Shown: piece by piece, positions 1 to 64,000 of the stretch
How positions within the stretch are numbered: position 1 is the first letter of the stretch
How the letters are laid out: every line of letters starts with the position of its first letter
Assembly (NCBI RefSeq): GCF_000735135.1
Contig: NZ_JPLZ01000002.1
Coordinates: 412,317-476,316 of the forward strand
Direction of reading: 5' to 3'
Length of the DNA stretch: 64,000 bases
Source: Chryseobacterium sp. FH1
Lineage (GTDB): Bacteria > Bacteroidota > Bacteroidia > Flavobacteriales > Weeksellaceae
Program-made: the position numbers and the translations under genes
Notes under the pieces: generated by a model
Seen by the model: the letters and a program-made list of their open reading frames with translations, nothing else
Database searches by the model: none
Told to the model about the DNA's origin: nothing

Positions 1-1
1 C

Positions 2-1018
2 ATCCACGTTTTACCTCAGGATTATAAAGTAGATTCCGAAGGTGAAATCCAGGAACCAGTCGGGATGCACGGTAAAAGATTGGAAGCCAATTTCCACGTG
101 GTGGTGGGACAAATGGGTTCTATCAGAAATATAGCGAGATGCGTTCGTGAAGCCGGTTTGGAAATGGAAGCTTTGACTTTGGAACCTTTGGCGTCGTCCG
201 AAGCGGTTTTGACTAAAGAAGAAAAAGAAGCGGGTGTTGCCATTGTAGATATTGGTGGTGGAACTACGGATATTGCGATTTTCAAAGACAATATCATCCG
301 TCATACTTGCGTGATTCCTTACGGTGGCGGAATTATTACCGATGATATCAAGGAAGGCTGTTCCATCATCGAGAAACACGCAGAGCAACTGAAAGTGAAA
401 TTCGGTTCGTCTGTTCCTGAATTGGAAAAAGACAGTACATATGTGACAATTCCAGGATTGCACGGTCGTCCGGACAAAGAGATTTCTCTTAAGGTTTTGG
501 CTCAAATCATCAATGCAAGAGTTGAAGAGATTCTTGAAATGGTGAATACCGAATTGAAAGCTTACGGCGCATTCGAACAAAAGAAAAAACTGATTGCCGG
601 AATCGTTTTGACAGGCGGTGGTTCCAATTTGAGAAACCTTCGTCAGTTAGCCAACTACACAACAGGCTTCGACAGCAGAATCGGTTTTGCTAATGAATAT
701 GTGGCAAACGATAAAAATCAATATTTGAAAGGTCCGGAATTTGCAACTTCCATCGGTTTGTTAATGGAAAGTCTGAAAATCCGAGACAAGAAAATGCTGG
801 TGACAGAGGAAGAAATCATCGAAGAATTGAAACCTCAAATCGAAAACGCAATTCAAGCGCAGACTCAGACTCAATCTCAGGAAATTCAAACGCCTCAGGT
901 TCAGAATGACATCGTAGAGATGGCGAAACACAAAGCAGAAGTGAAGAAAAACCGACCAACTTTCGGACAATCACTGATGGACAAAGTCAAAAAATTCTTT
1001 GAAGAAGTAGAAGAGTAA
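2..1018 (+). CDS. ftsA: Cell division protein FtsA (5' end missing)
   Basis: FtsA is the actin-like ATPase that tethers FtsZ to the inner membrane and recruits the divisome. The window opens inside the gene: the frame is open from base 2, and its first codons read IHVLPQDYKVDSEG, the usual FtsA segment before the 1C domain. Visible motifs are the phosphate loop DIGGGTTDIAIF and the adenosine motif VLTGGGSNLRNL. A Gln/Thr-rich linker follows, then a C-terminal amphipathic helix (SLMDKVKKFFEEVEE) that fits the membrane-targeting helix. ftsZ follows after 106 bp, the classic division-cluster order. About a quarter of the N-terminus lies outside the window. Confidence 0.96.
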   Translation: MHVLPQDYKVDSEGEIQEPVGMHGKRLEANFHVVVGQMGSIRNIARCVREAGLEMEALTLEPLASSEAVLTKEEKEAGVAIVDIGGGTTDIAIFKDNIIRHTCVIPYGGGIITDDIKEGCSIIEKHAEQLKVKFGSSVPELEKDSTYVTIPGLHGRPDKEISLKVLAQIINARVEEILEMVNTELKAYGAFEQKKKLIAGIVLTGGGSNLRNLRQLANYTTGFDSRIGFANEYVANDKNQYLKGPEFATSIGLLMESLKIRDKKMLVTEEEIIEELKPQIENAIQAQTQTQSQEIQTPQVQNDIVEMAKHKAEVKKNRPTFGQSLMDKVKKFFEEVEE

Positions 1019-1024
1019 CTAATA

Positions 1025-1104
1025 TTGTAAAATCGAAGAATCGTGGAATCGTAAAACAAGCAAATTGACAATTTTGCAAATCAACGATTTAACGATTTAA
1101 CAAA
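1025..1104. repeat. Imperfect inverted word repeat between ftsA and ftsZ
   Basis: The left arm carries AATCG three times and the right arm carries AACGATTT twice, which is its complement. The middle part GCAAATTG-AC-AATTTTGC is itself a near palindrome. The whole spacer could fold into one long imperfect hairpin. No T-run follows, so it does not look like a normal terminator. Function unknown. Confidence 0.6.
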
Positions 1105-1124
1105 ACTGAAAAAAACATACCATT

Positions 1125-3005
1125 ATGGACAATATATCAAACACACAAGGTTTTTCCTTTGACCTACCAAAAGGGAATTCTGCCATCATCAAAGTAATTG
1201 GTGTTGGTGGCGGTGGAAACAACGCTTTGAAGCATATGTACGAGAAAGGAATCTACGGCGTAGATTTCGTAATCTGTAATACCGATGCACAGACTTTGGA
1301 CAACAATCCGGTTTCTAACAAAGTTCAGCTAGGAATCTCAATGACAGAAGGTCTTGGCGCGGGTGCTGACCCAGAAGTTGGAGAGAAGGCGGCGATTGAA
1401 AGCATCGACGAAATCAAAGCGGCGATGGGACAAAACACCAAGATGGTTTTCATCACTGCCGGAATGGGCGGTGGAACGGGAACTGGTGCGGCGCCTGTGA
1501 TTGCAAAAGTAGCGAAGGAAATGGGAATCCTGACTGTAGGAATCGTAACCGTGCCTTTTAGTTTTGAAGGAAAAAGAAGATTGGACCAAGCTGAATTGGG
1601 TCTAGATAAATTAAGAAATAATGTTGATTCCCTAATTGTCATCAATAATGATAAATTAAGGCAACAATTCGGAAATCTTGGTTTCAAACAAGGTTTTTCC
1701 AAAGCCGATGAAGTTTTGACCAACGCGGCGAAAGGAATGGCAGAGGTGATTACAGGTTATTTCGATGTCAATATCGATTTCCGTGATGCAAAATCTGTCC
1801 TTCAGAATTCCGGAACTGCATTGATGTCAACCGGCGTTGCAACTGGCGAGAAAAAAGCGGAAGAAGCGGTGAAGAAAGCATTGGATTCTCCATTGTTGAA
1901 TGACAACAAAATCACCGGTGCGAAAAACGTTCTATTGTTGATTAGAAGCGGTGTTTCTGAGGTGACGATGGACGAAATCGGAGTAATTATGGACTATATC
2001 CAAAAAGAAGCTGGCCACACGGCTGATATTATTTTTGGAGTTGGAACAGATGAGGAATTGGGCGATGCAGTAAGCGTTTTGGTCATCGCAACTGGATTCT
2101 CAAATGACGATAAAAAGCACACAGGAACAACTGAAACGATTAAATATTCTTTGGACGACAGACCAAATTCGTTTTCAAGAAACAGAGAATCCCCTTTCAA
2201 AAGTAGACTTCAGGAAGAGTCAAAACCTCAGCCAGAATCTGGAAAGAACTTTTTTCGTTTAGAAGATGAGGATGATTTCGGAACGTCTAATTTTCCAACT
2301 AATTCTTTAGTAGAAAGTCTGGTGGAAGAAGTGGAAACGGAAACTCAAATCATCGAGAACGAGGAAATCGTAGATTATTCTAATGATTACAACGATGGAA
2401 AGCAGGAGTACAATCTTTTCAATTTTGAAGATGACGTAAATGACGACTTCGATTTGGAGCCACAATCTTTCACTTTCGAAGTTGAGGACAAGCCAAAAGC
2501 GTCTTTCAAAACTGAAGAAGTAGAAAAACCGGTTGAAGTTACTTTCACCATCAACGAATCTCCAGCGGAAGAGGAATTTCCTGTCATCGAAAAGCAAGTC
2601 ATTTCCGAAGTTAAAGAAGAAATCGTAAACGAGGTTGTCGAAGAAAAAATCGAGGAGCCAAAAGCTAACAATTACGCTTTCACATCAGAAGTAAAAGAAG
2701 AAATCGTAGAAGAGAAAAAACAAGAGCCAGTTCAGGAAACTGAAGGTGGATTCACTTTTTTCAACAAAACTTCCGACACGGCTTCAAAGGCGATGGACAG
2801 AAGAAACAAGTTGAAAGAATTCAATTCCCGTTACCAGCAATTGGACAATGAGAACGTTTTCGAAACAGTTCCAGCGTTCAAAAGAAAGAACATCATCATC
2901 GATGGCGCCAACGCATCCGATCAAAACATCAATACATTTTTGTCTGATAACAACGGAAGTATGCAGTTGAGAGAAAACCGTTTTCTTAATAAAGATGTAG
3001 ATTAA
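1125..3005 (+). CDS. ftsZ: Cell division GTPase FtsZ with long acidic tail
   Basis: FtsZ is the tubulin homologue that polymerises into the division ring. The GTPase domain covers roughly residues 15-330: N-terminal GVGGGGNNAL, the tubulin signature GGGTGTG at about 115-121, and the T7-loop region NVDIDFRDAK. The remaining ~290 residues are low-complexity and acidic, rich in Glu and Val, with recurring E-V-K-E-E-I-V units, and end in a basic/polar tail (RENRFLNKDVD). At 626 residues it is far longer than the ~380-residue E. coli protein; long linkers are common in flavobacteria. The ATG is clear and follows ftsA directly. Confidence 0.98.
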   Translation: MDNISNTQGFSFDLPKGNSAIIKVIGVGGGGNNALKHMYEKGIYGVDFVICNTDAQTLDNNPVSNKVQLGISMTEGLGAGADPEVGEKAAIESIDEIKAAMGQNTKMVFITAGMGGGTGTGAAPVIAKVAKEMGILTVGIVTVPFSFEGKRRLDQAELGLDKLRNNVDSLIVINNDKLRQQFGNLGFKQGFSKADEVLTNAAKGMAEVITGYFDVNIDFRDAKSVLQNSGTALMSTGVATGEKKAEEAVKKALDSPLLNDNKITGAKNVLLLIRSGVSEVTMDEIGVIMDYIQKEAGHTADIIFGVGTDEELGDAVSVLVIATGFSNDDKKHTGTTETIKYSLDDRPNSFSRNRESPFKSRLQEESKPQPESGKNFFRLEDEDDFGTSNFPTNSLVESLVEEVETETQIIENEEIVDYSNDYNDGKQEYNLFNFEDDVNDDFDLEPQSFTFEVEDKPKASFKTEEVEKPVEVTFTINESPAEEEFPVIEKQVISEVKEEIVNEVVEEKIEEPKANNYAFTSEVKEEIVEEKKQEPVQETEGGFTFFNKTSDTASKAMDRRNKLKEFNSRYQQLDNENVFETVPAFKRKNIIIDGANASDQNINTFLSDNNGSMQLRENRFLNKDVD

Positions 3006-3007
3006 TT

Positions 3008-3094
3008 TGCGATTGGCTTTTGGCAACTAGCTTTTAGCTTTCCAATTGGAATGCAATTTTAAAAGCCAATTGCCAAAAGCTATTCGCCAAAAGC
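3008..3094. repeat. Inverted word repeat between ftsZ and yqeY
   Basis: GGCTTTTGGCAACTAGCTTT on the left is nearly complementary to AAAAGCCAATTGCCAAAAGC on the right, and a further GCCAAAAGC follows. The spacer is almost entirely this imperfect hairpin. It shares its design, not its sequence, with the ftsA-ftsZ spacer. Confidence 0.65.
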
Positions 3095-3104
3095 AAAAAA
3101 AACA

Positions 3105-3551
3105 ATGAGTTTAGAACTTACCATAAACGATGCGATAAAAACCGCAATGAGAGAGAAAGACAGAGTTGCTCTAGATTCTCTACGTGCTGTGAAAGCGCAA
3201 ATATTATTGCTGAAAACAGAAGCGATTGGAGCAGAGGTTTCAGCAGAACAGGAAATTGCAATTTTGCAAAGAATGATCAAGCAAAGGAAGGATTCCTACG
3301 ACCAATTTACGGCTCAGGGAAGAACGGACCTTGCGGAAGTAGAAGAAGCGCAATCCAAAGTGATTGAAAAGTTTCTTCCACAACAGCTTACTGCAGAAGA
3401 ACTGGAATCAGAAATCAAGAAAATTATTTCTGAGACTGGCGCAGAAAGCATCAAAGATTTAGGAAAAGTAATGGGCGTTGCTTCCAAAGCATTGGCCGGA
3501 AAATCAGACGGAAAGAGCATTTCCGAAATGGTGAAGAAGTTACTTTCCTAA
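3105..3551 (+). CDS. GatB/YqeY domain protein
   Basis: A 148-residue YqeY-family protein. The family resembles the tail of the GatB subunit of tRNA amidotransferase and may bind tRNA; its cellular role is not settled. The usual family length and blocks are visible: N-terminal helix LTINDAIKTAMREKDRVALDSLR, then IAILQRMIKQRKDSYDQF, and the C-terminal DLGKVMGVASKALAGKSDGK. It lies downstream of ftsZ on the same strand, separated by a hairpin repeat, so it may be co-transcribed with the division genes. Confidence 0.93.
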   Translation: MSLELTINDAIKTAMREKDRVALDSLRAVKAQILLLKTEAIGAEVSAEQEIAILQRMIKQRKDSYDQFTAQGRTDLAEVEEAQSKVIEKFLPQQLTAEELESEIKKIISETGAESIKDLGKVMGVASKALAGKSDGKSISEMVKKLLS

Positions 3552-3557
3552 ATATAA

Positions 3558-3618
3558 ATGATAGTTGATAAATGATAATTGATTTTATCATTCATCATTT
3601 ATAAATTATCATTCATTA
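3558..3618. repeat. AT-rich inverted repeat after yqeY
   Basis: Repeats of the word AAATGATAATTG face ATCATTTATAAATTATCATT, giving a long A/T hairpin. It is the third consecutive spacer in this cluster with this layout. Confidence 0.5.
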
Positions 3619-3654
3619 CTACGGATATACAAAATATGCATATCGATTTGATTT

Positions 3655-3688
3655 GAACCCAAGATCTTCGGATTTTGGGTTTTTTTTA
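3655..3688 (+). terminator. Intrinsic terminator with TTCG tetraloop
   Basis: The stem AACCCAA/TTGGGTT extends through ATC/GAT to a TTCG loop and is followed by a run of T. It probably ends the ftsA-ftsZ-yqeY transcript. The rest of the gap up to 3975 shows no convincing gene. Confidence 0.85.
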
Positions 3689-3975
3689 TACTGTCCATTA
3701 TTTCTTAAAGTTTTTGATTTATCAGATTTCATCCAAGATAAAAACTTTGCGACTTTCAAAACATCAAATTCATAATTCTTACGCCTTTGCGTTAAATTTT
3801 CCACACCACGCTTTAAAGTAAAAGTCATTCGCTATCAGCTATTTTCCTGTCAAAATGTCTCAATAGATTTTCGGAATGGTTTTAATAGAATGAAAGATGA
3901 GCCAAGCAAAATAATTATGATTAAATTTGCAACTCAAACGAAACTTTGAACGTTAAACTTTTAAACAAATCAATT

Positions 3976-4386
3976 ATGTATCCAGCAGATTTAGTATTGC
4001 CAATGAAGGCAGAACTTACAGATAAAGGTTTCCAAGACCTTACAACACCAGCAGAAGTTGACTCGGCACTTAAACAATCGGGAACAACTTTATTAGTAAT
4101 CAATTCAGTTTGTGGATGTGCGGCAGGTGCGGCAAGGCCAGGCGTTTTGTACTCTTTGACAGGCGAGAAAAAGCCAGACCATTTGGTAACAGCTTTTGCA
4201 GGATTTGATACGGATGCAGTTGCTGAAGCAAGAAGATTGCTAGCGCCTTTCCCTCCAAGTTCGCCAGCTGTAGCACTTTTCAAGGACGGAGAATTGGTGC
4301 ATATGTTGGAAAGACACCACATCGAAGGAAATCCTGCAGGCGCAATCGCTGCGAATCTTCAGGCGGCTTTTGACGAATATTGCTAA
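3976..4386 (+). CDS. Bacilliredoxin, BrxA/BrxB (YphP/YqiW) family
   Basis: A thioredoxin-fold protein that removes bacillithiol mixed disulfides or acts as a general disulfide reductase. The family hallmark NSVCGCAAGAARPG, with the unusual CGC active site, is at about residues 44-57. The start is set at ATG (MYPADLVLPM), which matches the family N-terminus; an upstream in-frame TTG would add ten residues with no support. Length 136 is normal. It is a single-gene unit with its own terminator. Whether this organism makes bacillithiol cannot be told here. Confidence 0.93.
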   Translation: MYPADLVLPMKAELTDKGFQDLTTPAEVDSALKQSGTTLLVINSVCGCAAGAARPGVLYSLTGEKKPDHLVTAFAGFDTDAVAEARRLLAPFPPSSPAVALFKDGELVHMLERHHIEGNPAGAIAANLQAAFDEYC

Positions 4387-4392
4387 AAATAG

Positions 4393-4427
4393 AAAGACCA
4401 AGACAGAAATGTTTTGGTCTTTTTTTA
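4393..4427 (+). terminator. Intrinsic terminator of the bacilliredoxin gene
   Basis: The stem AAAGACCAA/TTGGTCTTT is followed by seven T. Confidence 0.88.
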
Positions 4428-4554
4428 TGAAATCGTTTTCAGGATTTTTGATAAGATTCAATGATAATAGGCGATTTAAAATCATTTCTTAGAAAAAATA
4501 AAAATCTATTGATGAAAAGTTCGGAAATAGGCTTTCAAACTTTTCATTATTTTT

Positions 4555-4562
4555 TAAATTTG
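4555..4562 (+). promoter_or_regulatory. -7 box of the prs promoter
   Basis: TAAATTTG matches the Bacteroidetes consensus TAnnTTTG. It ends only 13 nt before the prs ATG, so the transcript would have a leader of about 5-8 nt. No clear -33 TTG at ideal spacing. Confidence 0.6.
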
Positions 4563-4575
4563 CAAAAAAGTAAAA

Positions 4576-5514
4576 ATGTCAGATCAAGCAAGTTATTTGT
4601 TTTCTACCAGAACCAGCCACGAGTTGGCGGAAAAAATCGCTCAGGCTTATGGGCAACCATTAGGGCAAATCAATATTCAGCATTTCAGCGACGGAGAATT
4701 TGAACCTGTATTGGAGCAATCTGTAAGAGGAGCACGCGTTTTCCTTATTGCATCTACGTTTCCTCCAGCGGACAATCTTTTGGAATTGTTATTAATGATA
4801 GACGCTGCGAAAAGAGCTTCTGCCAAAAACATTACCGTTGTAATTCCTTATTACGGCTTGGCAAGACAAGACAGAAAGGACAAACCACGCGCACCAATTG
4901 GAGCAAAGTTGGTGGCCAATCTTCTGACTGCAGCCGGAGCTACAAGAATTATGACAATGGATTTGCACGCAGATCAGATTCAAGGTTTCTTCGAGATTCC
5001 GGTAGATCATTTGTACGCTTCCACGATTTTTGTAAAATACATTCAATCTTTGAATCTTGATAATTTGACGATTGCGTCACCAGATATGGGCGGTGCGAAA
5101 AGAGCGAAGAATTATGCAGGACATTTGGGCGCTGACGTTGTAATCTGTTACAAAGAAAGAAAAAAGGCCAACGTTGTAGAAGAGATGTTCCTGATTGGTG
5201 ATGTTAAAGATAAGAACGTGATTCTTATTGATGATATGATCGATACTGCAGGAACACTTTGCAAAGCGGCTGATATATTAATGGAAAAAGGTGCAAAATC
5301 TGTAAGAGCAATGGCGACTCACGGTGTACTTTCCGGAAAGGCTTATGAGAATATCGAAAACTCTCAGCTTTTGGAAGTGATTGTAACAGATTCTATTCCT
5401 TTGAAAGAAGACAGATCTTCGAAAATCCGTGTTTTATCTTGCGCAGAATTGTTTGCAGATGTGATGAATATGGTACATGAGCACAAATCCATTAGTGAGA
5501 AGTTCATTATCTAA
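4576..5514 (+). CDS. prs: Ribose-phosphate pyrophosphokinase
   Basis: Makes PRPP from ribose-5-phosphate and ATP, the precursor of nucleotides, histidine and NAD. Visible motifs are the N-terminal FSDGEFEPVLEQSVRG, the ATP-site block YYGLARQDRKDKPRAPIGAK, the metal-binding DLHADQIQGFF, and the PRPP loop VILIDDMIDTAGT near residue 220. At 312 residues it is the normal class I length. It is followed after 43 bp by rplY, which has its own -7 box but could also be read from the prs promoter because no terminator lies between them. Confidence 0.98.
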   Translation: MSDQASYLFSTRTSHELAEKIAQAYGQPLGQINIQHFSDGEFEPVLEQSVRGARVFLIASTFPPADNLLELLLMIDAAKRASAKNITVVIPYYGLARQDRKDKPRAPIGAKLVANLLTAAGATRIMTMDLHADQIQGFFEIPVDHLYASTIFVKYIQSLNLDNLTIASPDMGGAKRAKNYAGHLGADVVICYKERKKANVVEEMFLIGDVKDKNVILIDDMIDTAGTLCKAADILMEKGAKSVRAMATHGVLSGKAYENIENSQLLEVIVTDSIPLKEDRSSKIRVLSCAELFADVMNMVHEHKSISEKFII

Positions 5515-5524
5515 AAAAAATTAA

Positions 5525-5532
5525 TATCTTTG
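5525..5532 (+). promoter_or_regulatory. -7 box of the rplY promoter
   Basis: TATCTTTG is an exact TAnnTTTG match, 25 nt before the rplY ATG. Confidence 0.7.
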
Positions 5533-5557
5533 CACCCTTAAAATAATTTTATACAAA

Positions 5558-6196
5558 ATGAAATCAATTACAATTCAAGGTACAAAAAGAGAAAGCGTGG
5601 GCAAAAAGTCTACTAAAGCTTTACGTGATGCTGAATTAGTTCCTTGTGTTGTTTACGGAGGTGGCGAGCCATTGAACTTCTCTGCATTGGAGAAAGCGTT
5701 CAAAGGTTTGGTATATACTCCCGAAGCACACACGGTATCTATTGAAGTTGACGGACAGGTAATTCCTGCAGTTCTTCAAGATATTCAGTTCCACCCAATT
5801 ACGGACAAGATCATTCACGCTGATTTCTACAGATTATCTGATGATAAACCAGTAGTTATGGAAGTTCCAGTAAGAGTTACAGGTCGTTCCAAAGGTGTGG
5901 TTGCCGGTGGTGTTCTTAGACAAACTTACAGAAAACTAAAAGTAAAAGCTATCCCAGCTAACTTGCCAGACGAGATCGTAGTAGATATTACTGCTCTTAA
6001 AATTGGTAACAAGTTTTATGTAGAAAGTCTTAAAAATGAGAAATATACATTCATGCACCCAGACAATGCAGTAATTGTTGCTGTTAAAATGTCTAGAAAT
6101 GCTAGCAAAAATGCTGCTGCTGCAATGGATGATGACGATGAAGAAGTAACAGAAGGTGGAGCAGAAGCTACTACTGAAGAAACTTCTGCAGAGTAA
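5558..6196 (+). CDS. rplY: 50S ribosomal protein L25, Ctc form
   Basis: Binds 5S rRNA in the large subunit. The protein has the L25 domain ([29 protein letters not shown]) followed by the longer Ctc-type C-terminal domain ([19 protein letters not shown]). It ends in an acidic tail [18 protein letters not shown] that is typical of Bacteroidetes L25. Length 212 fits the Ctc form rather than the 94-residue E. coli protein. Confidence 0.97.
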
Positions 6197-6224
6197 TCTA
6201 TCACTGCTAGAACAGTTTAATATA

Positions 6225-6264
6225 AAAAATCTCGTCAAGAATTTTCTTGACGAGATTTTTTTTT
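6225..6264 (+). terminator. Strong intrinsic terminator after rplY
   Basis: A perfect 17-bp stem AAAAATCTCGTCAAGAA with its complement, a two-base loop and a T-run. The symmetry allows use on both strands. Confidence 0.92.
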
Positions 6265-6304
6265 AATTCTACAGATCAAAACATTTTCCATTACCAAAAA
6301 TTGT

Positions 6305-6312
6305 TATATTTG
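6305..6312 (+). promoter_or_regulatory. -7 box of the GH3 gene promoter
   Basis: TATATTTG lies 6 nt before the ATG, giving an almost leaderless transcript. Confidence 0.6.
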
Positions 6313-6318
6313 TGGAGA

Positions 6319-7836
6319 ATGGCAACCAAAGCTTTATTTAATTCTGTCGTCAATTGGTTTATCCGTCAGCGGATAGATCAGATCGAGCATTTCAAAAAAT
6401 ATCCTGTGGAAACCCAGGAAGGACTTCTCTTTTCTCAGATGTTTTATGCGGAAGAAACAGAATACGGACATAAGTATGGTTTCAGTACCATTTCCAATTA
6501 CAAAGATTTCCAGAAAAGAGTTCCAATTGTTTGCTACGAAGACTTCGAACCTTACATAGAAAAAGCAAGGCAAGGGCAAAAAGATGTCTTTTGGCCAGGT
6601 GTCATCAGGCAATTTGCAAAATCTTCCGGAACCACTAATGCAAAGAGCAAATACATTCCCATCACGGACGAAAGTTTGGAAGATTGCCATTACAAAGCGG
6701 GGAAAGATCTGGTTTCAATTTATGTGAACAACCATCCGGAAAGCGCACTTTTTCAGCATAAAAATTTGAGATTAGGTGGAAGTGCGGAAATGTATCAGGA
6801 CTTCAATACAAAATTTGGGGATCTTTCGGCGATTTTGATCGAGAATCTTCCGTTTTGGGTAGAGATCATCAATACGCCCAGCAAGAAAACCTCCTTGATG
6901 TCTGAGTGGGAAAGTAAAATGAAAGCCATAATCGGCGAGGTGAAGAATGAAGATGTGGGAAGTCTCACAGGCGTTCCAAGCTGGATGATGGTTTTGCTCC
7001 AAAGGACTCTGCAGGAAACGGGAAAAAATTCTCTTTCCGAACTTTGGCCTAATCTTGAAGTTTTTTTCCATGGTGGCATCAGTTTCAAACCTTATAAAAA
7101 TCAATACCAAGATATCGTTGGCAAAAATATCAGATACTACGAGATCTATAACGCTTCCGAAGGCTTTTTTGCCATTCAGGACCAGGCAGGAAGCGATGAG
7201 ATGCTTTTGATGTTAGATTACGGGATTTTCTACGAATTCATTCCAATGGACCTTTACAACACGGGAATCCGAGAAGCGATTCCAATTTCTGAAGTTGAGA
7301 TCGGTAAAAATTATGCTGTTGTGATTACCACCAACGGCGGACTTTGGCGCTATCTGATCGGTGATACGGTCAAGTTTACTTCCACAAGTCCTTACAGAAT
7401 CAAAATCTCTGGAAGAACCAAGCATTACATTAATGCATTTGGGGAAGAGCTGATGATAGATAATGTGGAAACTGCGCTCAAAACGGCTTGTGAACAATTG
7501 CAGGCAAGCGTTTCGGATTATACAGGCGCTCCGGTTTTTATGACCAATTGTAGCAAAGGCTGTCACGAATGGATTTTTGAATTTACCAAAAAACCAAGTT
7601 GCCTCGAGCAGTTCACAAAAGTTTTTGATGATACTTTGAAATCCTTAAACTCAGATTACGAAGCAAAAAGATACAACGACATCACTTTGAAGGCTCCAAT
7701 CGTACATTCTGCCAAACCCAATCTTTTCTACGAATGGATGGCAAGCCGAGGAAAACTTGGTGGACAAAATAAAGTTCCTAGATTGAGCAACGATCGGGAA
7801 TACATCGATCCTTTGTTGAAATTGAATGAAAATTAA
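6319..7836 (+). CDS. GH3 auxin-responsive-promoter family protein
   Basis: A member of the GH3 acyl-acid amidosynthetase fold, in the ANL adenylating superfamily. Plant GH3 enzymes adenylate a carboxylic hormone and join it to an amino acid; the bacterial substrate is unknown. The ATP motif SSGTTNAKSKYIPIT is at about residues 95-110, with YNASEGFFAIQD and YRLIGDT-like YLIGDTVKF further on. The start MATKALFNSVVNW is chosen because the promoter box sits just upstream; a 24-residue extension would begin inside the rplY terminator. Length 505 is normal for Bacteroidetes members. It is a single-gene unit. Confidence 0.9.
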   Translation: MATKALFNSVVNWFIRQRIDQIEHFKKYPVETQEGLLFSQMFYAEETEYGHKYGFSTISNYKDFQKRVPIVCYEDFEPYIEKARQGQKDVFWPGVIRQFAKSSGTTNAKSKYIPITDESLEDCHYKAGKDLVSIYVNNHPESALFQHKNLRLGGSAEMYQDFNTKFGDLSAILIENLPFWVEIINTPSKKTSLMSEWESKMKAIIGEVKNEDVGSLTGVPSWMMVLLQRTLQETGKNSLSELWPNLEVFFHGGISFKPYKNQYQDIVGKNIRYYEIYNASEGFFAIQDQAGSDEMLLMLDYGIFYEFIPMDLYNTGIREAIPISEVEIGKNYAVVITTNGGLWRYLIGDTVKFTSTSPYRIKISGRTKHYINAFGEELMIDNVETALKTACEQLQASVSDYTGAPVFMTNCSKGCHEWIFEFTKKPSCLEQFTKVFDDTLKSLNSDYEAKRYNDITLKAPIVHSAKPNLFYEWMASRGKLGGQNKVPRLSNDREYIDPLLKLNEN

Positions 7837-8209
7837 TTTTTACATTCCGTCATTTCAATTTTATCATTAATTTTTTTTGCAAACTTCTGATTCAAACAAA
7901 TCTTCTAAAGAATTTGTAACATCGGCATACTTTACCATGATTTTATCATAAAGATAGATTTTGATAATCAAATATTCTACAGCGTTTTATAATGAAATAT
8001 GTTTCTGTATTTTCAATGTAATTATAGCTAGTGATTATTCAAAAATCATTAATTGTTTTATTTTTAAATTTTTTAATGGAACGGCAGTAAAAGATTGTCA
8101 TCACTGCAAAAGCTTTTGAAACAAGACCTTGACAAAAATTCTGGCATCAGAAAGTTTGGTTGTTAATTTTTATTGATAAATAATAATTTATTTTATATAG
8201 AAATATTTA
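7837..8209. other. AT-rich intergenic gap
   Basis: I see no ORF, RNA gene or clear repeat here. A stretch near 8080-8125 reads like a short Cys/His-containing peptide but is cut by a stop, so it is not called. Confidence 0.5.
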
Positions 8210-8314
8210 ATGCAAAATTTCGTAATTTACGTCACGGATTATTGCACGGATTTGGAAGTTGCGCAAGAAGGTAAACTATCAGGCATTCAAAAATTGAAAA
8301 AAATATATAAATAA
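8210..8314 (+). CDS. Possible 34-residue small protein
   Basis: An ATG-initiated frame reading MQNFVIYVTDYCTDLEVAQE and ending in a Lys-rich tail. It sits 11 bp before the next gene, in the same direction. I recognise no family, and it could be chance or the remnant of a larger gene. Confidence 0.25.
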   Translation: MQNFVIYVTDYCTDLEVAQEGKLSGIQKLKKIYK

Positions 8315-8325
8315 AAATTTGAATT

Positions 8326-8598
8326 ATGTTTAAAAATTATGAACTTTCAAAAAATCCAATGGATTGGGTATATGCAATACTTTGGCTTGTTATTTTTGGG
8401 GCTTTTGCTATTTATATTATATCTGGAAGGATGTTTGAACCTGAAAATGGAAAAATCCATATCGTAGCTATATTGATAGGCTGGATAGCAGAATATATTG
8501 GAATAATCGGGACAGGTTTATTGTTCTTTGTCATTGGATTGTATAAATCTTTCAGAGTTGCTTTCGTTAAAAAAGGGGAAACAATCGAGGCAGAATAA
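8326..8598 (+). CDS. Small membrane protein, unknown
   Basis: Ninety residues with two predicted membrane helices (WVYAILWLVIFGAFAIYII and IGWIAEYIGIIGTGLLFFVI) joined by a short polar loop, and a charged C-terminus. No family recognised. It opens a run of four or more co-directional genes for small membrane proteins and is followed after 3 bp by the next, which suggests one operon. Confidence 0.65.
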   Translation: MFKNYELSKNPMDWVYAILWLVIFGAFAIYIISGRMFEPENGKIHIVAILIGWIAEYIGIIGTGLLFFVIGLYKSFRVAFVKKGETIEAE

Positions 8599-8601
8599 AT
8601 T

Positions 8602-8805
8602 ATGGAGGTCAATTATCTCATACTCGGATTTACAGGCTTGTTTTTGGTAGGTACACTATTTCATTATAAATATACACAAAGGAAAGGAACAGCTTTCCGG
8701 TACAAACCAATCACACTGTTGGTGGTAGTGGTTTTGTTTTTAATGTCGCTTTATGGGATTATAACGGGGAAGGCTTACAATGAAATTTTGCCTTTCATCC
8801 GATAA
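8602..8805 (+). CDS. Small two-helix membrane protein, unknown
   Basis: Sixty-seven residues with an N-terminal hydrophobic helix (YLILGFTGLFLVGTLF), a basic loop (YTQRKGTAFRYK) and a second helix (TLLVVVVLFLMSLYGII). It begins 3 bp after the preceding membrane protein. The pair may form a complex, but nothing shows what it does. Confidence 0.6.
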   Translation: MEVNYLILGFTGLFLVGTLFHYKYTQRKGTAFRYKPITLLVVVVLFLMSLYGIITGKAYNEILPFIR

Positions 8806-8932
8806 TACAACCACGGTTTTTGAAGTGTATTTCGCGAATTTGAATTATATTGAAAATCGAACTAAAAATGATATAGCGGTTTCGTTTTACAAAAGCAAAA
8901 AGAGACCAAATCAGACGATTATTGTGAAATAA
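8780..8932 (+). CDS. Possible 50-residue protein overlapping the preceding gene
   Basis: An ATG frame overlapping the end of the preceding gene by 26 nt. It reads MKFCLSSDNTTTVFEVYFAN and continues with a basic tail. Composition is protein-like with no hydrophobic helix. It may instead be the C-terminal remnant of a decayed gene. No family recognised. Confidence 0.3.
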   Translation: MKFCLSSDNTTTVFEVYFANLNYIENRTKNDIAVSFYKSKKRPNQTIIVK

Positions 8933-8959
8933 AATTTTAATAACGTTAAAAACTAAACT

Positions 8960-9613
8960 ATGGCAGATACCAACAATTTGATTTCTACGGCAGAGAAAGT
9001 CAAAGCTTTCGCAATGGGTTTTGTCGGTGCCGGAATCTTCAGCATGGGAACGACGTACTTTTCCGAGCAGGCAGAATATCGCATTCCGAGGATTCTTTGG
9101 CCGGTTTACGAGTTGTCTGGAAACATAGGCTTGGCAATTGGGATGATTCTTTTGGGAAGCTTGTTGGTGTTTTATGCTTACCGAAAATTCATTTCAAACG
9201 GAGGGAAAGCCATTTATTTGCTGATATTTTTGGTTGTGGCGATTTTAGGATCCTACGCCATTATCTTTTCCACCGGTAAAAAATCAACGTCCATCAATGA
9301 TGTGAGAGAGAGCTTAGAGGAAAATCAAAAGAAGACAGAAAAAGAAATTACCAATAGCGACAGACCAGATTTGGAAGGTGAATTGGCAAATAATTATCTC
9401 GATCAATTGGAAGCTTTGAAGATAAAATATGAAAAAGCTGTAAATCAAAAAGATAAGACCAAAATTGACGAATGTGAAAACGAATATCTCAACCTGGTCT
9501 CTGTAGAATTTGGGAAAGTGGCAAAAGAAATAGGTGCCAAGCCGGAATACAGAGATTTTGCTTTGTACAATGCCAAGGTGCTGAATGAAATTCAGGTCTC
9601 AAGAACTAAATAA
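8960..9613 (+). CDS. Membrane protein with coiled-coil tail, unknown
   Basis: A 217-residue protein with three predicted membrane helices in the first ~105 residues (around AFAMGFVGAGIFSMGTTYF, NIGLAIGMILLGSLLVFYAY, YLLIFLVVAILGSYAIIF). A hydrophilic, Lys/Glu-rich helical domain of ~110 residues follows. The layout suggests a cytoplasmic coiled-coil on a membrane anchor. No family recognised; same direction as its neighbours. Confidence 0.7.
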   Translation: MADTNNLISTAEKVKAFAMGFVGAGIFSMGTTYFSEQAEYRIPRILWPVYELSGNIGLAIGMILLGSLLVFYAYRKFISNGGKAIYLLIFLVVAILGSYAIIFSTGKKSTSINDVRESLEENQKKTEKEITNSDRPDLEGELANNYLDQLEALKIKYEKAVNQKDKTKIDECENEYLNLVSVEFGKVAKEIGAKPEYRDFALYNAKVLNEIQVSRTK

Positions 9614-9667
9614 AAATCCATAAAGAAGTGATACTTTAGTAATGGTTTACAAATTTGATATGATCAG

Positions 9668-10987
9668 ATGATGAAATATTACTTTAAGATTTTTCTGCTC
9701 TCAGTTGGCATCGGCGTCGTCAATATTTTGATGTATCTGTTTTTGTTGCAATTTCAGATTCTCCACAACAGTTCATATGTTCCTCAGGAAGCTTTTGATG
9801 TTTTTCTTATTCTTGTAGCAATTCCTATCCAGTTTTTGATTGTAGCCTTGGTTGCTTATGTTTCGAAGAAAAATAAACAAGCGGTTTTAATCACCTCAGC
9901 ACTCTTTGTAGTCGCCTGTCTTTTATTGATTTTGATTAATACCAAGGAGGAACGAAGCACTTTCAATAATGAACAAGTTTACAGAAACACCGAAAAGTAT
10001 GACTATCAGCAAGGAATTGCCACGCCGGAAGGTTATCCGATCAAGTTGCTTTCAAATAGTAAATTTACGCTTGCAGTCAAAGGTAACCGAAATCCATACA
10101 CACTTTTGGAAACCGGCAAAGTATATTCTACAAACTGGGGAAATAGTGAATCTACCTTCAAATCGTCCGAAGATGGCGACGTGGTTTTGCCGGATAGTTT
10201 GAAGCTCTACTGGTATTCTTTCCTTGAAAATAAATACTATGGCTTGAGTGCTAAACTTGATAAAATCAAGATTTCCAATTACTTTAAAAAAGGATATCAA
10301 CGAGATATGAGTGGAAATTTTGCAAGATTGATAATAGCCAAATATCAAGATCTGAATGCTGGCATAGCGCCAGGAGGCGACGTAGTGCTGTGGATTTCGG
10401 GTGCCAGCGAAACAAGGGAAATCAGCGTTTTCAAAGCAACGGAGATGAATATCAATCAGTTTAAGGGTGAAGATATCGTAAAGGCGGACGAAATAAAAAA
10501 GGTTTTGAGTGATAATTGCGAATGCAAAGAGAATTTGCAATCCAGAAGAATCGATCATCATAATCAAAAAATTCCTTTCGGAATTTGGACCAATCAATAC
10601 CGGGAAAAATATAATTGGAAAGTTGATATCAGTTCAATTAACTCATCAAAATCTGAACTCAAATTCTATTTCTATAATGGCGAGAGATATTCATTATTTA
10701 ATGAAGATGCTGTCAACAACAATTACCGAAACAAAGTTGTACCAAGCGACATCATTTTTATTTTTATTCAAAATGGTAAAAAGTACAAAGCTTTTTTTGA
10801 ATTTGATGAAGATGAAATTTATAGTTATTTCAATAATCTCAGCCAAGCAAATCCAAATGCTCCAATTGATATTATCTTGAACATCAATCCAGATTTAAGT
10901 CAAGCTACGGTCAAATTAAAATCAAAAAATAGAACGCTGGATTTTGTGAAGATGAAGACGTTGAGAATAAGAAAGTTTAAGGATTAA
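9668..10987 (+). CDS. Large membrane-anchored protein, unknown
   Basis: A 439-residue protein starting with two adjacent ATG codons. Three predicted membrane helices occupy residues ~5-100 (IFLLSVGIGVVNILMYLFLL, FDVFLILVAIPIQFLIVALV, AVLITSALFVVACLLLILI). A ~340-residue soluble domain with beta-rich character follows, including SKFTLAVKGNRNPYTLLETG. No motif recognised. It ends the accessory membrane-gene run; comM is convergent beyond it. Confidence 0.75.
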   Translation: MMKYYFKIFLLSVGIGVVNILMYLFLLQFQILHNSSYVPQEAFDVFLILVAIPIQFLIVALVAYVSKKNKQAVLITSALFVVACLLLILINTKEERSTFNNEQVYRNTEKYDYQQGIATPEGYPIKLLSNSKFTLAVKGNRNPYTLLETGKVYSTNWGNSESTFKSSEDGDVVLPDSLKLYWYSFLENKYYGLSAKLDKIKISNYFKKGYQRDMSGNFARLIIAKYQDLNAGIAPGGDVVLWISGASETREISVFKATEMNINQFKGEDIVKADEIKKVLSDNCECKENLQSRRIDHHNQKIPFGIWTNQYREKYNWKVDISSINSSKSELKFYFYNGERYSLFNEDAVNNNYRNKVVPSDIIFIFIQNGKKYKAFFEFDEDEIYSYFNNLSQANPNAPIDIILNINPDLSQATVKLKSKNRTLDFVKMKTLRIRKFKD

Positions 10988-11069
10988 AATTAAAACGATC
11001 ATCAGATAATCCTCAATTTAAAACTAAGATAAATAAAGTCTGAAAATTCCGAAACTTTCATAAAAATAT

Positions 11070-12602
11070 TTAAACATTCCAAAAATCCCGATCCAAACTT
11101 CTATATTGTATGGCCTCCGAGATGTGATCACCTTCTATTTTTTCAGAATTTTCCAGATCTGCGATGGTTCGTGCAACTTTTAAAATACGGCTATAAGCTC
11201 TTGCCGAAAGATTTAGTTTAAGCATTGCTGCTTTGATCAATAATTGCGAATATTCGTCCAGCTCGCAATATTTTTCCATTTCTTTGGATCCCATTTGTGC
11301 ATTGTAACTGATGTCCGAGTCTTTGTAACGTTCATTTTGAATGTCCCGAGCTTTGTTGACTCTAGCTCTGATGCTCGCGCTACTTTCACCTTTCCTCTTT
11401 TCTGCCAACTGGTCGTATTCCACTTTTGAAACTTCGATATGAATGTCGATCCTATCAAGAAGCGGTCCCGAAAGTTTGTTCATATATCTTTGCATTTCGA
11501 TTGTAGATGATGTATTATTCGGATCATCGGGGAAATAGCCGCTGGGACTTGGGTTCATACTGGCAACGAGCATAAAACTTGCCGGATATTCTATTGTGAA
11601 TTTGGCTCGTGAAATGGTAACAACTCTGTCTTCCAGCGGTTGTCGCATCACTTCTAAAACCGTCCTTTTGAATTCTGGCATTTCATCTAGAAATAAAACG
11701 CCGTTGTGGGCCAAGGAAATCTCGCCTGGTTGAGGATAACTTCCACCACCTACAAGTGCAACATCCGAAATTGTATGATGTGGTGAGCGAAACGGACGAA
11801 TGGTTATCAATGAAGTCTCAGCACCCATCTTTCCAGCAACGGAATGAATCTTGGTAGTTTCCAGAGATTCCTTGAGACTGAGTGCGGGTAAAATACTTGG
11901 TAATCGTTTTGCAAGCATTGTCTTTCCACTTCCTGGTGAACCTATGAGAATGATATTGTGACCCCCGGCTGCCGCAACTTCCATTGCACGTTTTGCCGCT
12001 TCTTGTCCTTTCACTTCATCAAAGTCGAAAGGGAAATCATCTATCTTGTCTTGAAATTCTTTTCTCGTGTCAATCTCAAATTTTTCCAATGCAATATCAT
12101 CATTAAAAAAATCAATGATTTCCTTAATATTATCAATTCCAAAAACATCCAACTGATTGACAATAGCTGCTTCTCTCGCATTTTTCTTCGGGAGAATGAT
12201 GCCTTTGAAACCGTCTTCTCTAGCTTTAATTGCAATTGGCAAAACACCACGGATCGGTTGCAAACTACCATCTAGTGATAGTTCTCCCATGATGATGTAA
12301 TCACTAAGCGTATCATATTTAATCAAATCAGAAGCGGCGAGAATTCCTAAGGCAATGCTGAGGTCATAGGCCGAACCTTCTTTTCGCAAATCTGCTGGCG
12401 CCATGTTAATGGTAATCTTCTTTCCGGGGATTTTGAAGCCAGAATTCTTAAGTGCCGCAGAAATCCGATAACTGCTTTCTTTGATGGCATTATCTGGCAA
12501 TCCTACCAAATGATAACCAACGCCTTGATCAACATTGACCTCAATAGTGATAATTTGTGCAGAAACGCCGTGAATGGCCGCACCGTATATTTTGACAAGC
12601 AT
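11070..12602 (-). CDS. comM: YifB/ComM-family Mg chelatase-like AAA ATPase
   Basis: A hexameric helicase family that helps branch migration when incoming DNA is recombined during natural transformation. The N-terminal domain (MLVKIYGAAIHGVSAQIITIE) is the family's LonC-like fold. The AAA core has Walker A GSPGSGKTMLAKRLP, the SPHHTISDVALVGGG signature, and Walker B GVLFLDEMPEF. A Mg-chelatase C-terminal domain follows with ARAYSRILKVARTIADLE. Length 510 is normal. The proposed role in transformation is family knowledge; competence in this organism is not shown. Confidence 0.95.
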   Translation of the reverse strand: MLVKIYGAAIHGVSAQIITIEVNVDQGVGYHLVGLPDNAIKESSYRISAALKNSGFKIPGKKITINMAPADLRKEGSAYDLSIALGILAASDLIKYDTLSDYIIMGELSLDGSLQPIRGVLPIAIKAREDGFKGIILPKKNAREAAIVNQLDVFGIDNIKEIIDFFNDDIALEKFEIDTRKEFQDKIDDFPFDFDEVKGQEAAKRAMEVAAAGGHNIILIGSPGSGKTMLAKRLPSILPALSLKESLETTKIHSVAGKMGAETSLITIRPFRSPHHTISDVALVGGGSYPQPGEISLAHNGVLFLDEMPEFKRTVLEVMRQPLEDRVVTISRAKFTIEYPASFMLVASMNPSPSGYFPDDPNNTSSTIEMQRYMNKLSGPLLDRIDIHIEVSKVEYDQLAEKRKGESSASIRARVNKARDIQNERYKDSDISYNAQMGSKEMEKYCELDEYSQLLIKAAMLKLNLSARAYSRILKVARTIADLENSEKIEGDHISEAIQYRSLDRDFWNV

Positions 12603-12618
12603 TTGTGTTTTGTTTTAC

Positions 12619-12626
12619 CAAAAATA
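12619..12626 (-). promoter_or_regulatory. -7 box of the comM promoter
   Basis: On the minus strand this reads TATTTTTG, 16 nt before the comM ATG. It overlaps the T-run of the manC terminator. Confidence 0.55.
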
Positions 12627-12656
12627 AAAAACTCTCTGATGAAAACCAAAGAGTTA
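12621..12656 (-). terminator. Intrinsic terminator after manC
   Basis: On the minus strand the stem AACTCT/AGAGTT is followed by TTTTATTTTT. It separates manC from comM. Confidence 0.7.
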
Positions 12657-12681
12657 AATACATTTTTTAAATTAAAACAAA

Positions 12682-13761
12682 TTACATGAACCGTTCGCCT
12701 TTCTTTAAGTTTTTGAGGTCAAGGACGTAATCTTTTATCAGTTGGTCATTGTCTCTTGGGCAGATGAGCAAAGCTTTTTCCGTATCTACGATGATATAGT
12801 TTTTCAATCCGTCAATCACCGCCGCCTTATTTTGATTTTTGATTCGGATGACGTTGCCTTTGGAATTGTAGGTGAGAACATTTTTGGAACTTATCGCATT
12901 GTTGTCGTCATTCTTATCAGCATTGGTGTAGACAGAGGTCCAAGTTCCGAGATCGCTCCAACCTAGATTTGCAGGGATGACGTAAACATTATTGGCTTTT
13001 TCCAAAATTCCATTGTCGATAGAAACTTTGTTTACGATCGGGTAAATTAGGTTGATACATTCTTTTTCGGTAGAGCAGTTGTATTCACAACTGTTGAACT
13101 GATTTGTCATTTCTGGCAAATATTTTTTGAATGCTTTCAAAATACTTTTTACGTTCCAAATAAAAATTCCCGCGTTCCATAAAAAATCACCCGATTCCAT
13201 AAAACTTTTGGCAATGTCGAGATCTGGTTTTTCCGTAAATGTTTTAACCTTAGAATAATCTTCATTATTTTCTCTGATAAATTGAATATATCCGTAACCC
13301 GTATCAGGTCTGGTAGGCGTAATTCCTAATGTGATCAGGTAATCATTTTCTGAAGTCAATTGAAATCCTAATTCCACTTTTTCCAGAAAGGCCTTCTCCT
13401 TTAAAATCAAATGATCTGCAGGCATTACAATGATGTTTGCATTGGGATTGCTAGCCTCTATCTTCTTTGCCATATAAAGATTGCAGGCCGAAGTGTTTTT
13501 CATTGCAGGCTCTCCTACGATGTTCTCAAAAGGGATATCTTGCAGTTGCTGTTGCGTTAGATCTATATATTCTTCATTGGTAATGACATAAATGTTTTCT
13601 GCTGGGATCAACTGACTGATTCTGTCAAAAGTCTGCTGAATCATCGTTCTTCCCGTTCCTAAAATATCATGGAATTGCTTTGGGAATTTTTGAGTGCTCA
13701 TAGGCCAGAATCGGCTTCCAATGCCACCTGCCATTATCACGCAGTAATTATTTTTGTTCAT
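12682..13761 (-). CDS. manC: Mannose-1-phosphate guanylyltransferase
   Basis: Makes GDP-mannose from mannose-1-phosphate and GTP for surface polysaccharides. The N-terminus carries the nucleotidyltransferase signature MAGGIGSRFWPMSTQKFPKQF, with FTEKPDLDIA and FLWNAGIFIW in the sugar-binding half. At 359 residues it is the short form without the fused isomerase domain. It overlaps the upstream sprT-like gene by 14 bp, so the two are translated from one transcript. Confidence 0.95.
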   Translation of the reverse strand: MNKNNYCVIMAGGIGSRFWPMSTQKFPKQFHDILGTGRTMIQQTFDRISQLIPAENIYVITNEEYIDLTQQQLQDIPFENIVGEPAMKNTSACNLYMAKKIEASNPNANIIVMPADHLILKEKAFLEKVELGFQLTSENDYLITLGITPTRPDTGYGYIQFIRENNEDYSKVKTFTEKPDLDIAKSFMESGDFLWNAGIFIWNVKSILKAFKKYLPEMTNQFNSCEYNCSTEKECINLIYPIVNKVSIDNGILEKANNVYVIPANLGWSDLGTWTSVYTNADKNDDNNAISSKNVLTYNSKGNVIRIKNQNKAAVIDGLKNYIIVDTEKALLICPRDNDQLIKDYVLDLKNLKKGERFM

Positions 13762-14353
13762 CTAAATTAAGTTTTTCGACCTTTGCTAAAGGACGGAATA
13801 AGTACTTTTTTGAGTTTTCTAAGTTAACGCAAAGATATAACTTTTTCTTTTTTTCCAATATCTTGTACTCATCACCTTTATAACGGAATTCGTCATTAAT
13901 TAATAAATTTTCAACGAAAATAGATTGATCTTCAGAATCCTCGATATGAAAGTAACGAACCAATTCCGGACTTGCCATGAAATTAGCTTTTGGACTTTTT
14001 GAAAATCTTATGATAATTGGTTTTAGATCATCAGAATAGATTTCAAGACTTTCCAAAAGCATTTCTCGGAAAGTATCTTTCCATTCTTTTCCATGCGCGC
14101 TGATTCGGAATTTGAACTTTTCAAATGCAAGTAGATGCGCCAATTCGTGCGTCAATACAAAGAAAAACAACTGTTTATCCAAGGTGGAATTTACGGTTAT
14201 CTGATGTGATTTGTCAGGCAATCTTCTGTAATCTCCCAGTTTGCTATTTCTATTTTTAGTGATTTTGATATGAATAAAGTAATCGGCAAACCACTTCTTG
14301 AGAAAAGGATGTGTGTTGGCTGGAAGATATTGATCTAAAACGTTGATAGACAT
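13748..14353 (-). CDS. SprT-like zinc metalloprotease domain protein
   Basis: Carries the SprT/Spartan zinc site HELAHLLAFEKF (HExxH) near residue 90, with a downstream His in RISAHGKEWKDTF as the likely third ligand. The eukaryotic relative degrades DNA-protein crosslinks; the bacterial role is not established. The start MSINVLDQYLP is an ATG preceded by a good -7 box; the upstream TTG in frame would lie on that box. Length is 201 residues. Transcribed with manC, whose start it overlaps. Confidence 0.85.
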   Translation of the reverse strand: MSINVLDQYLPANTHPFLKKWFADYFIHIKITKNRNSKLGDYRRLPDKSHQITVNSTLDKQLFFFVLTHELAHLLAFEKFKFRISAHGKEWKDTFREMLLESLEIYSDDLKPIIIRFSKSPKANFMASPELVRYFHIEDSEDQSIFVENLLINDEFRYKGDEYKILEKKKKLYLCVNLENSKKYLFRPLAKVEKLNLDEQK

Positions 14354-14374
14354 TAAGAATAATCGAATGTTCAA

Positions 14375-14382
14375 CAAAATTA
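14375..14382 (-). promoter_or_regulatory. -7 box of the sprT-manC promoter
   Basis: On the minus strand this reads TAATTTTG, 21 nt before the ATG of the SprT-like gene. Confidence 0.6.
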
Positions 14383-14457
14383 ATCATTCAAATGATTTAA
14401 TACCAAATAATTGGAACTTAATTCTGTTTTTCTTAAATTTCGCTTTAATTGTAAAAT

Positions 14458-16131
14458 TTGCAAAAAGCTATCTATTGTTTCTTGCTGTTGGTACTGTTTT
14501 CGTGCTCAAAAAAAGAGATAGTAGAAAACAAGAAAACAACAGAAAAGCAACCGAATCCTTACTACGAAAAAGCCTTCGTTTTTCTGGACAAGAACGAGTC
14601 GGACAGCGCATTTTACTATTTGAACAAAGGAAGAGAGCTTTTTCTCAAAAGAAATGACAGTTTCGGATTGGGCAAGAGTTTTGTGAATATGGCGATCATC
14701 CAAGAAAGTGAGGGCGATAATTTTGGAAGCATAGAAACCAGTCTGCAGGCACGGGAATTTTTTGATGAAAACAATATAGCGCATTTTGAGATTCTATTTT
14801 GCAATTATAACAATTTGGGCGTTGCATCCAATAATCTGAAAAATTACAAAGACGCCAAACGTTTCTACGATAAAGCACTTCTTTTTACAAAAGATCCAAT
14901 CGACAAAATGGCGTTGGCAAACAATATTGCTATCGTTTATCATAACGAAAAGAGATATGACAAAGCCGTCCGCATCTACGAAAAACTGATTGACAGTGTT
15001 GGTTCCAAAAGTGAATTTTATCCCAAATTATTACTGAATTACACAAGATCCAAATGGTTTGAAAATCCAAATTACAATCCAGTTAAAAATTATCTGCACG
15101 CAGAAAAACTAAGTGACAGCATAGATGATGATTGGACGAGAGATGCCTCGTACGCTTATCTCGCAGCTTTCTTTTTGGATAAAAAAACAGATTCTGCCAA
15201 GTTGTTTGCAGAGAAAATGCTTTCGCTGGCCAAGGATTTGAAATATCCAGTAGATCAGCTGGAAGCGCTTCAAAACTTGATCCGACTTTCTGATGGTCCA
15301 CATTCTCAAAAATATTTCGACGAGTATTCTCGGATTCAGGATAGTTTGATGAATGCGCAAAATAAAGCTAAAAATCAATTTGCGCTCATTCGTTTTGAAA
15401 GTGAAGAAGCTAAAGCCGAGAATCTAAATTTGCAAAAAGAAAAATCCGTTAACGAGATTAAAATGCTCCGTCAAAAAATTATCAGTTGGAGTGTTTCTCT
15501 CATTGCAATTGCATTTGGATTTTTAGCTTTTTTGTGGATCCGAAGGAAACGAAAAAGAATGGTGATAGAAGCAAATAAAAGACTGCAGGAACAACGCTTG
15601 GATCTTTCTAAAAAAGTACACGATGTGGTGGCGAATGGAATCTACGAAGTAATGTCAACTATTGAAAATCAAAATGATATTCCGAAAGAGAAAATTCTGG
15701 ACAAACTGGAACTGATGTACGAAAAATCCAGGAATCTTTCTTACGACAATCCATTGCAACAGGAATTCAACGAAAGAATTTCTGGGTTGATCAGTTCTTT
15801 TGACAACGGTAAAACAAAATTTATCATTATCGGAAATGATCCCGATTTTTGGCTGGGAATCAATCAATTTTCTCAAGACGAACTTTTTCAAATCATCAGA
15901 GAATTGCTCGTGAATATGAAAAAACATAGCCAAGCTACGCAGGTTATTTTGAGGTTTATTAAAGAAAATAATTCTCACGAAATCAAATATTTTGATAATG
16001 GAATCGGACTTTCAGAAAGTTTTGTGGAGAAAAATGGATTCAGTAATATGAGATCACGATTGAAGGAAATCAATGGAGAATTTGAGATTGAGGGAAGTTT
16101 GAATGGTTTAAAATTGTCAATAAAACTGTAG
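14458..16131 (+). CDS. TPR-type sensor histidine kinase (lipoprotein signal, TTG start)
   Basis: An exported sensor: signal peptide with lipobox-like LFSC near residue 16, a ~300-residue extracytoplasmic TPR region (NNLGVASNNLKNYKDAKRFY, NNIAIVYHNEKRYDKAVRIY), one membrane helix at ~341-361 (IISWSVSLIAIAFGFLAFLW), then a cytoplasmic kinase. The H-box KKVHDVVANGIYEV (His ~388) is of the HisKA_3 class; the ATPase has ELLVNMKKHSQA and FDNGIGLSE. An in-frame TAA lies 6 nt upstream of the TTG, so no ATG can serve. It stands 3 bp from its response regulator. Confidence 0.9.
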   Translation: MQKAIYCFLLLVLFSCSKKEIVENKKTTEKQPNPYYEKAFVFLDKNESDSAFYYLNKGRELFLKRNDSFGLGKSFVNMAIIQESEGDNFGSIETSLQAREFFDENNIAHFEILFCNYNNLGVASNNLKNYKDAKRFYDKALLFTKDPIDKMALANNIAIVYHNEKRYDKAVRIYEKLIDSVGSKSEFYPKLLLNYTRSKWFENPNYNPVKNYLHAEKLSDSIDDDWTRDASYAYLAAFFLDKKTDSAKLFAEKMLSLAKDLKYPVDQLEALQNLIRLSDGPHSQKYFDEYSRIQDSLMNAQNKAKNQFALIRFESEEAKAENLNLQKEKSVNEIKMLRQKIISWSVSLIAIAFGFLAFLWIRRKRKRMVIEANKRLQEQRLDLSKKVHDVVANGIYEVMSTIENQNDIPKEKILDKLELMYEKSRNLSYDNPLQQEFNERISGLISSFDNGKTKFIIIGNDPDFWLGINQFSQDELFQIIRELLVNMKKHSQATQVILRFIKENNSHEIKYFDNGIGLSESFVEKNGFSNMRSRLKEINGEFEIEGSLNGLKLSIKL

Positions 16132-16134
16132 AAA

Positions 16135-16797
16135 ATGTTTACTAAAATATTAATTGCAGAGGATCACGAGAGTAGTAATTTTTCTGTACAAAAGGTGCTT
16201 GAGGAATTGCAGATTCCTATTGTAGATCATGTTTATTACTGTGATGATGCATTGTCTCATCTCAAAAAATCTCTGGATTCCGAATCCTTTCAATTGCTGA
16301 TCACGGATCTCTCTTTTGAGGAAGACCACAGAAAACAATTGATAAAAAACGGAAGAGAATTGATAAAATCTTGCAAGGATCTCGATCCTGAACTGAAGGT
16401 GATTGTATTCTCAGGCGAACACAGATTGGGCGTCATAGATATGTTATTTAACGAATTAGGAATCAATGCCTTCGTCAGAAAAGCAAGATCAGATTCCAAG
16501 GAATTGAAAAAAGCGGTGGAAGCTGTTTGCAATCATGAAACTTATATCTCGCACGATCTGAAACTTCCGGTGAAAAGTATGAACACTCTGGAGTTCAGCA
16601 ACTATGATATTGTTCTTCTAAAGTTGCTTTCCGATGGTGTGTTACAAAAAAACATCCCCCAAATTTTACAAGAACGTGATATTCATCCAAATAGTTTGAG
16701 CAGTGTAGAAAAAAGAATGAACGCGATGAAGCTAGCATTGACGGTGAAAAACAACGAACAGTTGATTGCCTATTGCAAGGATTTGGGAATAATTTAA
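16135..16797 (+). CDS. LuxR/NarL-type response regulator
   Basis: The partner of the preceding kinase. A receiver domain (residues ~1-125) starts FTKILIAEDHESSN with the acidic pocket, has the phosphoacceptor Asp at about 58 (TDLSF) and the conserved Lys in FVRKARSD. The C-terminal ~65 residues follow the LuxR helix-turn-helix plan (LLKLLSDGVLQKNIPQIL, then SSVEKRMNAMKLAL) in a diverged form. It probably binds as a dimer to the TTACGG-N4-CCGTAA palindrome just after its stop codon (inference). Confidence 0.9.
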   Translation: MFTKILIAEDHESSNFSVQKVLEELQIPIVDHVYYCDDALSHLKKSLDSESFQLLITDLSFEEDHRKQLIKNGRELIKSCKDLDPELKVIVFSGEHRLGVIDMLFNELGINAFVRKARSDSKELKKAVEAVCNHETYISHDLKLPVKSMNTLEFSNYDIVLLKLLSDGVLQKNIPQILQERDIHPNSLSSVEKRMNAMKLALTVKNNEQLIAYCKDLGII

Positions 16798-16822
16798 AAA
16801 TATTTTCAATTATTTTTCCATT

Positions 16823-16838
16823 TTACGGTTTCCCGTAA
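16823..16838. promoter_or_regulatory. ComA-like palindromic operator TTACGG-N4-CCGTAA
   Basis: A perfect 6+4+6 inverted repeat 26 bp after the response regulator gene. The LuxR-family regulator ComA of Bacillus binds TTGCGG-N4-CCGCAA, the same architecture. It ends 21 bp before a -7 box, the place expected for an activator site. A half-site ACCGTAA recurs at 16881. Confidence 0.6.
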
Positions 16839-16859
16839 GGAAATATGAAATTATGTATC

Positions 16860-16867
16860 TAATTTTG
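16860..16867 (+). promoter_or_regulatory. -7 box downstream of the ComA-like palindrome
   Basis: TAATTTTG matches TAnnTTTG. It points away from the response regulator toward the terminator, with no ORF in between. Confidence 0.55.
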
Positions 16868-16872
16868 CTTCA

Positions 16873-16958
16873 GATTAATAACCGTAAAAACACAAAGACA
16901 AAATAACATTCGATTTTCAAACTAAAGCCCCGAAGCGATAATCTTCAGGGCTTTTTTA
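16873..16958 (+). ncRNA. Candidate small RNA of about 85 nt
   Basis: Bounded by a palindrome plus -7 box on the left and a strong terminator on the right. It holds no ATG-initiated frame of useful length. If transcribed it would be a short non-coding RNA under control of the adjacent two-component system. Alternatively the region is only the 3' end of the regulator mRNA. Confidence 0.4.
16924..16958. terminator. Terminator between the candidate sRNA and elaA
   Basis: The stem AAAGCCC-CGAAG pairs with CTTCA-GGGCTTT and is followed by TTTTATTTT on the plus strand. It also lies just beyond the elaA stop on the other strand, so it may serve both. Confidence 0.88.
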
Positions 16959-17405
16959 TTTTCTAAACATTTCTGTGTGAGGAATGTTGTCCTCAAGATA
17001 TTTTTTTCCGGTGTCCTGAAATCCGAAGTCCGAATAGAATTTCAGTAGATAATCCTGAGCCGAAATTCGAACTTCTGAGGTTCGCAATCGGTTTTCAATA
17101 ATATCAATCGCATAAGAAATCAATTGTTTTCCAAGTCCGGTTCCTCTACCGTTTTCCGTTGTTACAACTCTACCGATGGAAGTTTCGGGATATTTTATGC
17201 CTTTGTCAAAAATCCTGCAATACGCCAAAACTTCTCCTTCTTTTTCTGCCCAAAGGTGAATGGCCTTTTGATCGCAATCGTCCAAATCTGGATAAGGACA
17301 ATCCTGTTCTACAACAAAAACGTTGACTCTTGCTTTGATGATTTCGTAAAGTTCAACCGTTGTAAGCTCAGAAAACGTTTTGATTTTCCAATCTATATTA
17401 GTCAT
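16956..17405 (-). CDS. ElaA-family GNAT acetyltransferase
   Basis: An acetyl-CoA-dependent N-acetyltransferase. The N-terminus (WKIKTFSELTTVELYEIIKA followed by RVNVFVVEQDCPYPDLDDCD) is the ElaA signature. The acetyl-CoA loop is seen in GRVVTTENGRGTGLGKQLI. Length 149 is normal. The substrate is unknown. It overlaps the engB stop by 8 bp and is read from the same transcript. Confidence 0.88.
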   Translation of the reverse strand: MTNIDWKIKTFSELTTVELYEIIKARVNVFVVEQDCPYPDLDDCDQKAIHLWAEKEGEVLAYCRIFDKGIKYPETSIGRVVTTENGRGTGLGKQLISYAIDIIENRLRTSEVRISAQDYLLKFYSDFGFQDTGKKYLEDNIPHTEMFRK

Positions 17406-18021
17406 CGAATCTTACTTTATTTTTGATCAAAAACTGATTGGTTTCCGAGATGAATTTTAGAATATTATCCGTCCCGGTCTTCTTCTCTGCAGATGTTACG
17501 TAGATATCTGGCAAGTCTTCCCAAGTATTCAGTAGTTCCTTTTTGTACGCTTCTACGTTTCGGTCGGCGGCACCAGGTTTCAACTTATCTACTTTTGTAA
17601 AAACGATGGAAAATGGAACATTACTTTCGCCACACCATTGCATAAACTCAAGATCGATTTTCTGAGGCGAAAGACGTGAATCTATCAAAACAAAAAGATT
17701 GACCAGATTTTGTCTGTTTAAGATGTAATTCGTGATTAGTTTTTCAAAATCCTTTCTCAGACTTTTGGAAACTTTCGCATAACCATAACCCGGCAGATCG
17801 GTCAGAAACCAAGTTTCATTCACCAAGAAATGATTGATCAATTGGGTTTTCCCCGGTGTTTGAGATGTTTTAGCCAAATCTTTGTGATTCATCATCGCGT
17901 TGATGAGTGAGGATTTCCCCACATTGGAACGCCCGATGAAAGCGTATTCTGCCATCGTTGGCTCGGGACAATCCTGCCATTTCTGACTGCTTTTTACAAA
18001 TTCTGCGGTTTTGATTACCAT
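17398..18021 (-). CDS. engB: Ribosome biogenesis GTPase YsxC/EngB
   Basis: A small GTPase needed for 50S assembly. G1 is GRSNVGKSSL at ~30-39, the switch region has TSQTPGKTQLINHF, G3 is DLPGYGYAKV, and G4 is TKVDKLK. Length 207 is normal. Followed directly by elaA in an overlapping arrangement. Confidence 0.95.
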   Translation of the reverse strand: MVIKTAEFVKSSQKWQDCPEPTMAEYAFIGRSNVGKSSLINAMMNHKDLAKTSQTPGKTQLINHFLVNETWFLTDLPGYGYAKVSKSLRKDFEKLITNYILNRQNLVNLFVLIDSRLSPQKIDLEFMQWCGESNVPFSIVFTKVDKLKPGAADRNVEAYKKELLNTWEDLPDIYVTSAEKKTGTDNILKFISETNQFLIKNKVRFDD

Positions 18022-18034
18022 TTTAATATCATAT

Positions 18035-18090
18035 AAAAAACCATTAAGAAATCAAATTATTCAATGAAAACTTAATGTCTTAATGGTTTT
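18035..18090 (-). terminator. Terminator between the hydrolase gene and engB
   Basis: A 13-bp stem AAAACCATTAAGA/TCTTAATGGTTTT with a ~28-nt loop. A T-run follows on the minus strand. The loop is long for an intrinsic terminator. Confidence 0.6.
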
Positions 18091-18110
18091 AATTTATTTA
18101 ATAAACTATT

Positions 18111-18872
18111 TTAATTGATTCTTTTCAGCCAGCCATACAGGATCTCGTTGAATTCATCTGGCTTTTCCATCATCGCCGCGTGGCCACATTTTTCAATCCA
18201 ATGCAACTCGGAGTTTTTGATGAATTTGTGCATGTCTTCTGCCACTTCTGGTGGTGTCACGTTATCTTTTTTACCCCAAATGATGCAAGTTGGGCAAGTG
18301 ATTTTCGGAAGGTCGTTCAGCATATTGTGTTTGATAGCGCTTCTTGCCAACATAACGGTTTTGATGCCTTTCATCCTGTCATTTACAACAGCAAAAACCT
18401 CATCCACCAATTCATCTGTCGCAACAATTGGGTCGTAAAAAACTTCCTGTGTTTTCTTTTTGATATAATCTTTGTCGCTTTTTCTTGGAAAGCTGTCACC
18501 AAAAGTTCTTTCGTAAAGGCCAGAACTGCCTGTCAAAACTAAATTCTGAACCAATTCCGGACGAGAGATCGTCAAAATCAATCCAATATGTCCGCCCATG
18601 GAATTACCGACAATCGTCACCGGTTTTCCAATTACATCTGTTATAAATCTTGCTACAAACTTCGAAATTGAAGTCAGGTTGGTGTTTAGGATTGGCAAAT
18701 CGTAGATCGGCAATTGTGGAACAATCACGCGGAAACCCTTGTCCGCGAAGAAGTTAATCATCTTATCGAAGTTGCTCAAGCCTCCCATCAAACCATGCAG
18801 AAGCACCATTGGATGGCCTTCACCCGCTTCTACATAAGTATATTTCGTGTCTTTTTTAGTTTTAAAAATCAT
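18111..18872 (-). CDS. Alpha/beta hydrolase
   Basis: A 253-residue serine hydrolase fold. The oxyanion region is VLLHGLMGGLSNF, the nucleophile elbow GNSMGGHIG, the acid in WGKKDNVTP, and the His in EKCGHAAMMEKP. The best analogy is to esterases and meta-cleavage-product hydrolases, but the substrate cannot be assigned. It has no signal peptide. A -7 box lies just upstream and a terminator just downstream, so it is a single-gene unit. Confidence 0.88.
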   Translation of the reverse strand: MIFKTKKDTKYTYVEAGEGHPMVLLHGLMGGLSNFDKMINFFADKGFRVIVPQLPIYDLPILNTNLTSISKFVARFITDVIGKPVTIVGNSMGGHIGLILTISRPELVQNLVLTGSSGLYERTFGDSFPRKSDKDYIKKKTQEVFYDPIVATDELVDEVFAVVNDRMKGIKTVMLARSAIKHNMLNDLPKITCPTCIIWGKKDNVTPPEVAEDMHKFIKNSELHWIEKCGHAAMMEKPDEFNEILYGWLKRIN

Positions 18873-18892
18873 AATGCTGTTCGATAACCCGC

Positions 18893-18900
18893 CAAAAATA
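18893..18900 (-). promoter_or_regulatory. -7 box of the hydrolase promoter
   Basis: On the minus strand this reads TATTTTTG, 20 nt before the ATG. Confidence 0.55.
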
Positions 18901-18952
18901 CAAATAAAAGAATAATTTTTATTTTAATCCTACTAAAGTGGTCAAATTTAAT

Positions 18953-19345
18953 TTATTTTAACACTGCGTTCAACTCATTGATGCGGTTGATGATCGGCAT
19001 TGCGAAGATTCCGCTGGTCTGAAGATAAAGTTCGTAAAAAAATTTCGCTTTTTCTGCAAAATTCAATTTATCTTCTGTTCGGAAATGAAACATAAAGACA
19101 TTGCCTAGCATCTCGTAATAATCCACATGATCTCTGGATTCGCGTAGTCTGACCATTTCGATAATTTCTTCTTTTGATTTTAAGGAAAGTTCCAAAAAAT
19201 CTATTTTGAAGATATCCTTCATCAAAGAATCGAAATCCAGTTCTTTCTGCATCAGGCTTTCTTCAGGTTTTCCAAGAAGTAATTTTTCTAACGCCTGAGA
19301 AAGTTGTCTGATTAATCTTAATGTAAAATCTTTATCTTGAATCAT
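18953..19345 (-). CDS. Small helical protein, DUF6483-like
   Basis: A 130-residue, predicted all-helical cytoplasmic protein. The N-terminus (DKDFTLRLIRQLSQALEKLL) resembles the DUF6483 family, whose function is unknown; the match is from memory and tentative. It lies between the fused SpmA/SpmB gene upstream and the hydrolase, 46 bp after the former, and may share its transcript. Confidence 0.65.
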   Translation of the reverse strand: MIQDKDFTLRLIRQLSQALEKLLLGKPEESLMQKELDFDSLMKDIFKIDFLELSLKSKEEIIEMVRLRESRDHVDYYEMLGNVFMFHFRTEDKLNFAEKAKFFYELYLQTSGIFAMPIINRINELNAVLK

Positions 19346-19391
19346 TTATTAGGTTTAGGTTTCAGGATTAAGTTGTTAGCTTATCAAATAA

Positions 19392-20792
19392 TTATCCAAA
19401 AAATAAGTAAGCCAAAATTACCGAAACCGTCACGCCAACCAAATCTGCCAACAACATAGACCCAACTGTATATCTCGTATTTCTAATGCCGACTGAGCCA
19501 AAATAAACGGCAATCACATAAAAAGTCGTGTCCGAACTTCCTTGCAAAATGGCTGATAATTTTCCAGGAAAACTGTCCGCTCCAAAGGTTTTCATCGTAT
19601 CAACCATCATTCCTCTTGCGCCCGAACCAGACAATGGTTTTATGAGTGCAGTCGGTAATCCGTCCACAAATCTGGTGTCGAGGTGAGATGCGCTGGCAAT
19701 CCATTTCATTCCATCAATAATGACTTCGAAAACGCCACTTGTTCTGAGTAGTGAGATGGCTATCAACATTCCAACCAAGTACGGGATGATCTTCACACAG
19801 ACATTAAATCCTTCTTTTGCACCATCGATAAACGCATCGAAAACATTGATCTTTTTGTAAACCGCACCCAACACAATCGCGAAGAAAATAAACAAAATAA
19901 TCCCGTTGCTCATCACCTTGCTGAAGTAATCCAGCTCGTCTTTGCTCAGCTGAACCAAGTAGATCACGAGCAATGCAATAATTGCAGAGATCCCACCAAC
20001 ATAAGCCAAAACGATTGGCTGAAAAAGATTGATTTTTTGTTTGATCGAGACAATTGTCATCGCTGCCAAAGTTGCACAAAATGTCGCGATCATACACGGG
20101 AGGAAAATGTCCGTTGGCGTCACAGAGCCCATTGATGAGCGGATGGCGATGATGGAAACCGGAATCAAAGTCAGTCCGCTGGCGTGCAGACAGAGAAACA
20201 TAATTTGGGCGTTGCTGGCTCTGTCTTTATCGGGATTCAAAGTTTGGAGGCTTTCCATTGCTTTAAGTCCGAATGGAGTTGCAGCATTATCTAAACCTAA
20301 AAGATTAGCGCTGAAATTCAGCATCATATGCCCGAAAGATGGATGGTTTTTTGGAATCTCGGGAAATAGCTTTGAGAAAAATGGTTGAATGAGTCGGCTG
20401 AGAAAATTGATGCCACCTGCTTTTTCGGCAATGCTCATAAAACCCATAAACAGTGCCATAATTCCAATCAGTTTCAAGCAGATATTGACCGCGGTTTCGC
20501 TGGTTCCAATAACGCCGTCGGTGGATTGAACTCTGTAAGTTGACACGTTTTGAAGAGAATCCATTTTGTAATGAATGTGATTGTCCTCAATCTCTGGATT
20601 TGCCTGCAGAGATTTTTGAATGTCGGGAGAAAATTGCGCTAATGGTTTTTGCGAAATCTTGATCGTGTCACCGCCTTTTCCAACCACCATATCGTTGAAA
20701 ATCTGCGTGTACTTATCCGAACTTAAATATTTTATAGAGGCAACTGCAATTGCAATGATGATGAAGGCCGACCAAATCCTGCTTAGAACCAT
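19392..20792 (-). CDS. Nucleoside-recognition (Gate) membrane protein, fused SpmA-SpmB
   Basis: A 466-residue polytopic membrane protein. The N-terminal half matches SpmA (GIMALFMGFMSIAEKAGGIN, then HMMLNFSANLLGLDNAATPF) and the C-terminal half SpmB (SGARGMMVDTMKTFGADSF, then SAILQGSSDTTFYVIAVYFG). In Bacillus these are separate spore-maturation proteins; fused forms are usual in non-sporulating Bacteroidetes, where the transported substrate is unknown. The first ~90 residues hold one membrane helix and a periplasmic segment. No catalytic motif is missing that I can judge. Confidence 0.9.
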   Translation of the reverse strand: MVLSRIWSAFIIIAIAVASIKYLSSDKYTQIFNDMVVGKGGDTIKISQKPLAQFSPDIQKSLQANPEIEDNHIHYKMDSLQNVSTYRVQSTDGVIGTSETAVNICLKLIGIMALFMGFMSIAEKAGGINFLSRLIQPFFSKLFPEIPKNHPSFGHMMLNFSANLLGLDNAATPFGLKAMESLQTLNPDKDRASNAQIMFLCLHASGLTLIPVSIIAIRSSMGSVTPTDIFLPCMIATFCATLAAMTIVSIKQKINLFQPIVLAYVGGISAIIALLVIYLVQLSKDELDYFSKVMSNGIILFIFFAIVLGAVYKKINVFDAFIDGAKEGFNVCVKIIPYLVGMLIAISLLRTSGVFEVIIDGMKWIASASHLDTRFVDGLPTALIKPLSGSGARGMMVDTMKTFGADSFPGKLSAILQGSSDTTFYVIAVYFGSVGIRNTRYTVGSMLLADLVGVTVSVILAYLFFG

Positions 20793-20886
20793 TCTGGAAA
20801 ATTAATTTCAGTAAATGTAAGAAAAAAGGGAATAGATTTTCGAAACCGGGATTTAGAAAGTAAAATAAAAATGAAACGTAGAATCT

Positions 20887-20977
20887 CCGCAACCCGGCCT
20901 GAGTGGAGCTCATTTTTTTGTGGCTGGAATAGCTATGGCAAAAAATAGCGGGAACGGAGGACGGATAAGTTGCCCAA
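20887..20977 (+). repeat. Interspersed structured repeat, copy A
   Basis: Core order: GCAACCCG, then GAGTGGAG, a T-run, TGTGGCTGGAA, AAAAAATAGCGGGAACGG, and CGGATAAGTTGCCC. GCAAC-CCG can pair with CGG-ATAA-GTTGC, closing the element with a bulged ATAA. It lies between the divergent SpmA/B and metN genes. Related copies are at 26990, 36765 and 49568. Confidence 0.75.
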
Positions 20978-21016
20978 ATAAAAACTGATTTTTGTCATAA
21001 ATCTAAATTATACTTG

Positions 21017-21045
21017 TTTGGTATGAATTGAATTATTTAAATTTG
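21017..21045 (+). promoter_or_regulatory. Promoter of the metNIQ leader
   Basis: TTTG, 17 nt, then TAAATTTG: both Bacteroidetes promoter elements at consensus spacing. Transcription would start near 21052, giving a ~150-nt leader before metN. Confidence 0.75.
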
Positions 21046-21069
21046 CAAAGACTTTTTAGAACACTATTG

Positions 21070-21126
21070 ATGTTGAAAATTTGTGTTGTTTGTTGCAGTG
21101 ATTTTTCGATGATAATAATGAAGTAG
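21070..21126 (+). CDS. Met/Cys-rich leader peptide of metNIQ
   Basis: An 18-residue frame, MLKICVVCCSDFSMIIMK, ending in TAG. Six residues are Met or Cys. The ATG begins 2 nt after ACACTATT and the stop ends 2 nt before AATAGTGT, its exact complement, so the frame sits inside one stem. An intrinsic terminator follows 20 nt later and metN after that. This is the plan of an amino-acid attenuation leader. No ribosome-binding site is visible, which is usual in this phylum. Confidence 0.6.
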   Translation: MLKICVVCCSDFSMIIMK

Positions 21127-21146
21127 AGAATAGTGTGTTTATTTTG

Positions 21147-21184
21147 AAAACCTTTCATAATCTCATTTGAAAGGTTTTTTATTT
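21147..21184 (+). terminator. Attenuator terminator in the metNIQ leader
   Basis: The stem AAAACCTTTC/GAAAGGTTTT is followed by TTTATTTT and ends only ~17 nt before the metN ATG. It lies within the leader, downstream of the promoter, so it should reduce metNIQ expression unless disrupted. The ATAATGAAG of the leader frame could partly pair with CTTTCATAAT of its left arm and loop. Confidence 0.8.
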
Positions 21185-21200
21185 TAATTAATTGATAGAA

Positions 21201-22229
21201 ATGATTGAACTTTTAAACCTTAGCAAAAGTTTTAAAACCAAAAATAAAACGATCCACGCATTGTCCGACGTTTCTTTGACGGTGGAAAAAGGCGAGATCT
21301 TTGGCGTGATCGGAACTTCCGGCGCCGGGAAAAGTACGCTTATCCGTTGCGTGAACCTGCTCGAAAGGCCGAACGACGGCAAAGTGATTGTCGACAAGAT
21401 TGAACTGACAGAATTGTCTGATGCTCAACTGACTTTGGAACGACGAAAGATTGCGATGATCTTTCAGCATTTCAACCTGTTGTCTTCCCGAACGGTTTTT
21501 GACAATATCGCATTTCCTTTGGAATTGGAAGGAAAATCAAAATCTGAAATTCAGGAGAAAGTCAATAGTTTGCTGGATCTTGTTGGACTCAACGATAAAG
21601 CGAAGGATTATCCTGCGAATCTCTCCGGCGGACAAAAGCAAAGAGTCGCGATTGCAAGAGCTTTGGCTAATGATCCGAAAGTTTTGCTTTGTGATGAAGC
21701 GACAAGTGCACTGGATCCAGCAACTACCAAATCGATCTTGAAATTGCTCAAATCCATCAATCAAAAATTGAACTTGACAATCCTTCTCATCACCCACGAA
21801 ATGGAAGTGATCAAAACGATTTGTGATAAAGTAGCGGTTATCGATCACGGAAAATTGGCTGAACAAGGCAATGTGGAACAGATTTTCACCAATCCGAAAG
21901 AGGAGATTACTAAAGGATTTATCCAATCTTCGCTTAATGTTGAATTGCCTTTGGTTTATCAAAATTCATTGAGCAAAATCGATGGTGAAAACAATAATCC
22001 GTTGGTGAAATTTTTCATTAATGGTAATGATGATCAGAGTTTTGTCATTAGTAATTTGTTTGAGAAATTCCAGGTGAAAGCGAAAGTCATCAGTGCGCAA
22101 TTGGAATATGTTGGGAATCTCAGTTTTGGGGTTTTGCTGGTGGAATTGCAGGGTGGAAAAGTAAACGAGGCTTTGGCTTATTTGGAAAATGAATATTCTA
22201 ACACAGAAATTTTAGGTTATGTCGGATAG
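21201..22229 (+). CDS. metN: Methionine ABC transporter ATPase
   Basis: The ATPase that powers D/L-methionine uptake with MetI and MetQ. Walker A GTSGAGKST is at ~38-46, the signature LSGGQKQRV, and Walker B VLLCDEATSALD. The C-terminal ~90 residues are the NIL domain (DQSFVISNLFEKFQVKAKVI), which binds methionine and inhibits transport in other bacteria. The ATG giving MIELLNLSKSF is chosen; an upstream TTG adds three residues. It overlaps metI by 11 bp and lies behind the attenuator leader. Confidence 0.96.
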   Translation: MIELLNLSKSFKTKNKTIHALSDVSLTVEKGEIFGVIGTSGAGKSTLIRCVNLLERPNDGKVIVDKIELTELSDAQLTLERRKIAMIFQHFNLLSSRTVFDNIAFPLELEGKSKSEIQEKVNSLLDLVGLNDKAKDYPANLSGGQKQRVAIARALANDPKVLLCDEATSALDPATTKSILKLLKSINQKLNLTILLITHEMEVIKTICDKVAVIDHGKLAEQGNVEQIFTNPKEEITKGFIQSSLNVELPLVYQNSLSKIDGENNNPLVKFFINGNDDQSFVISNLFEKFQVKAKVISAQLEYVGNLSFGVLLVELQGGKVNEALAYLENEYSNTEILGYVG

Positions 22230-22872
22230 TATGATCAATTTGTTATTTCAAGGGACCTTAGAAACGATCGTGATGACCTTGGTTTCTGGATTTTTCGGAT
22301 TTCTTTTGGGATTGCCGATGGGGATTTTCTTATTTCTGACAAGAAAAGGACAATTGCTGGAGAATAAGGTGTCTCATCAGATCGTCTCTGTCATAGTGAA
22401 TATTTTCCGTTCGATTCCATTCATTATTTTGATTGTCTGGATGATTCCATTAACGAGAACGATTGTTGGAACATCGATTGGCGTTGCAGCGGCTTTGGTT
22501 CCGTTGAGTGTTGGGTCAGCTCCATTTATCGCGAGGTTGGTGGAAAATAGTTTGCTGGAAATTCCTTCAGGATTGATAGAAGCAGCAAGATCGATGGGCG
22601 CTAAACCTTTGCAGATCATCAGAAAAGTGCTTTTGCCGGAAGCTTTGCCATCGCTTATCAATAATATCAGCATAACATTGATTACGCTTGTCGGTTATTC
22701 CGCAATGGGTGGTGCAGTTGGTGCTGGCGGATTGGGACAAGTTGGTTATCAATACGGTTATATCGGCTACGATTTTGCGGTGATGAATTCGGTTTTGGTC
22801 CTTTTGATAATTCTGGTTTTCATCATTCAGATTTTGGGAGATTTCCTTTCAAAAAAATTTAATCACAGATAA
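22219..22872 (+). CDS. metI: Methionine ABC transporter permease
   Basis: A 217-residue inner-membrane permease with about five helices. The coupling EAA-type loop reads GLIEAARSMGAKPLQIIRKV, followed by LPEALPSLINNISITLITLV. It is translationally coupled to metN by an 11-bp overlap. A second in-frame ATG at 22231 would avoid most of the overlap. Confidence 0.96.
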   Translation: MSDSMINLLFQGTLETIVMTLVSGFFGFLLGLPMGIFLFLTRKGQLLENKVSHQIVSVIVNIFRSIPFIILIVWMIPLTRTIVGTSIGVAAALVPLSVGSAPFIARLVENSLLEIPSGLIEAARSMGAKPLQIIRKVLLPEALPSLINNISITLITLVGYSAMGGAVGAGGLGQVGYQYGYIGYDFAVMNSVLVLLIILVFIIQILGDFLSKKFNHR

Positions 22873-22882
22873 AAATTAAAAA

Positions 22883-23683
22883 ATGAACTTAAAAAAAATA
22901 GCATTTGCCTTCGCGATTATTTCATTAATGGCTTGTGGCAAAAAAGAATCAAACCCAAATATTTTAAAAGTCGGAATCGCTTCCGGACCAGAACAAAGCT
23001 TGGCAGAAGCTGCAAAAAAAGTGGCCAAAGAAAAATATAATCTGGATGTGGAATTGGTAACCTTCAACGATTATGTTGTCCCGAATGAAGCTTTGAACCA
23101 AGGTGATGTGGATGCGAACGCTTTCCAACATTTGCCTTATCTGGAGGAGCAATCCAAACAACGAGGTTATAAATTGGCAGTTGTGGGAAAGACTTTTGTT
23201 TATCCAATCGTTGCTTATTCAAAAAAAATCAAATCAATTTCGGAATTAAAACCGGGACAAACCATCGTGATCCCGAATGATCCAACCAATGGCGGAAGAT
23301 CGCTTTTATTATTACAAAAACAAGGCTTGATCAAATTAAAAGACGGCATTGGATTGCTTCCGAAAGTGACGGACATTACAGAAAATCCCAAAAATTTCAG
23401 AATCTTGGAATTGGAAGCACCTCAAATCCCGAGAGTTCTTGAGGACAAGGAAGTGGTGTTGGCCATCATCAACAATAATTTTGCAGCGCAGGCAGGATTG
23501 GATCCAGAAAAAGAGGGCTTGTTTACAGAGGACAAGGATTCTCCTTATGCTAACTTAATTGTTTCTAGAGAAGACAATAAAAATGACGAAAAGATCAAGA
23601 AATTCGTCAAAGCTTATCAATCTCCGGAAGTAGAATCCGTGGCGAAGCAGACCTTCAAAGGAGGTGCTGTGAAAGCATGGTAA
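22883..23683 (+). CDS. metQ: Methionine-binding lipoprotein
   Basis: The substrate-binding lipoprotein of the methionine importer, NlpA family. The signal peptide ends in lipobox LMAC (Cys ~19). Family blocks are LKVGIASGPEQSLAE, NEALNQGDVDANAFQHLPYL, and VIPNDPTNGGRSLLLLQKQG. Length 266 is normal. It lies 10 bp after metI and ends the operon at a strong terminator. Confidence 0.96.
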   Translation: MNLKKIAFAFAIISLMACGKKESNPNILKVGIASGPEQSLAEAAKKVAKEKYNLDVELVTFNDYVVPNEALNQGDVDANAFQHLPYLEEQSKQRGYKLAVVGKTFVYPIVAYSKKIKSISELKPGQTIVIPNDPTNGGRSLLLLQKQGLIKLKDGIGLLPKVTDITENPKNFRILELEAPQIPRVLEDKEVVLAIINNNFAAQAGLDPEKEGLFTEDKDSPYANLIVSREDNKNDEKIKKFVKAYQSPEVESVAKQTFKGGAVKAW

Positions 23684-23712
23684 AACTTCTTTTTTATATC
23701 TACTTTTTTAAG

Positions 23713-23748
23713 TTGGCGGTTCATTTTGAGCCGCCAATTTTGTTTTTA
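23713..23748 (+). terminator. Terminator of metNIQ
   Basis: An 11-bp stem TTGGCGGTTCA/TGAGCCGCCAA with a TTT loop, followed by TTTTGTTTTT. Confidence 0.92.
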
Positions 23749-23902
23749 TGTACAAATGCTAATTTTTATTAGATATTTTACACTCTGTTGATTTCATGAT
23801 AAATATCTAAAAATCAGTATTATAAAAGAAGGAAATGGTAATCTAGCTAATTAATACATTATGACTTTAATCATTTTATAATTTTTATTGATTCTAAATA
23901 AA

Positions 23903-23910
23903 TATGTTTG
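23903..23910 (+). promoter_or_regulatory. -7 box of the T9SS protein gene
   Basis: TATGTTTG lies 16 nt before the ATG. Confidence 0.5.
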
Positions 23911-23926
23911 CAAAAAAATTAAACTT

Positions 23927-24991
23927 ATGATAAACAAATATTTTTGTTTAGGACTTTTCGCAGTAGTGCTTAATGTCAAATCACAGAATTGTACACCTCA
24001 AGCGACGGGAACCAATGTTGGAGACAATGGTTGCGTTAGCCTGACTTATCAAAACCAAACTGTTTCTTACAAAACCGTAAGAGCTGCGGATGGAAACGAA
24101 TGGCTACAGCAAAACCTAGGAAGCTCAAACGTAGCAACCAGCATTGCTGACGAAGGCGCCCGTGGTGACTATTTCCAATACGGACGTTGGGATGACGGGC
24201 ATCAGTTGAAAACCTCTCAAACCACAGAAGAGTATCCAACGCCTAACAACCCTGTAGGTTTAGGAGCAGGAACAGCTTTGTTTTACATCGGAGGCGGTAC
24301 ACCTTGGTCTGGCAATTATACAGGCTGGTTTGCAAACCCAAATCAGAATGATACTTGGTCTGCAAAAAATCTTTCGGAAGTTACAGAACATAATGGTATT
24401 GATCCTTGTAAAGCGATTGGCGACGATTGGGAAATACCCTCAGAAGCAGATTGGGATGTTGTAATGCAAAAAGAAAATATCTTCCCAAGACCAGCCGGAG
24501 CTACAAACGGTGGCATTGTAAGAGGTTTTGAGAGCAATCTAAAAATCGCAGGAGCTGGTTCTCGTAAGGATGCAGGCTGGGCTTTCGAAGGAGCACGAGC
24601 TTATATTTGGACTAAATCGGCAAGTGCAAACCCAAATTTTTACCGTTATGTCTATTTAGGAGCCGCGGCTGCCAGCACAACTGGTTTTGGTGGTGATGCA
24701 AAAAGTTTTGGATATTCCGTAAGATGTGTGAACAAGACGAACAATACTTTGGCAGTCAATGAATTTAGTAAATCCGATTTCTCTTTTGGGCCAAATCCTG
24801 CTAACAAAACCATTACAATCAATACAGAAAGTGCTTTGAAGTCCGTGGAGATTTTATCATTTACAGGACAAAAAATTTCTGAAACCAAAAAAACTACAGT
24901 TGATATTTCTCGTTTGACAAAAGGAAACTATTTCATCAAAATCACTTTTGAAAACGGAAAAACAACGACTAAGAAATTTATTAAAAATTAA
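23927..24991 (+). CDS. FISUMP-domain protein with T9SS type A sorting domain
   Basis: An exported surface or secreted protein. Signal peptide MINKYFCLGLFAVVLNVKS; a Fibrobacter-succinogenes-major-paralogous domain (DGNEWLQQNLGSS at the front, DDWEIPSEADWDVV in the middle, SFGYSVRCV at the end); and a C-terminal type IX sorting domain (SFGPNPANKTITI, then LTKGNYFIKI). The start is the ATG before the signal peptide; an upstream TTG would add 13 residues. Function of the FISUMP domain is unknown. A single-gene unit. Confidence 0.88.
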   Translation: MINKYFCLGLFAVVLNVKSQNCTPQATGTNVGDNGCVSLTYQNQTVSYKTVRAADGNEWLQQNLGSSNVATSIADEGARGDYFQYGRWDDGHQLKTSQTTEEYPTPNNPVGLGAGTALFYIGGGTPWSGNYTGWFANPNQNDTWSAKNLSEVTEHNGIDPCKAIGDDWEIPSEADWDVVMQKENIFPRPAGATNGGIVRGFESNLKIAGAGSRKDAGWAFEGARAYIWTKSASANPNFYRYVYLGAAAASTTGFGGDAKSFGYSVRCVNKTNNTLAVNEFSKSDFSFGPNPANKTITINTESALKSVEILSFTGQKISETKKTTVDISRLTKGNYFIKITFENGKTTTKKFIKN

Positions 24992-25036
24992 TTTTTTTAA
25001 TGAATTAGCGACTAAAAGTAAACTCAAAAATAATAG

Positions 25037-25064
25037 TGGCCAGAAAAAATTCTGGCCATTTTTA
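25037..25064 (+). terminator. Terminator of the T9SS protein gene
   Basis: TGGCCAGAA pairs with TTCTGGCCA and is followed by TTTTTA. Confidence 0.85.
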
Positions 25065-25137
25065 ATAGTAAACAACGGAATCAAATTAAAATAGTAATGG
25101 TGAATTTTGTTATTTAGATTTATATCAGCTGTATAGA

Positions 25138-25177
25138 AACAATAAAGTCGGAATTTTTTCCGACTCTATTGTTTTTT
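25138..25177. terminator. Bidirectional terminator beyond prfA
   Basis: AACAATA-A-AGTCGGAA pairs with TTCCGACT-C-TATTGTT, with T-runs on the plus strand and A-runs before it. It lies just after the prfA stop. Confidence 0.8.
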
Positions 25178-25193
25178 ATCTAGATTGAGAATC

Positions 25194-26282
25194 TTAAGAA
25201 ATTCCTTCTTCTTCACCTTTCAGTTTTTCAGCATTTTCTGCCATTATTACGGCATCGATCATCTCAGAAATATCGCCGTTCATATAAGCATCCAGATTGT
25301 ACATCGACTTGTTGATCCTATGATCGGTAACTCTTCCTTGTGGATAGTTGTAAGTTTTGATCTTTGCAGAACGGTCACCTGTAGAAACCATAGATTTACG
25401 TTGCGCGGCAATGTCACCGACAGATTTCTGAACCTCAATATCATATAACTTTGTACGAAGCATTTCCATCGCTAATTCTCTGTTTGCCAACTGAGAACGT
25501 GCTTGCTGACAAACCACGACCATTCCAGACGGTTTGTGCGTCAACTGAACTTTCGTTTCAACTTTGTTTACGTTCTGTCCACCAGCACCACCAGAACGTG
25601 AAGTCTGCATCTCGATGTCTGCAGGATTCAGTTCAAAATCGATTTCTTCTGCTTCTGGCAAAACGGCAATCGTAATCGCAGACGTATGAACACGACCTTG
25701 AGATTCAGTTTCCGGAACACGTTGCACACGGTGAACGCCGGATTCAAATTTCATAATTCCGTAAACACCTTCGCCTTCTACTTTCAAGATCAATTCTTTG
25801 TAACCTTTTGTAGATTCGCTGGAATCGGTGATCTCGTGTTTCCAACCTTTGGTCTTGAAATACATCGCGTAAGCTCTGTAAACATCTTCCACGAATATCG
25901 CGGCTTCATCACCACCTGTTCCGGCACGAAGTTCCACAATCACGTTTTTGTCATCGGTAGGATCTTTCGGGATCAATAGGAATTTAAGCTGTTCCTCATA
26001 CTCAGGAAGTTTGTCCATAGCTTCGTACTTCTCCTGCTTTGCCATTTCTACGAATTCTTTGTCAGAACCGTCGGCAATGATCTCGTCGGATTCTGCAATT
26101 GTATCAAGCGCGCCTTTATATTCATCAAATACTTTCACGATCTTTCCCAAGTCGCTGTATTCTTTGTTGAGTGTGGAATATCTTTTTTGGTCAGTGATCA
26201 CATCTGGTTGGATGATAAGATCCGCGACCTCATTATATCGTTGTTTTATCGCTTCCAGTTTTGGAATTAATGACTTGGACAT
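25194..26282 (-). CDS. prfA: Peptide chain release factor 1
   Basis: Releases finished peptides at UAA and UAG. The catalytic motif [15 protein letters not shown] is at ~233-247 and the RF1-type family blocks ([20 protein letters not shown], then [20 protein letters not shown]) are intact. Length 362 is normal. It is a single-gene unit with a clear -7 box. Confidence 0.98.
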
Positions 26283-26299
26283 ATTAAATTTTTAAGGTG

Positions 26300-26307
26300 C
26301 AAAGATA
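26300..26307 (-). promoter_or_regulatory. -7 box of the prfA promoter
   Basis: On the minus strand this reads TATCTTTG, 17 nt before the ATG. Confidence 0.7.
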
Positions 26308-26340
26308 CAGAAATTAGATTTAAATGGGAAGTGGGAAGAT

Positions 26341-26460
26341 GGATGTCAGAAGTTTAAACCACAAAGACACCAATTTTTTACACAAGGATCACTAAGATAA
26401 TCTTATACAATTACTTAATTGTGTTCTTTGTGAATTCCTTCGTGTCTTTTGTAGTTAAAA
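26341..26460. repeat. Inverted word repeat with shared 14-mer
   Basis: AACCACAAAGACAC on the left faces GTGTCTTTTGTAGTT on the right. The element starts with GGATGTCAGAAGTT, which recurs exactly at 52383. Lies between prfA and the next minus-strand gene. Confidence 0.55.
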
Positions 26461-26547
26461 AGAAAATCCACTCTCATAAAAAGAATGGATTTAAATATAT
26501 ATTGTTTCGCTTTGAGTGCAATCTCTTACGAAAAGAAAATTGCCAAA

Positions 26548-26823
26548 TTAATGGTGGTGACCGTGGCTTACTGGTTTTTCGCCTGCCGGTCTCTGATAGA
26601 CTACCTCTACACCTTCTTGCTCATAAAGCTTTTTGTATCTCACTTGCTCTGGATCAAAATTCTTGTTGATCTTCCCGAAATATTCCGCTACACCCTCTGT
26701 TAACCAAAGTGGTACGATAAATCCGAAGAACATAAAAATACACCAAAATCCACACAAAAACATTGTGAAGAAATAAACTGTCCATAAAAATTGGTAGAAA
26801 GGCCAAAACGCTGATAACATCAT
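26548..26823 (-). CDS. Small membrane protein with His-rich end, unknown
   Basis: About 91 residues with two tightly spaced aromatic-rich membrane helices (FWPFYQFLWTVYFFTMFLC and GFWCIFMFFGFIVPLWL). A soluble tail follows that ends in SHGHHH. The terminal histidines could bind metal, but this is a guess. Start set at the first of two adjacent ATG codons rather than an upstream TTG. No family recognised. Confidence 0.65.
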   Translation of the reverse strand: MMLSAFWPFYQFLWTVYFFTMFLCGFWCIFMFFGFIVPLWLTEGVAEYFGKINKNFDPEQVRYKKLYEQEGVEVVYQRPAGEKPVSHGHHH

Positions 26824-26919
26824 AATGCTATTTATTTTGAGCAAAAATAGACGTTTTTATTCTATTTCACAAAATTTCTGGATTGATTTTTTTCATTTTG
26901 CTGAACTTTTAGTTTTTAG

Positions 26920-26927
26920 TATTTTCG
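26920..26927 (+). promoter_or_regulatory. Possible fumC -7 box, TTCG variant
   Basis: TATTTTCG differs from TAnnTTTG at one base. If used, fumC has a ~165-nt leader that contains repeat copy B. Confidence 0.35.
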
Positions 26928-26989
26928 TAAGGTTGTAAAAATCAGTTGAAAGTTGGTGGGGAAAATTGAAAAAACAAACCAAACTAATT

Positions 26990-27076
26990 AGCCCCGATTG
27001 CAGCGGTTACCCCGGAACGAGCCTTGGGAAAAGCCCTGGCGTGAGGAGTAATAGCGGAAAGCGGGATAAAGCTCCT
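26990..27076 (+). repeat. Interspersed structured repeat, copy B
   Basis: Starts AGCCCCGATTGCAGCGG and ends ATAGCGGAAAGCGGGATAAA then GCTCCT. AGC-CCCG can pair with CGGG-ATAA-AGCT, the same closing stem with a bulged ATAA as in copy A, but with different bases. An inner hairpin GCC..GGG-AAAAG-CCC..GGC is also present. It ends 22 bp before the fumC ATG, so it is probably in the fumC leader. Confidence 0.75.
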
Positions 27077-27098
27077 AAAATAAAATAAATATAATATA

Positions 27099-28493
27099 AT
27101 GAGTTTCAGAATCGAAAAAGACACAATGGGCGACGTGCAAGTGCCTGCAGAGAAATTTTGGGGTGCACAGACGGAGCGTTCCAGAAATAATTTCAAAATC
27201 GGGCCGGAAGGAAGTATGCCTCGCGAGATCATCGATGCGTTTGCTTACCTTAAAAAAGCGGCTGCTTTTACCAATGCGGAGTTAGGCGTTCTTGACAATG
27301 AGAAAAGAGACCTGATCGGGAAAGTTTGTGATGAGATCCTGGAAGGAAAATTGTACGATGAGTTTCCTTTGGTAATTTGGCAAACTGGTTCTGGTACGCA
27401 ATCCAATATGAATGTGAACGAAGTGGTTGCCAACAGATCTCACGTTTTGAACGGTGGAAATCTTGGTGAGAAAACTTTGGTTCACCCGAATGATGATGTG
27501 AACAAATCCCAGTCTTCCAACGACACTTATCCAACGGCAATGCACATCGCAGCTTACACGAAAGTGGTGAAAGATACTTTGCCTGCCTTGGAAAAATTAA
27601 GAAATACGCTGGACGAGAAAGCGAAGAAATTCCAGAACATCGTGAAAATCGGAAGAACGCACCTGATGGATGCGACGCCTTTGACACTGGGACAAGAATT
27701 CTCTGGCTACGTTGCCCAGTTGGATTATGCGAAAAAAGCAATTAATAATACTTTGGACCACTTAAAAGAATTGGCGCTTGGTGGAACTGCAGTTGGAACT
27801 GGACTTAATACACCGAAAGGTTATGATGTTTTGGTGGCTAAATATATTGCAGACTTCACAGGACTTCCTTTCGTGACAGCTCCGAATAAATTCGAGGCTT
27901 TGGCAGCGCACGACGGAATTGTTGAATCTCACGGCGCTTTGAAACAGTTGGCGGTTTCTCTTTACAAAATTGCCCAGGACATTAGACTTTTGGCTTCTGG
28001 ACCAAGATCGGGAATCGGCGAAATCCACATTCCGGAAAACGAACCAGGTTCTTCTATTATGCCAGGAAAAGTGAATCCTACTCAGAATGAAGCAATTACT
28101 ATGGTTTGCGCGCAAGTTCTTGGAAACGATACAACAATTTCTTTCGCTGGAACACAAGGAAATTATGAACTTAATGTTTTCAAACCAGTGATGGCTTACA
28201 ATTTCTTGCAATCTGCACAGTTGTTGGCGGATTCTATGATTTCATTTAATGACCATTGTGCGGTTGGAATCGAGCCGAACGAGCCGAGAATCAAGGAATT
28301 GGTTGACAAATCTTTGATGTTGGTGACAGCGCTTAACACGCACATCGGTTACGAAAATGCGGCGAAAATCGCTAAAACAGCCCACAAGAACGGAACAACC
28401 TTGAAAGAAGAAGCCGTAAACCTTGGACTTTTGACTGTCGAACAATTTGACGAATGGGTAAAACCAGAAGATATGGTTGGAAGCTTGAAATAG
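27099..28493 (+). CDS. fumC: Class II fumarate hydratase
   Basis: Interconverts fumarate and malate in the TCA cycle. The N-terminus [20 protein letters not shown] and the superfamily signature [16 protein letters not shown] (~317-332) are typical, with the catalytic segment [16 protein letters not shown]. Length 464 is normal. A repeat element lies between its probable promoter and the ATG. Confidence 0.97.
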
Positions 28494-28526
28494 AAAATAG
28501 ACTTTTAGACAAAAGATAATAGACAA

Positions 28527-28555
28527 ACTCCGAGGTTTTTTTCTCGGAGTTTTTA
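28527..28555 (+). terminator. Terminator of fumC
   Basis: ACTCCGAG pairs with CTCGGAGT, followed by TTTTATTTTT. The short word TAGAC is repeated three times just before it. Confidence 0.88.
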
Positions 28556-28574
28556 TTTTTATTAAATTTCAGTT

Positions 28575-29135
28575 ATGAATATTGATATGATTCTTGACCG
28601 CATATTTCCACTTCCAGAGCATTCGAAATCAGTTCTGAAGACTTTGATCTCCGAAATCGAGTTCCCAAAAGACATTATTATCATCCAAGCCGGGAAAGTT
28701 GAAAAGACCATTTATTTTATTAAAAAAGGAATTGTACGGGCTTTCGTTCCTCAAGAAAATCAAGATGTGACGTTTTGGTTTGGAAAAGAAGGTGATGTGG
28801 TTTTGCCTATGAAAAGTTATGTTGATAATCATCCGAATTACGAAAACATCCATCTTTTGGAAGATTCGGTTTTGTATCAATTGGAAATCTCAGCACTTCG
28901 AGAACTTTTCGAAACGGATATTCACATTGCCAATTGGGGAAGAAAATTAGCCGAGAAAGAATTGGTGAAAACTGAGGAATTATTTATTTCCAGACAATTC
29001 CGAACAGCGTCTCAACGTTATTTGCAACTTTTGAAAGAGCAACCAGAGATTCTTCAAAGAGTTCAGTTGGGTTACATTGCTTCATTTCTTGGGATCACGC
29101 AAGTGAGTTTAAGCAGGATCCGAGCTGAAATTTAA
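28575..29135 (+). CDS. Crp/Fnr-family transcriptional regulator
   Basis: A 186-residue regulator with a cyclic-nucleotide-type sensor domain (IQAGKVEKTIYFIKKGIVRA) and a C-terminal winged helix (VQLGYIASFLGITQVSLSRI). It lacks the Arg-Ser pair that binds cAMP in Crp and the Fnr cysteines, so its signal is unknown. This type is common in Bacteroidetes, often beside transporter or dehydrogenase genes. The next gene, an SMR exporter 75 bp on, is a candidate target. Confidence 0.88.
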   Translation: MNIDMILDRIFPLPEHSKSVLKTLISEIEFPKDIIIIQAGKVEKTIYFIKKGIVRAFVPQENQDVTFWFGKEGDVVLPMKSYVDNHPNYENIHLLEDSVLYQLEISALRELFETDIHIANWGRKLAEKELVKTEELFISRQFRTASQRYLQLLKEQPEILQRVQLGYIASFLGITQVSLSRIRAEI

Positions 29136-29160
29136 TTTCCTTTTTTATCATTTGTATAAA

Positions 29161-29180
29161 ACTTTTCGAGTTTCGAAAGT
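29161..29180. promoter_or_regulatory. Imperfect dyad before the SMR exporter
   Basis: ACTTTTCGA faces TTCGAAAGT and is followed at once by GAACTTTG, a near match to the -7 box. Its place suggests an operator, possibly for the Crp-like regulator upstream. Confidence 0.35.
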
Positions 29181-29210
29181 GAACTTTGCAGTCTTGAAAT
29201 TAATTATAAA

Positions 29211-29540
29211 ATGAATTGGATTATTTTGATCATCGCGGGACTTTTTGAAGTCGGATTTACGTCTTGCTTAGGAAAGGCGAAAGAAACGAGTGGAACCGAA
29301 TCCTACTTTTGGTACGGCGGGTTCTTGGTTTCTCTGATTCTCAGTATGGTTTTGCTGATGAAAGCCTCGCAAAGTCTTCCATTGGGAACAGCTTATGCGG
29401 TTTGGACAGGAATTGGCGCCGTAGGAACCGTTTTGGTTGGGATTTATATTTTTAAAGAGCCTGCAACGTTTTGGAGAATCTTTTTTATTATCACCTTAAT
29501 TGGTTCTATTGTTGGACTGAAGGCGGTTTCTTCTCATTAA
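29211..29540 (+). CDS. SMR-family exporter, SugE/Gdx-like
   Basis: A 109-residue four-helix transporter that works as a dual-topology dimer. The conserved membrane Glu is in LFEVGFTSCLGKAKE (~13), and LPLGTAYAVWTGIGAVGTV matches the SugE/Gdx branch. Gdx proteins export guanidinium; others export quaternary ammonium compounds. Trp at the Gdx-typical position is not obvious and no guanidine riboswitch was seen upstream, so the substrate is open. Confidence 0.85.
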   Translation: MNWIILIIAGLFEVGFTSCLGKAKETSGTESYFWYGGFLVSLILSMVLLMKASQSLPLGTAYAVWTGIGAVGTVLVGIYIFKEPATFWRIFFIITLIGSIVGLKAVSSH

Positions 29541-29561
29541 AATTTAATATGATATAAATAT

Positions 29562-29634
29562 TTCTCTCGCTGATTTAGCAAATTTGGCAGATTCATTTTA
29601 AGTAAAAATCGTGCAATCTGTTAAATCGGCGAGA
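29562..29634. repeat. Convergent-gap inverted repeat, copy 1
   Basis: TCTCTCGCTGATTTAGCA on the left faces AATCTGTTAAATCGGCGAGA on the right. It fills the gap between two convergent genes and resembles the element at 48104, also in a convergent gap. Confidence 0.65.
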
Positions 29635-29651
29635 TAAAAAATATTTTAAAA

Positions 29652-30362
29652 TTAAATTGAAGTCACTTGGTCTGCAAAATATTGCTCCAGATCTCTCAAA
29701 GTTTCAGGAGACGTCTGAATGTCTCTCACCAATTCGCCTTTGTTGATGACCACAATTCTTTCGCAAACCTCTGTTGTGTGAGCCAAATCGTGGCTGGAAA
29801 TCAAAAACGTTGAATCTAAATTTTTTGACCAATCGCGGATCAGATTTTTCAATTTGATTTGGGTTGAAGGATCCAAATTTGCAAAAGGCTCATCAAGGAT
29901 AATAATCTGAGGTGTTCCTATCAAAGCACCGATGATCCCGACTTTTTTCATATTTCCTTTGGAAAGGTCGCGGATGTATTTTTTGGCATTTAGGATTTCG
30001 CCGTTGAAGAAATCGCTGAAGTTTTTCAGGAATTCGTCAACGTTGGCTTTGCTTTGTCCTCGCAGCTCGCCAAGGAAATAGAAATATTCTTCTGGCGTGA
30101 GATAGCCTATCAGAAATGTTTCATCGATGAATGCGCCAACTTTGTTTTTCCAGTTTTCGGACTCGTTGACTTTTTCTTGATCTATGGAAACGAAACCCGA
30201 AGTTGGCTCGATCAAATCTAGAATCAAACTGAACAAAGTGGTTTTCCCAGCACCGTTGTTTCCTACCAAACCAATGGTTTTGCCTTTTTGGAAATCTAAG
30301 GTTTCTATGCCCAATACTTTTTTGTTTTCGTAAACTTTGGAAAGGTTGTTTATTGTGATCAT
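29652..30362 (-). CDS. ABC transporter ATPase
   Basis: A 236-residue ATPase of the export type. Walker A GNNGAGKT is at ~34-41, the signature LSKGNMKKVG is of the variant form, and Walker B is IIILDEPFANLD. It follows the DUF5687 membrane protein by 42 bp on the same strand; the two very likely form one transporter. The substrate is unknown. Confidence 0.93.
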   Translation of the reverse strand: MITINNLSKVYENKKVLGIETLDFQKGKTIGLVGNNGAGKTTLFSLILDLIEPTSGFVSIDQEKVNESENWKNKVGAFIDETFLIGYLTPEEYFYFLGELRGQSKANVDEFLKNFSDFFNGEILNAKKYIRDLSKGNMKKVGIIGALIGTPQIIILDEPFANLDPSTQIKLKNLIRDWSKNLDSTFLISSHDLAHTTEVCERIVVINKGELVRDIQTSPETLRDLEQYFADQVTSI

Positions 30363-30404
30363 TTTATTTAGATATTATAAGTGAGAGTTTAGATTCTAGA
30401 AATT

Positions 30405-31868
30405 TTAATTTCCTTTGAAGGCTTTGATGGTGGAATATTTTTCTTTTTTGTAAAGTTTGACAATGAAATCGAAGAATTTTTCTCTAAATAAAAAGCCAAT
30501 CAATCCCAAAACACCCAGACTTGCTACGGCTGCAGTGGTTCCGAACAAATATTTTGTTCCAGCGAAAACAGCCATCGGCAAAACCATTTGAGGAAGAATC
30601 AGCAAGATACTTTTGAAACTGAAATTGTTGCTTTTTCCCATAGATTTGTTTCTGGAATTGAGATCAATGGGATTTTTGTTGTACGCGCCAGACAACAAAA
30701 CAATCTGAGAATTGACGCCAATATTATAAAGTCCGCCAGCGAGAAATGTGAAATACAACTCCCAACTTACAAACGCATAAGCAACCGCCAAAATCATACT
30801 CACGCCAACAGCACTCACGATGAGCCACCACTTTGCCTTCAGATATTCTTTGTAGGGAACGTTCAAAGTCATCATCAATGGATAGTAAGAACTGTCGAAA
30901 GAAGGTACTCTTTGCCCAAACATAAAAAGAAATCCACCAGTCACGAATAAGCCCATAAACAACTCCATATAAGGCGTTTGGTATATCGGAGAACTGAACA
31001 TCAGCAATCCATAAAACAAAAATAGAAAGCTTCCTAATGCAATCGATTTTGCCGCTTTGCTGCGTTTGATCATTCGGATATCATTGTTGATGAAAGTACC
31101 CAGAACGCCGTATCTATTGAGGAATTCGATGTTTTCTGTTTCACCAACTTCTTTTTTCATTTCCAAACTTTTGTCCAAGTAGAAATTTTCTTTGATGAAT
31201 TTTTTAACAATTAAAAATCCGGTGATCATCAATGCAATCGGAATTAAAATCAGCCACCAATGGTTGTAGAATGCCATAAAGACAACTTCGGAAAGTGACG
31301 ACAAAGAGATGATCTTGTAATAATCCAAACCGCCTAATGTGACCAAAAGAATACCGATAATCCAAACTACAATGTCTTTTCCATTCAAAAGAATATTGAG
31401 GAAATTGCTACAACAACTTAGAATAATGACTGTAAAAACCCAAGCAAAACTCCCAAGAATCGAATAATCATTATAAAGTAAAATCGCCAAAAACGGGATG
31501 TAGATAAAAAGGCCACTCCAACTGAAAAACGAGGTGAAAGTCTTGCTAATCATGTAATTGACCAAAGTGCTTTTCTTGATATTCATCGTCAGAAAAGGTT
31601 TGATGTTCTGAGTAGGCATCTGTTGGAAAAAATATCTTATAAAGAGATCTGCAACCAACCAATAAACCATAAACTTGCTGATGAACGGCAATGGATCAAT
31701 GTGCATTTCTTTTTTCGGATAATAAAAAGCGCCAATTGCCAAAAATACGAAAACCGCAAGCATGTAAAGAATTCCCAAGATCTGGAAGATCTTCATCACA
31801 ATATTGGCGGCCAAAGCGCTGGATCTGAAAAAACCTTTGAATTCTAACTTGATAAATCGTTGCAGCAT
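30405..31868 (-). CDS. DUF5687 ABC-type membrane protein
   Basis: A 487-residue protein with about 10-12 predicted membrane helices. The N-terminus (MLQRFIKLEFKGFFRSSALA) matches the Bacteroidetes DUF5687 family, found next to ABC ATPases and acting as their permease. A soluble loop around residues 215-255 is charged. The substrate is unknown; export of lipid or peptide is possible but not shown. Confidence 0.88.
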   Translation of the reverse strand: MLQRFIKLEFKGFFRSSALAANIVMKIFQILGILYMLAVFVFLAIGAFYYPKKEMHIDPLPFISKFMVYWLVADLFIRYFFQQMPTQNIKPFLTMNIKKSTLVNYMISKTFTSFFSWSGLFIYIPFLAILLYNDYSILGSFAWVFTVIILSCCSNFLNILLNGKDIVVWIIGILLVTLGGLDYYKIISLSSLSEVVFMAFYNHWWLILIPIALMITGFLIVKKFIKENFYLDKSLEMKKEVGETENIEFLNRYGVLGTFINNDIRMIKRSKAAKSIALGSFLFLFYGLLMFSSPIYQTPYMELFMGLFVTGGFLFMFGQRVPSFDSSYYPLMMTLNVPYKEYLKAKWWLIVSAVGVSMILAVAYAFVSWELYFTFLAGGLYNIGVNSQIVLLSGAYNKNPIDLNSRNKSMGKSNNFSFKSILLILPQMVLPMAVFAGTKYLFGTTAAVASLGVLGLIGFLFREKFFDFIVKLYKKEKYSTIKAFKGN

Positions 31869-32067
31869 AGAAATGTATTTTGGTTAAATTTAATGAATTT
31901 AGAATTTGTGAATGTTTCTATCTATTAAGTTCACTTTTTCGCGGAATTGTTACAGAAAATTTGGAATAATTTAATTTACTAACATTTTTACACCTTTGAA
32001 TAAAGGATTTCTTTCAATTGTGAATAATTTTGTTAGCATCTTGATCACAGAAAAATTCTAAAAAAAC

Positions 32068-32075
32068 TATCTTTG
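32068..32075 (+). promoter_or_regulatory. -7 box of the dnaB promoter, 4 nt from ATG
   Basis: TATCTTTG is an exact consensus. The dnaB ATG begins 5 nt after it, so the mRNA would be leaderless or nearly so. A TTG lies 24 nt upstream. Confidence 0.65.
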
Positions 32076-32079
32076 TACA

Positions 32080-33651
32080 ATGGCACAGAAGGATACATTA
32101 TCGAGTTTGATTCACGGTAATTTTGCAAAGGAACTCTCTATTTCGGATGGCAAAATGCCACCCAACGCATTGGATTTTGAAAAAATTGTAATCGGAACTT
32201 TTCTAATTGACAGAAAAGGACTCGACCATTCCATAGACTTATTAACCGCAGAAGTTTTCTACGACCCAAGGCACCAGACCATTTTTGCGGCAATCTTGAA
32301 ATTGTACGAAAGCAATTCACCGATTGACTTGATGACTGTAATTCAAGAACTTAAAAGGACTGAAAAACTAAGTCTCGGCGGTGGCGATCATTACATTATT
32401 GACTTGACGATGGGTGTAAGTTCATCTGCTCACATCGAATATCACGTGCGTGTGATTTTGGAAAAATTCATTTTAAGATCTTTGATCAATGTGTCTGCTA
32501 ATGTGATCGACAGCTCTTACAAAGAAACCACAGACGTTTTCGAATTGTTGGATAAGGCTGAACAATCTTTCTTCGAAATTACGAACGGCACCATCAAAAA
32601 AGGTTTTGACACAGCCAATTCATTGGTAAAAGAAGCGATTGAAAAGATTAAATCTTTGAAAGATAAAGAAGGTTTGTCAGGAGTTCCGTCTGGATTTACC
32701 GCTTTGGACAAAGAAACTGGAGGTTGGCAAAATTCCGACCTTATCATCATTGCAGCAAGACCTGCGATGGGAAAAACAGCTTTCATCCTTTCGATGGCGA
32801 GAAACATCTGCGTGGATCATAATATTCCGATGGCGCTATTCTCTCTGGAGATGGCTTCGGTTCAGTTGATCACAAGGATGATTTCTTCAGAAACTGGGAT
32901 TTCATCAGAGAAATTGAGAAAAGGACAAATGGCGGATGAAGAATGGCAAAGATTATTTACCAATGTTTCTGCCTTGGAAAATGCACCGCTTTATATTGAC
33001 GAAACACCTTCCCTTTCCATCTTCGATTTCCGTGCGAAATGTCGACGATTGGTAATGCAACACGGCGTAAAGATCATCATGGTCGATTACCTTCAGCTGA
33101 TGACGGCCAGTTCTGGAAAAGGCGCTGGAAACCGTGAGCAGGAAATAGCAATGATTTCCAGATCTCTAAAGGCCATTGCAAAAGAACTTAACGTTCCCGT
33201 AATTGCACTTTCCCAGCTTTCCAGAAGTGTGGAAACGCGTCCCGGGAAAAGACCAATGCTTTCCGACCTCCGTGAATCTGGAGCCATCGAACAGGATGCG
33301 GATATCGTATCCTTCATCTTCCGACCAGAATATTACAAGATCGGCGTTTGGGATAATGACGAGGAAGGTGCAGAAACGAGCACAGAAAACCAAGCTGAGA
33401 TCATCATCGCAAAACACAGAAATGGCGCAACTGCAGACGTTCGTTTAGCTTTTCACAAGAATATTGGTAAGTTTGCCGATCTTGGGACGAATTACGAATA
33501 CACGCCTTCCAATTTTGGACAGAAAGATGAGCCTTCAGGTTTTGATAGAATCACGATCACGAGCGATCCACATTCCGCTTTCGGACTCCCGAATAACAAT
33601 CAGGTTTCTGGCTCTGCGATGAATGATGATGACGATGATATGCCATTTTAA
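32080..33651 (+). CDS. dnaB: Replicative DNA helicase DnaB
   Basis: Unwinds DNA at the replication fork. An N-terminal helical domain (NALDFEKIVIGTFLID..) precedes the RecA-like helicase core with Walker A ARPAMGKT at ~226-233, LFSLEM, the Walker B stretch KIIMVDYLQLM and the SQLSRSVETRPGKRPMLSDL block. Length 523 includes a C-terminal extension ending in the acidic DDDDDMPF. The ATG is fixed by the promoter box. No intein is present. Confidence 0.98.
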   Translation: MAQKDTLSSLIHGNFAKELSISDGKMPPNALDFEKIVIGTFLIDRKGLDHSIDLLTAEVFYDPRHQTIFAAILKLYESNSPIDLMTVIQELKRTEKLSLGGGDHYIIDLTMGVSSSAHIEYHVRVILEKFILRSLINVSANVIDSSYKETTDVFELLDKAEQSFFEITNGTIKKGFDTANSLVKEAIEKIKSLKDKEGLSGVPSGFTALDKETGGWQNSDLIIIAARPAMGKTAFILSMARNICVDHNIPMALFSLEMASVQLITRMISSETGISSEKLRKGQMADEEWQRLFTNVSALENAPLYIDETPSLSIFDFRAKCRRLVMQHGVKIIMVDYLQLMTASSGKGAGNREQEIAMISRSLKAIAKELNVPVIALSQLSRSVETRPGKRPMLSDLRESGAIEQDADIVSFIFRPEYYKIGVWDNDEEGAETSTENQAEIIIAKHRNGATADVRLAFHKNIGKFADLGTNYEYTPSNFGQKDEPSGFDRITITSDPHSAFGLPNNNQVSGSAMNDDDDDMPF

Positions 33652-33654
33652 TTA

Positions 33655-34302
33655 ATGACACACAATCATCTTAATTTCAAAAAAATAAGTTTCGCATTAA
33701 TATTTCTTACATTATTTTATTCCTGCTCAAACACAGACAATATGGGATTCTTTAAAAATTTATTCGGTAAAGACGAAAAGCCTTCAACGCCGATTTCCAA
33801 ACCTTTAAATCTCGAAAAAACAGCGGAGATGCTTGATGAGGATTTGTATTGGAAAATTATTGATGCTTCTCTTAAAAATTCTACAAATCAAAATGAGCAA
33901 GAGCAATTTCTAATTTCAGAAATCTCGAAATTGGCACCAAAACAAATGGTTGGTTTCAGATTGAGAACCGACAAGCTTCTCTATGACACCTATACTTCCG
34001 AGATGTGGTGCGCGAGTTATCTAATGAATGGCGGAAGTTCCGATGACGGTTTCGAATATTTTAGAAACTGGGTCATTTCAAGAGGAAAAGAGGTTTTTTA
34101 CAATGCCAAGAGAAATCCCGACACCCTTATTTCTCAAAAAGATTTTGCGGAAGAAGATATTTACGAATTTGAACTTTTTTGGTACGTTGCTCTTGAAGCT
34201 TTTGAAAAAAATACCGGAAAGGAATTATATGATTATATAGACGAAGATAATTTTAAAACTAAAGAAGGAAATTATCCTCAATTCGAATTTAATTGGCAGT
34301 AG
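33655..34302 (+). CDS. DUF4240 protein with lipoprotein signal
   Basis: A 215-residue protein. The first ~24 residues are a signal peptide with lipobox FYSC. From residue 30 it reads MGFFKNLFGKDEKPS, which looks like a normal start of a cytoplasmic protein. The rest matches DUF4240 (DLYWKIIDASLK, then EMWCASYLMNGGSSDDGFEY, and WVISRGKEVFYNA), a family of unknown function. It lies 3 bp after dnaB and is probably co-transcribed. Confidence 0.8.
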   Translation: MTHNHLNFKKISFALIFLTLFYSCSNTDNMGFFKNLFGKDEKPSTPISKPLNLEKTAEMLDEDLYWKIIDASLKNSTNQNEQEQFLISEISKLAPKQMVGFRLRTDKLLYDTYTSEMWCASYLMNGGSSDDGFEYFRNWVISRGKEVFYNAKRNPDTLISQKDFAEEDIYEFELFWYVALEAFEKNTGKELYDYIDEDNFKTKEGNYPQFEFNWQ

Positions 34303-34408
34303 GAAAATCCAGAAAGTATGAAGAAAGTTTGTCCCAACCTTTTTGCCGAATTTGAAAATAAATAAGGCTTGTTTGCTTTAAAATCCATTATCCTTTAGTT
34401 CCTTTAAT

Positions 34409-34891
34409 TTGAGTTTAAGAATCGAAATCTACACAGACGGCGCTTGCAGTGGAAATCCCGGACCAGGTGGTTACGGAATTCTGATGCGCGTTCCAGAGAA
34501 AAAGTACCAGAAAACCTATTCCAAAGGGTTCCGAAAAACCACCAACAACCGGATGGAACTGATGGCGGTAATCGTGGCGCTTGGCAATCTTAGAACTTCT
34601 GATAATGAAGTTCACATCTTCACCGACAGCAAATATGTTGCGGATGCCATCAACCAAAAATGGATCTACGGCTGGATCAAACGTGGCTGGAAAAACGTGA
34701 AAAACCCTGATCTCTGGAAAGAATTTTACAAGTTATATCAACTTCACAATCCAAAATTTCACTGGATCAAAGGTCACGCCGGACATCTCGAAAATGAGAT
34801 CTGCGATCAATTAGCTGTGGCTGCCACTAAATCTGGAAAGTTAGAAATTGATGCTTATTTTGAGAATCAAAGTGAAGGTGGATTGTTTTAA
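34409..34891 (+). CDS. rnhA: Ribonuclease HI (TTG start)
   Basis: Cleaves RNA in RNA-DNA hybrids. The four catalytic acids are visible in YTDGACSGNPGPGGYG, NNRMELMAVI, FTDSKYV and HLENEICDQLA. Length 160 is normal. The protein must start at or before MSLRIEIYTDG, and no in-frame ATG exists upstream, so TTG at 34409 is taken as the start. Confidence 0.93.
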   Translation: MSLRIEIYTDGACSGNPGPGGYGILMRVPEKKYQKTYSKGFRKTTNNRMELMAVIVALGNLRTSDNEVHIFTDSKYVADAINQKWIYGWIKRGWKNVKNPDLWKEFYKLYQLHNPKFHWIKGHAGHLENEICDQLAVAATKSGKLEIDAYFENQSEGGLF

Positions 34892-35060
34892 ACAATCAAA
34901 AAATTAAATGTTATTGTTTATTTTCTAAATTTCTTGAAGCTTATGCACCTCTTTTGGCACTAGCAAATTATTAGTTTCCTAAGTGGCTTTCAAATGCTTT
35001 TTAGAAGATCTCATAAAACTTTTTGATTGATTGCAAAGCACAAAAAGCAACAACCATTTC

Positions 35061-36710
35061 CTATCCGATCAATTCCTTGGCCTGAGAAATAGCCGCTTCC
35101 GTAATCTTGGAACCAGAGATCAACTGCGCGATTTCGTTCAGTTTTTCGTCGGTTGAAAGCTTCACGATGGTTGTTTTTGTGATTCCATTTTCGTCGAATT
35201 TCACCACTTTGTAATTCTCGTTACCTTTCGCCGCAACTTGTGCAAGATGCGTGATGACGATGAGTTGAAGGTCTTGCGACATTTCCTGCATCAGTTTTCC
35301 TATTTCCTCGGCAATTCTGCCAGAAACACCCGTGTCGATTTCGTCTAGGATCAAGGTTGGAAGGTCATTGTTCTCCGCCATTATTTTTTTGATGGCAAGC
35401 ATTACGCGGGAGCGTTCTCCGCCGGAAACGGCACTTTGGATTGGTTTCAATGGAAAACCAGAGTTCGCCTGGAAAAGGATTTGGATATTATTTTTCCCGT
35501 GAAGATTGTAATATTGTGAATCCGTCAAATCGATTTTCAAAATAGCTTTTTCCAGACCTAGTTTTGAGAAGATTTCTTTGGCTTGATTCTCCAAATTTCC
35601 AGAGAATTTCTTTCTGTTTTCGGATAATTTTTGACTTAGGATTTGAAGTTCTTTTTCAATCAGCTTAAGACTGTTTTCTTTTTCTTCGATTTGATTTTCA
35701 ATCGTTTCCAAAGAGTTTTGACTGGCAGACAACTCTTCTCGGATTGCCAAAAGTCCATCGATGTCATTCACCTGATGTTTCAGGAAAAGCGAATTCAGTC
35801 GGTTGACAGTTGTCAAGAGAGCTTGCAAAAGTTCAGGATCCATTTCCAGATTTTCTGTCTTGTTCTCGATTTCGAGATTGATATCTTTCAGCTCCAGATA
35901 AGACGTTTCCAAGCGTTCGCTGAGGTCTTGATATTCTGAGGAAAGATGGGAAAGTTTGGCTATTTTGTTTTTAACTTCGAAAAGTCCAGACAAAATTCCG
36001 AAATCTTCCTGATTCAGTTTTGATAATATTTCTGAAAGATATTCGCTGATCTGTCCTGCGTTTTCCTGCGTATTGAGTTGGTTCTGAATCTCTTCAAAAT
36101 CCAAATCGTCCAATTGCATTTCTTCCAATTCTGCAAGGAGGAAATTTTTGTAATCGGATTCCTTATTGTTTTCTGCGAGTGCCAATCTCAGCTGTTCGAT
36201 TTCTCTTTTAGTGGTTTGATAACCAATGTAATGGTTTTGATAATCAGACAACAAGCTTTTATTCTTTGCTAATCCGTCCAAAATTCCAAATTGAAATTGC
36301 TCGGTGAAAAGGTCAGACGTTTCGAATTGGGAATGGATATCGATCAATCTTGAAGATAATTCCTTCAAAACATCCAAGGTCACAGGAACATCATTGATGA
36401 AAGCTCTCGACTTTCCGCCGGACGAAATCTCTCTTCGGATGATGGTTTGGGTTTCAAAATCCAAATCCTTCTCTTCAAAAAAATCTTTGAAATTTTCTGT
36501 GATTAGGAACTCGGTTTCTACGATGCTTTTGACGTCAGATTTTGCGAAGGATTTCACATCGGCTCTTTCACCCATTATGAGACGAAGCGCACCAAGAATG
36601 ATGGATTTTCCCGCACCGGTTTCTCCTGTGATGACCTGCAGACCTTTCTTGAGGTCGATCTCAAGTTTGTCGATTAACGCAAAATTCTGAATGAAAATTC
36701 TTGAAAGCAC
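35061..36710 (-). CDS. recN: DNA repair protein RecN
   Basis: An SMC-like ATPase in double-strand-break repair. Walker A GETGAGKS is at ~29-36, a long coiled-coil region spans roughly 150-360, and the C-terminal head has SGGERSRVMLAIK and LILDEIDTGVSGRIAEE. Length 549 is normal for the family. Confidence 0.97.
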   Translation of the reverse strand: MLSRIFIQNFALIDKLEIDLKKGLQVITGETGAGKSIILGALRLIMGERADVKSFAKSDVKSIVETEFLITENFKDFFEEKDLDFETQTIIRREISSGGKSRAFINDVPVTLDVLKELSSRLIDIHSQFETSDLFTEQFQFGILDGLAKNKSLLSDYQNHYIGYQTTKREIEQLRLALAENNKESDYKNFLLAELEEMQLDDLDFEEIQNQLNTQENAGQISEYLSEILSKLNQEDFGILSGLFEVKNKIAKLSHLSSEYQDLSERLETSYLELKDINLEIENKTENLEMDPELLQALLTTVNRLNSLFLKHQVNDIDGLLAIREELSASQNSLETIENQIEEKENSLKLIEKELQILSQKLSENRKKFSGNLENQAKEIFSKLGLEKAILKIDLTDSQYYNLHGKNNIQILFQANSGFPLKPIQSAVSGGERSRVMLAIKKIMAENNDLPTLILDEIDTGVSGRIAEEIGKLMQEMSQDLQLIVITHLAQVAAKGNENYKVVKFDENGITKTTIVKLSTDEKLNEIAQLISGSKITEAAISQAKELIG

Positions 36711-36764
36711 GAAATTATTTTTTAATAACTAAATTATAAATCAAGGTTGATTTGAAGACGAAAC

Positions 36765-36936
36765 CCCGCAACCCGACTTATCTCTGATTTTTTTTCTTTT
36801 TTATTTGAATCGATGAACCACTTCGTTAGGTTTGAGTGGAAATCCTTTTTTGTGGCTGGAAAAGCAAGGCAAAAAGATTGACTTCGTCGAACCACTTCGT
36901 TAGGTTTGGGAACGGAAGGCGGAAAAGTTGCCCAAA
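36765..36936 (+). repeat. Interspersed structured repeat, copy C
   Basis: Has the copy A core (GCAACCCG at the left, GAGTGGAAATCC, TGTGGCTGGAAAAGC, GGGAACGGAAGGCGG and AAAAGTTGCCC at the right). Two insertions are present, each ending GAACCACTTCGTTAGGTTT, placed before GAGTGG and before GGGAACGG. GCAAC-CCG still pairs with CGG-AAAA-GTTGC. It lies between recN and the DUF4835 remnant. Confidence 0.75.
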
Positions 36937-36956
36937 AAATTAAACTTTAAATATAT

Positions 36957-37863
36957 TTATTTCCACTTATTCCATTTCGTATCAATGTCTTTCGGCGAGA
37001 AGTTGCTGAGCATCGTTTTCAGTTCGCTGATGTTGACCGAGGCGTTATTGCCAGAATCGAAAATGTTGAAGATCTCCGTGCTTTTGCTTTCTATAAACAC
37101 ACCAAAAGGATAGTTCATCTGGAAATTGTTGTCGTAGAATTTGAGTTGCATCAAGGATTCGGCGATGGTTTTCTTCGCAGGACCTTGGTCTGGTTTTGCA
37201 AGATTGTCCAGTCCAGCACGGTGATAGCTGTAGAAAACGGTGCGCAAAGTAGAGTTGCTTTCATTTTGCAAACCGGAAAATCAAAGCACCGCGGTTTCTT
37301 TGGCTTTCCACTTGGTTCCAGCCGGCATAGTTTTGATTCTGAGAGTTTTGAGCAATTTTCATTGCTTTGTCAAAATGCGCTTGTCCGCCTTTCAATTGGA
37401 AACTGTCGCCGTCGTAACCCAAAATGACGTAGATGTAAAAACTGATGACATCAATCAAATTTTTGCCCGAAAATTGACGCTCGTTGAAAATGAGATTTTC
37501 GTTTTCGTTGTATTCAAAAGAAAAACTGGTGTCGTTGATATTCATCAAAGGCGATTCATACTGCGAGTTGAAAACTGGTCGAGTAGCTTGCACCACCAGA
37601 CTTCCTTTGAAATTGCTGTTTCCGGGACGTTCGGAGATCACGATGGCAAAATTGCATTTGATCTTTTCAAAATTCTGAAGTTTTTTCCCCGTCCAGCTTG
37701 TATTGTTGATGAAGTCTCGCAAAGATTTTTCCAAAGTTCGGAAAACCTGCGTGTTACTTCCTGCGATCTGTTGGGAATTGATCTGCACGTTTGCCAAAAG
37801 CTCCTGCGAAAAAGCGGGTTGAGCGAAAAACAAAGCGCAAAATATATAAAGTAGTTTTTTCAT
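36957..37863 (-). pseudogene. DUF4835 family protein, broken by a frameshift
   Basis: Two minus-strand frames join to one DUF4835 protein of ~300 residues. The upstream part (37863-37261) has a signal peptide ending AQPAFSQ and runs to NYAGWNQVESQRNRGALI. The downstream part (from ~37271) resumes with QNESNSTLRTVFYSYHRAGL, the family's C-terminal block. One extra base near 37268-37271, in GGTTTGC on the minus strand, would account for the shift. It may be a true pseudogene or an assembly error. The family is conserved in Bacteroidetes beside coaBC and recN. Confidence 0.88.
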
Positions 37864-37944
37864 CTGAAAGTTAAAATGTTTGTAAAAATAAGGAATCTTA
37901 ATCTAAAACAAGGATAAATTTATAACGAAAAACTCTTGCTTTTC

Positions 37945-39138
37945 TTACAATTTCTGAGCAATAAAATTCAGGATGTCTTTGGCTACATCTTCTTTTGATT
38001 TCAGCGAGAAAGATTGCTCTTCGGTTGGGGTGAAGATCTTGATCTTGTTTGTGGCATTTGCAAATCCTGCACCTTCGTCACGGAGCGAGTTTAGGACAAT
38101 CATATCCAGATTTTTCTTGATGAGTTTTCCTTTCGCATTCTCTTCCTCATTCTGAGTTTCCAAGGCAAAACCTACCAAAAATTGATTGTTTTTTTTCTCG
38201 CCCATCGTTCGTAGAATATCTTTGTTTTTGATGAGTTCTATCGTGAGTTCGTTTTCGTTTTTCTTGATTTTTTCCGTCGCTTTTATTTTCGGCGTGTAGT
38301 CTGCAACGGCGGCGCTCATTATGGCGACATCTGTATTTTCATAATACTTGAAAACTTCGTCAAACATTTCCTGGGCGGAAGTGACTTTGTGAAGCGTGAT
38401 GTTTTTATCATCTACTTTTTCGGAAGAAGGTCCGGAAATCAAGATCACTTCTGCGCCACGTTTTGACGCTTCTTTCGCGAGATCAAATCCCATTTTTCCA
38501 GTCGAATGGTTTCCGATGAATCTTACAGGATCAATATTTTCGTAAGTTGGTCCCGCAGTGATCAGGAATTTCTTACCAGCAAATTCATCATCAGCTTCAT
38601 CAAATTGATTTTCTAAAACGGATAAAATAGTTGAAGTTTCTGCCAATCTGCCTTGTCCGACAAGTCCGCTTGCCAGTTCGCCAAACTCTGCCGGAATAAT
38701 AGGATGTCCGAAACTTTCAGCCGTTGTCAAATTTTTCAAGACGGTTGGATGCGCGTACATATCCAAATCCATTGCCGGCGCGATGACGACGGGACATTTT
38801 GCGGACATATAAACTGCCATCAGGAAATTGTCGCAAAGTCCGTTTGTGATCTTTGCCAACGTGTTGGCTGTACAAGGTGCGATCAGCATCAGATCTGCCC
38901 AAAGTGCCAGTTCAACGTGGTTGTTCCAGCTTTTGTTCTCGTCATAAAAATCAGTGTAAACTTTGTTCTTGGAAAGTGTGGAAAGCGTCAATGACGAGAC
39001 GAAATCTTCTGCAGATTTTGTCATCACGATTTTCACTTCTGCGCCGGATTTTATGAGATCACGCACGAGGTAATTCATTTTGTAGGCGGCGATTCCGCCA
39101 GTAATTCCAAGGATGATTTTTTTGCCCTGCAAGCTCAT
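37945..39138 (-). CDS. coaBC: Bifunctional phosphopantothenoylcysteine synthetase/decarboxylase
   Basis: Two steps of coenzyme A synthesis in one protein. The N-terminal FMN decarboxylase (CoaC) has GITGGIAAYK, the His in WNNHVELALWADL, and APAMDLDMY. The C-terminal synthetase (CoaB) has AGPTYENIDPVRFIGN, SAAVADYTPK and the Lys in NKDILRTMGEKK. Length 397 is normal. It lies in the recN-DUF4835-coaBC-rpoZ-bamD block typical of flavobacteria. Confidence 0.97.
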   Translation of the reverse strand: MSLQGKKIILGITGGIAAYKMNYLVRDLIKSGAEVKIVMTKSAEDFVSSLTLSTLSKNKVYTDFYDENKSWNNHVELALWADLMLIAPCTANTLAKITNGLCDNFLMAVYMSAKCPVVIAPAMDLDMYAHPTVLKNLTTAESFGHPIIPAEFGELASGLVGQGRLAETSTILSVLENQFDEADDEFAGKKFLITAGPTYENIDPVRFIGNHSTGKMGFDLAKEASKRGAEVILISGPSSEKVDDKNITLHKVTSAQEMFDEVFKYYENTDVAIMSAAVADYTPKIKATEKIKKNENELTIELIKNKDILRTMGEKKNNQFLVGFALETQNEEENAKGKLIKKNLDMIVLNSLRDEGAGFANATNKIKIFTPTEEQSFSLKSKEDVAKDILNFIAQKL

Positions 39139-39182
39139 TTTGCTTTGATTTTTATTAACGAAAGTATTAATAATTTTATTAA

Positions 39183-39224
39183 CAAAAAAACCGTCTCGTA
39201 AAGGAATTCTTTAGCAAGACGGTT
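39183..39224 (-). terminator. Terminator between rpoZ and coaBC
   Basis: AACCGTCT pairs with AGACGGTT, with an inner TAAAG/CTTTA stem. A T7 run follows on the minus strand. Confidence 0.85.
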
Positions 39225-39247
39225 CTATATTTTATAATCGATTAAGA

Positions 39248-39571
39248 TTAGTTTTTTTCATCAGTTTTTCTGTGGTAGATCTCATCATCTAGCCATTCTC
39301 TGATCGCGATAGAAGTTGGTTTTGGCATTTTTTCGTAATGCTTGGAGATTTCGATTTGCTCTCTGTTTTCAAAAACTTCCTCCAAAGTAGAGTTGTGGAC
39401 AGCAAATTCATCTAATTTACCGTGAAGTTCCGAACGGATCTCTCCATTGATTTGTTCAGCTCTTTTACCCATAATTACGATAGCTTCGTAGATGCTGGCT
39501 ACTTTTGCTTCGATTTTATCTTTGTCGTAAGTGATCGTACTTACTTCTGCTTTTGTATCTTTAAGGCTCAT
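39248..39571 (-). CDS. rpoZ: RNA polymerase omega subunit, Bacteroidetes type
   Basis: A 107-residue protein matching the RpoZ/RpoK-like family. Visible are SIYEAIVIMGKRAEQIN, EFAVHNSTLEEVFENREQIE and EKMPKPTSIAIREWLDDEIY. Omega helps assemble the beta' subunit. It lies 33 bp after bamD and has its own -7 box. Confidence 0.9.
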   Translation of the reverse strand: MSLKDTKAEVSTITYDKDKIEAKVASIYEAIVIMGKRAEQINGEIRSELHGKLDEFAVHNSTLEEVFENREQIEISKHYEKMPKPTSIAIREWLDDEIYHRKTDEKN

Positions 39572-39590
39572 TGGGCGAATTGTTTAGGGT

Positions 39591-39598
39591 TGCAAATA
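39591..39598 (-). promoter_or_regulatory. -7 box of the rpoZ promoter
   Basis: On the minus strand this reads TATATTTG, between the bamD stop and the rpoZ ATG. Confidence 0.65.
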
Positions 39599-39604
39599 TA
39601 CGAA

Positions 39605-40597
39605 TTATCTTTTAAACTTAAAAGTGGCTTGTGGTTCCGGCGAATTGACCTTTGCGCTGTCTCTTCTTGCTTGATCTGCAGAGTTCTCCATTTTTGCCTG
39701 ATTCTTTTCTTGTTCTAATTCTTTTTTCTCGTTTTCCTTTGTTTCAGCGTTTTTCACTTTCGCGAAATATTCTGCTTTTCTTTTTTCAACTTCAACTTGC
39801 AACGTTGCAAATTTCACTTTCTCAGCCTCCAATTTTGCAAGAAGGTCATCAGACGTTTTGGAATATTCTGTATTGGGAAGTTCTGCAGAAACTCTTTTGG
39901 CATATGAAACTGCATTGTCCAATCTTTCTTTTTTCAAATCATAAACTGAGTTCATCGCCAATTCATATTTTGATTTCAAGATGATGTCGTAGATTTTTTG
40001 TCTCAACTTGGTAGCTGGGAAATCTTCCAAAACGTTTTCGAAAGTGACTGCGGCCGCTTTGTACTCACCCATTTTGTAATATTGCTTCGCGTTTTCAAAT
40101 GCTTTGAATTCCAGTTTGTAAGTCAACTCATCTACCAATTGGGTAATGTTTTTGGAACGTTCAGAATCTGGATATTCATTCAAGAAATTCTGTAGTTCGG
40201 TGATTGCAGATTCTGTGTTGCTTTGATCTAAGTTATATTGCAAAGATCCTTCGTAATAGCAAAGAGCGGAAAGGTAAGCGGCTTCCTCTTTTCTTGGATC
40301 CTGAGGGAAACTGATCACAAAATTTTTGAATTGATTGGCTGCCAATCTGTAATTCTTATCATAATAATTGGCATAAGCCGAGTTGAAAACTACATTCGGT
40401 GCATCATCCGTTCCTGCAACCAAGTTTGGCAATCTGTCGTACAAGGCCAAAGCATCGGACCATTTTTTCTTTGCGAATTTTTCGCTTGCTACTTTTAAGA
40501 TAAAATCTTTGTCTGCACTCTTCAACGCTCTATCCATCTCAGTTTTGCACGAAAGCAAAATCACAGACAATAGCAATAAACTAATATATTTCTTCAT
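39605..40597 (-). CDS. bamD: Outer membrane assembly lipoprotein BamD
   Basis: A TPR lipoprotein of the BAM machine that inserts outer-membrane barrels. Lipobox LLSC is at ~16, then TPR-type helices (FNSAYANYYDKNYRLAANQF, FENAKQYYKMGEYKAAAVTF). The last ~60 residues form a Lys/Glu-rich coiled extension ending PQATFKFKR, longer than the E. coli protein. It heads a bamD-rpoZ unit. Confidence 0.93.
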   Translation of the reverse strand: MKKYISLLLLSVILLSCKTEMDRALKSADKDFILKVASEKFAKKKWSDALALYDRLPNLVAGTDDAPNVVFNSAYANYYDKNYRLAANQFKNFVISFPQDPRKEEAAYLSALCYYEGSLQYNLDQSNTESAITELQNFLNEYPDSERSKNITQLVDELTYKLEFKAFENAKQYYKMGEYKAAAVTFENVLEDFPATKLRQKIYDIILKSKYELAMNSVYDLKKERLDNAVSYAKRVSAELPNTEYSKTSDDLLAKLEAEKVKFATLQVEVEKRKAEYFAKVKNAETKENEKKELEQEKNQAKMENSADQARRDSAKVNSPEPQATFKFKR

Positions 40598-40641
40598 AAT
40601 TCCAGCCAGAATAATTCTGTCACTTGATTCTAATTAATTTG

Positions 40642-40649
40642 CAAAAATA
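40642..40649 (-). promoter_or_regulatory. -7 box of the bamD promoter
   Basis: On the minus strand this reads TATTTTTG, 44 nt before the ATG. Confidence 0.55.
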
Positions 40650-40795
40650 AAACTTTTTTTCCCAAAACTTTTTTTTTATGAAAGATTAACGTTTTTAAGT
40701 CTTATATTATTTCAATATCTACTATTAATGAGCATTTATTTGTTGTCACAGATTTTTTGATCATTAAATATATATCTTCGTAAAAAAGAAAAAGA

Positions 40796-41809
40796 ATGAA
40801 GATAGGTTTACTTTTTGTTTTGATTTGTAATCTCTGTTTTGGACAAAAAAATCAAGAGATCAGATTTTACAGGAATATTAATGATAAAACAAAAAGCGTT
40901 AAATCAATCACAGTTCTTGATGCTAGAAAAAATTCAGATTTAGGGTTTGTTACTTTCAAAAAGGATAATTACAGTTTTTCGTTTGAAAATGGTAGTTTAA
41001 AAGATCAGTTTGAAAGATGGTTCAAAGCGGATAAAGCAATTACACGAGACAGAGAATTGATTTTGTATGTGGAGAAATTCAGATTTTTCAGTGAGTCGCT
41101 GAACAAAGGAGATTTGGAAAAAGTAGAACTGAAACTGACTGTCTTCGAAAAGAAATTTGGAGAGTACTATTATCTCAACAGACTTAATGATGTGATGCTC
41201 TTGGATCCGAACAAAACAGAAAACACACCGAGAGGTTTTTCAAAATACATCGATGACATCTTAGCAGATTTTCTTAAGGAAAGCTATGAAATCACAAGAG
41301 GCGGAATGAAAGTTACCGACGTTGAACTCCCAAATTACGAAAACATCTTGCAATCGGATCTGGAATTGTTTAAAAACAGTGATGTAAAAAATGGTATTTA
41401 TAAAGACTACAAAACTTTTTTCAATCAAGAACCTGTTTCCGGTTATGAGTTGGTGAAAAACAGCAAAGGCGAAGTGACCAAAGCAAAATCAAATACCGAT
41501 AAAATCTCGGCAAATGATCTCTACGCTTTTGTCGAAAATGGGATAGCATATAAACCAACAATTGCTGGAAATTTGGAAATTCAAAAAGATGAAAAAGGCT
41601 TTTTTATTTTGACCAACAGACTTTCACTTTTCCCGCAACAAACCAATGATATCTATGTTATGTTCGGAATGTTTGGCCTTGTAGGAGGAGTTGTAGGTGG
41701 TGTAGTGACGGCGATTCATCAGAATAATAAGCATAATAAAGCGATGAAGGACGAAAAATATCAAGTCTATTTGGATGCGCTGACTGGAAAGTATATTTTC
41801 CCGGAATAA
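40796..41809 (+). CDS. Exported protein with C-terminal membrane helix, unknown
   Basis: A 337-residue protein with a signal peptide (MKIGLLFVLICNLCFGQ). Near the C-terminus a Gly-rich hydrophobic stretch (VMFGMFGLVGGVVGGVVTAI) resembles glycine-zipper helices. The middle is hydrophilic with no known motif. A possible -7 variant TATCTTCG lies 15 nt upstream. It is divergent from bamD and 63 bp before lepA. Confidence 0.75.
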   Translation: MKIGLLFVLICNLCFGQKNQEIRFYRNINDKTKSVKSITVLDARKNSDLGFVTFKKDNYSFSFENGSLKDQFERWFKADKAITRDRELILYVEKFRFFSESLNKGDLEKVELKLTVFEKKFGEYYYLNRLNDVMLLDPNKTENTPRGFSKYIDDILADFLKESYEITRGGMKVTDVELPNYENILQSDLELFKNSDVKNGIYKDYKTFFNQEPVSGYELVKNSKGEVTKAKSNTDKISANDLYAFVENGIAYKPTIAGNLEIQKDEKGFFILTNRLSLFPQQTNDIYVMFGMFGLVGGVVGGVVTAIHQNNKHNKAMKDEKYQVYLDALTGKYIFPE

Positions 41810-41847
41810 CTCCCAAAAATCGTCACAAAATATATATCTCTTTTTTA

Positions 41848-41855
41848 TATCTTTG
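41848..41855 (+). promoter_or_regulatory. -7 box of the lepA promoter
   Basis: TATCTTTG, 17 nt before the ATG. Confidence 0.7.
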
Positions 41856-41872
41856 CAAACTATTAAAATTCA

Positions 41873-43669
41873 ATGAAAAACATCAGGAACTTCTGCATCA
41901 TTGCACATATCGATCACGGTAAAAGTACTTTGGCAGATCGTCTTTTAGAATATACCAACACCGTTACCCAAAGGGAATTGCAGTCGCAAACCTTGGATGA
42001 TATGGATCTTGAAAAAGAACGTGGCATCACGATCAAGTCTCACGCGATCCAAATGGATTATGAGCTGAATGGCGAAAAATATATCTTAAACCTTATTGAT
42101 ACACCAGGACACGTAGATTTTTCTTACGAAGTTTCCCGTTCCATCGCCGCTTGCGAAGGTGCCTTATTGATTGTTGATGCGGCGCAAAGTATTCAGGCAC
42201 AAACTATTTCTAATCTTTATTTGGCTTTAGAAAACGATTTGGAAATTATTCCGATCCTTAATAAAATCGATCTTCCATCTGCAAATCCAGAAGAAGTGAC
42301 CGACGAGATCATGGGACTTCTAGGTTGCAAATACGAAGATGTTCTTAGAGTTTCAGGAAAAACGGGTGAAGGCGTTCACGAATTGCTTGAACAGATCGTG
42401 AAAAGAGTACCACCTCCAGTTGGAGATCCGAAAGCGCCACTTCAGGCATTGATCTTTGATTCTGTTTACAATCCGTTTAGAGGAATTGAAGCTTATTTCA
42501 AAGTTGTGAACGGAAGCATTTCCAAAAACGAAAAAATTAAGTTCTTCGCTACAGGAAAAGAATATGGCGCGGATGAAGTTGGAACTTTGAAGCTAAAACA
42601 GCTTCCAAAGAAAACCATCGAATGTGGTGATGTAGGTTACATCATTTCCGGGATCAAAGATGCTCGCGAAGTAAAAGTGGGTGACACAATTACATCGTTT
42701 GTAAATCCAGCTTTGGAGGCAATCGACGGATTCGAAGAGGTGAAGCCAATGGTTTTTGCCGGAATCTATCCGATTGAATCTGAGGATTTTGAGGAATTGA
42801 GATTTTCATTAGAAAAATTAAGACTGAATGATGCTTCTTTGGTTTTCGAACCAGAAAGTTCTGCAGCACTTGGTTTTGGTTTCCGTTGCGGATTCTTGGG
42901 AATGTTGCACATGGAAATCGTTCAGGAACGTTTGGATCGCGAATTCAATATGGATGTGATCACCACGGTTCCCAACGTTTCGTACCACGGTTTTTCCAAA
43001 AAAGAACCAGACACACCGATCTTGATCAACAACCCATCTGAAATGATCGACCCGAATCTTTTGGACAGAGTTGAGGAACCATATATCAAAGCTTCTATCA
43101 TTACAAAATCTGATTTCGTAGGCGGAGTTATGACACTTTGTATCGAGAAAAGAGGTGAGATTGTCAACCAAAGTTATTTGACGGCGGACAGAGTAGAGTT
43201 GACTTTCAATATGCCTTTGGCGGAAGTTGTTTTCGATTTTTATGACCGACTGAAATCTATTTCCAAAGGTTACGCTTCATTCGATTATTCTCCAATCGGG
43301 ATGCGTGCTTCTAAGTTGGTGAAAATGGATATTTTGATCAATGGTGATATGGTGGATGCTTTATCCTCATTGATTCACGATAGCAACGCGTTTTACATCG
43401 GAAAGAGAATGTGTGAGAAATTGCGCGAATTGATTCCGAGACAACAGTTTGATATCGCCGTTCAGGCGGCTTTGGGAGCGAAAGTTATCGCTAGGGAAAC
43501 CATCAAAGCTTTGAGAAAAGACGTTACCGCAAAATGCTACGGAGGTGATATTTCCAGAAAACGTAAACTTCTTGAGAAGCAAAAAGAAGGTAAGAAAAAG
43601 ATGAAGCAAATTGGTAGAGTAGAAGTTCCGCAATCGGCGTTTATGGCTGTTTTGAAGTTGAATGACTAG
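41873..43669 (+). CDS. lepA: Elongation factor 4 (LepA)
   Basis: A translational GTPase that back-translocates or assists stalled ribosomes. G1 is AHIDHGKST at 11-19, G3 is DTPGHVDF and G4 is NKIDLPSA. The LepA-specific C-terminal domain ends in [20 protein letters not shown]. Length 598 is normal. It has its own promoter and terminator. Confidence 0.98.
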
Positions 43670-43698
43670 CGCAATACTGAAACATTAAAGTAAAAAAA

Positions 43699-43727
43699 CC
43701 CGGAAATTGATTTCCGGATTTTTTATT
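43699..43727 (+). terminator. Terminator of lepA
   Basis: CCGGAAAT pairs with ATTTCCGG, followed by ATTTTTTATT. Confidence 0.88.
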
Positions 43728-43765
43728 ATATCATATAATGGTTTTCAAATAGTGATTTCTTTAAA

Positions 43766-44920
43766 CTATTTTAAACTATTAAATAAAGTATCTGTATAGG
43801 TTGCGGAAGAATGTGTTTTGTTTTCTTCAAACCTGGCCTTATCATCCGACAACTGTTTCATTAAACTTAAGTAGTGATTCAACCTCATGTTTATTTTTCC
43901 CTTTGATTTTAATTTTTCAACTATTTGCGACGCTTTTTCAAAGTCATCGGTAATAAAATAAGCTGTAAGCAAAGCCGTTTCCAACGTTGTGGTAACCTCT
44001 TCGTTAGTATTGATTTTTGTTTCTGATTCTAAATACTGTGATATTTTCTGGATCTCATTGAGTTTATCCTTAGATATATAATTGTCTTTGAATGCAGAAT
44101 TTCCAATTTCTTTGGATAATTCTTTCAATCTGTTAATGTTCTTATTATACTCTGCATATTTTTCATTCTTATCATCTTTGAAAGTGCCTAAAAAGAGAGT
44201 TCCTGTTTTTTCTAAGAATAATTTATATTTTTTGTTATAAGAAGTCCAGTATCCTGCGATTTGATTGCTTCCTACCAACAAGTCAAATACAGACATAGGG
44301 ATATTGTCAGCATTGGCTTTCAAGAAAACTGATGATGCTTCTTTTGCGGCATTGATAGTCGTAAAGTCCGTTTTTAAGAGAGTTTGAAGTTGATCTTTAT
44401 TAAAAATCATATCTGCAAATTTTTGGTTTTCATATTTGATGGTCACCATATCTTCTCTTACAACTTCTCCATTGAAAGAGTCTTTGAAAGTGATTTTAAG
44501 CGGAACTTCTAACGTCATAAAAATCCGAAATTTGTTTTCCCAGGCGACTCCTGATCTATCAGCTTTTGATGTTAAATTCATTGTTCCTATTTCCACGATT
44601 GCATCCAAAATGCCACTACCGGAAGAACCTGTTTTTTTAAGATTTCCAATTGGTAAAAAGTTCTGTTTCCCATCATTTCTGATTTTCGTGAAGATATTCT
44701 CATTGATGCTGGTTTCCGTAATTTTTTCAATGCCAGAATTGATAACTATTTTAGTATTTGTAACATCGATGAGGGTTTTATATTCAAGAAATTTATAGCT
44801 AAGAATTTCTTCAGGATATTTCACGAAATAAGTATCGATAGTTTGAGTAGATACTTTTACTTTTTGAGAGTTTGCCGTAAGTGAGAATGCGGCCATTAGT
44901 AGAATTAATTGCTTTTTCAT
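43766..44920 (-). CDS. Exported protein, unknown
   Basis: A 384-residue protein with a signal peptide (MKKQLILLMAAFSLTANSQ). The start is the ATG before that signal; an upstream extension would run across the divergent promoter. The body is mixed alpha/beta and ends in a helical, TPR-like part (TALLTAYFITDDFEKASQIV). No family recognised. It is divergent from the next gene, with facing -7 boxes between them. Confidence 0.75.
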   Translation of the reverse strand: MKKQLILLMAAFSLTANSQKVKVSTQTIDTYFVKYPEEILSYKFLEYKTLIDVTNTKIVINSGIEKITETSINENIFTKIRNDGKQNFLPIGNLKKTGSSGSGILDAIVEIGTMNLTSKADRSGVAWENKFRIFMTLEVPLKITFKDSFNGEVVREDMVTIKYENQKFADMIFNKDQLQTLLKTDFTTINAAKEASSVFLKANADNIPMSVFDLLVGSNQIAGYWTSYNKKYKLFLEKTGTLFLGTFKDDKNEKYAEYNKNINRLKELSKEIGNSAFKDNYISKDKLNEIQKISQYLESETKINTNEEVTTTLETALLTAYFITDDFEKASQIVEKLKSKGKINMRLNHYLSLMKQLSDDKARFEENKTHSSATYTDTLFNSLK

Positions 44921-44928
44921 TATTTGTG

Positions 44929-44946
44929 TATATTTGTGCAAATATA
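44929..44946. promoter_or_regulatory. Facing -7 boxes of a divergent promoter pair
   Basis: TATATTTG on the plus strand and TATATTTG on the minus strand are 2 bp apart and point at each other. Each sits at the right distance from its gene: 20 nt to the plus ATG, 18 nt to the minus ATG. RNA polymerase cannot occupy both at once. Confidence 0.65.
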
Positions 44947-44956
44947 AAAAACACAA

Positions 44957-45481
44957 ATGAATAAAATTTACTTAACAGCAGGATTGTTGTTGTTTTCCTA
45001 TTGTTTCCATGCCCAAAAAACGACAAATAGAAACCTGACAACGCCATTTGGCAATACGGAGTATATTAGTGGTGCAGTTTCTTCGGTCATTAGTAAAGAC
45101 AAAGACTCTTTTCAAATTGTAAAAGATAACGACAATGGAAAGTATGCTTTATTATTTGAAGAAAGTGAATATACTTCAGCAAGACTAAATAATGACACGA
45201 CTTATGACCCTTCTGCCAAATCAAAAGGGATTTCCAGAAGTATTATTTTTGAGAACAAAGAAGATTTGCAAAAGCTTTATTCGGAAATTGAAAATTCGAT
45301 TAAGAATAATATTGCAAAAAAAGACATTGAAATCGGTGGGCGAACAATTACAGTTTCTTATGTTAAAGTGCCCTTGATTCCCGGGACTACAAATATTATT
45401 ACAATATTGGATGACGGTAAGAAAACATCCAGTTTTGGACTTTCGAAAAACAGATGGAAAGATTTGTTTGCCGTACTGTAA
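44957..45481 (+). CDS. Exported protein, unknown
   Basis: A 174-residue protein with a signal peptide (MNKIYLTAGLLLFSYCFHAQ). The mature part is hydrophilic and Ser/Thr/Lys-rich. No motif or family recognised. It has its own promoter and terminator. The nearby 43.7-46.3 kb genes are all exported and unknown, which suggests an accessory locus. Confidence 0.7.
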   Translation: MNKIYLTAGLLLFSYCFHAQKTTNRNLTTPFGNTEYISGAVSSVISKDKDSFQIVKDNDNGKYALLFEESEYTSARLNNDTTYDPSAKSKGISRSIIFENKEDLQKLYSEIENSIKNNIAKKDIEIGGRTITVSYVKVPLIPGTTNIITILDDGKKTSSFGLSKNRWKDLFAVL

Positions 45482-45488
45482 GGACATT

Positions 45489-45517
45489 ATCCACAGAATT
45501 TTCTGTGGATTTTTTTA
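45489..45517 (+). terminator. Terminator after the 45 kb gene
   Basis: ATCCACAG pairs with CTGTGGAT, followed by seven T. It reaches the stop codon of the convergent lipoprotein remnant. Confidence 0.88.
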
Positions 45518-46311
45518 TTCATAACGTCTATTTCTTTGGTTCTGAATAATTTTATCATCAATAGAAATTTCAAATTCTTTGGAAGAAGCATTGTAGAATT
45601 TCATTTTAGCCTTTTGTTTTGTTCCGGATTTGAAATAAGGATAAGCATAAACTAAAATCTCATTTGGCTTGAGTTCAATATAGGAATAAATACCACCAGT
45701 CATTCCACAAATCATATAGTTACTGTTTCTTGCAAAATAAAACCTATCTAAACTGTCTTCATAAATATATAATGCTGTACTTTTTGACTCAGTTGGAATT
45801 CTTAAAATTTTGTTAGAAATGTTTTTAATGAAAATTGGAAAAGAAAAATATTTCTTGATAGCTTTTGTATTATAATTTTCTTTATATAAAGGAATCGTGT
45901 CATTTTCTTTAACAATGATTTGAAGATTTTTATTTGATAATGAATCTATAAAATCATCTTTTTTTGAATACAAAAAAGGAAATTCTTCAGTTCTGAAAAA
46001 AGAATTTGTCTGCAATTGTAAGGAATCTTCCAGCTTTTTTTCCGGCTTGAATATTCTTTTTCAGATTCAAATTTATCAGGAGGCGGTGGCGGTGGAGATA
46101 GAAGATTTTCATAATATTTAACTTCAATATTAGATTTTATTTTTCCAATGTAAATTAAATTCTCTCCACCTTCATTTCCATCTTCATTAAATTCTTGAGT
46201 TTTCATCTGCGTATCCTTCTGAAAACTCAAAACAATATCATCTGCAAAAGTGTTTTCCTCTTTGCAACCAATTAGAAATAGGAGAATCAAAACAAAAGAA
46301 AATGATTTCAT
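45515..46311 (-). pseudogene. Lipoprotein gene broken at an A7 run
   Basis: The first frame (46311 to 45946) has a lipoprotein signal (VLILLFLIGC) and a proline run (six Pro). The second frame (to 45515) has no ATG start and continues the protein (KKLEDSLQLQTNSFF onward). The switch falls at seven A on the minus strand (46035-46041); eight A would give a continuous ~265-residue lipoprotein. Family unknown. It may be a sequencing slip, a true mutation, or phase variation. Confidence 0.75.
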
Positions 46312-46367
46312 TAATGGGTTTTCTCAAAGATATTAATTATTTATCTTCGTTCTCATATTTTTTAAAA

Positions 46368-48083
46368 ATGAAAAACCTTTCAATTCTCTTCCTTGTTATC
46401 TCCACTTTCACATTCTCACAATCCTTCCAAACCCCTTTTGAAAAAGGCAACGGCAACGAAACCGTCACGTTTGAGGAAATGAGAAATTATTATCAAAAAC
46501 TGGATAAGGAATTTGAAAGCATCACTTTCCAGACAAAAGGAGAAGATGACAACGGCGCACCAATCGATGTTGTGATTTTCAACCCGACCAAACAAAGTTT
46601 CGAAGAAGCCAGAAAAGGAAAATCGGTTTTGTTCGTCAATAACGGAATCCATCCAGGTGAACCAGACGGAATTGATGCAACGATGATGTTAATGAGAGAT
46701 TTAGCCACCGGAAAAATCAAAGCGCCGAAAAATGTCATCATCGCGTCCATCGCAAGTTACAACATCAGCGGAATGATGAACCGTGGCAGTTTCTCCAGAG
46801 CCAATCAAAATGGTCCGGAAGAATATGGTTTCCGTGGAAACGCTCGAAATTATGATTTGAACCGAGATTTCATCAAAACAGATTCAAAAAACTCCAGAAG
46901 TTTCCAACAGATTTTTCAATGGCTGAAGCCTGATGTTTTCATAGACAATCACGTGAGCAACGGCGCAGATTATCAATACACTTTCACTTACATTTCGACG
47001 AACAAAGAACGGTTGGGAAATGTTCTCGGTAATTATTTCAACGGCGAAATGCAGAAAACGCTTCTGAAAAATATGGAGAAAAAAGGTGTGATTTCCGTGC
47101 CTTATGTCAACATTCACGGTGATGTTCCAGACGGCGGTTTTCCCGCTTTCATCGATTCTCCGAGATATGCGACAGGTTACACGACGCTTTTCAATTCCAT
47201 CGGGACGGTTGTGGAAACGCATATGCTAAAGCCGTACAAAGACCGCGTGAAAGTGACTTATGACTATATGGTCGATAACATTAATTATATCGATGAAAAC
47301 TACAAGACCATTCAGCAAAAACGAGCCGAAAATCTGAAGCAATACAAAGTCGGAAACCAGTATGCGATTGCTTGGAAACTGGATTCTACAAAATATGAAA
47401 CGATTGATTTCAAAGGCTTTGAAGCGAAATATAAACCAAGCGAGGTCTCTGGAAAAACCAGACTTTGGTATGACAGAAACTCCAAGTTTTCAAAGCCTGT
47501 CAAGTTTTATAATACTTATGTTCCGGCAAAAGAAATCACGATTCCAAAATATTACGTCATCCCACAATCTGAATGGAAAATAGTTGATTTACTGAAACTT
47601 AATCAAATCAAAATGATTCCGATAAAACAGGACTCTGCATTTACAGTGGAAAGGTACAGGATCAAAGATTTCAAAACAGTTCCCAATCCCTACGAAGGCC
47701 ATTATCTGCATTACGACACATTTGTGACCAAAGATTCTGGCAAAATGAAGTTCCGAGCTGGTGATTTCCTTGTTCCATTGAATCAGGATGGCGTGAAATT
47801 TCTCTTGGAAACTTTGGAGCCGGAAGCAGTGGATTCTTACTTCAACTGGAATTTCTTTGATGCGATGTTGGGTCAGAAAGAATATTATTCGCCTTATGTT
47901 TTCGAAGATACGGCCAGTAAACTTCTAAAAGACAACAAAGCTTTGAAAACTGCATTCGAGATGGAAAAATCCATCAATTCGAAATTTGCTCAAGACGGCG
48001 AAGCGCAACTGGATTGGGTTTACAAACATTCTAACTACTACGAGAAAACGCACCGGCTTTATCCGGTTTTTAGGATTAATTAA
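46368..48083 (+). CDS. M14-family zinc carboxypeptidase
   Basis: An exported metallopeptidase: signal peptide MKNLSILFLVISTFTFSQ, then zinc ligands in HPGEPDG (His ~95, Glu ~98) and a third His in FIDNHVSNGADYQYT. The catalytic Glu is probably in GTVVETHML. Length 571 is long for M14 but normal for Bacteroidetes members. The start is the ATG before the signal peptide. A possible -7 variant TATCTTCG lies 18 nt upstream. It is divergent from the broken lipoprotein. Confidence 0.88.
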   Translation: MKNLSILFLVISTFTFSQSFQTPFEKGNGNETVTFEEMRNYYQKLDKEFESITFQTKGEDDNGAPIDVVIFNPTKQSFEEARKGKSVLFVNNGIHPGEPDGIDATMMLMRDLATGKIKAPKNVIIASIASYNISGMMNRGSFSRANQNGPEEYGFRGNARNYDLNRDFIKTDSKNSRSFQQIFQWLKPDVFIDNHVSNGADYQYTFTYISTNKERLGNVLGNYFNGEMQKTLLKNMEKKGVISVPYVNIHGDVPDGGFPAFIDSPRYATGYTTLFNSIGTVVETHMLKPYKDRVKVTYDYMVDNINYIDENYKTIQQKRAENLKQYKVGNQYAIAWKLDSTKYETIDFKGFEAKYKPSEVSGKTRLWYDRNSKFSKPVKFYNTYVPAKEITIPKYYVIPQSEWKIVDLLKLNQIKMIPIKQDSAFTVERYRIKDFKTVPNPYEGHYLHYDTFVTKDSGKMKFRAGDFLVPLNQDGVKFLLETLEPEAVDSYFNWNFFDAMLGQKEYYSPYVFEDTASKLLKDNKALKTAFEMEKSINSKFAQDGEAQLDWVYKHSNYYEKTHRLYPVFRIN

Positions 48084-48103
48084 ATTTAAAAATATGAGAT
48101 AAT

Positions 48104-48173
48104 CCTCTCGCAGATTTACAGATTCAGCAGATTAATTAAAAAGGAGTCTGCAAAATTTGCCCAATCCGCGAGA
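48104..48173. repeat. Convergent-gap inverted repeat, copy 2
   Basis: CCTCTCGCAGATTT on the left faces AATCCGCGAGA on the right, with GCAGATT and GTCTGC inside. It sits between two convergent genes, like the element at 29562. Confidence 0.65.
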
Positions 48174-48181
48174 AACGAAAT

Positions 48182-49309
48182 CTAATTCTTAGGAACTTCT
48201 ATCACTCTTTGCAAAGCTTTTTTAGGATTTCCATTTCTGTCCCACAGTAATGGATAATTGGTTCGTCCAGGGAATGGATAATCATTTTTCCAGGACATTC
48301 CGTCCTGCATTCCCCAAGTTGTAACGCGGTCCAGCTTATCTCTTTTCTTGTAGAAGATCTGGAAAAGTTCAGCGTATCTGTCGGCAAGTTTGTCGTCGAT
48401 ATCTTTCGGAAGTCCGTCGGCGTAAGGATCCAGAAATGTTTTGAATTCCTCGTTCTGAAACTGCTTATGCGTGAAAGCCTGACCAATGATCTGTCCTTCC
48501 TTCGTCACAGGCAAAATATCCACATCGATTTCCGTAATCATCACTTTGATGCCACACGCGGCGTACGCATCTATCGCATCTTCGATGTATTTGGTTTTTG
48601 GAAAATTAAGTCCCCAATGACCTTGGATGCCGATGCCGTCAATTCGGATTCCGGCGGCCTGTAGCATTTTGACCATTCGGACAATACCTTTCACTTTTTC
48701 TGGTCTTCAGGCGTTGAAGTCGTTGTAGTATAATTCTGTATTGGGCGCATATTTTGAGGCGTATTGGAAAGATAATCTCATCAGTTCGTCGCCATCGCCG
48801 ATGCCGTTGATCCATCCGCCAGTGCGGTATTTTCCGTCATCGTCGATCACTTCATTTACGACATCCCAAGCGTCCACTTTTCCGGCGTATCTGCTGGCTA
48901 CCAATTTGATGTGGTCGTGCAAGCGTTCCTTGGTTTTTTCTTTGCTTTTTGGCGTTCCATCCTCATTTTTGAAAAACCAAGCCGGTGTTTGATTGTTCCA
49001 AACCAACGTGTGCCCGATGATGTACATCTTATTTTTCTTTCCAAATTCCACAAAAGCATCCGCCTGCGAAAAATCGAATTTCCCCGGAAGTGGATTCACA
49101 ACTTCGGCTTTCATACAGTTTTCAGGCGTGATTGTATTGAAATGTTGAAGGACAATATCCTGTTGTTTTTTATCTTTTCCGCTTACGATGTCGTGGTTCA
49201 CGGCCGTTCCTATTTTGAAAGCCTGAGAATACGCATCTTTGAATTTGACATTCTGCGAGAAACAAACGGAAGAGATTAAAACACTAAATATGATAAGGCA
49301 CTGTCTCAT
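48182..49309 (-). pseudogene. GH10 endo-1,4-beta-xylanase stopped by an in-frame TGA
   Basis: A secreted xylanase gene (signal MRQCLIIFSVLISSVCFSQ). The acid/base Glu is in WDVVNEVIDDD and the nucleophile Glu in VMITEIDVDI. One frame covers all ~375 codons but has TGA at 48707-48709, codon 201, between YYNDFNA and RPEKVKG. GH10 relatives have Trp here, so TGG to TGA is the likely change. The nucleophile lies after the stop, so the truncated product would be inactive. A sequencing error is possible. Confidence 0.9.
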
Positions 49310-49809
49310 AAACTCGAATATTGATTTAACTAAATATAGAAAAATTAAATAAACGTGAAATTGACAATTATTTTAATGTTTTGAATGGCTGATTACTTTG
49401 CTAGAGCCAATCTCCAGAATTTTGGAAAAAGCTCAGCGAATATATTTGAAGCTCCAAAAATCATTATTGTCGAATAACGATTTTTCGAGTTCAATGAATG
49501 TTAACGTTGAGCTTAAGTTTTTAAAAATTGAAATTTTATGTTAAGCTTGATTGGAAATGTTTTTTTATTTGGGTAGCTTTTCCGCCTTCCGTTCACAAAC
49601 CTAACGAAGTGGTCGACGAAGTCAATCTTTTTTGCATAACGCTTTCAAATTAAATAGAACTTTTATCTAAAGCGAAAAAGGGTTTATGTTCAATTCGGGC
49701 TACAGATTCTGTATAAATCAATAGTCAGCGTTAAGCACAGTTCGTCATTCCGAAGGAATCTAAAACAGAGTAAGAACCGTATATGAGCAGTTGTTTTATC
49801 ATAGATTAA
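49310..49809. other. Intergenic gap holding repeat copy D
   Basis: No ORF is supported. It contains the partial repeat copy D and a short near-palindrome ATTCCGAAGGAAT at 49747. Confidence 0.6.
49568..49636 (-). repeat. Interspersed structured repeat, copy D (partial, minus strand)
   Basis: On the minus strand it reads GCAAAAAAGATTGACTTCG, then CGACCACTTCGTTAGGTTTG, then GAACGGAAGGCGGAAAAGC and TACCCAAA. It matches the right half of copy C, including the inserted CCACTTCGTTAGGTTT. The left half is absent. Confidence 0.7.
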
Positions 49810-50322
49810 TTATCTTTTAGGAGTTTCTCTTCCAGTATTTGCTCGATGATATTTTAGAATATTATCTTTTAGTTCAATTCTTAATGTATCAAAATTGGTG
49901 TATGTACTGTCTTCATTATAGAAAACTTTGGTGGAATCTACTAATGTATAAATTTGATTTTTAGCAGATTTATGAACTAATTTATCACTTGCGGTGTTTA
50001 GTAATTTTAATGAAAAATCGTTTTGAAAATATTCAAAATCTAATACTTCATTTTCATTCAAAATTTCAAAATCATCTTTTAAAACTATCCCACTTTTAGA
50101 AAGAGTTTCTCTTATTTTTGATTTTTGAAAAAAGGAATCTTTTACCAAAGAAAAGAAAACACTCAGTATCCCTAAGATAAAAATTCCCAATAGAGAAAAC
50201 AAAATGTATTTTGCTGTTTTTTTATATCCTGTAAAATATAGAATTGCAACAACCAATGCAATAAAACTGATTATTAAGAAAGAGATGATAGCAATCACTA
50301 TTAATCCAAAGAGAGGACTCAT
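49810..50322 (-). CDS. Membrane protein, unknown
   Basis: A 170-residue protein with two N-terminal membrane helices (LIVIAIISFLIISFIALVVA and YILFSLLGIFILGILSVFF). The remaining ~110 residues are hydrophilic. No family recognised and no promoter box found. It is divergent from the M1 peptidase gene. Confidence 0.65.
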   Translation of the reverse strand: MSPLFGLIVIAIISFLIISFIALVVAILYFTGYKKTAKYILFSLLGIFILGILSVFFSLVKDSFFQKSKIRETLSKSGIVLKDDFEILNENEVLDFEYFQNDFSLKLLNTASDKLVHKSAKNQIYTLVDSTKVFYNEDSTYTNFDTLRIELKDNILKYHRANTGRETPKR

Positions 50323-50419
50323 ATTACTAATTTATTATTTTGATTATCTTTTGTATTTCAAAAATGTTATCAAATCTACAAAATTTCCAACCACAGCCCA
50401 ACCTTCCAAGCCTTTCCAC

Positions 50420-50449
50420 TTGCCATTCAACAAAAACTTAGTATTTTTG
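50420..50449 (+). promoter_or_regulatory. Promoter of the M1 peptidase gene
   Basis: TTG, 19 nt, then TATTTTTG, the full Bacteroidetes consensus. Confidence 0.75.
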
Positions 50450-50514
50450 AGACAATTAAAAATAGAAAACCTTTTATGAGCATCAAATCTCGAAAGGTTG
50501 ATAAAAATAGTTCT

Positions 50515-52374
50515 ATGAAAAAAACTGCTTTTTCTTTATTCTTCATCGTTTTCTCACTGTTGATTTCGGCGCAGAAAGATGCTTACACTCAGCAATATGC
50601 AAAATACAAAATGGATATTGATGTGGATGCGCCCAACTTCACTTACCAGGGAAAACAGACTTTGCAATATCAGAACAATTCGCCGGACGAGTTGAGAGTG
50701 GCGTATTTCCATTTGTATTGGAACGCATTCAAAGTGGGGTCTATGATGGATCAGCGTGTGGCAGGTCAAGGTGTGAATGCAGACGGAAGATTGGCAAAAC
50801 GCGTTGGAAATACAGTGATTTCCAGATTATCCGAAATTCCTAAGAACGAAGAAGGCGCGCAAAACATCCGTTGGATAAAGCAGAATGGAAAAGATTTGAA
50901 ATTCGAGATTCAGGGAACGATAATGAAAGTTTACCTTGCTGAAGCCATCAAACCAAATTCTTCCGCCACTTTCACAATGGAATGGGACGCCGTAATCCCA
51001 ATGCAAATAAGAAGAAGCGGACGTAACAACCGCGAGGGAATCGATATGACGATGAGCCAATGGTACCCGAAAATCGCTGAGTATGATTATGACGGTTGGG
51101 CAACTTTCGATTACATTGGAAGAGAATTTCACGCCCCGTTTTCTGATTATGAAGTGAATATTAAAATCGATAAGGATTATGTGATCGGCGCTGGTGGTAA
51201 CCTTGAAAATCCAAATGATGTCAAAGGCTACAACAAAAGTGCTGAGGTAAAACCAGACATTGCCAACAAAGTGACTTGGAAATGGACAGCCAAAAATATT
51301 CTGGACTTTGCTTGGGCAGCGGACAGAGATTACACAGTTGAAAGTTTTCCGATTTTGGATGGACCAAAGGTTTTCCTAGTCTATCAAAAATCTGAAAAAA
51401 CAAAATACTGGGAAGAGGCGAAACCATACATCACCAAATATTTCCAGTTGATGAACGCTACTTTCGGACGTTACAAATGGCCAAGTTATTCTTTTATCCA
51501 AGGTGGCGATGGCGGAATGGAATACGGAATGTGCACAATGATTTTGGGAGAAGCCACAACTTTGGAAGGACTTTGCGGACTGATGTTCCACGAAGGCGCG
51601 CACTCTTGGTTTCAGCAGATGCTGGCGACCAACGAAAGTGTGAGACCTTGGATGGATGAAGGTTTCACACAGTATGCGGAAGATTTTGTGTCCTACAGAT
51701 TGTTCCCACCAACGGAATCCAAACCGAATCCTTTTACAGATGCGATCCGAGCTTACATTAATTTTACAAAATCAGGAAAAGAAGAGCCTGCGGTTTGGTT
51801 GGCGGACCATCACGATAATGGAACGGCTTACACTTATGCAAGTTACATCAAAGGCGAAATGTTTTTGGTACAGCTGGGTTATATTGTTGGTGAGGAAAAT
51901 CTCAACCGAATTATGATAAAATATTACGATGATTGGGCAATGAAACACCCGACGGAAAGAGATTTTATCCACATCGCACAGCAGATCTCCGGAATGGATT
52001 TGAAATGGTTCCAACATTATTGGATCAATACCACAAAAACCATCGATTATGGAATTAAAAATGTGAAATACGATCCAGAATCTACCACAATCACTTTGGT
52101 GAACAAAGGAGGCGTTCCAATGCCAATTGAGTTCAGTATTTTGACGAAAGACAAGAAAGTCATTAATTATAATATTCCATCAAGTCTTACCAGAACTTGG
52201 AAATCAAAAGATATTTATGGACCGTTCAAAACGTTGCCTTATTGGGCTTGGACGCAACAGGAGTACAGCTTCACAATTCCTTACACCAAATCTCAGTTGT
52301 CAGCAATGGGAATTGACTTCAGCCAGCGTTTGGCAGATGTGAATCCTGAGGATAATTATCTGGAAGTAAAGTAG
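50515..52374 (+). CDS. M1-family aminopeptidase
   Basis: An exported zinc aminopeptidase. Signal peptide MKKTAFSLFFIVFSLLISAQ; substrate-site GGMEYGM; zinc motif HEGAH at ~359-363 with the second Glu in WMDEGFTQYAEDF. Length is 619 residues. The ATG at 50515 is preferred because it starts the signal peptide; ATG at 50476 adds 13 residues. It has a good promoter and is followed by a repeat and coaX. Confidence 0.92.
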   Translation: MKKTAFSLFFIVFSLLISAQKDAYTQQYAKYKMDIDVDAPNFTYQGKQTLQYQNNSPDELRVAYFHLYWNAFKVGSMMDQRVAGQGVNADGRLAKRVGNTVISRLSEIPKNEEGAQNIRWIKQNGKDLKFEIQGTIMKVYLAEAIKPNSSATFTMEWDAVIPMQIRRSGRNNREGIDMTMSQWYPKIAEYDYDGWATFDYIGREFHAPFSDYEVNIKIDKDYVIGAGGNLENPNDVKGYNKSAEVKPDIANKVTWKWTAKNILDFAWAADRDYTVESFPILDGPKVFLVYQKSEKTKYWEEAKPYITKYFQLMNATFGRYKWPSYSFIQGGDGGMEYGMCTMILGEATTLEGLCGLMFHEGAHSWFQQMLATNESVRPWMDEGFTQYAEDFVSYRLFPPTESKPNPFTDAIRAYINFTKSGKEEPAVWLADHHDNGTAYTYASYIKGEMFLVQLGYIVGEENLNRIMIKYYDDWAMKHPTERDFIHIAQQISGMDLKWFQHYWINTTKTIDYGIKNVKYDPESTTITLVNKGGVPMPIEFSILTKDKKVINYNIPSSLTRTWKSKDIYGPFKTLPYWAWTQQEYSFTIPYTKSQLSAMGIDFSQRLADVNPEDNYLEVK

Positions 52375-52380
52375 TATAAG

Positions 52381-52472
52381 CTGGATGTCAGAAGTTGGAA
52401 GATTTCACTTCGATAACATCAAAAAAATTAAAGCAATTTTAAAAACTTCCGTCTTCCAGCGTAGGACTTCGG
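52381..52472. repeat. Inverted word repeat between the M1 gene and coaX
   Basis: GCTGGATGTCAGAAGTT faces AACTTCCGTCTTCCAGC. The 14-mer GGATGTCAGAAGTT is identical to one at 26341. Confidence 0.65.
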
Positions 52473-52486
52473 ACAAAAAATAATAA

Positions 52487-53245
52487 ATGAACAGCATCGT
52501 AATCAACATAGGAAACACCAATATCCGCTTTGGCTTGTTTGATGATGACAATTGTGACATCTCGTGGGTCATCAATACAAAACCTTACAAAACCACCGAC
52601 GAACTGTATGTTCAGATTTTGATGTTATATCAAACCTATAAAATTGATGTTGAGAAAATTGAAAAAATCATCATCGGTTCTGTGGTGCCACAGTTAACGA
52701 AGGTGATTGCAAGTGCGGTTAGGAAAATCCATCAGAAACCGCCTGTCATTGTGGACAGAAATACGCCTTCCGGTGTGATCCCGAAATCGAAACAAATGGG
52801 GACGGATATTTACGCCAACCTCGTGGCCGCGCACAATCTTTATCCTAAACAGAAAAAAATTATTCTCGATTTTGGTACTGCACTCACAGCAAGTTGCCTG
52901 GATGGAAATGGGGAAACTCTGGGCGTGATCATCGCTCCAGGAATCATTACTTCATTAAATAGCTTGATTCAAGGAACGGCGCAGTTGCCAGAAATAGAAT
53001 TGGTGAAGCCGAAAACTGTTTTGGGATTAGATACAATCAGTTGTATGCAAAGCGGAATGGTTTACGGGTTTCTAGGAATGGTGGAAGGTTTTATTGATAG
53101 GATCAATGATGAGGTTCAGGATAATTGTTTTGTCATAGCAACTGGCGGAGTGAGCCACGTTTACAAACCTTTGACAGACAAGATCAACATCGGCGACAGA
53201 CTTCACACTTTGAAGGGACTTTATTTTTTGGGTAAGGATTTGTAA
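52487..53245 (+). CDS. coaX: Type III pantothenate kinase
   Basis: Phosphorylates pantothenate, the first step of coenzyme A synthesis. The ASKHA fold shows INIGNTNIRFGLFD at the N-terminus, GTDIYANLVAAHN, LDFGTALTASCLD and ATGGVSHVYKPL. Length 252 is normal. It serves the same pathway as coaBC at 38-39 kb. Its stop codon abuts that of the convergent tadA with no gap. Confidence 0.95.
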   Translation: MNSIVINIGNTNIRFGLFDDDNCDISWVINTKPYKTTDELYVQILMLYQTYKIDVEKIEKIIIGSVVPQLTKVIASAVRKIHQKPPVIVDRNTPSGVIPKSKQMGTDIYANLVAAHNLYPKQKKIILDFGTALTASCLDGNGETLGVIIAPGIITSLNSLIQGTAQLPEIELVKPKTVLGLDTISCMQSGMVYGFLGMVEGFIDRINDEVQDNCFVIATGGVSHVYKPLTDKINIGDRLHTLKGLYFLGKDL

Positions 53246-53677
53246 CTATCTTTTATTTTTAAAAAACATTTTCACGATTTCCGAACATTCATTTTCCATA
53301 ATTCCAGTCACAACTTCCGTCTTTGGATGGAGCAATAAACCTTTATTAATGAAACCTCGTTGCTCATCTCTTGCGCCAATCATAACTTTCGTGATTTGAG
53401 ACCAACTAAGCGCACCAGCACACATCACACAAGGTTCCAAAGTGACATACATTGTACAATTCTGAAGATATTTCCCACCGAGATAATTCGCCCCGGAAGT
53501 GATCGCTTGCATTTCTGCGTGCGCGGTGACGTCGTTCAGCGTTTCTGTCAAATTATGGGATTTTGCAATGACTCTGTTGTTGGAAACGATGACACAGCCA
53601 ATCGGAACTTCATCTTTTTCCAAAGCAAGCTGGGCTTCCTGAAAAGCCATTTTCATAAAATAATCGTCAGTGAACAT
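53246..53677 (-). CDS. tadA: tRNA adenosine deaminase / nucleoside deaminase
   Basis: A zinc deaminase with HAEMQAI and PCVMCAGAL, the zinc and catalytic residues. Length 143 and the EVPIGCVIV segment fit TadA, which makes inosine 34 in tRNA-Arg. Guanine-deaminase-type relatives share these motifs, so the substrate is likely but not certain. Confidence 0.88.
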   Translation of the reverse strand: MFTDDYFMKMAFQEAQLALEKDEVPIGCVIVSNNRVIAKSHNLTETLNDVTAHAEMQAITSGANYLGGKYLQNCTMYVTLEPCVMCAGALSWSQITKVMIGARDEQRGFINKGLLLHPKTEVVTGIMENECSEIVKMFFKNKR

Positions 53678-53738
53678 AACGCAAAAAAGTTTAGCACAAA
53701 ACTAAACTTTTTTATTCATTAATGATAAAATCTATGTC

Positions 53739-54320
53739 CTAGAAACGGTATCCAATCCCAAGCATTCCTTTACCAGTTAGATTATCACCGTCATAGAAAT
53801 CGTAGTTGTCGTAATTGCTTCCAAATCTTCTTGCAAGTCCGCCACTCACTTCAAAAACGATATTGTTTCTTGTCACCCATTTGCCACCAAGTCCAATCCC
53901 GATGCCTACAGTAGTTCTTCTTTTGGGCTCGTAGTAGGGAGATGAGATGTACTCGCTGTAATCGTTGTAAACGTAGTTATAATAATAATCTTTTGTACTT
54001 GTAATCGGGACGAAGCCTTCCACAAAAAATCCTGCGCCATATTTTTTTCCGAAATACATTCTGTAAAATGGTGAGACTTGCGAAAAAGCAGAGTCATCGT
54101 ACCTGTCATTATTTCCAAAGTAAAACATCCCATTGACACCGACTCCCATATTTTCTCTAAATATTCTCTCATAGGAAATATTTAGAAGGGGAGAAGCGAT
54201 CAATTCTATTGGACTGATCATCACATCATTTTTTCTTTCAGATGTCGAAGTTTCAGTTTGGGCATAGATTCCCGTAATGCCAAGAAAAGTCAAGGCAAAA
54301 AAGCTGATAGTTTTTTTCAT
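53739..54320 (-). CDS. Outer-membrane beta-barrel protein, unknown
   Basis: A 193-residue protein with a signal peptide (MKKTISFFALTFLGITGIYA) and alternating, Tyr/Gly-rich strands (GAGFFVEGFVPI, GIGIGLGGKWV), ending in an aromatic GIGYRF typical of barrel C-termini. It resembles DUF3575-like small barrels; the exact family is not clear. Confidence 0.78.
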   Translation of the reverse strand: MKKTISFFALTFLGITGIYAQTETSTSERKNDVMISPIELIASPLLNISYERIFRENMGVGVNGMFYFGNNDRYDDSAFSQVSPFYRMYFGKKYGAGFFVEGFVPITSTKDYYYNYVYNDYSEYISSPYYEPKRRTTVGIGIGLGGKWVTRNNIVFEVSGGLARRFGSNYDNYDFYDGDNLTGKGMLGIGYRF

Positions 54321-54371
54321 TAGTATAAATTAGTTTTAATAGTTTAGTTTTTTAATATTCGATGTTGAATA

Positions 54372-54797
54372 TTAAATGGGGAAATTCTCTGATTTTGTCA
54401 TATCAGCAATGCTGGTGTCCAGGATGGGCAACATATTATCACGAACATTGATCAGTAATTTTCTGATGCTACAGGTAGCCTCGTCTGTGCAGTCCGCACA
54501 TTTTTCATAGAAATTAAGAGAAGCGCAAGGCAACATTGCCACTGGACCATCCACGATTCTGATGACGTCCAAAACCTTGATGTCTGCTGGATCTTTCATA
54601 AAAGTGTAACCGCCTTCTGCGCCACGTTCGCTTTTGAGAATTTTGTTTTGCTTCAATTCTCTGAGGATCTGCTCCAAAAATTTGAGCGGAATACGTTCGT
54701 TCTCCGATATTTTTTTTGCCGAATATAAAGACGAATTATCCTTCCTATTGATGAATAGCAAAGTTTTGATAGCGTACTTGACTCTTTTTGAAAGCAT
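54372..54797 (-). CDS. Rrf2-family transcriptional regulator
   Basis: A 141-residue regulator. A winged helix opens the protein (LSKRVKYAIKTLLFINRKDN, then KISENERIPLKFLEQILREL and SERGAEGGY). A Cys-rich loop follows, with Cys in LPCASLNFYEKCADCTDEA and TCSIRKL. IscR and NsrR use three Cys in this loop for an Fe-S cluster; this protein has four or five, so cluster binding is plausible. Targets are unknown. Confidence 0.9.
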   Translation of the reverse strand: MLSKRVKYAIKTLLFINRKDNSSLYSAKKISENERIPLKFLEQILRELKQNKILKSERGAEGGYTFMKDPADIKVLDVIRIVDGPVAMLPCASLNFYEKCADCTDEATCSIRKLLINVRDNMLPILDTSIADMTKSENFPI

Positions 54798-54850
54798 AGT
54801 GTAAAAATAATCAAAATTTTATAACTCAGAAATAATATTAATGATCAAAT

Positions 54851-54888
54851 AAAAAAGCCGTCTTGTTCCAGAAACAAGACGGCTTTTT
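54851..54888 (-). terminator. Terminator of the FadL-SGNH operon
   Basis: AAGCCGTCTTGTT pairs with AACAAGACGGCTT with T/A runs on both sides. On the minus strand it follows the SGNH gene. Confidence 0.9.
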
Positions 54889-54903
54889 GAATATTAATTT
54901 TCC

Positions 54904-56433
54904 TTATGGGAACTTAACGCCAGAGTAGGAATTAGGACTTACCATGGGAAGGTTTGATCTATATTTACCATTGATTGCTTTCAAAAATTCGTTTGCAACC
55001 ACTGCATATCCACGTCCAGTCAAGTGAACGCCATCCAAGGAGAATGTGCCACCAGTTACAAACTTGGCAGTATATCTCACACCGTCAAATTGAATTCCAG
55101 ACATAGAATTTAGCTCAATCATTTTAGCATTAGCGTTTACAAAAGCTAATCCGTAAGAAGTTGCAAGGTTTGCTATTTGCAAGTTGTAAGCATCAACTGC
55201 AGTTTTAACTAAAGCGGCTTCCGTTTTTGTCAACACATATTGATTTTCCAAAGGATAGGAAACACCATTTATATTCGCTGGAGCCGGAGCATTTGCATTG
55301 GGAGTAGCAATCACAGAACTTGCAGTCAACAAAACATGATCTTCCGCAGTAGCTTGTCTAGCTTGTCCGAAAATCTGTCCAAAAGCGGCTGCGGTCTGAG
55401 CGCCTAAAGCCGGCGTAAGCGCTGCTGTAAGTTGAGCAGATAAATTGGTCAAAGATGTATCTTTAATTAAAACAGGATTTGCTGACGTAGCTGACAAAAG
55501 ATTAATTCTACTCCCTTGTCCAAATGCTGTCAAAGCCTGTTTCAAAGGGCCATATAAATTTGTGTTGAGCGTTGCAAGGTTTGCACCCAAAGCAGCAGGC
55601 GTCAACGGGTTGTATGGAACGGTTGTGAAATAAGGAATAGATGTTACATAAGGAATATTTCCGATCACACCTTTTGTAGCGCCAGCAGCTTTCATCGCAT
55701 CCAAAACACCTTTGATGGATGCTGCTACAACCGCAGGATCAGATATATCATTAGAACCGTAAGTTGCGGGATTTGTATTTCCTTTTTGATCAATTCCAGA
55801 ACCACCGCTTGTTGCATAGCTTAAGACATCGTTGTTCCCAATCCAAAGAGAGAAGAAAGTTGGTCTTTGAGCCGCTGCATCACCAGCAATACTAGAAGTT
55901 TCACTAGTCGCGAATCTGACGTAATATGGATTAGACCTTTGGGTTGCCAATGCAGCAAGACTTCCGTAACCTGGCGCAACCAAATGAAAAGATTTTGCTC
56001 CCGGAACGCCCATGTTGTTGATCGTTCCTGTTAGTTTTTTAGTCACATCGGTTGTAGGCGTCGCAGCTACATTTTTCAGAACCGGACTTCCATTGGCAAA
56101 TGATTCTATGAAAAGTTTTGTTCCTAAAATAGTCTGGCTTCCAAGAACCATTCCTCCATTGTTGTCTGACATCAATGGTTGGATGAATTCCCCGCCACCT
56201 GCAAGCTTCATTTGATTTGCGACGATGTTTGGGTAAGATTCATTCTGACCGTCAATGTACAAAGCATTGTCTCTGTAGCCAGAAGTCAAAGAGTTTCCTA
56301 GCGCAATATATTTTGAGAAGTCTGCATCTCCAGCAGTTACCACTACATCTTCTGTACTGTTTTCGAAGTCATTCTGACAGCTAACTGCGAACAAAAGCGA
56401 AGCTGCTATACTTGATATAAATATCTTTTTCAT
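54904..56433 (-). CDS. SGNH/GDSL hydrolase lipoprotein
   Basis: A 509-residue exported lipase/esterase. The lipoprotein signal is MKKIFISSIAASLLFAVSC. Catalytic blocks are ALGNSLTSGY (Ser), the Gly in the NNMGVPGAKS region, WIGNNDVL (Asn) and DGVHLTGRGY (Asp/His). It lies 13 bp after the FadL-type porin gene and shares its transcript, which suggests that the two handle the same lipid-like substrates. Confidence 0.88.
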   Translation of the reverse strand: MKKIFISSIAASLLFAVSCQNDFENSTEDVVVTAGDADFSKYIALGNSLTSGYRDNALYIDGQNESYPNIVANQMKLAGGGEFIQPLMSDNNGGMVLGSQTILGTKLFIESFANGSPVLKNVAATPTTDVTKKLTGTINNMGVPGAKSFHLVAPGYGSLAALATQRSNPYYVRFATSETSSIAGDAAAQRPTFFSLWIGNNDVLSYATSGGSGIDQKGNTNPATYGSNDISDPAVVAASIKGVLDAMKAAGATKGVIGNIPYVTSIPYFTTVPYNPLTPAALGANLATLNTNLYGPLKQALTAFGQGSRINLLSATSANPVLIKDTSLTNLSAQLTAALTPALGAQTAAAFGQIFGQARQATAEDHVLLTASSVIATPNANAPAPANINGVSYPLENQYVLTKTEAALVKTAVDAYNLQIANLATSYGLAFVNANAKMIELNSMSGIQFDGVRYTAKFVTGGTFSLDGVHLTGRGYAVVANEFLKAINGKYRSNLPMVSPNSYSGVKFP

Positions 56434-56446
56434 AATTAATTCTAAT

Positions 56447-57682
56447 TTAAAATGCGTTATAAGATAATCCTAAACCAAAGTAAAATGCTTTAGCCTTAGC
56501 CTGTCCTGCAAAGTTGTAATAAGGATTGTTGAATGTTCTGCTTTGTGGCATTGCATAAGCACCTGAAACATCCACACCTAATTTGTTGAATTTGAATCCA
56601 ACACCAGCTGTGACTACATAAGAATCGAAAGAAGGCGTTTCTGGGATGAAATCCTTATCATCATACGGCGACTCGTCATAATACCATCCAAGTCTTGCGG
56701 CGATCATATCTGTAACCATATATTGTGTTCCCAATCTGAAAGTCTTAGTGTTTTTGAAGTTTTTTGGAGAAACCAAAATCGTTGGATCTGCTTGATTTCC
56801 AACTGGAGCATTATCAAAATCCAAAGTCAATTTGCTGTATCTTTCCCATCCGTGATAGTTGAAATCTGCTGAGATCAACCATTTTGGAGTCACTTTGTAA
56901 GTCGCTCCCAAAGTGACTTCATCCACCAAAGGCAAAGTTGCTTTGAAACGGTCAACGCCTCCAGTTACTGCCAAACCAATGTTTGGATAAAGCGCTGAAG
57001 AAATATTAAAAGTAGCTGTCCCGTTTTCAGCTTTCATATCCACAGGAGAACGGTATGCAACACTTACATCCCATTGGCTGTCTGGCTGGAAGTAGAATCC
57101 AAATCCAAATCCGTGACCTGTAGCTTCATCGTCTAATAAATTAAGTGATCCTCCAAGTTGAGTCACGCCTTTTGTCCAATCTACTTTTCCTCGTGCATAG
57201 ATGTAGCTTGCTCCAAAAGATGCCCAAGGTGCCAATTTCACAGAAACCATTGGTTGGAAGTAGTAGCTTTTCAATTCTAATTTTTGAACCATTTCTGCGC
57301 CTTCCCAAGTCGTAGGCCACTCAATTGTGCTTCCGAAAGGTGTGGAGAAACTAAAACCTAATGATAGATTGTCCAAAACCTTGTAGGCAACTGCCGCATA
57401 AATTGGAGTTCCTAGTGGATTGTCAGTTTCTGCCTGTTGTAGCGTGCTTGTATTTTGGAATGTCACTTTGTTGGATGCACCAAAACCTCCGGCCACTACA
57501 CTCAGTTTTGAAGGAATAAAAGAAATACCGGCAGGATTGAAAAATGCAACACTCGCATCCTCAGCGTGAGCACTGGTATGCGCCATTGCCAACTGCTTTA
57601 CACCCTGTAGCGATACTCGGAATCCTCCTGCGTATGCCATTACTCCGGCTGTTAATGCCGCGGTCATTAAAATTCTTTTCAT
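56447..57682 (-). CDS. OmpP1/FadL-type outer membrane transporter
   Basis: A 411-residue outer-membrane barrel for hydrophobic substrates. Signal peptide MKRILMTAALTAGVMAYAGG; the family NPA motif is in DASVAFFNPAGISFIP, which closes the FadL hatch; the C-terminus ends FYFGLGLSYNAF. It is the first gene of the operon with the SGNH hydrolase. No TAnnTTTG box is visible at a usual distance. Confidence 0.92.
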   Translation of the reverse strand: MKRILMTAALTAGVMAYAGGFRVSLQGVKQLAMAHTSAHAEDASVAFFNPAGISFIPSKLSVVAGGFGASNKVTFQNTSTLQQAETDNPLGTPIYAAVAYKVLDNLSLGFSFSTPFGSTIEWPTTWEGAEMVQKLELKSYYFQPMVSVKLAPWASFGASYIYARGKVDWTKGVTQLGGSLNLLDDEATGHGFGFGFYFQPDSQWDVSVAYRSPVDMKAENGTATFNISSALYPNIGLAVTGGVDRFKATLPLVDEVTLGATYKVTPKWLISADFNYHGWERYSKLTLDFDNAPVGNQADPTILVSPKNFKNTKTFRLGTQYMVTDMIAARLGWYYDESPYDDKDFIPETPSFDSYVVTAGVGFKFNKLGVDVSGAYAMPQSRTFNNPYYNFAGQAKAKAFYFGLGLSYNAF

Positions 57683-58148
57683 ATGTTGATTTTATTATTT
57701 TGTTAACATTACATAATTTCTCCGAGATCCTTTTAGACGTATTTTATCTACGAATCATAGCGATTTCATATAATTATTATTAATGTTCCAAATTTATAAT
57801 TATTTTAATAACAATGACTAAAAAACACAAGAAAAGTTAAACATTGCTATTCTAAGAATAATTGTTTAATAATGAATTTGTCTTATGGGATTGAATTATA
57901 ATTAATTAAACTTAAAAATCAATTTTTTTTTGAGTAAGTTTAATTTTAAACGATTTAATGTAAACCATAAGAAAATGACACTTTTGCTTTTTAATTAATG
58001 ATAATATTAATGCTGTTTGATTGATTATTTATCAATATTAATTCTATATTAACTAAAAATTAACAAAAAAGTATTTTTAAAAAATATATTCGTGAAGCTT
58101 AAATAAAATTTATATTAACTTTGCATTCAGACATAAAAAAATTAAAAT
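57683..58148. other. Divergent gap between the fadL-type gene and ricT
   Basis: Very AT-rich. Apart from the ricT promoter box at its right end I see no ORF or repeat. Confidence 0.55.
58116..58123 (+). promoter_or_regulatory. -7 box of the ricT-gldH-pbp1A promoter
   Basis: TAACTTTG, 25 nt before the ricT ATG. Confidence 0.65.
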
Positions 58149-59615
58149 ATGAGTTGTGGATGCAAAACATCCGGCGATTCTTCCCACTCTTGCGGTACGA
58201 AGAGTGCCAGTGGGTGCAGTAGTGTAGATACTTGTGGCAATAGTTATAAATTAAGTGTTTTTGACTGGCTTTCCGATGTTAATCCTTCGGGCTCGAAAAG
58301 TTCAGAATATGTGGAAGTTCGTTTCAAGAACGAACGTAAATTATATTATAGAAACGTCAACAACCTGCCTTTACATATAGGAAGTATTATTGCTGTAGAA
58401 TCCAGTCCGGGTCACGATATAGGTGTAGTAAGTCTCTCAGGAGAACTGGTGAAAATCCAGATGAAAAAGAAAAATGTGCACCAAGATAGCTTGCTGAAAG
58501 TCTATCGTTTGGCGAATCAAAAAGATGTAGAAACGTGGCAAGAACTTAGAAATAAGGAAAACGCACTCAAAGTAGAAGCGCGTAAAATTGCCTACGGATT
58601 GAATCTTGAAATGAAAATCACAGATGTCGAATATCAAGGTGATGGGTCTAAGGTAACTTTCTATTACACCGCAGACAACCGAATTGATTTCCGACAGTTG
58701 ATCAAAGAATATGCCTCTCTTTTCAGAACAAAGATTGATATGAAGCAAATTGGCTTCCGTCAGGAATCTGCAAAAGTTGGCGGAATTGGATCTTGTGGCC
58801 GTGAGCTATGCTGTTCTACTTGGTTGACGGATTTCCGTTCTGTGAATACCAATGCGGCGCGTTACCAGCAGTTGAGCATCAATCCTCAAAAATTAGCTGG
58901 GCAATGCGGAAAACTGAAATGTTGTCTTAATTATGAATTGGACACATATCTTGATGTTTTAAGGGATTTCCCATCATCAAGCACAGTTTTGAATACAGAA
59001 AAAGGAAGAGCATTCTGCATCAAAATCGATGTCTTCAAAAAGAAAATGTGGTTTGCGTATGTAGAAAACTCAATGGCTTGGTACGATATCGATATCTTCG
59101 AAGTTCAAAAGATGATTGCCATCAACAAAAAAGGCGAGAAATCTAAAGCTCTGGAAGATGTGAAGGTGATTGAAAACCGTATGGTAACTTCTGATTTGAT
59201 TCAGGAAAATAGCGTTGACCGTTTCGAAAAGAAAAACAGAAAACCAAGACCAAACAACAATAACAACCGCGACAGAAATCCAAAACAACAGGAAAACAGA
59301 CCTGCTAGACCACAATCGGATAATAAAAATCCAAGACAAGCTGATAACAGAAATCGTCCGAACGAGCAAAAACCTGTCGAAAACAAAGGTGGCGCTCCAA
59401 AAGTTCAGGCTAATGGAAATCAGTCTGGTGCAAATAAAAAACCTAGGCAATCTGATAACAGAAACCGCCAGAATGAGCAAAAACCAGTAGAAAATAAAGC
59501 GACTGTGCCAATAGTTCAGCCGGCAGATAATCCGTCAGCGGAAAATAAAACGCAGAAAAAACCGTTCAAAAAACCGAAAAAGAAATTTCCGCCGAAAAAT
59601 GAAGGTAATGCTTAG
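58149..59615 (+). CDS. PSP1/RicT-family protein
   Basis: RicT (YaaT) is part of an Fe-S-containing complex that affects mRNA maturation in Bacillus. The PSP1 domain spans ~45-300 with the Cys motifs GSCGRELCCSTWL and GQCGKLKCCLNYE. The N-terminus is Cys/Ser-rich (MSCGCKTSGDSSHSCG). The last ~120 residues are Asn/Gln/Lys/Pro-rich and disordered, with an internal duplication, and end in a basic tail KKPKKKFPPK. Heads the ricT-gldH-pbp1A operon. Confidence 0.92.
   Translation: MSCGCKTSGDSSHSCGTKSASGCSSVDTCGNSYKLSVFDWLSDVNPSGSKSSEYVEVRFKNERKLYYRNVNNLPLHIGSIIAVESSPGHDIGVVSLSGELVKIQMKKKNVHQDSLLKVYRLANQKDVETWQELRNKENALKVEARKIAYGLNLEMKITDVEYQGDGSKVTFYYTADNRIDFRQLIKEYASLFRTKIDMKQIGFRQESAKVGGIGSCGRELCCSTWLTDFRSVNTNAARYQQLSINPQKLAGQCGKLKCCLNYELDTYLDVLRDFPSSSTVLNTEKGRAFCIKIDVFKKKMWFAYVENSMAWYDIDIFEVQKMIAINKKGEKSKALEDVKVIENRMVTSDLIQENSVDRFEKKNRKPRPNNNNNRDRNPKQQENRPARPQSDNKNPRQADNRNRPNEQKPVENKGGAPKVQANGNQSGANKKPRQSDNRNRQNEQKPVENKATVPIVQPADNPSAENKTQKKPFKKPKKKFPPKNEGNA
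59331..59499 (+). repeat. 58-bp direct duplication inside ricT
   Basis: Two 58-bp copies start at 59331 and 59442. They encode PRQADNRNRPNEQKPVENK and PRQSDNRNRQNEQKPVENK. They differ mostly at third positions, so the duplication is old and selected at the protein level. Confidence 0.75.
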
Positions 59616-60069
59616 ATCAATAGTCGTTTTTATCCTGTTTTTATCTGTGAGTTCTTGCCAAAATGAAAACGAGACAATTTTGGTCAATAACGTCAATAAT
59701 CAATGGAAAAAGAAAACTGCTCAAACTTTTGATTTTGATGTGAAAGATGCTCATAATCAGAAAAATTTGATGTTGCTGGTTCGGAATAACAATGATTATC
59801 CATACAGCAACCTAAGACTGATTGCGAGCATTGAACAGAATAAGAAGAATATCTCAACAGATACGCTTAATTTTGTATTAGCAAAACCCAATGGAGAATG
59901 GATTGGAACAGGTTTCGGCGATACCAAAGAGATCACTTTTCAATACAAGCTCAATTATAAATTTCCGAAAAATGGAAAATATTCTGTCAAAGTTGTTCAG
60001 GCAATGCGAAAGGATGTTTTACCAGGAATAGAAGATTTAGGAATTAAAATTCAAAACTTAAAGCCATAA
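59599..60069 (+). CDS. gldH: Gliding motility lipoprotein GldH
   Basis: A 156-residue lipoprotein of the gliding/type IX machinery set. Signal with lipobox VSSC (Cys ~20), then the GldH pattern (NNQWKKKTAQTFDFDV, LLVRNNNDYPYSNLRLI). The start overlaps the end of ricT by 17 bp; a second ATG three codons later would shorten the overlap. Chryseobacterium is non-gliding but keeps gld genes for secretion, which agrees with the T9SS substrate at 24 kb. Confidence 0.9.
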   Translation: MKVMLRSIVVFILFLSVSSCQNENETILVNNVNNQWKKKTAQTFDFDVKDAHNQKNLMLLVRNNNDYPYSNLRLIASIEQNKKNISTDTLNFVLAKPNGEWIGTGFGDTKEITFQYKLNYKFPKNGKYSVKVVQAMRKDVLPGIEDLGIKIQNLKP

Positions 60070-60076
60070 TTTATTA

Positions 60077-62434
60077 ATGGAAAATAAGAAAACTGAACAT
60101 AAAACTTTTCCTCTGCCAGACAAGAAAAAAGCAAGATCTGGAATCAGAAAGTGGATCAAATTCATTTGGATCGCATTTTTTGCTGTGGTTTTAGGAATTT
60201 CTGGATTGTTTTTTGCCGTTTCACAAGGTTTTGTAGGAGATATGCCAGATGTGAAGGAGTTGGAAAATCCGGATATCTATGTCGCGTCCGAGATTTATTC
60301 TTCTGATAATGTGCTTCTTGGAAAATTTGAAAAAGAGAAGACCAAGCCGGTGACCTACAAGCAGTTACCGCCATATTTGGTTTATGCGCTACAAGCAAAG
60401 GAAGATGAGCGTTTCAAAGAACATTCCGGTATCGATTTGAAGTCCATTGCAAGAGCAATTCGATTTGGAGGTGAAAGAGGTGGAGGTTCTACCATTACGC
60501 AACAACTTGCAAAATTATTGTTCACTGGAAATGCTTCTCAAAACAAAATTGAAAGAGCCTTCCAAAAACTAAAAGAATGGAGCGTTGCAGTAAGTTTGGA
60601 AAAACGTTACACAAAGGAAGAGATCATCGCTTTATATTTTAACAAAATGGATTTCCTCTTCAATGCGAAGGGAATCGAAATGGCATCGAGGGTTTATTTT
60701 AATAAATCTGTGAATCAGCTGACTTTGCCGGAAGCGGCTACGTTTGTGGCAATGTTGGAAGCGCCAAGAAGAAACAATCCTTACAGAAATCCTGAGAAGG
60801 CAAAAGTGAGAAGAGATGTGGTTTTGAAGCAAATGCTTGATACTGGGTACATCGATGATTCAACTTACGAAAAAGCGAAAGCTACACCTATTGTCGTAGA
60901 TTTCCACGAGATAGAATCTGTTGAAGAAGGTTACTCTGCTTACTACAAATTTTATCTTAGAAAAGAAATTCAACAATACCTTGAAGCATACGAAAAAGAG
61001 ACAGGAAAAGAACTCAATCTGTACAAAAACGGATTGAAGATCTATGTGACTTTGGATTCCAGAATGCAAAGATATGCTGAGGAAGCTATCAAGGAACATT
61101 TGACCAATCTTCAAAAAAGTTTCGACGGTGAGATGAGACGCAATCCAAACCGTCCGTATTATAATCTTAACAAAACTCAAATCAATGGTTTGATGATGTC
61201 CGCAGTCAAAAGAACAGGGCGTTACAAACAATTGAAAGCAGAAGGTATGTCTGAAGATTCTATTATGCTTGATTTCCACGAGCCGACAAAAATGACCAGA
61301 TTTACTTGGCAAGGCGAAGAAGAAGTTGAAATGTCACCTTGGGATTCGATCCGTTATCACAAGCAGATTGCACAAGCGGGATTGATGTCGATGGAACCTG
61401 CAACGGGCGATATCAAAGCTTGGGTTGGGGGAATCAACTGGCAACATTTCCAGTACGATCACGTGAAACAAGGGAAACGTCAGGTAGGATCTACTTTCAA
61501 ACCATTTGTTTATGCAACTGCAATTATGCACCTCGGGATGACGCCTTGTTCAGCAGTCTCCAATGCGTCTTATTCCAAAGGAAGTTGGCACGTGAAAGGT
61601 GGTGGCGGAAGCGTTACAATGAAAGAAGGTATTGCAAAATCTTTAAACCCTGTGGCAATTAGATTAGCAGAAATGGCAGGAACGGAAAATGTCATCCAGC
61701 TAGCAAGGGATTTAGGTGTGACAAGTCCAATAGATAAACATTTACCAATGGCTTTAGGTACTTCTGATATTACAATTTATGAAATGCTAGGAGCGTTCAG
61801 TACTTTCGCTAATTTCGGAAACTATACAAAACCGGAAATGATTTGGAGGATCGAAGATGCCAACGGACGAGTTATCAAAGAAGTGAAACCTGTCGTGAAA
61901 GAGGTTATGAATGAGATGTATGCTTACACGATGCTCGATTTGATGAAAGGTGTAACGGAATTCGGGACAGCTTCTGGAGAATTGAGAAGACGAGGAATTC
62001 CTGCAAGTGTAGAAATTGCAGGTAAAACTGGAACAACGCAGAAAAACTCAGATGGATGGTTTGTAGGAATCGTTCCAAAACTAGCGACTGACGTTTGGGT
62101 TGGTTGGGAAGACAGAGCAACGCACTTTTGGAGCACAGGCGAAGGACAAGGAGCGAAAATGGGACTTCCAATTTGGGCAATCTATATGAAAAAGGTCTTT
62201 GCAGATAAAGCTTTAAATATTCTCCCTGAGGACAAATTCATCAAACCAGCCAACTGGACAGGAAGTTGTTCCGACCTCAATAATCTAAGAAATGGATACG
62301 GCGACGAAGGCGGATTGCAATCCATCGACGAGCTGAAAAATCCAACACAGATTGTACCAGAAAAACCCGTGAAGAAAGAAGATCATTCCAATGAGACACT
62401 TAATTCTGGAGAAGATATAGATTTTAATAAATAA
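60077..62434 (+). CDS. Penicillin-binding protein 1A
   Basis: A bifunctional peptidoglycan synthase. One N-terminal membrane helix (IWIAFFAVVLGISGLFFAV), then a GT51 glycosyltransferase (EDERFKEHSGIDLKS at ~110, GGSTITQQLAK), then a transpeptidase with SxxK in GSTFKPF (~472), SLN in KSLNPVA and KTGT in AGKTGTTQ (~650). Length 785 is normal. It starts 7 bp after gldH. Ends with a polar tail DFNK. Confidence 0.95.
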   Translation: MENKKTEHKTFPLPDKKKARSGIRKWIKFIWIAFFAVVLGISGLFFAVSQGFVGDMPDVKELENPDIYVASEIYSSDNVLLGKFEKEKTKPVTYKQLPPYLVYALQAKEDERFKEHSGIDLKSIARAIRFGGERGGGSTITQQLAKLLFTGNASQNKIERAFQKLKEWSVAVSLEKRYTKEEIIALYFNKMDFLFNAKGIEMASRVYFNKSVNQLTLPEAATFVAMLEAPRRNNPYRNPEKAKVRRDVVLKQMLDTGYIDDSTYEKAKATPIVVDFHEIESVEEGYSAYYKFYLRKEIQQYLEAYEKETGKELNLYKNGLKIYVTLDSRMQRYAEEAIKEHLTNLQKSFDGEMRRNPNRPYYNLNKTQINGLMMSAVKRTGRYKQLKAEGMSEDSIMLDFHEPTKMTRFTWQGEEEVEMSPWDSIRYHKQIAQAGLMSMEPATGDIKAWVGGINWQHFQYDHVKQGKRQVGSTFKPFVYATAIMHLGMTPCSAVSNASYSKGSWHVKGGGGSVTMKEGIAKSLNPVAIRLAEMAGTENVIQLARDLGVTSPIDKHLPMALGTSDITIYEMLGAFSTFANFGNYTKPEMIWRIEDANGRVIKEVKPVVKEVMNEMYAYTMLDLMKGVTEFGTASGELRRRGIPASVEIAGKTGTTQKNSDGWFVGIVPKLATDVWVGWEDRATHFWSTGEGQGAKMGLPIWAIYMKKVFADKALNILPEDKFIKPANWTGSCSDLNNLRNGYGDEGGLQSIDELKNPTQIVPEKPVKKEDHSNETLNSGEDIDFNK

Positions 62435-62440
62435 AAATAT

Positions 62441-62470
62441 AACCCGCATTTCTGATGCGGGTTTTTTGTA
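62441..62470 (+). terminator. Terminator of the ricT-gldH-pbp1A operon
   Basis: AACCCGCAT pairs with ATGCGGGTT, followed by TTTTTG. Confidence 0.9.
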
Positions 62471-62473
62471 AAT

Positions 62474-64000
62474 ATGAAACTCAATCTCATTACTCAAAAA
62501 TATACGACGCTTTTTCCAGGTGACTTTTCTGGGAATACGATGCAAAGACAAACGCCCGACGTGATGTTTTGCACCGTCAAACCTGCCGATTTTGAAACGA
62601 CGGAATTGATTGACTTTAATGAAAATCTTGCCGAAGAAATTGGACTTGGGAAAATTGAAAATCAAACAGATAAAGATTTTCTCTCGGCTCAAAATCTTCC
62701 AGAAAATGTTCAGACTTATGCAACAGCGTATGCAGGTCATCAATTCGGAAATTGGGCTGGGCAATTGGGCGATGGAAGAGCAATCTATGCTGGTGAAATC
62801 CAAAATGGAAATCATCAAACCGAAATCCAATGGAAAGGCGCCGGAGCAACACCTTATTCCAGAACTGCCGACGGACGGGCTGTTCTCCGTTCCTCGATTA
62901 GGGAATATCTGATGAGTGAAGCGATGTTTTATCTCGGCGTTCCAACAACCCGTGCTTTGAGCCTTTCCAAAACGGGCGAAGATGTGATTCGTGATATTCA
63001 ATATTCTGGAAATCCGCAAAAGGAGCAAGGCGCAGTTGTGGTGAGAACCGCTGAGTCTTTTCTCAGATTCGGACATTTTGAATTGTTGTCGGCCAGAAAG
63101 CAAGGGGATTTGTTGAAGCAATTGGCGGATTACGCGATTGAAAATTTCTTCCCCGAAGTTTCCTCAGAAAATAATCCAACAAAATACATCGATTGGTTCC
63201 AAGCCATTTGCGACAGAACTTTGAAAATGATCATTGATTGGTATCGCGTCGGATTCGTTCACGGTGTGATGAACACAGATAATATGTCAATTCTCGGTTT
63301 GACCATTGATTATGGGCCTTATTCTATGATGGATGGATATGATTTGGAATTTACGCCAAACACCACAGATTTGCCGGGAAGGCGATATGCTTTTGGGAAA
63401 CAAGGTCAGATTTCACATTGGAACTTGGCAACTCTGGCGAATGCGATTTTTCCTTTGATTGATAATGCTGAGGTTTTAGAAAAGATCTTAGATGATTTCG
63501 GCAAGCAATTTTGGGTGAAACACGATAATATGCTGGCGGACAAATTTGGTTTTGATGAGGTTTTGGCTGAAGATGAAAAGTTTTTCACCGAATGGCAACA
63601 GATGATGCAGGATTTGAATCTCGATTACACCTTATTTTTCCAACAGCTGGAAAAACCAACTTCTGAAATTAAGACCGAAGATTTCAAAGATTGTTTTTAC
63701 CGAAATCTAAATGAAATTGAATTAAAAAAATTATCAGATTTCATCGAAAAATATCAAACGAGAAAACTTAAAAATAATATTTCAGAAAAAGAATCTTTAG
63801 ACTTAATGTCCGAAACAAATCCGAAATTCATTCTTAGAAATTATCTCTTGTATGAGGCGATTCAGGATGCGGAAAATGAGAATTATGAAATGTTCTTCAA
63901 ACTGAAAAAAGCTTTGGAAAATCCTTACGAAAATTTTTTTCCGGAGTTCAATAAAAAGCGACCTTCGAAGTATGATAATCAGACGGGAAGCAGTCAGTTG
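62474..64000 (+). CDS. selO: Protein adenylyltransferase SelO (3' end missing)
   Basis: SelO is a pseudokinase-fold enzyme that transfers AMP from ATP to target proteins. The frame is open for 509 codons to the window edge. Family motifs are AYAGHQFGNWAGQLGDGRA, KGAGATPYSRTADGRAVLR with the flipped ATP-site residues, HGVMNTDNMS and LTIDYGPYSMMDGYD, and HWNLATLANA. The family is ~515-520 residues here, so only a few codons are missing. The start MKLNLITQKY lies directly after the operon terminator. Confidence 0.93.
   Translation, partial: MKLNLITQKYTTLFPGDFSGNTMQRQTPDVMFCTVKPADFETTELIDFNENLAEEIGLGKIENQTDKDFLSAQNLPENVQTYATAYAGHQFGNWAGQLGDGRAIYAGEIQNGNHQTEIQWKGAGATPYSRTADGRAVLRSSIREYLMSEAMFYLGVPTTRALSLSKTGEDVIRDIQYSGNPQKEQGAVVVRTAESFLRFGHFELLSARKQGDLLKQLADYAIENFFPEVSSENNPTKYIDWFQAICDRTLKMIIDWYRVGFVHGVMNTDNMSILGLTIDYGPYSMMDGYDLEFTPNTTDLPGRRYAFGKQGQISHWNLATLANAIFPLIDNAEVLEKILDDFGKQFWVKHDNMLADKFGFDEVLAEDEKFFTEWQQMMQDLNLDYTLFFQQLEKPTSEIKTEDFKDCFYRNLNEIELKKLSDFIEKYQTRKLKNNISEKESLDLMSETNPKFILRNYLLYEAIQDAENENYEMFFKLKKALENPYENFFPEFNKKRPSKYDNQTGSSQL

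Follow-up and report, generated by a model that had tools for sequence, protein, structure and literature searches.

The leader that precedes the metNIQ operon in the window, by which we mean the whole stretch of 64,000 nucleotides analysed here, appears to be a ribosome-mediated transcription attenuator linking metNIQ expression to the supply of cysteine, and on sequence comparison we put the probability of this at roughly three in four. A Cys-codon frame, a covarying stem that encloses it, a terminator and the operon were found to be retained together across the genus of the window. Ribosome-mediated transcription attenuators are represented by the trp, his, leu, thr and ilv leaders of enterobacteria, with which this leader shares a short frame rich in particular residues, a terminator, a candidate competing RNA and a downstream gene of the same metabolism. 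Unlike those, it would take sulfur residues as its signal and control an importer and, in the window's genus, its frame is enclosed by a stem; it also departs from classical attenuators in that the untranslated leader is predicted to fold for read-through. Judged by mechanism, there is good support for placing it among attenuators in Chryseobacterium, and the case for the window's own genus is incomplete. We infer the names of both genera, Epilithonimonas for that of the window (g1) and Chryseobacterium for the large genus g6; at 82-97% identity, the named near relatives of the window MetN come from Epilithonimonas species and from records filed under Chryseobacterium or Flavobacteriaceae.

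The metNIQ leader in the window

All parts of the locus lie on the plus strand. A promoter-like site of the Bacteroidota type, TTTG-N17-TAAATTTG, called from the Bacteroidota promoter consensus, spans positions 21017-21045, with TTTG at 21017-21020, 17 nt of spacing and TAAATTTG at 21038-21045, and a TAnnTTTG-like element is retained in the alignment. It is followed by AAAGACTTTTT (21047-21057), the 5' strand of a pairing termed P0 and, by predicted pairing and alignment, the first of two candidates for capturing the terminator left arm, and by the 5' arm of the stem P1, ACACTATT (21061-21068). The start codon lies 1 nt downstream of this arm and opens a leader frame of 18 codons (21070-21126), which reads MLKICVVCCSDFSMIIMK before its stop and contains three Cys and three Met, the start Met included. 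Two of the Cys codons stand in tandem at 21091-21096 (codons 8-9), and the 3' end of the frame carries ATGAAG (21118-21123), the second candidate antiterminator strand, at a position retained across the genus. The 3' arm of P1, AATAGTGT (21129-21136), begins 2 nt beyond the stop codon and is exactly complementary to the 5' arm, giving an 8-bp stem that encloses the frame. An intrinsic terminator at 21147-21178 then forms from the arms AAAACCTTTCA (21147-21157) and TGAAAGGTTTT (21168-21178), with an 11-bp stem, a 10-nt loop and a T-rich run after it. The operon starts with metN, encoding the methionine ABC transporter ATPase (21201-22229, ATG at 21201), whose top NCBIfam model was TIGR02314 at 475.8 bits, under the curated cut-off of 499.7; the permease gene metI (22219-22872, NF008049) and the substrate-binding lipoprotein gene metQ (22883-23683, NF008285) follow, both above their cut-offs. 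The promoter and the 18-codon frame with six sulfur residues were present as the preliminary description had given them. Its complementary arms were likewise exact, set 2 nt outside the stop as it had claimed and 1 nt, not 2, outside the start, and its terminator before metN was found with a stem of 11 rather than 10 bp.

The two strands of the window carry 581 ATG-initiated frames 10-40 codons long. Tandem Cys codons were present in 13 of them, and the metN leader was the only one to combine these with a terminator-like hairpin within 110 nt downstream (1/581). A simple terminator scan of the window with a loop limit of 8 did not list the metN-leader terminator, whose loop has 10 nt. Single-sequence folding of the leader was unremarkable (z = -1.10; 30/200 shuffles equally good); the weight of the observation comes from its conservation in the genus.

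An operator-like partial palindrome, TATACTTGTTTGGTATGAA (21009-21027), overlaps the -33 element and is near-identical in all 18 loci of the genus by alignment. One other copy, with 1 mismatch from the metN copy, was located in the genome at contig C7:7444-7462 of G000, for which the reversed control pattern gave three matches at 3 or fewer mismatches; the gene downstream of this second copy is, we take it, cupin-like, and a regulator common to both loci is possible. The 5' motif TTTG-N4-GGCTTTTTT was not specific within the genome, with 45 sites at no more than 1 mismatch vs 27 for the reversed control. Besides the locus itself, no further full copy of the leader was found in its own genome. 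Four partial matches ranged from E 3e-6 to 8e-4, and the one inspected was the terminator of another gene.

Conservation of the leader in Epilithonimonas

MetN was present in 18 of the 23 genomes of the genus, and the 18 metN upstream regions could be aligned over the promoter, P1, the spacer and the terminator, as the preliminary description had proposed to check. The P1 stem and the terminator were retained in 18/18 loci, with the terminator directly 5' of metN in every one. Over the 7-bp core of P1, 125 of 126 cells were paired, the only broken pair being that of L016, and two pairs were changed on both sides, in one sequence each (L008 and L013). The covariation score of P1 was equalled by 9 of 500 shuffles, and pairing fell to 14-71% when the partner was slid by one to three columns; the slide of -3 gave a covariation score of 0.093 vs 0.075 for the real register, although it left fewer than half of the cells paired and showed no double-sided change.

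An ATG frame with adjacent Cys codons was found in 15/18 loci and Cys at the same place in 17/18, L015 and L017 having a single Cys only. In the 15 tandem-Cys loci the pair begins 41-46 nt from the assumed RNA start. The frames fall into the classes MLKFVCCIRFI, MLKFCFVCCSNIFQ, MSGKMFCCYDLTFRIYMKK and that of the window itself, and the peptide around the Cys codons varies in length and sequence. As 11 of the 17 frames, among them MLKFVCCIRFI and MLKFCFVCCSNIFQ, have no Met after the start, cysteine is likely to be the signal in Epilithonimonas. Comparison bears out attenuation by a sulfur-residue leader, and not methionine as the sensed residue in this genus, where only Cys is conserved; the terminal Met codons, lacking in most frames of the genus, were dropped as a sensor. 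In one locus, L008, P1 and the terminator are present and the ATG leader frame has been lost.

The retention of P1 and the terminator in L008, and the better conservation of P1, spacer and terminator than of the peptide, would also suit a metabolite- or protein-sensing RNA of the riboswitch kind, built on P1 and the terminator, in which the frame is incidental. We consider this unlikely, since the stretch enclosed by P1 differs among loci in both length and sequence, folding is weak (the z of -1.10 above) and the other lineages described below repeat Cys/Met codons before a terminator and not the RNA sequence. Moreover, no Rfam family, SAM riboswitches included, reached the gathering score at the leader, and relaxed thresholds returned three sub-threshold matches only (E 0.58-2.5). 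The sole gathering-score match in the window was a Flavo-1 RNA (RF01705) at 26986-27072 on the plus strand.

A leader covariance model, a further check put forward in the preliminary description, had one strong match (E no higher than 6e-17) in each of the 18/23 genomes that have metN, and no strong match in the five genus genomes without metN. As the model was built from the same 18 sequences that it recovers, its informative part is the lack of a strong match in the other five; weak extra matches (E 0.0046-0.0087) were seen in four genomes, of which one (G009) is without metN. This distribution bears on whether the 5' transcript might be a small RNA gene with a terminator of its own, unrelated to metN expression. 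The promoter-like site and the terminator fit such a gene, and a short transcript is equally expected under attenuation, but the strong matches follow metN (18/23 genomes with it, 0/5 without), metN stands directly after the terminator in all 18 loci and the Chryseobacterium leader stays with the operon even with eamA in between, which makes an independent small RNA highly improbable.

Candidate antiterminators and the predicted sign of control

Chryseobacterium has a longer leader, of the form MM(M)..CMP with a G-stop end. In some loci metN follows it directly; in others an eamA-like gene comes first, and metN about 1.2 kb further on. The leader was present in 47/48 of the loci examined, taken from records with Chryseobacterium or Weeksellaceae in the title and a MetN identity of 53-56%; 46 of these were scored by script and L199 by eye, and L201, with 149 nt of upstream DNA only, was set aside. 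A second set of 53 leaders overlaps the 48-locus set in genomes, and the two pooled amount to 99 leaders with 82 distinct 20-codon blocks. Numbered from the Cys at 0 (79 of 82), the conserved residues were Met -5 (77), Met -4 (81), Met +1 (81) and Pro +2 (80), besides an upstream Ile (72/82) and Lys (69/82), and the three positions between MM and CMP were variable. The uncorrected pN/pS of the leader was 0.51 over 20 codons and, for either of two parts taken alone, 0.59, values that are compatible with its translation.

The conservation of M-M-x-x-x-C-M-P, with its Pro and the upstream Ile and Lys, goes beyond what codon counting needs and might point to nascent-chain arrest, in which the peptide responds to Cys, Met or SAM within the ribosome tunnel in place of a lack of charged tRNA. 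The variable positions between MM and CMP, however, and the variable length and sequence of the Epilithonimonas peptide around its Cys codons make an arrest peptide very unlikely.

The pattern search for the Chryseobacterium leader returned 30 loci, of which 20 leaders were kept and 10 set aside, coding sequence having also matched, and 30 further pattern matches were selected by closeness to metN. Three exact pattern matches (L115-L117) were rejected as antisense chance matches inside a gene, presumably protease-like, and not leaders. At E 0.001, a model from the 43 distinct sequences of the second set had matches in 163 of the 316 genomes of the family, which belong to 2 of 33 genera. For the nine g6 genomes listed without a MetN match, the leader was found in three, and the other six were absent among the model matches listed. 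In L239 and L240 the leader is kept with metN split between frames, and in L242 it is kept with a metN remnant. One Chryseobacterium genome also carries, on the reverse strand (L244), a Met/Cys leader and terminator before a gene that we take to be amino-acid-permease-like. Another recurrent partial palindrome, AGTCTACT-N5/6-AGTGGACT, was seen upstream of the -7 element and the frame in the Chryseobacterium leaders L046, L050, L052 and L057-L114.

The Chryseobacterium antiterminator, GUGGU..CCUU/AAGG..ACCAC, lies across the final codons of the frame and its stop. It had 92.8% of its cells paired and two pairs changed on both sides, both of them in L062 and L085 (GGAGU with ACUCC), the similar L108 having been collapsed before alignment. 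None of 500 shuffles matched its percentage paired or its covariation score, and 9/500 matched the number of pairs changed on both sides; at a slide of -3 the score was 0.072 vs 0.039 for the real register, with 46.7% of cells paired and no double-sided change. The terminator was paired in 100% of cells (43 sequences). Pairing between the frame end and the terminator beat shuffled sequence in L058 (P 0.012) and L062 (P 0.008), with P 0.081 in L050, and it did so in other lineages as well (L054, P 0.010; L146, P 0.037). For the 53 leaders, the predicted probability of the antiterminator in the nascent RNA averaged 0.66 (0.00-0.98) with the ribosome at Cys and 0.67 with no ribosome, and was 0.00 in every case with the ribosome at the stop.

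For Epilithonimonas we assumed the usual footprint, in which the ribosome ends 12 nt beyond the first nucleotide of the codon in the A site. With the final Cys codon of the pair in that site, the ribosome leaves ATGAAG free in 17/17 frames, by a gap of 1-19 nt. At the stop codon, it covers the beginning of the hexamer in 17/17 and touches the P1 3' arm in 13/17. From this geometry, therefore, cysteine shortage is predicted to favour read-through, and both antiterminator candidates in the genus agree with that sign; folding without any ribosome also predicts read-through. The preliminary description had left the sign of control unclear, and it is now less so, as the relevant stall is at the Cys pair of codons 8-9, where the geometry predicts read-through in all 17 frames. 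For L002, L007 and L015, which have two in-frame ATGs, the upstream one was used in nascent folding and the downstream one in the geometry count.

As to the capturing strand, ATGAAG can pair with CTTTCAT of the terminator left arm and is placed like the Chryseobacterium strand, the hexamer being altered in L004, L008 and L013. Such a pairing of the frame end had been suggested at the outset, but its energy was no better than that of shuffles in the six Epilithonimonas sequences tested (P 0.26-0.90 in 6/6). In the other candidate, P0, the 5' end of the RNA extends P1 and pairs with AAAACC of the terminator, through GGC in 17/18 loci with a U-run next to it. Among 17 species, its probability in the nascent RNA reached 0.5 or more in 12 with a ribosome stalled at Cys, in 10 with the ribosome at the stop and in none with it at the start codon. 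P0 of the window, with GAC in place of GGC, is weak, at a nascent probability of 0.10 with the ribosome at Cys. None of the 18 sequences was significant for P0 against dinucleotide shuffles (P 0.11-0.97), and 2/18 had P < 0.05 against single-base shuffles. A mutually exclusive antiterminator that is masked at the stop is thus supported in Chryseobacterium, whereas the Epilithonimonas candidates are not significant against dinucleotide shuffles; of the two, we slightly favour P1/P0 over ATGAAG. When the whole leader was folded, the terminator reached at least 0.97 in every state except two of L017 in Epilithonimonas, and a mean of 1.00 in every ribosome state in full-length Chryseobacterium RNA. 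As whole-leader folds give the terminator in both genera, only the nascent stage discriminates.

Under the attenuator reading, RNA polymerase would start just 3' of TAAATTTG and a ribosome would begin the leader. With ample Cys-tRNA the ribosome would reach the stop and cover the 3' end of the frame, so that the terminator forms and transcription stops before metN. With Cys-tRNA short, it would stall at the Cys pair (codons 6 to 9), leaving the downstream region free, and upstream RNA would capture the terminator left arm and let the polymerase read through. The capturing strand would be that over the last codons and stop in Chryseobacterium (GUGGU..CCUU with AAGG..ACCAC), and in Epilithonimonas either ATGAAG or the P1 stem extended by the RNA 5' end. 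In the latter case the start codon would lie under the Cys-stalled ribosome, re-initiation could be blocked and P1 could close. Methionine or some other sulfur amino acid would then enter through the importer.

Related leaders and known attenuation systems

Met/Cys frames followed by a terminator before metN or eamA were found in at least five further lineages. These include ...MIMCLCMAMPCPVVSGD in L054 (g10), MNNYYHCSMMCCNAVMVFIDLA in L216 (same order, other family) and ...MYMCCFFMQP... in L146 and L217, which have identical upstream sequence and include Rhinopithecimicrobium faecis, each with a terminator and then metN. In L024 (g11) the frame MVMNCNGMHSLV, with one Cys, and a terminator precede metN, and Met/Cys frames with terminators stand before metN in L220 (same class) and before an eamA-like gene in L243 (g22). 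L220 and L243 each carry two Met/Cys leaders in tandem, each leader with its own terminator. Apart from these, a terminator-like hairpin stands near metN in the g11 loci L023 (seen by eye only), L025 and L026, none of which has a Met/Cys frame, frame and terminator were found together in 0/8 of the g3 loci L027-L034, and the Pedobacter locus L156 has neither a Met/Cys frame nor a terminator. MetN occurred in 6 of the 395 genomes of a class-wide sample, three of which are accounted for by the window's own genome and two by Chryseobacterium.

As both Met and Cys are conserved in Chryseobacterium and the other lineages, the description 'Met/Cys' fits the wider family and not Epilithonimonas. It is possible, though doubtful as a whole, that a multi-lineage family of attenuators reading Cys and Met stands before metNIQ in Bacteroidota, sometimes in tandem, and that the Epilithonimonas member reads Cys only with its frame inside the antiterminator stem, so that a Cys-stalled ribosome would block re-initiation and the stem would close on the terminator left arm.

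We compared these leaders with those described elsewhere, as far as the parts of the cited papers drawn on here extend. For uORFC-8-2, which precedes cysS in Rhodobacterales, read-through on Cys-tRNA shortage has been proposed (PMC8632094), and that leader, too, combines a short frame carrying tandem Cys codons with an intrinsic terminator behind it. It belongs to another phylum, precedes a tRNA synthetase gene (cysS) and has its Cys pair usually at codons 14-15 inside the stem, and the window leader is not uORFC-8-2, given the different gene and Cys codon position. The cys-operon leaders of Mycobacterium and others resemble the present ones in having runs of Cys codons before sulfur genes and differ, in what was drawn from that source, by the lack of a conserved terminator hairpin, Rho having been suggested (PMC1262725). 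Within the same phylum, attenuation has been inferred from leader-like frames in Flavobacterium psychrophilum (PMC9723704) and from leader-like small frames in Bacteroides thetaiotaomicron (PMC7366714), in both cases, going by the portions used here, as clues only and with no mention of the present leader; the main text of the former contains neither 'methionine' nor 'metN', and its sole 'cysteine' refers to a protease. We found no leader-peptide attenuator for methionine uptake described in the open-licence papers searched, and, looking there for Met or Cys leaders before metNIQ or in these genera, no title or abstract that fits the present system. The covarying antiterminator of Chryseobacterium offers a clear mutational target. 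If the leader of a methionine importer reads Cys, imported methionine, or another ligand of MetQ, may serve these bacteria to mend a cysteine deficit.
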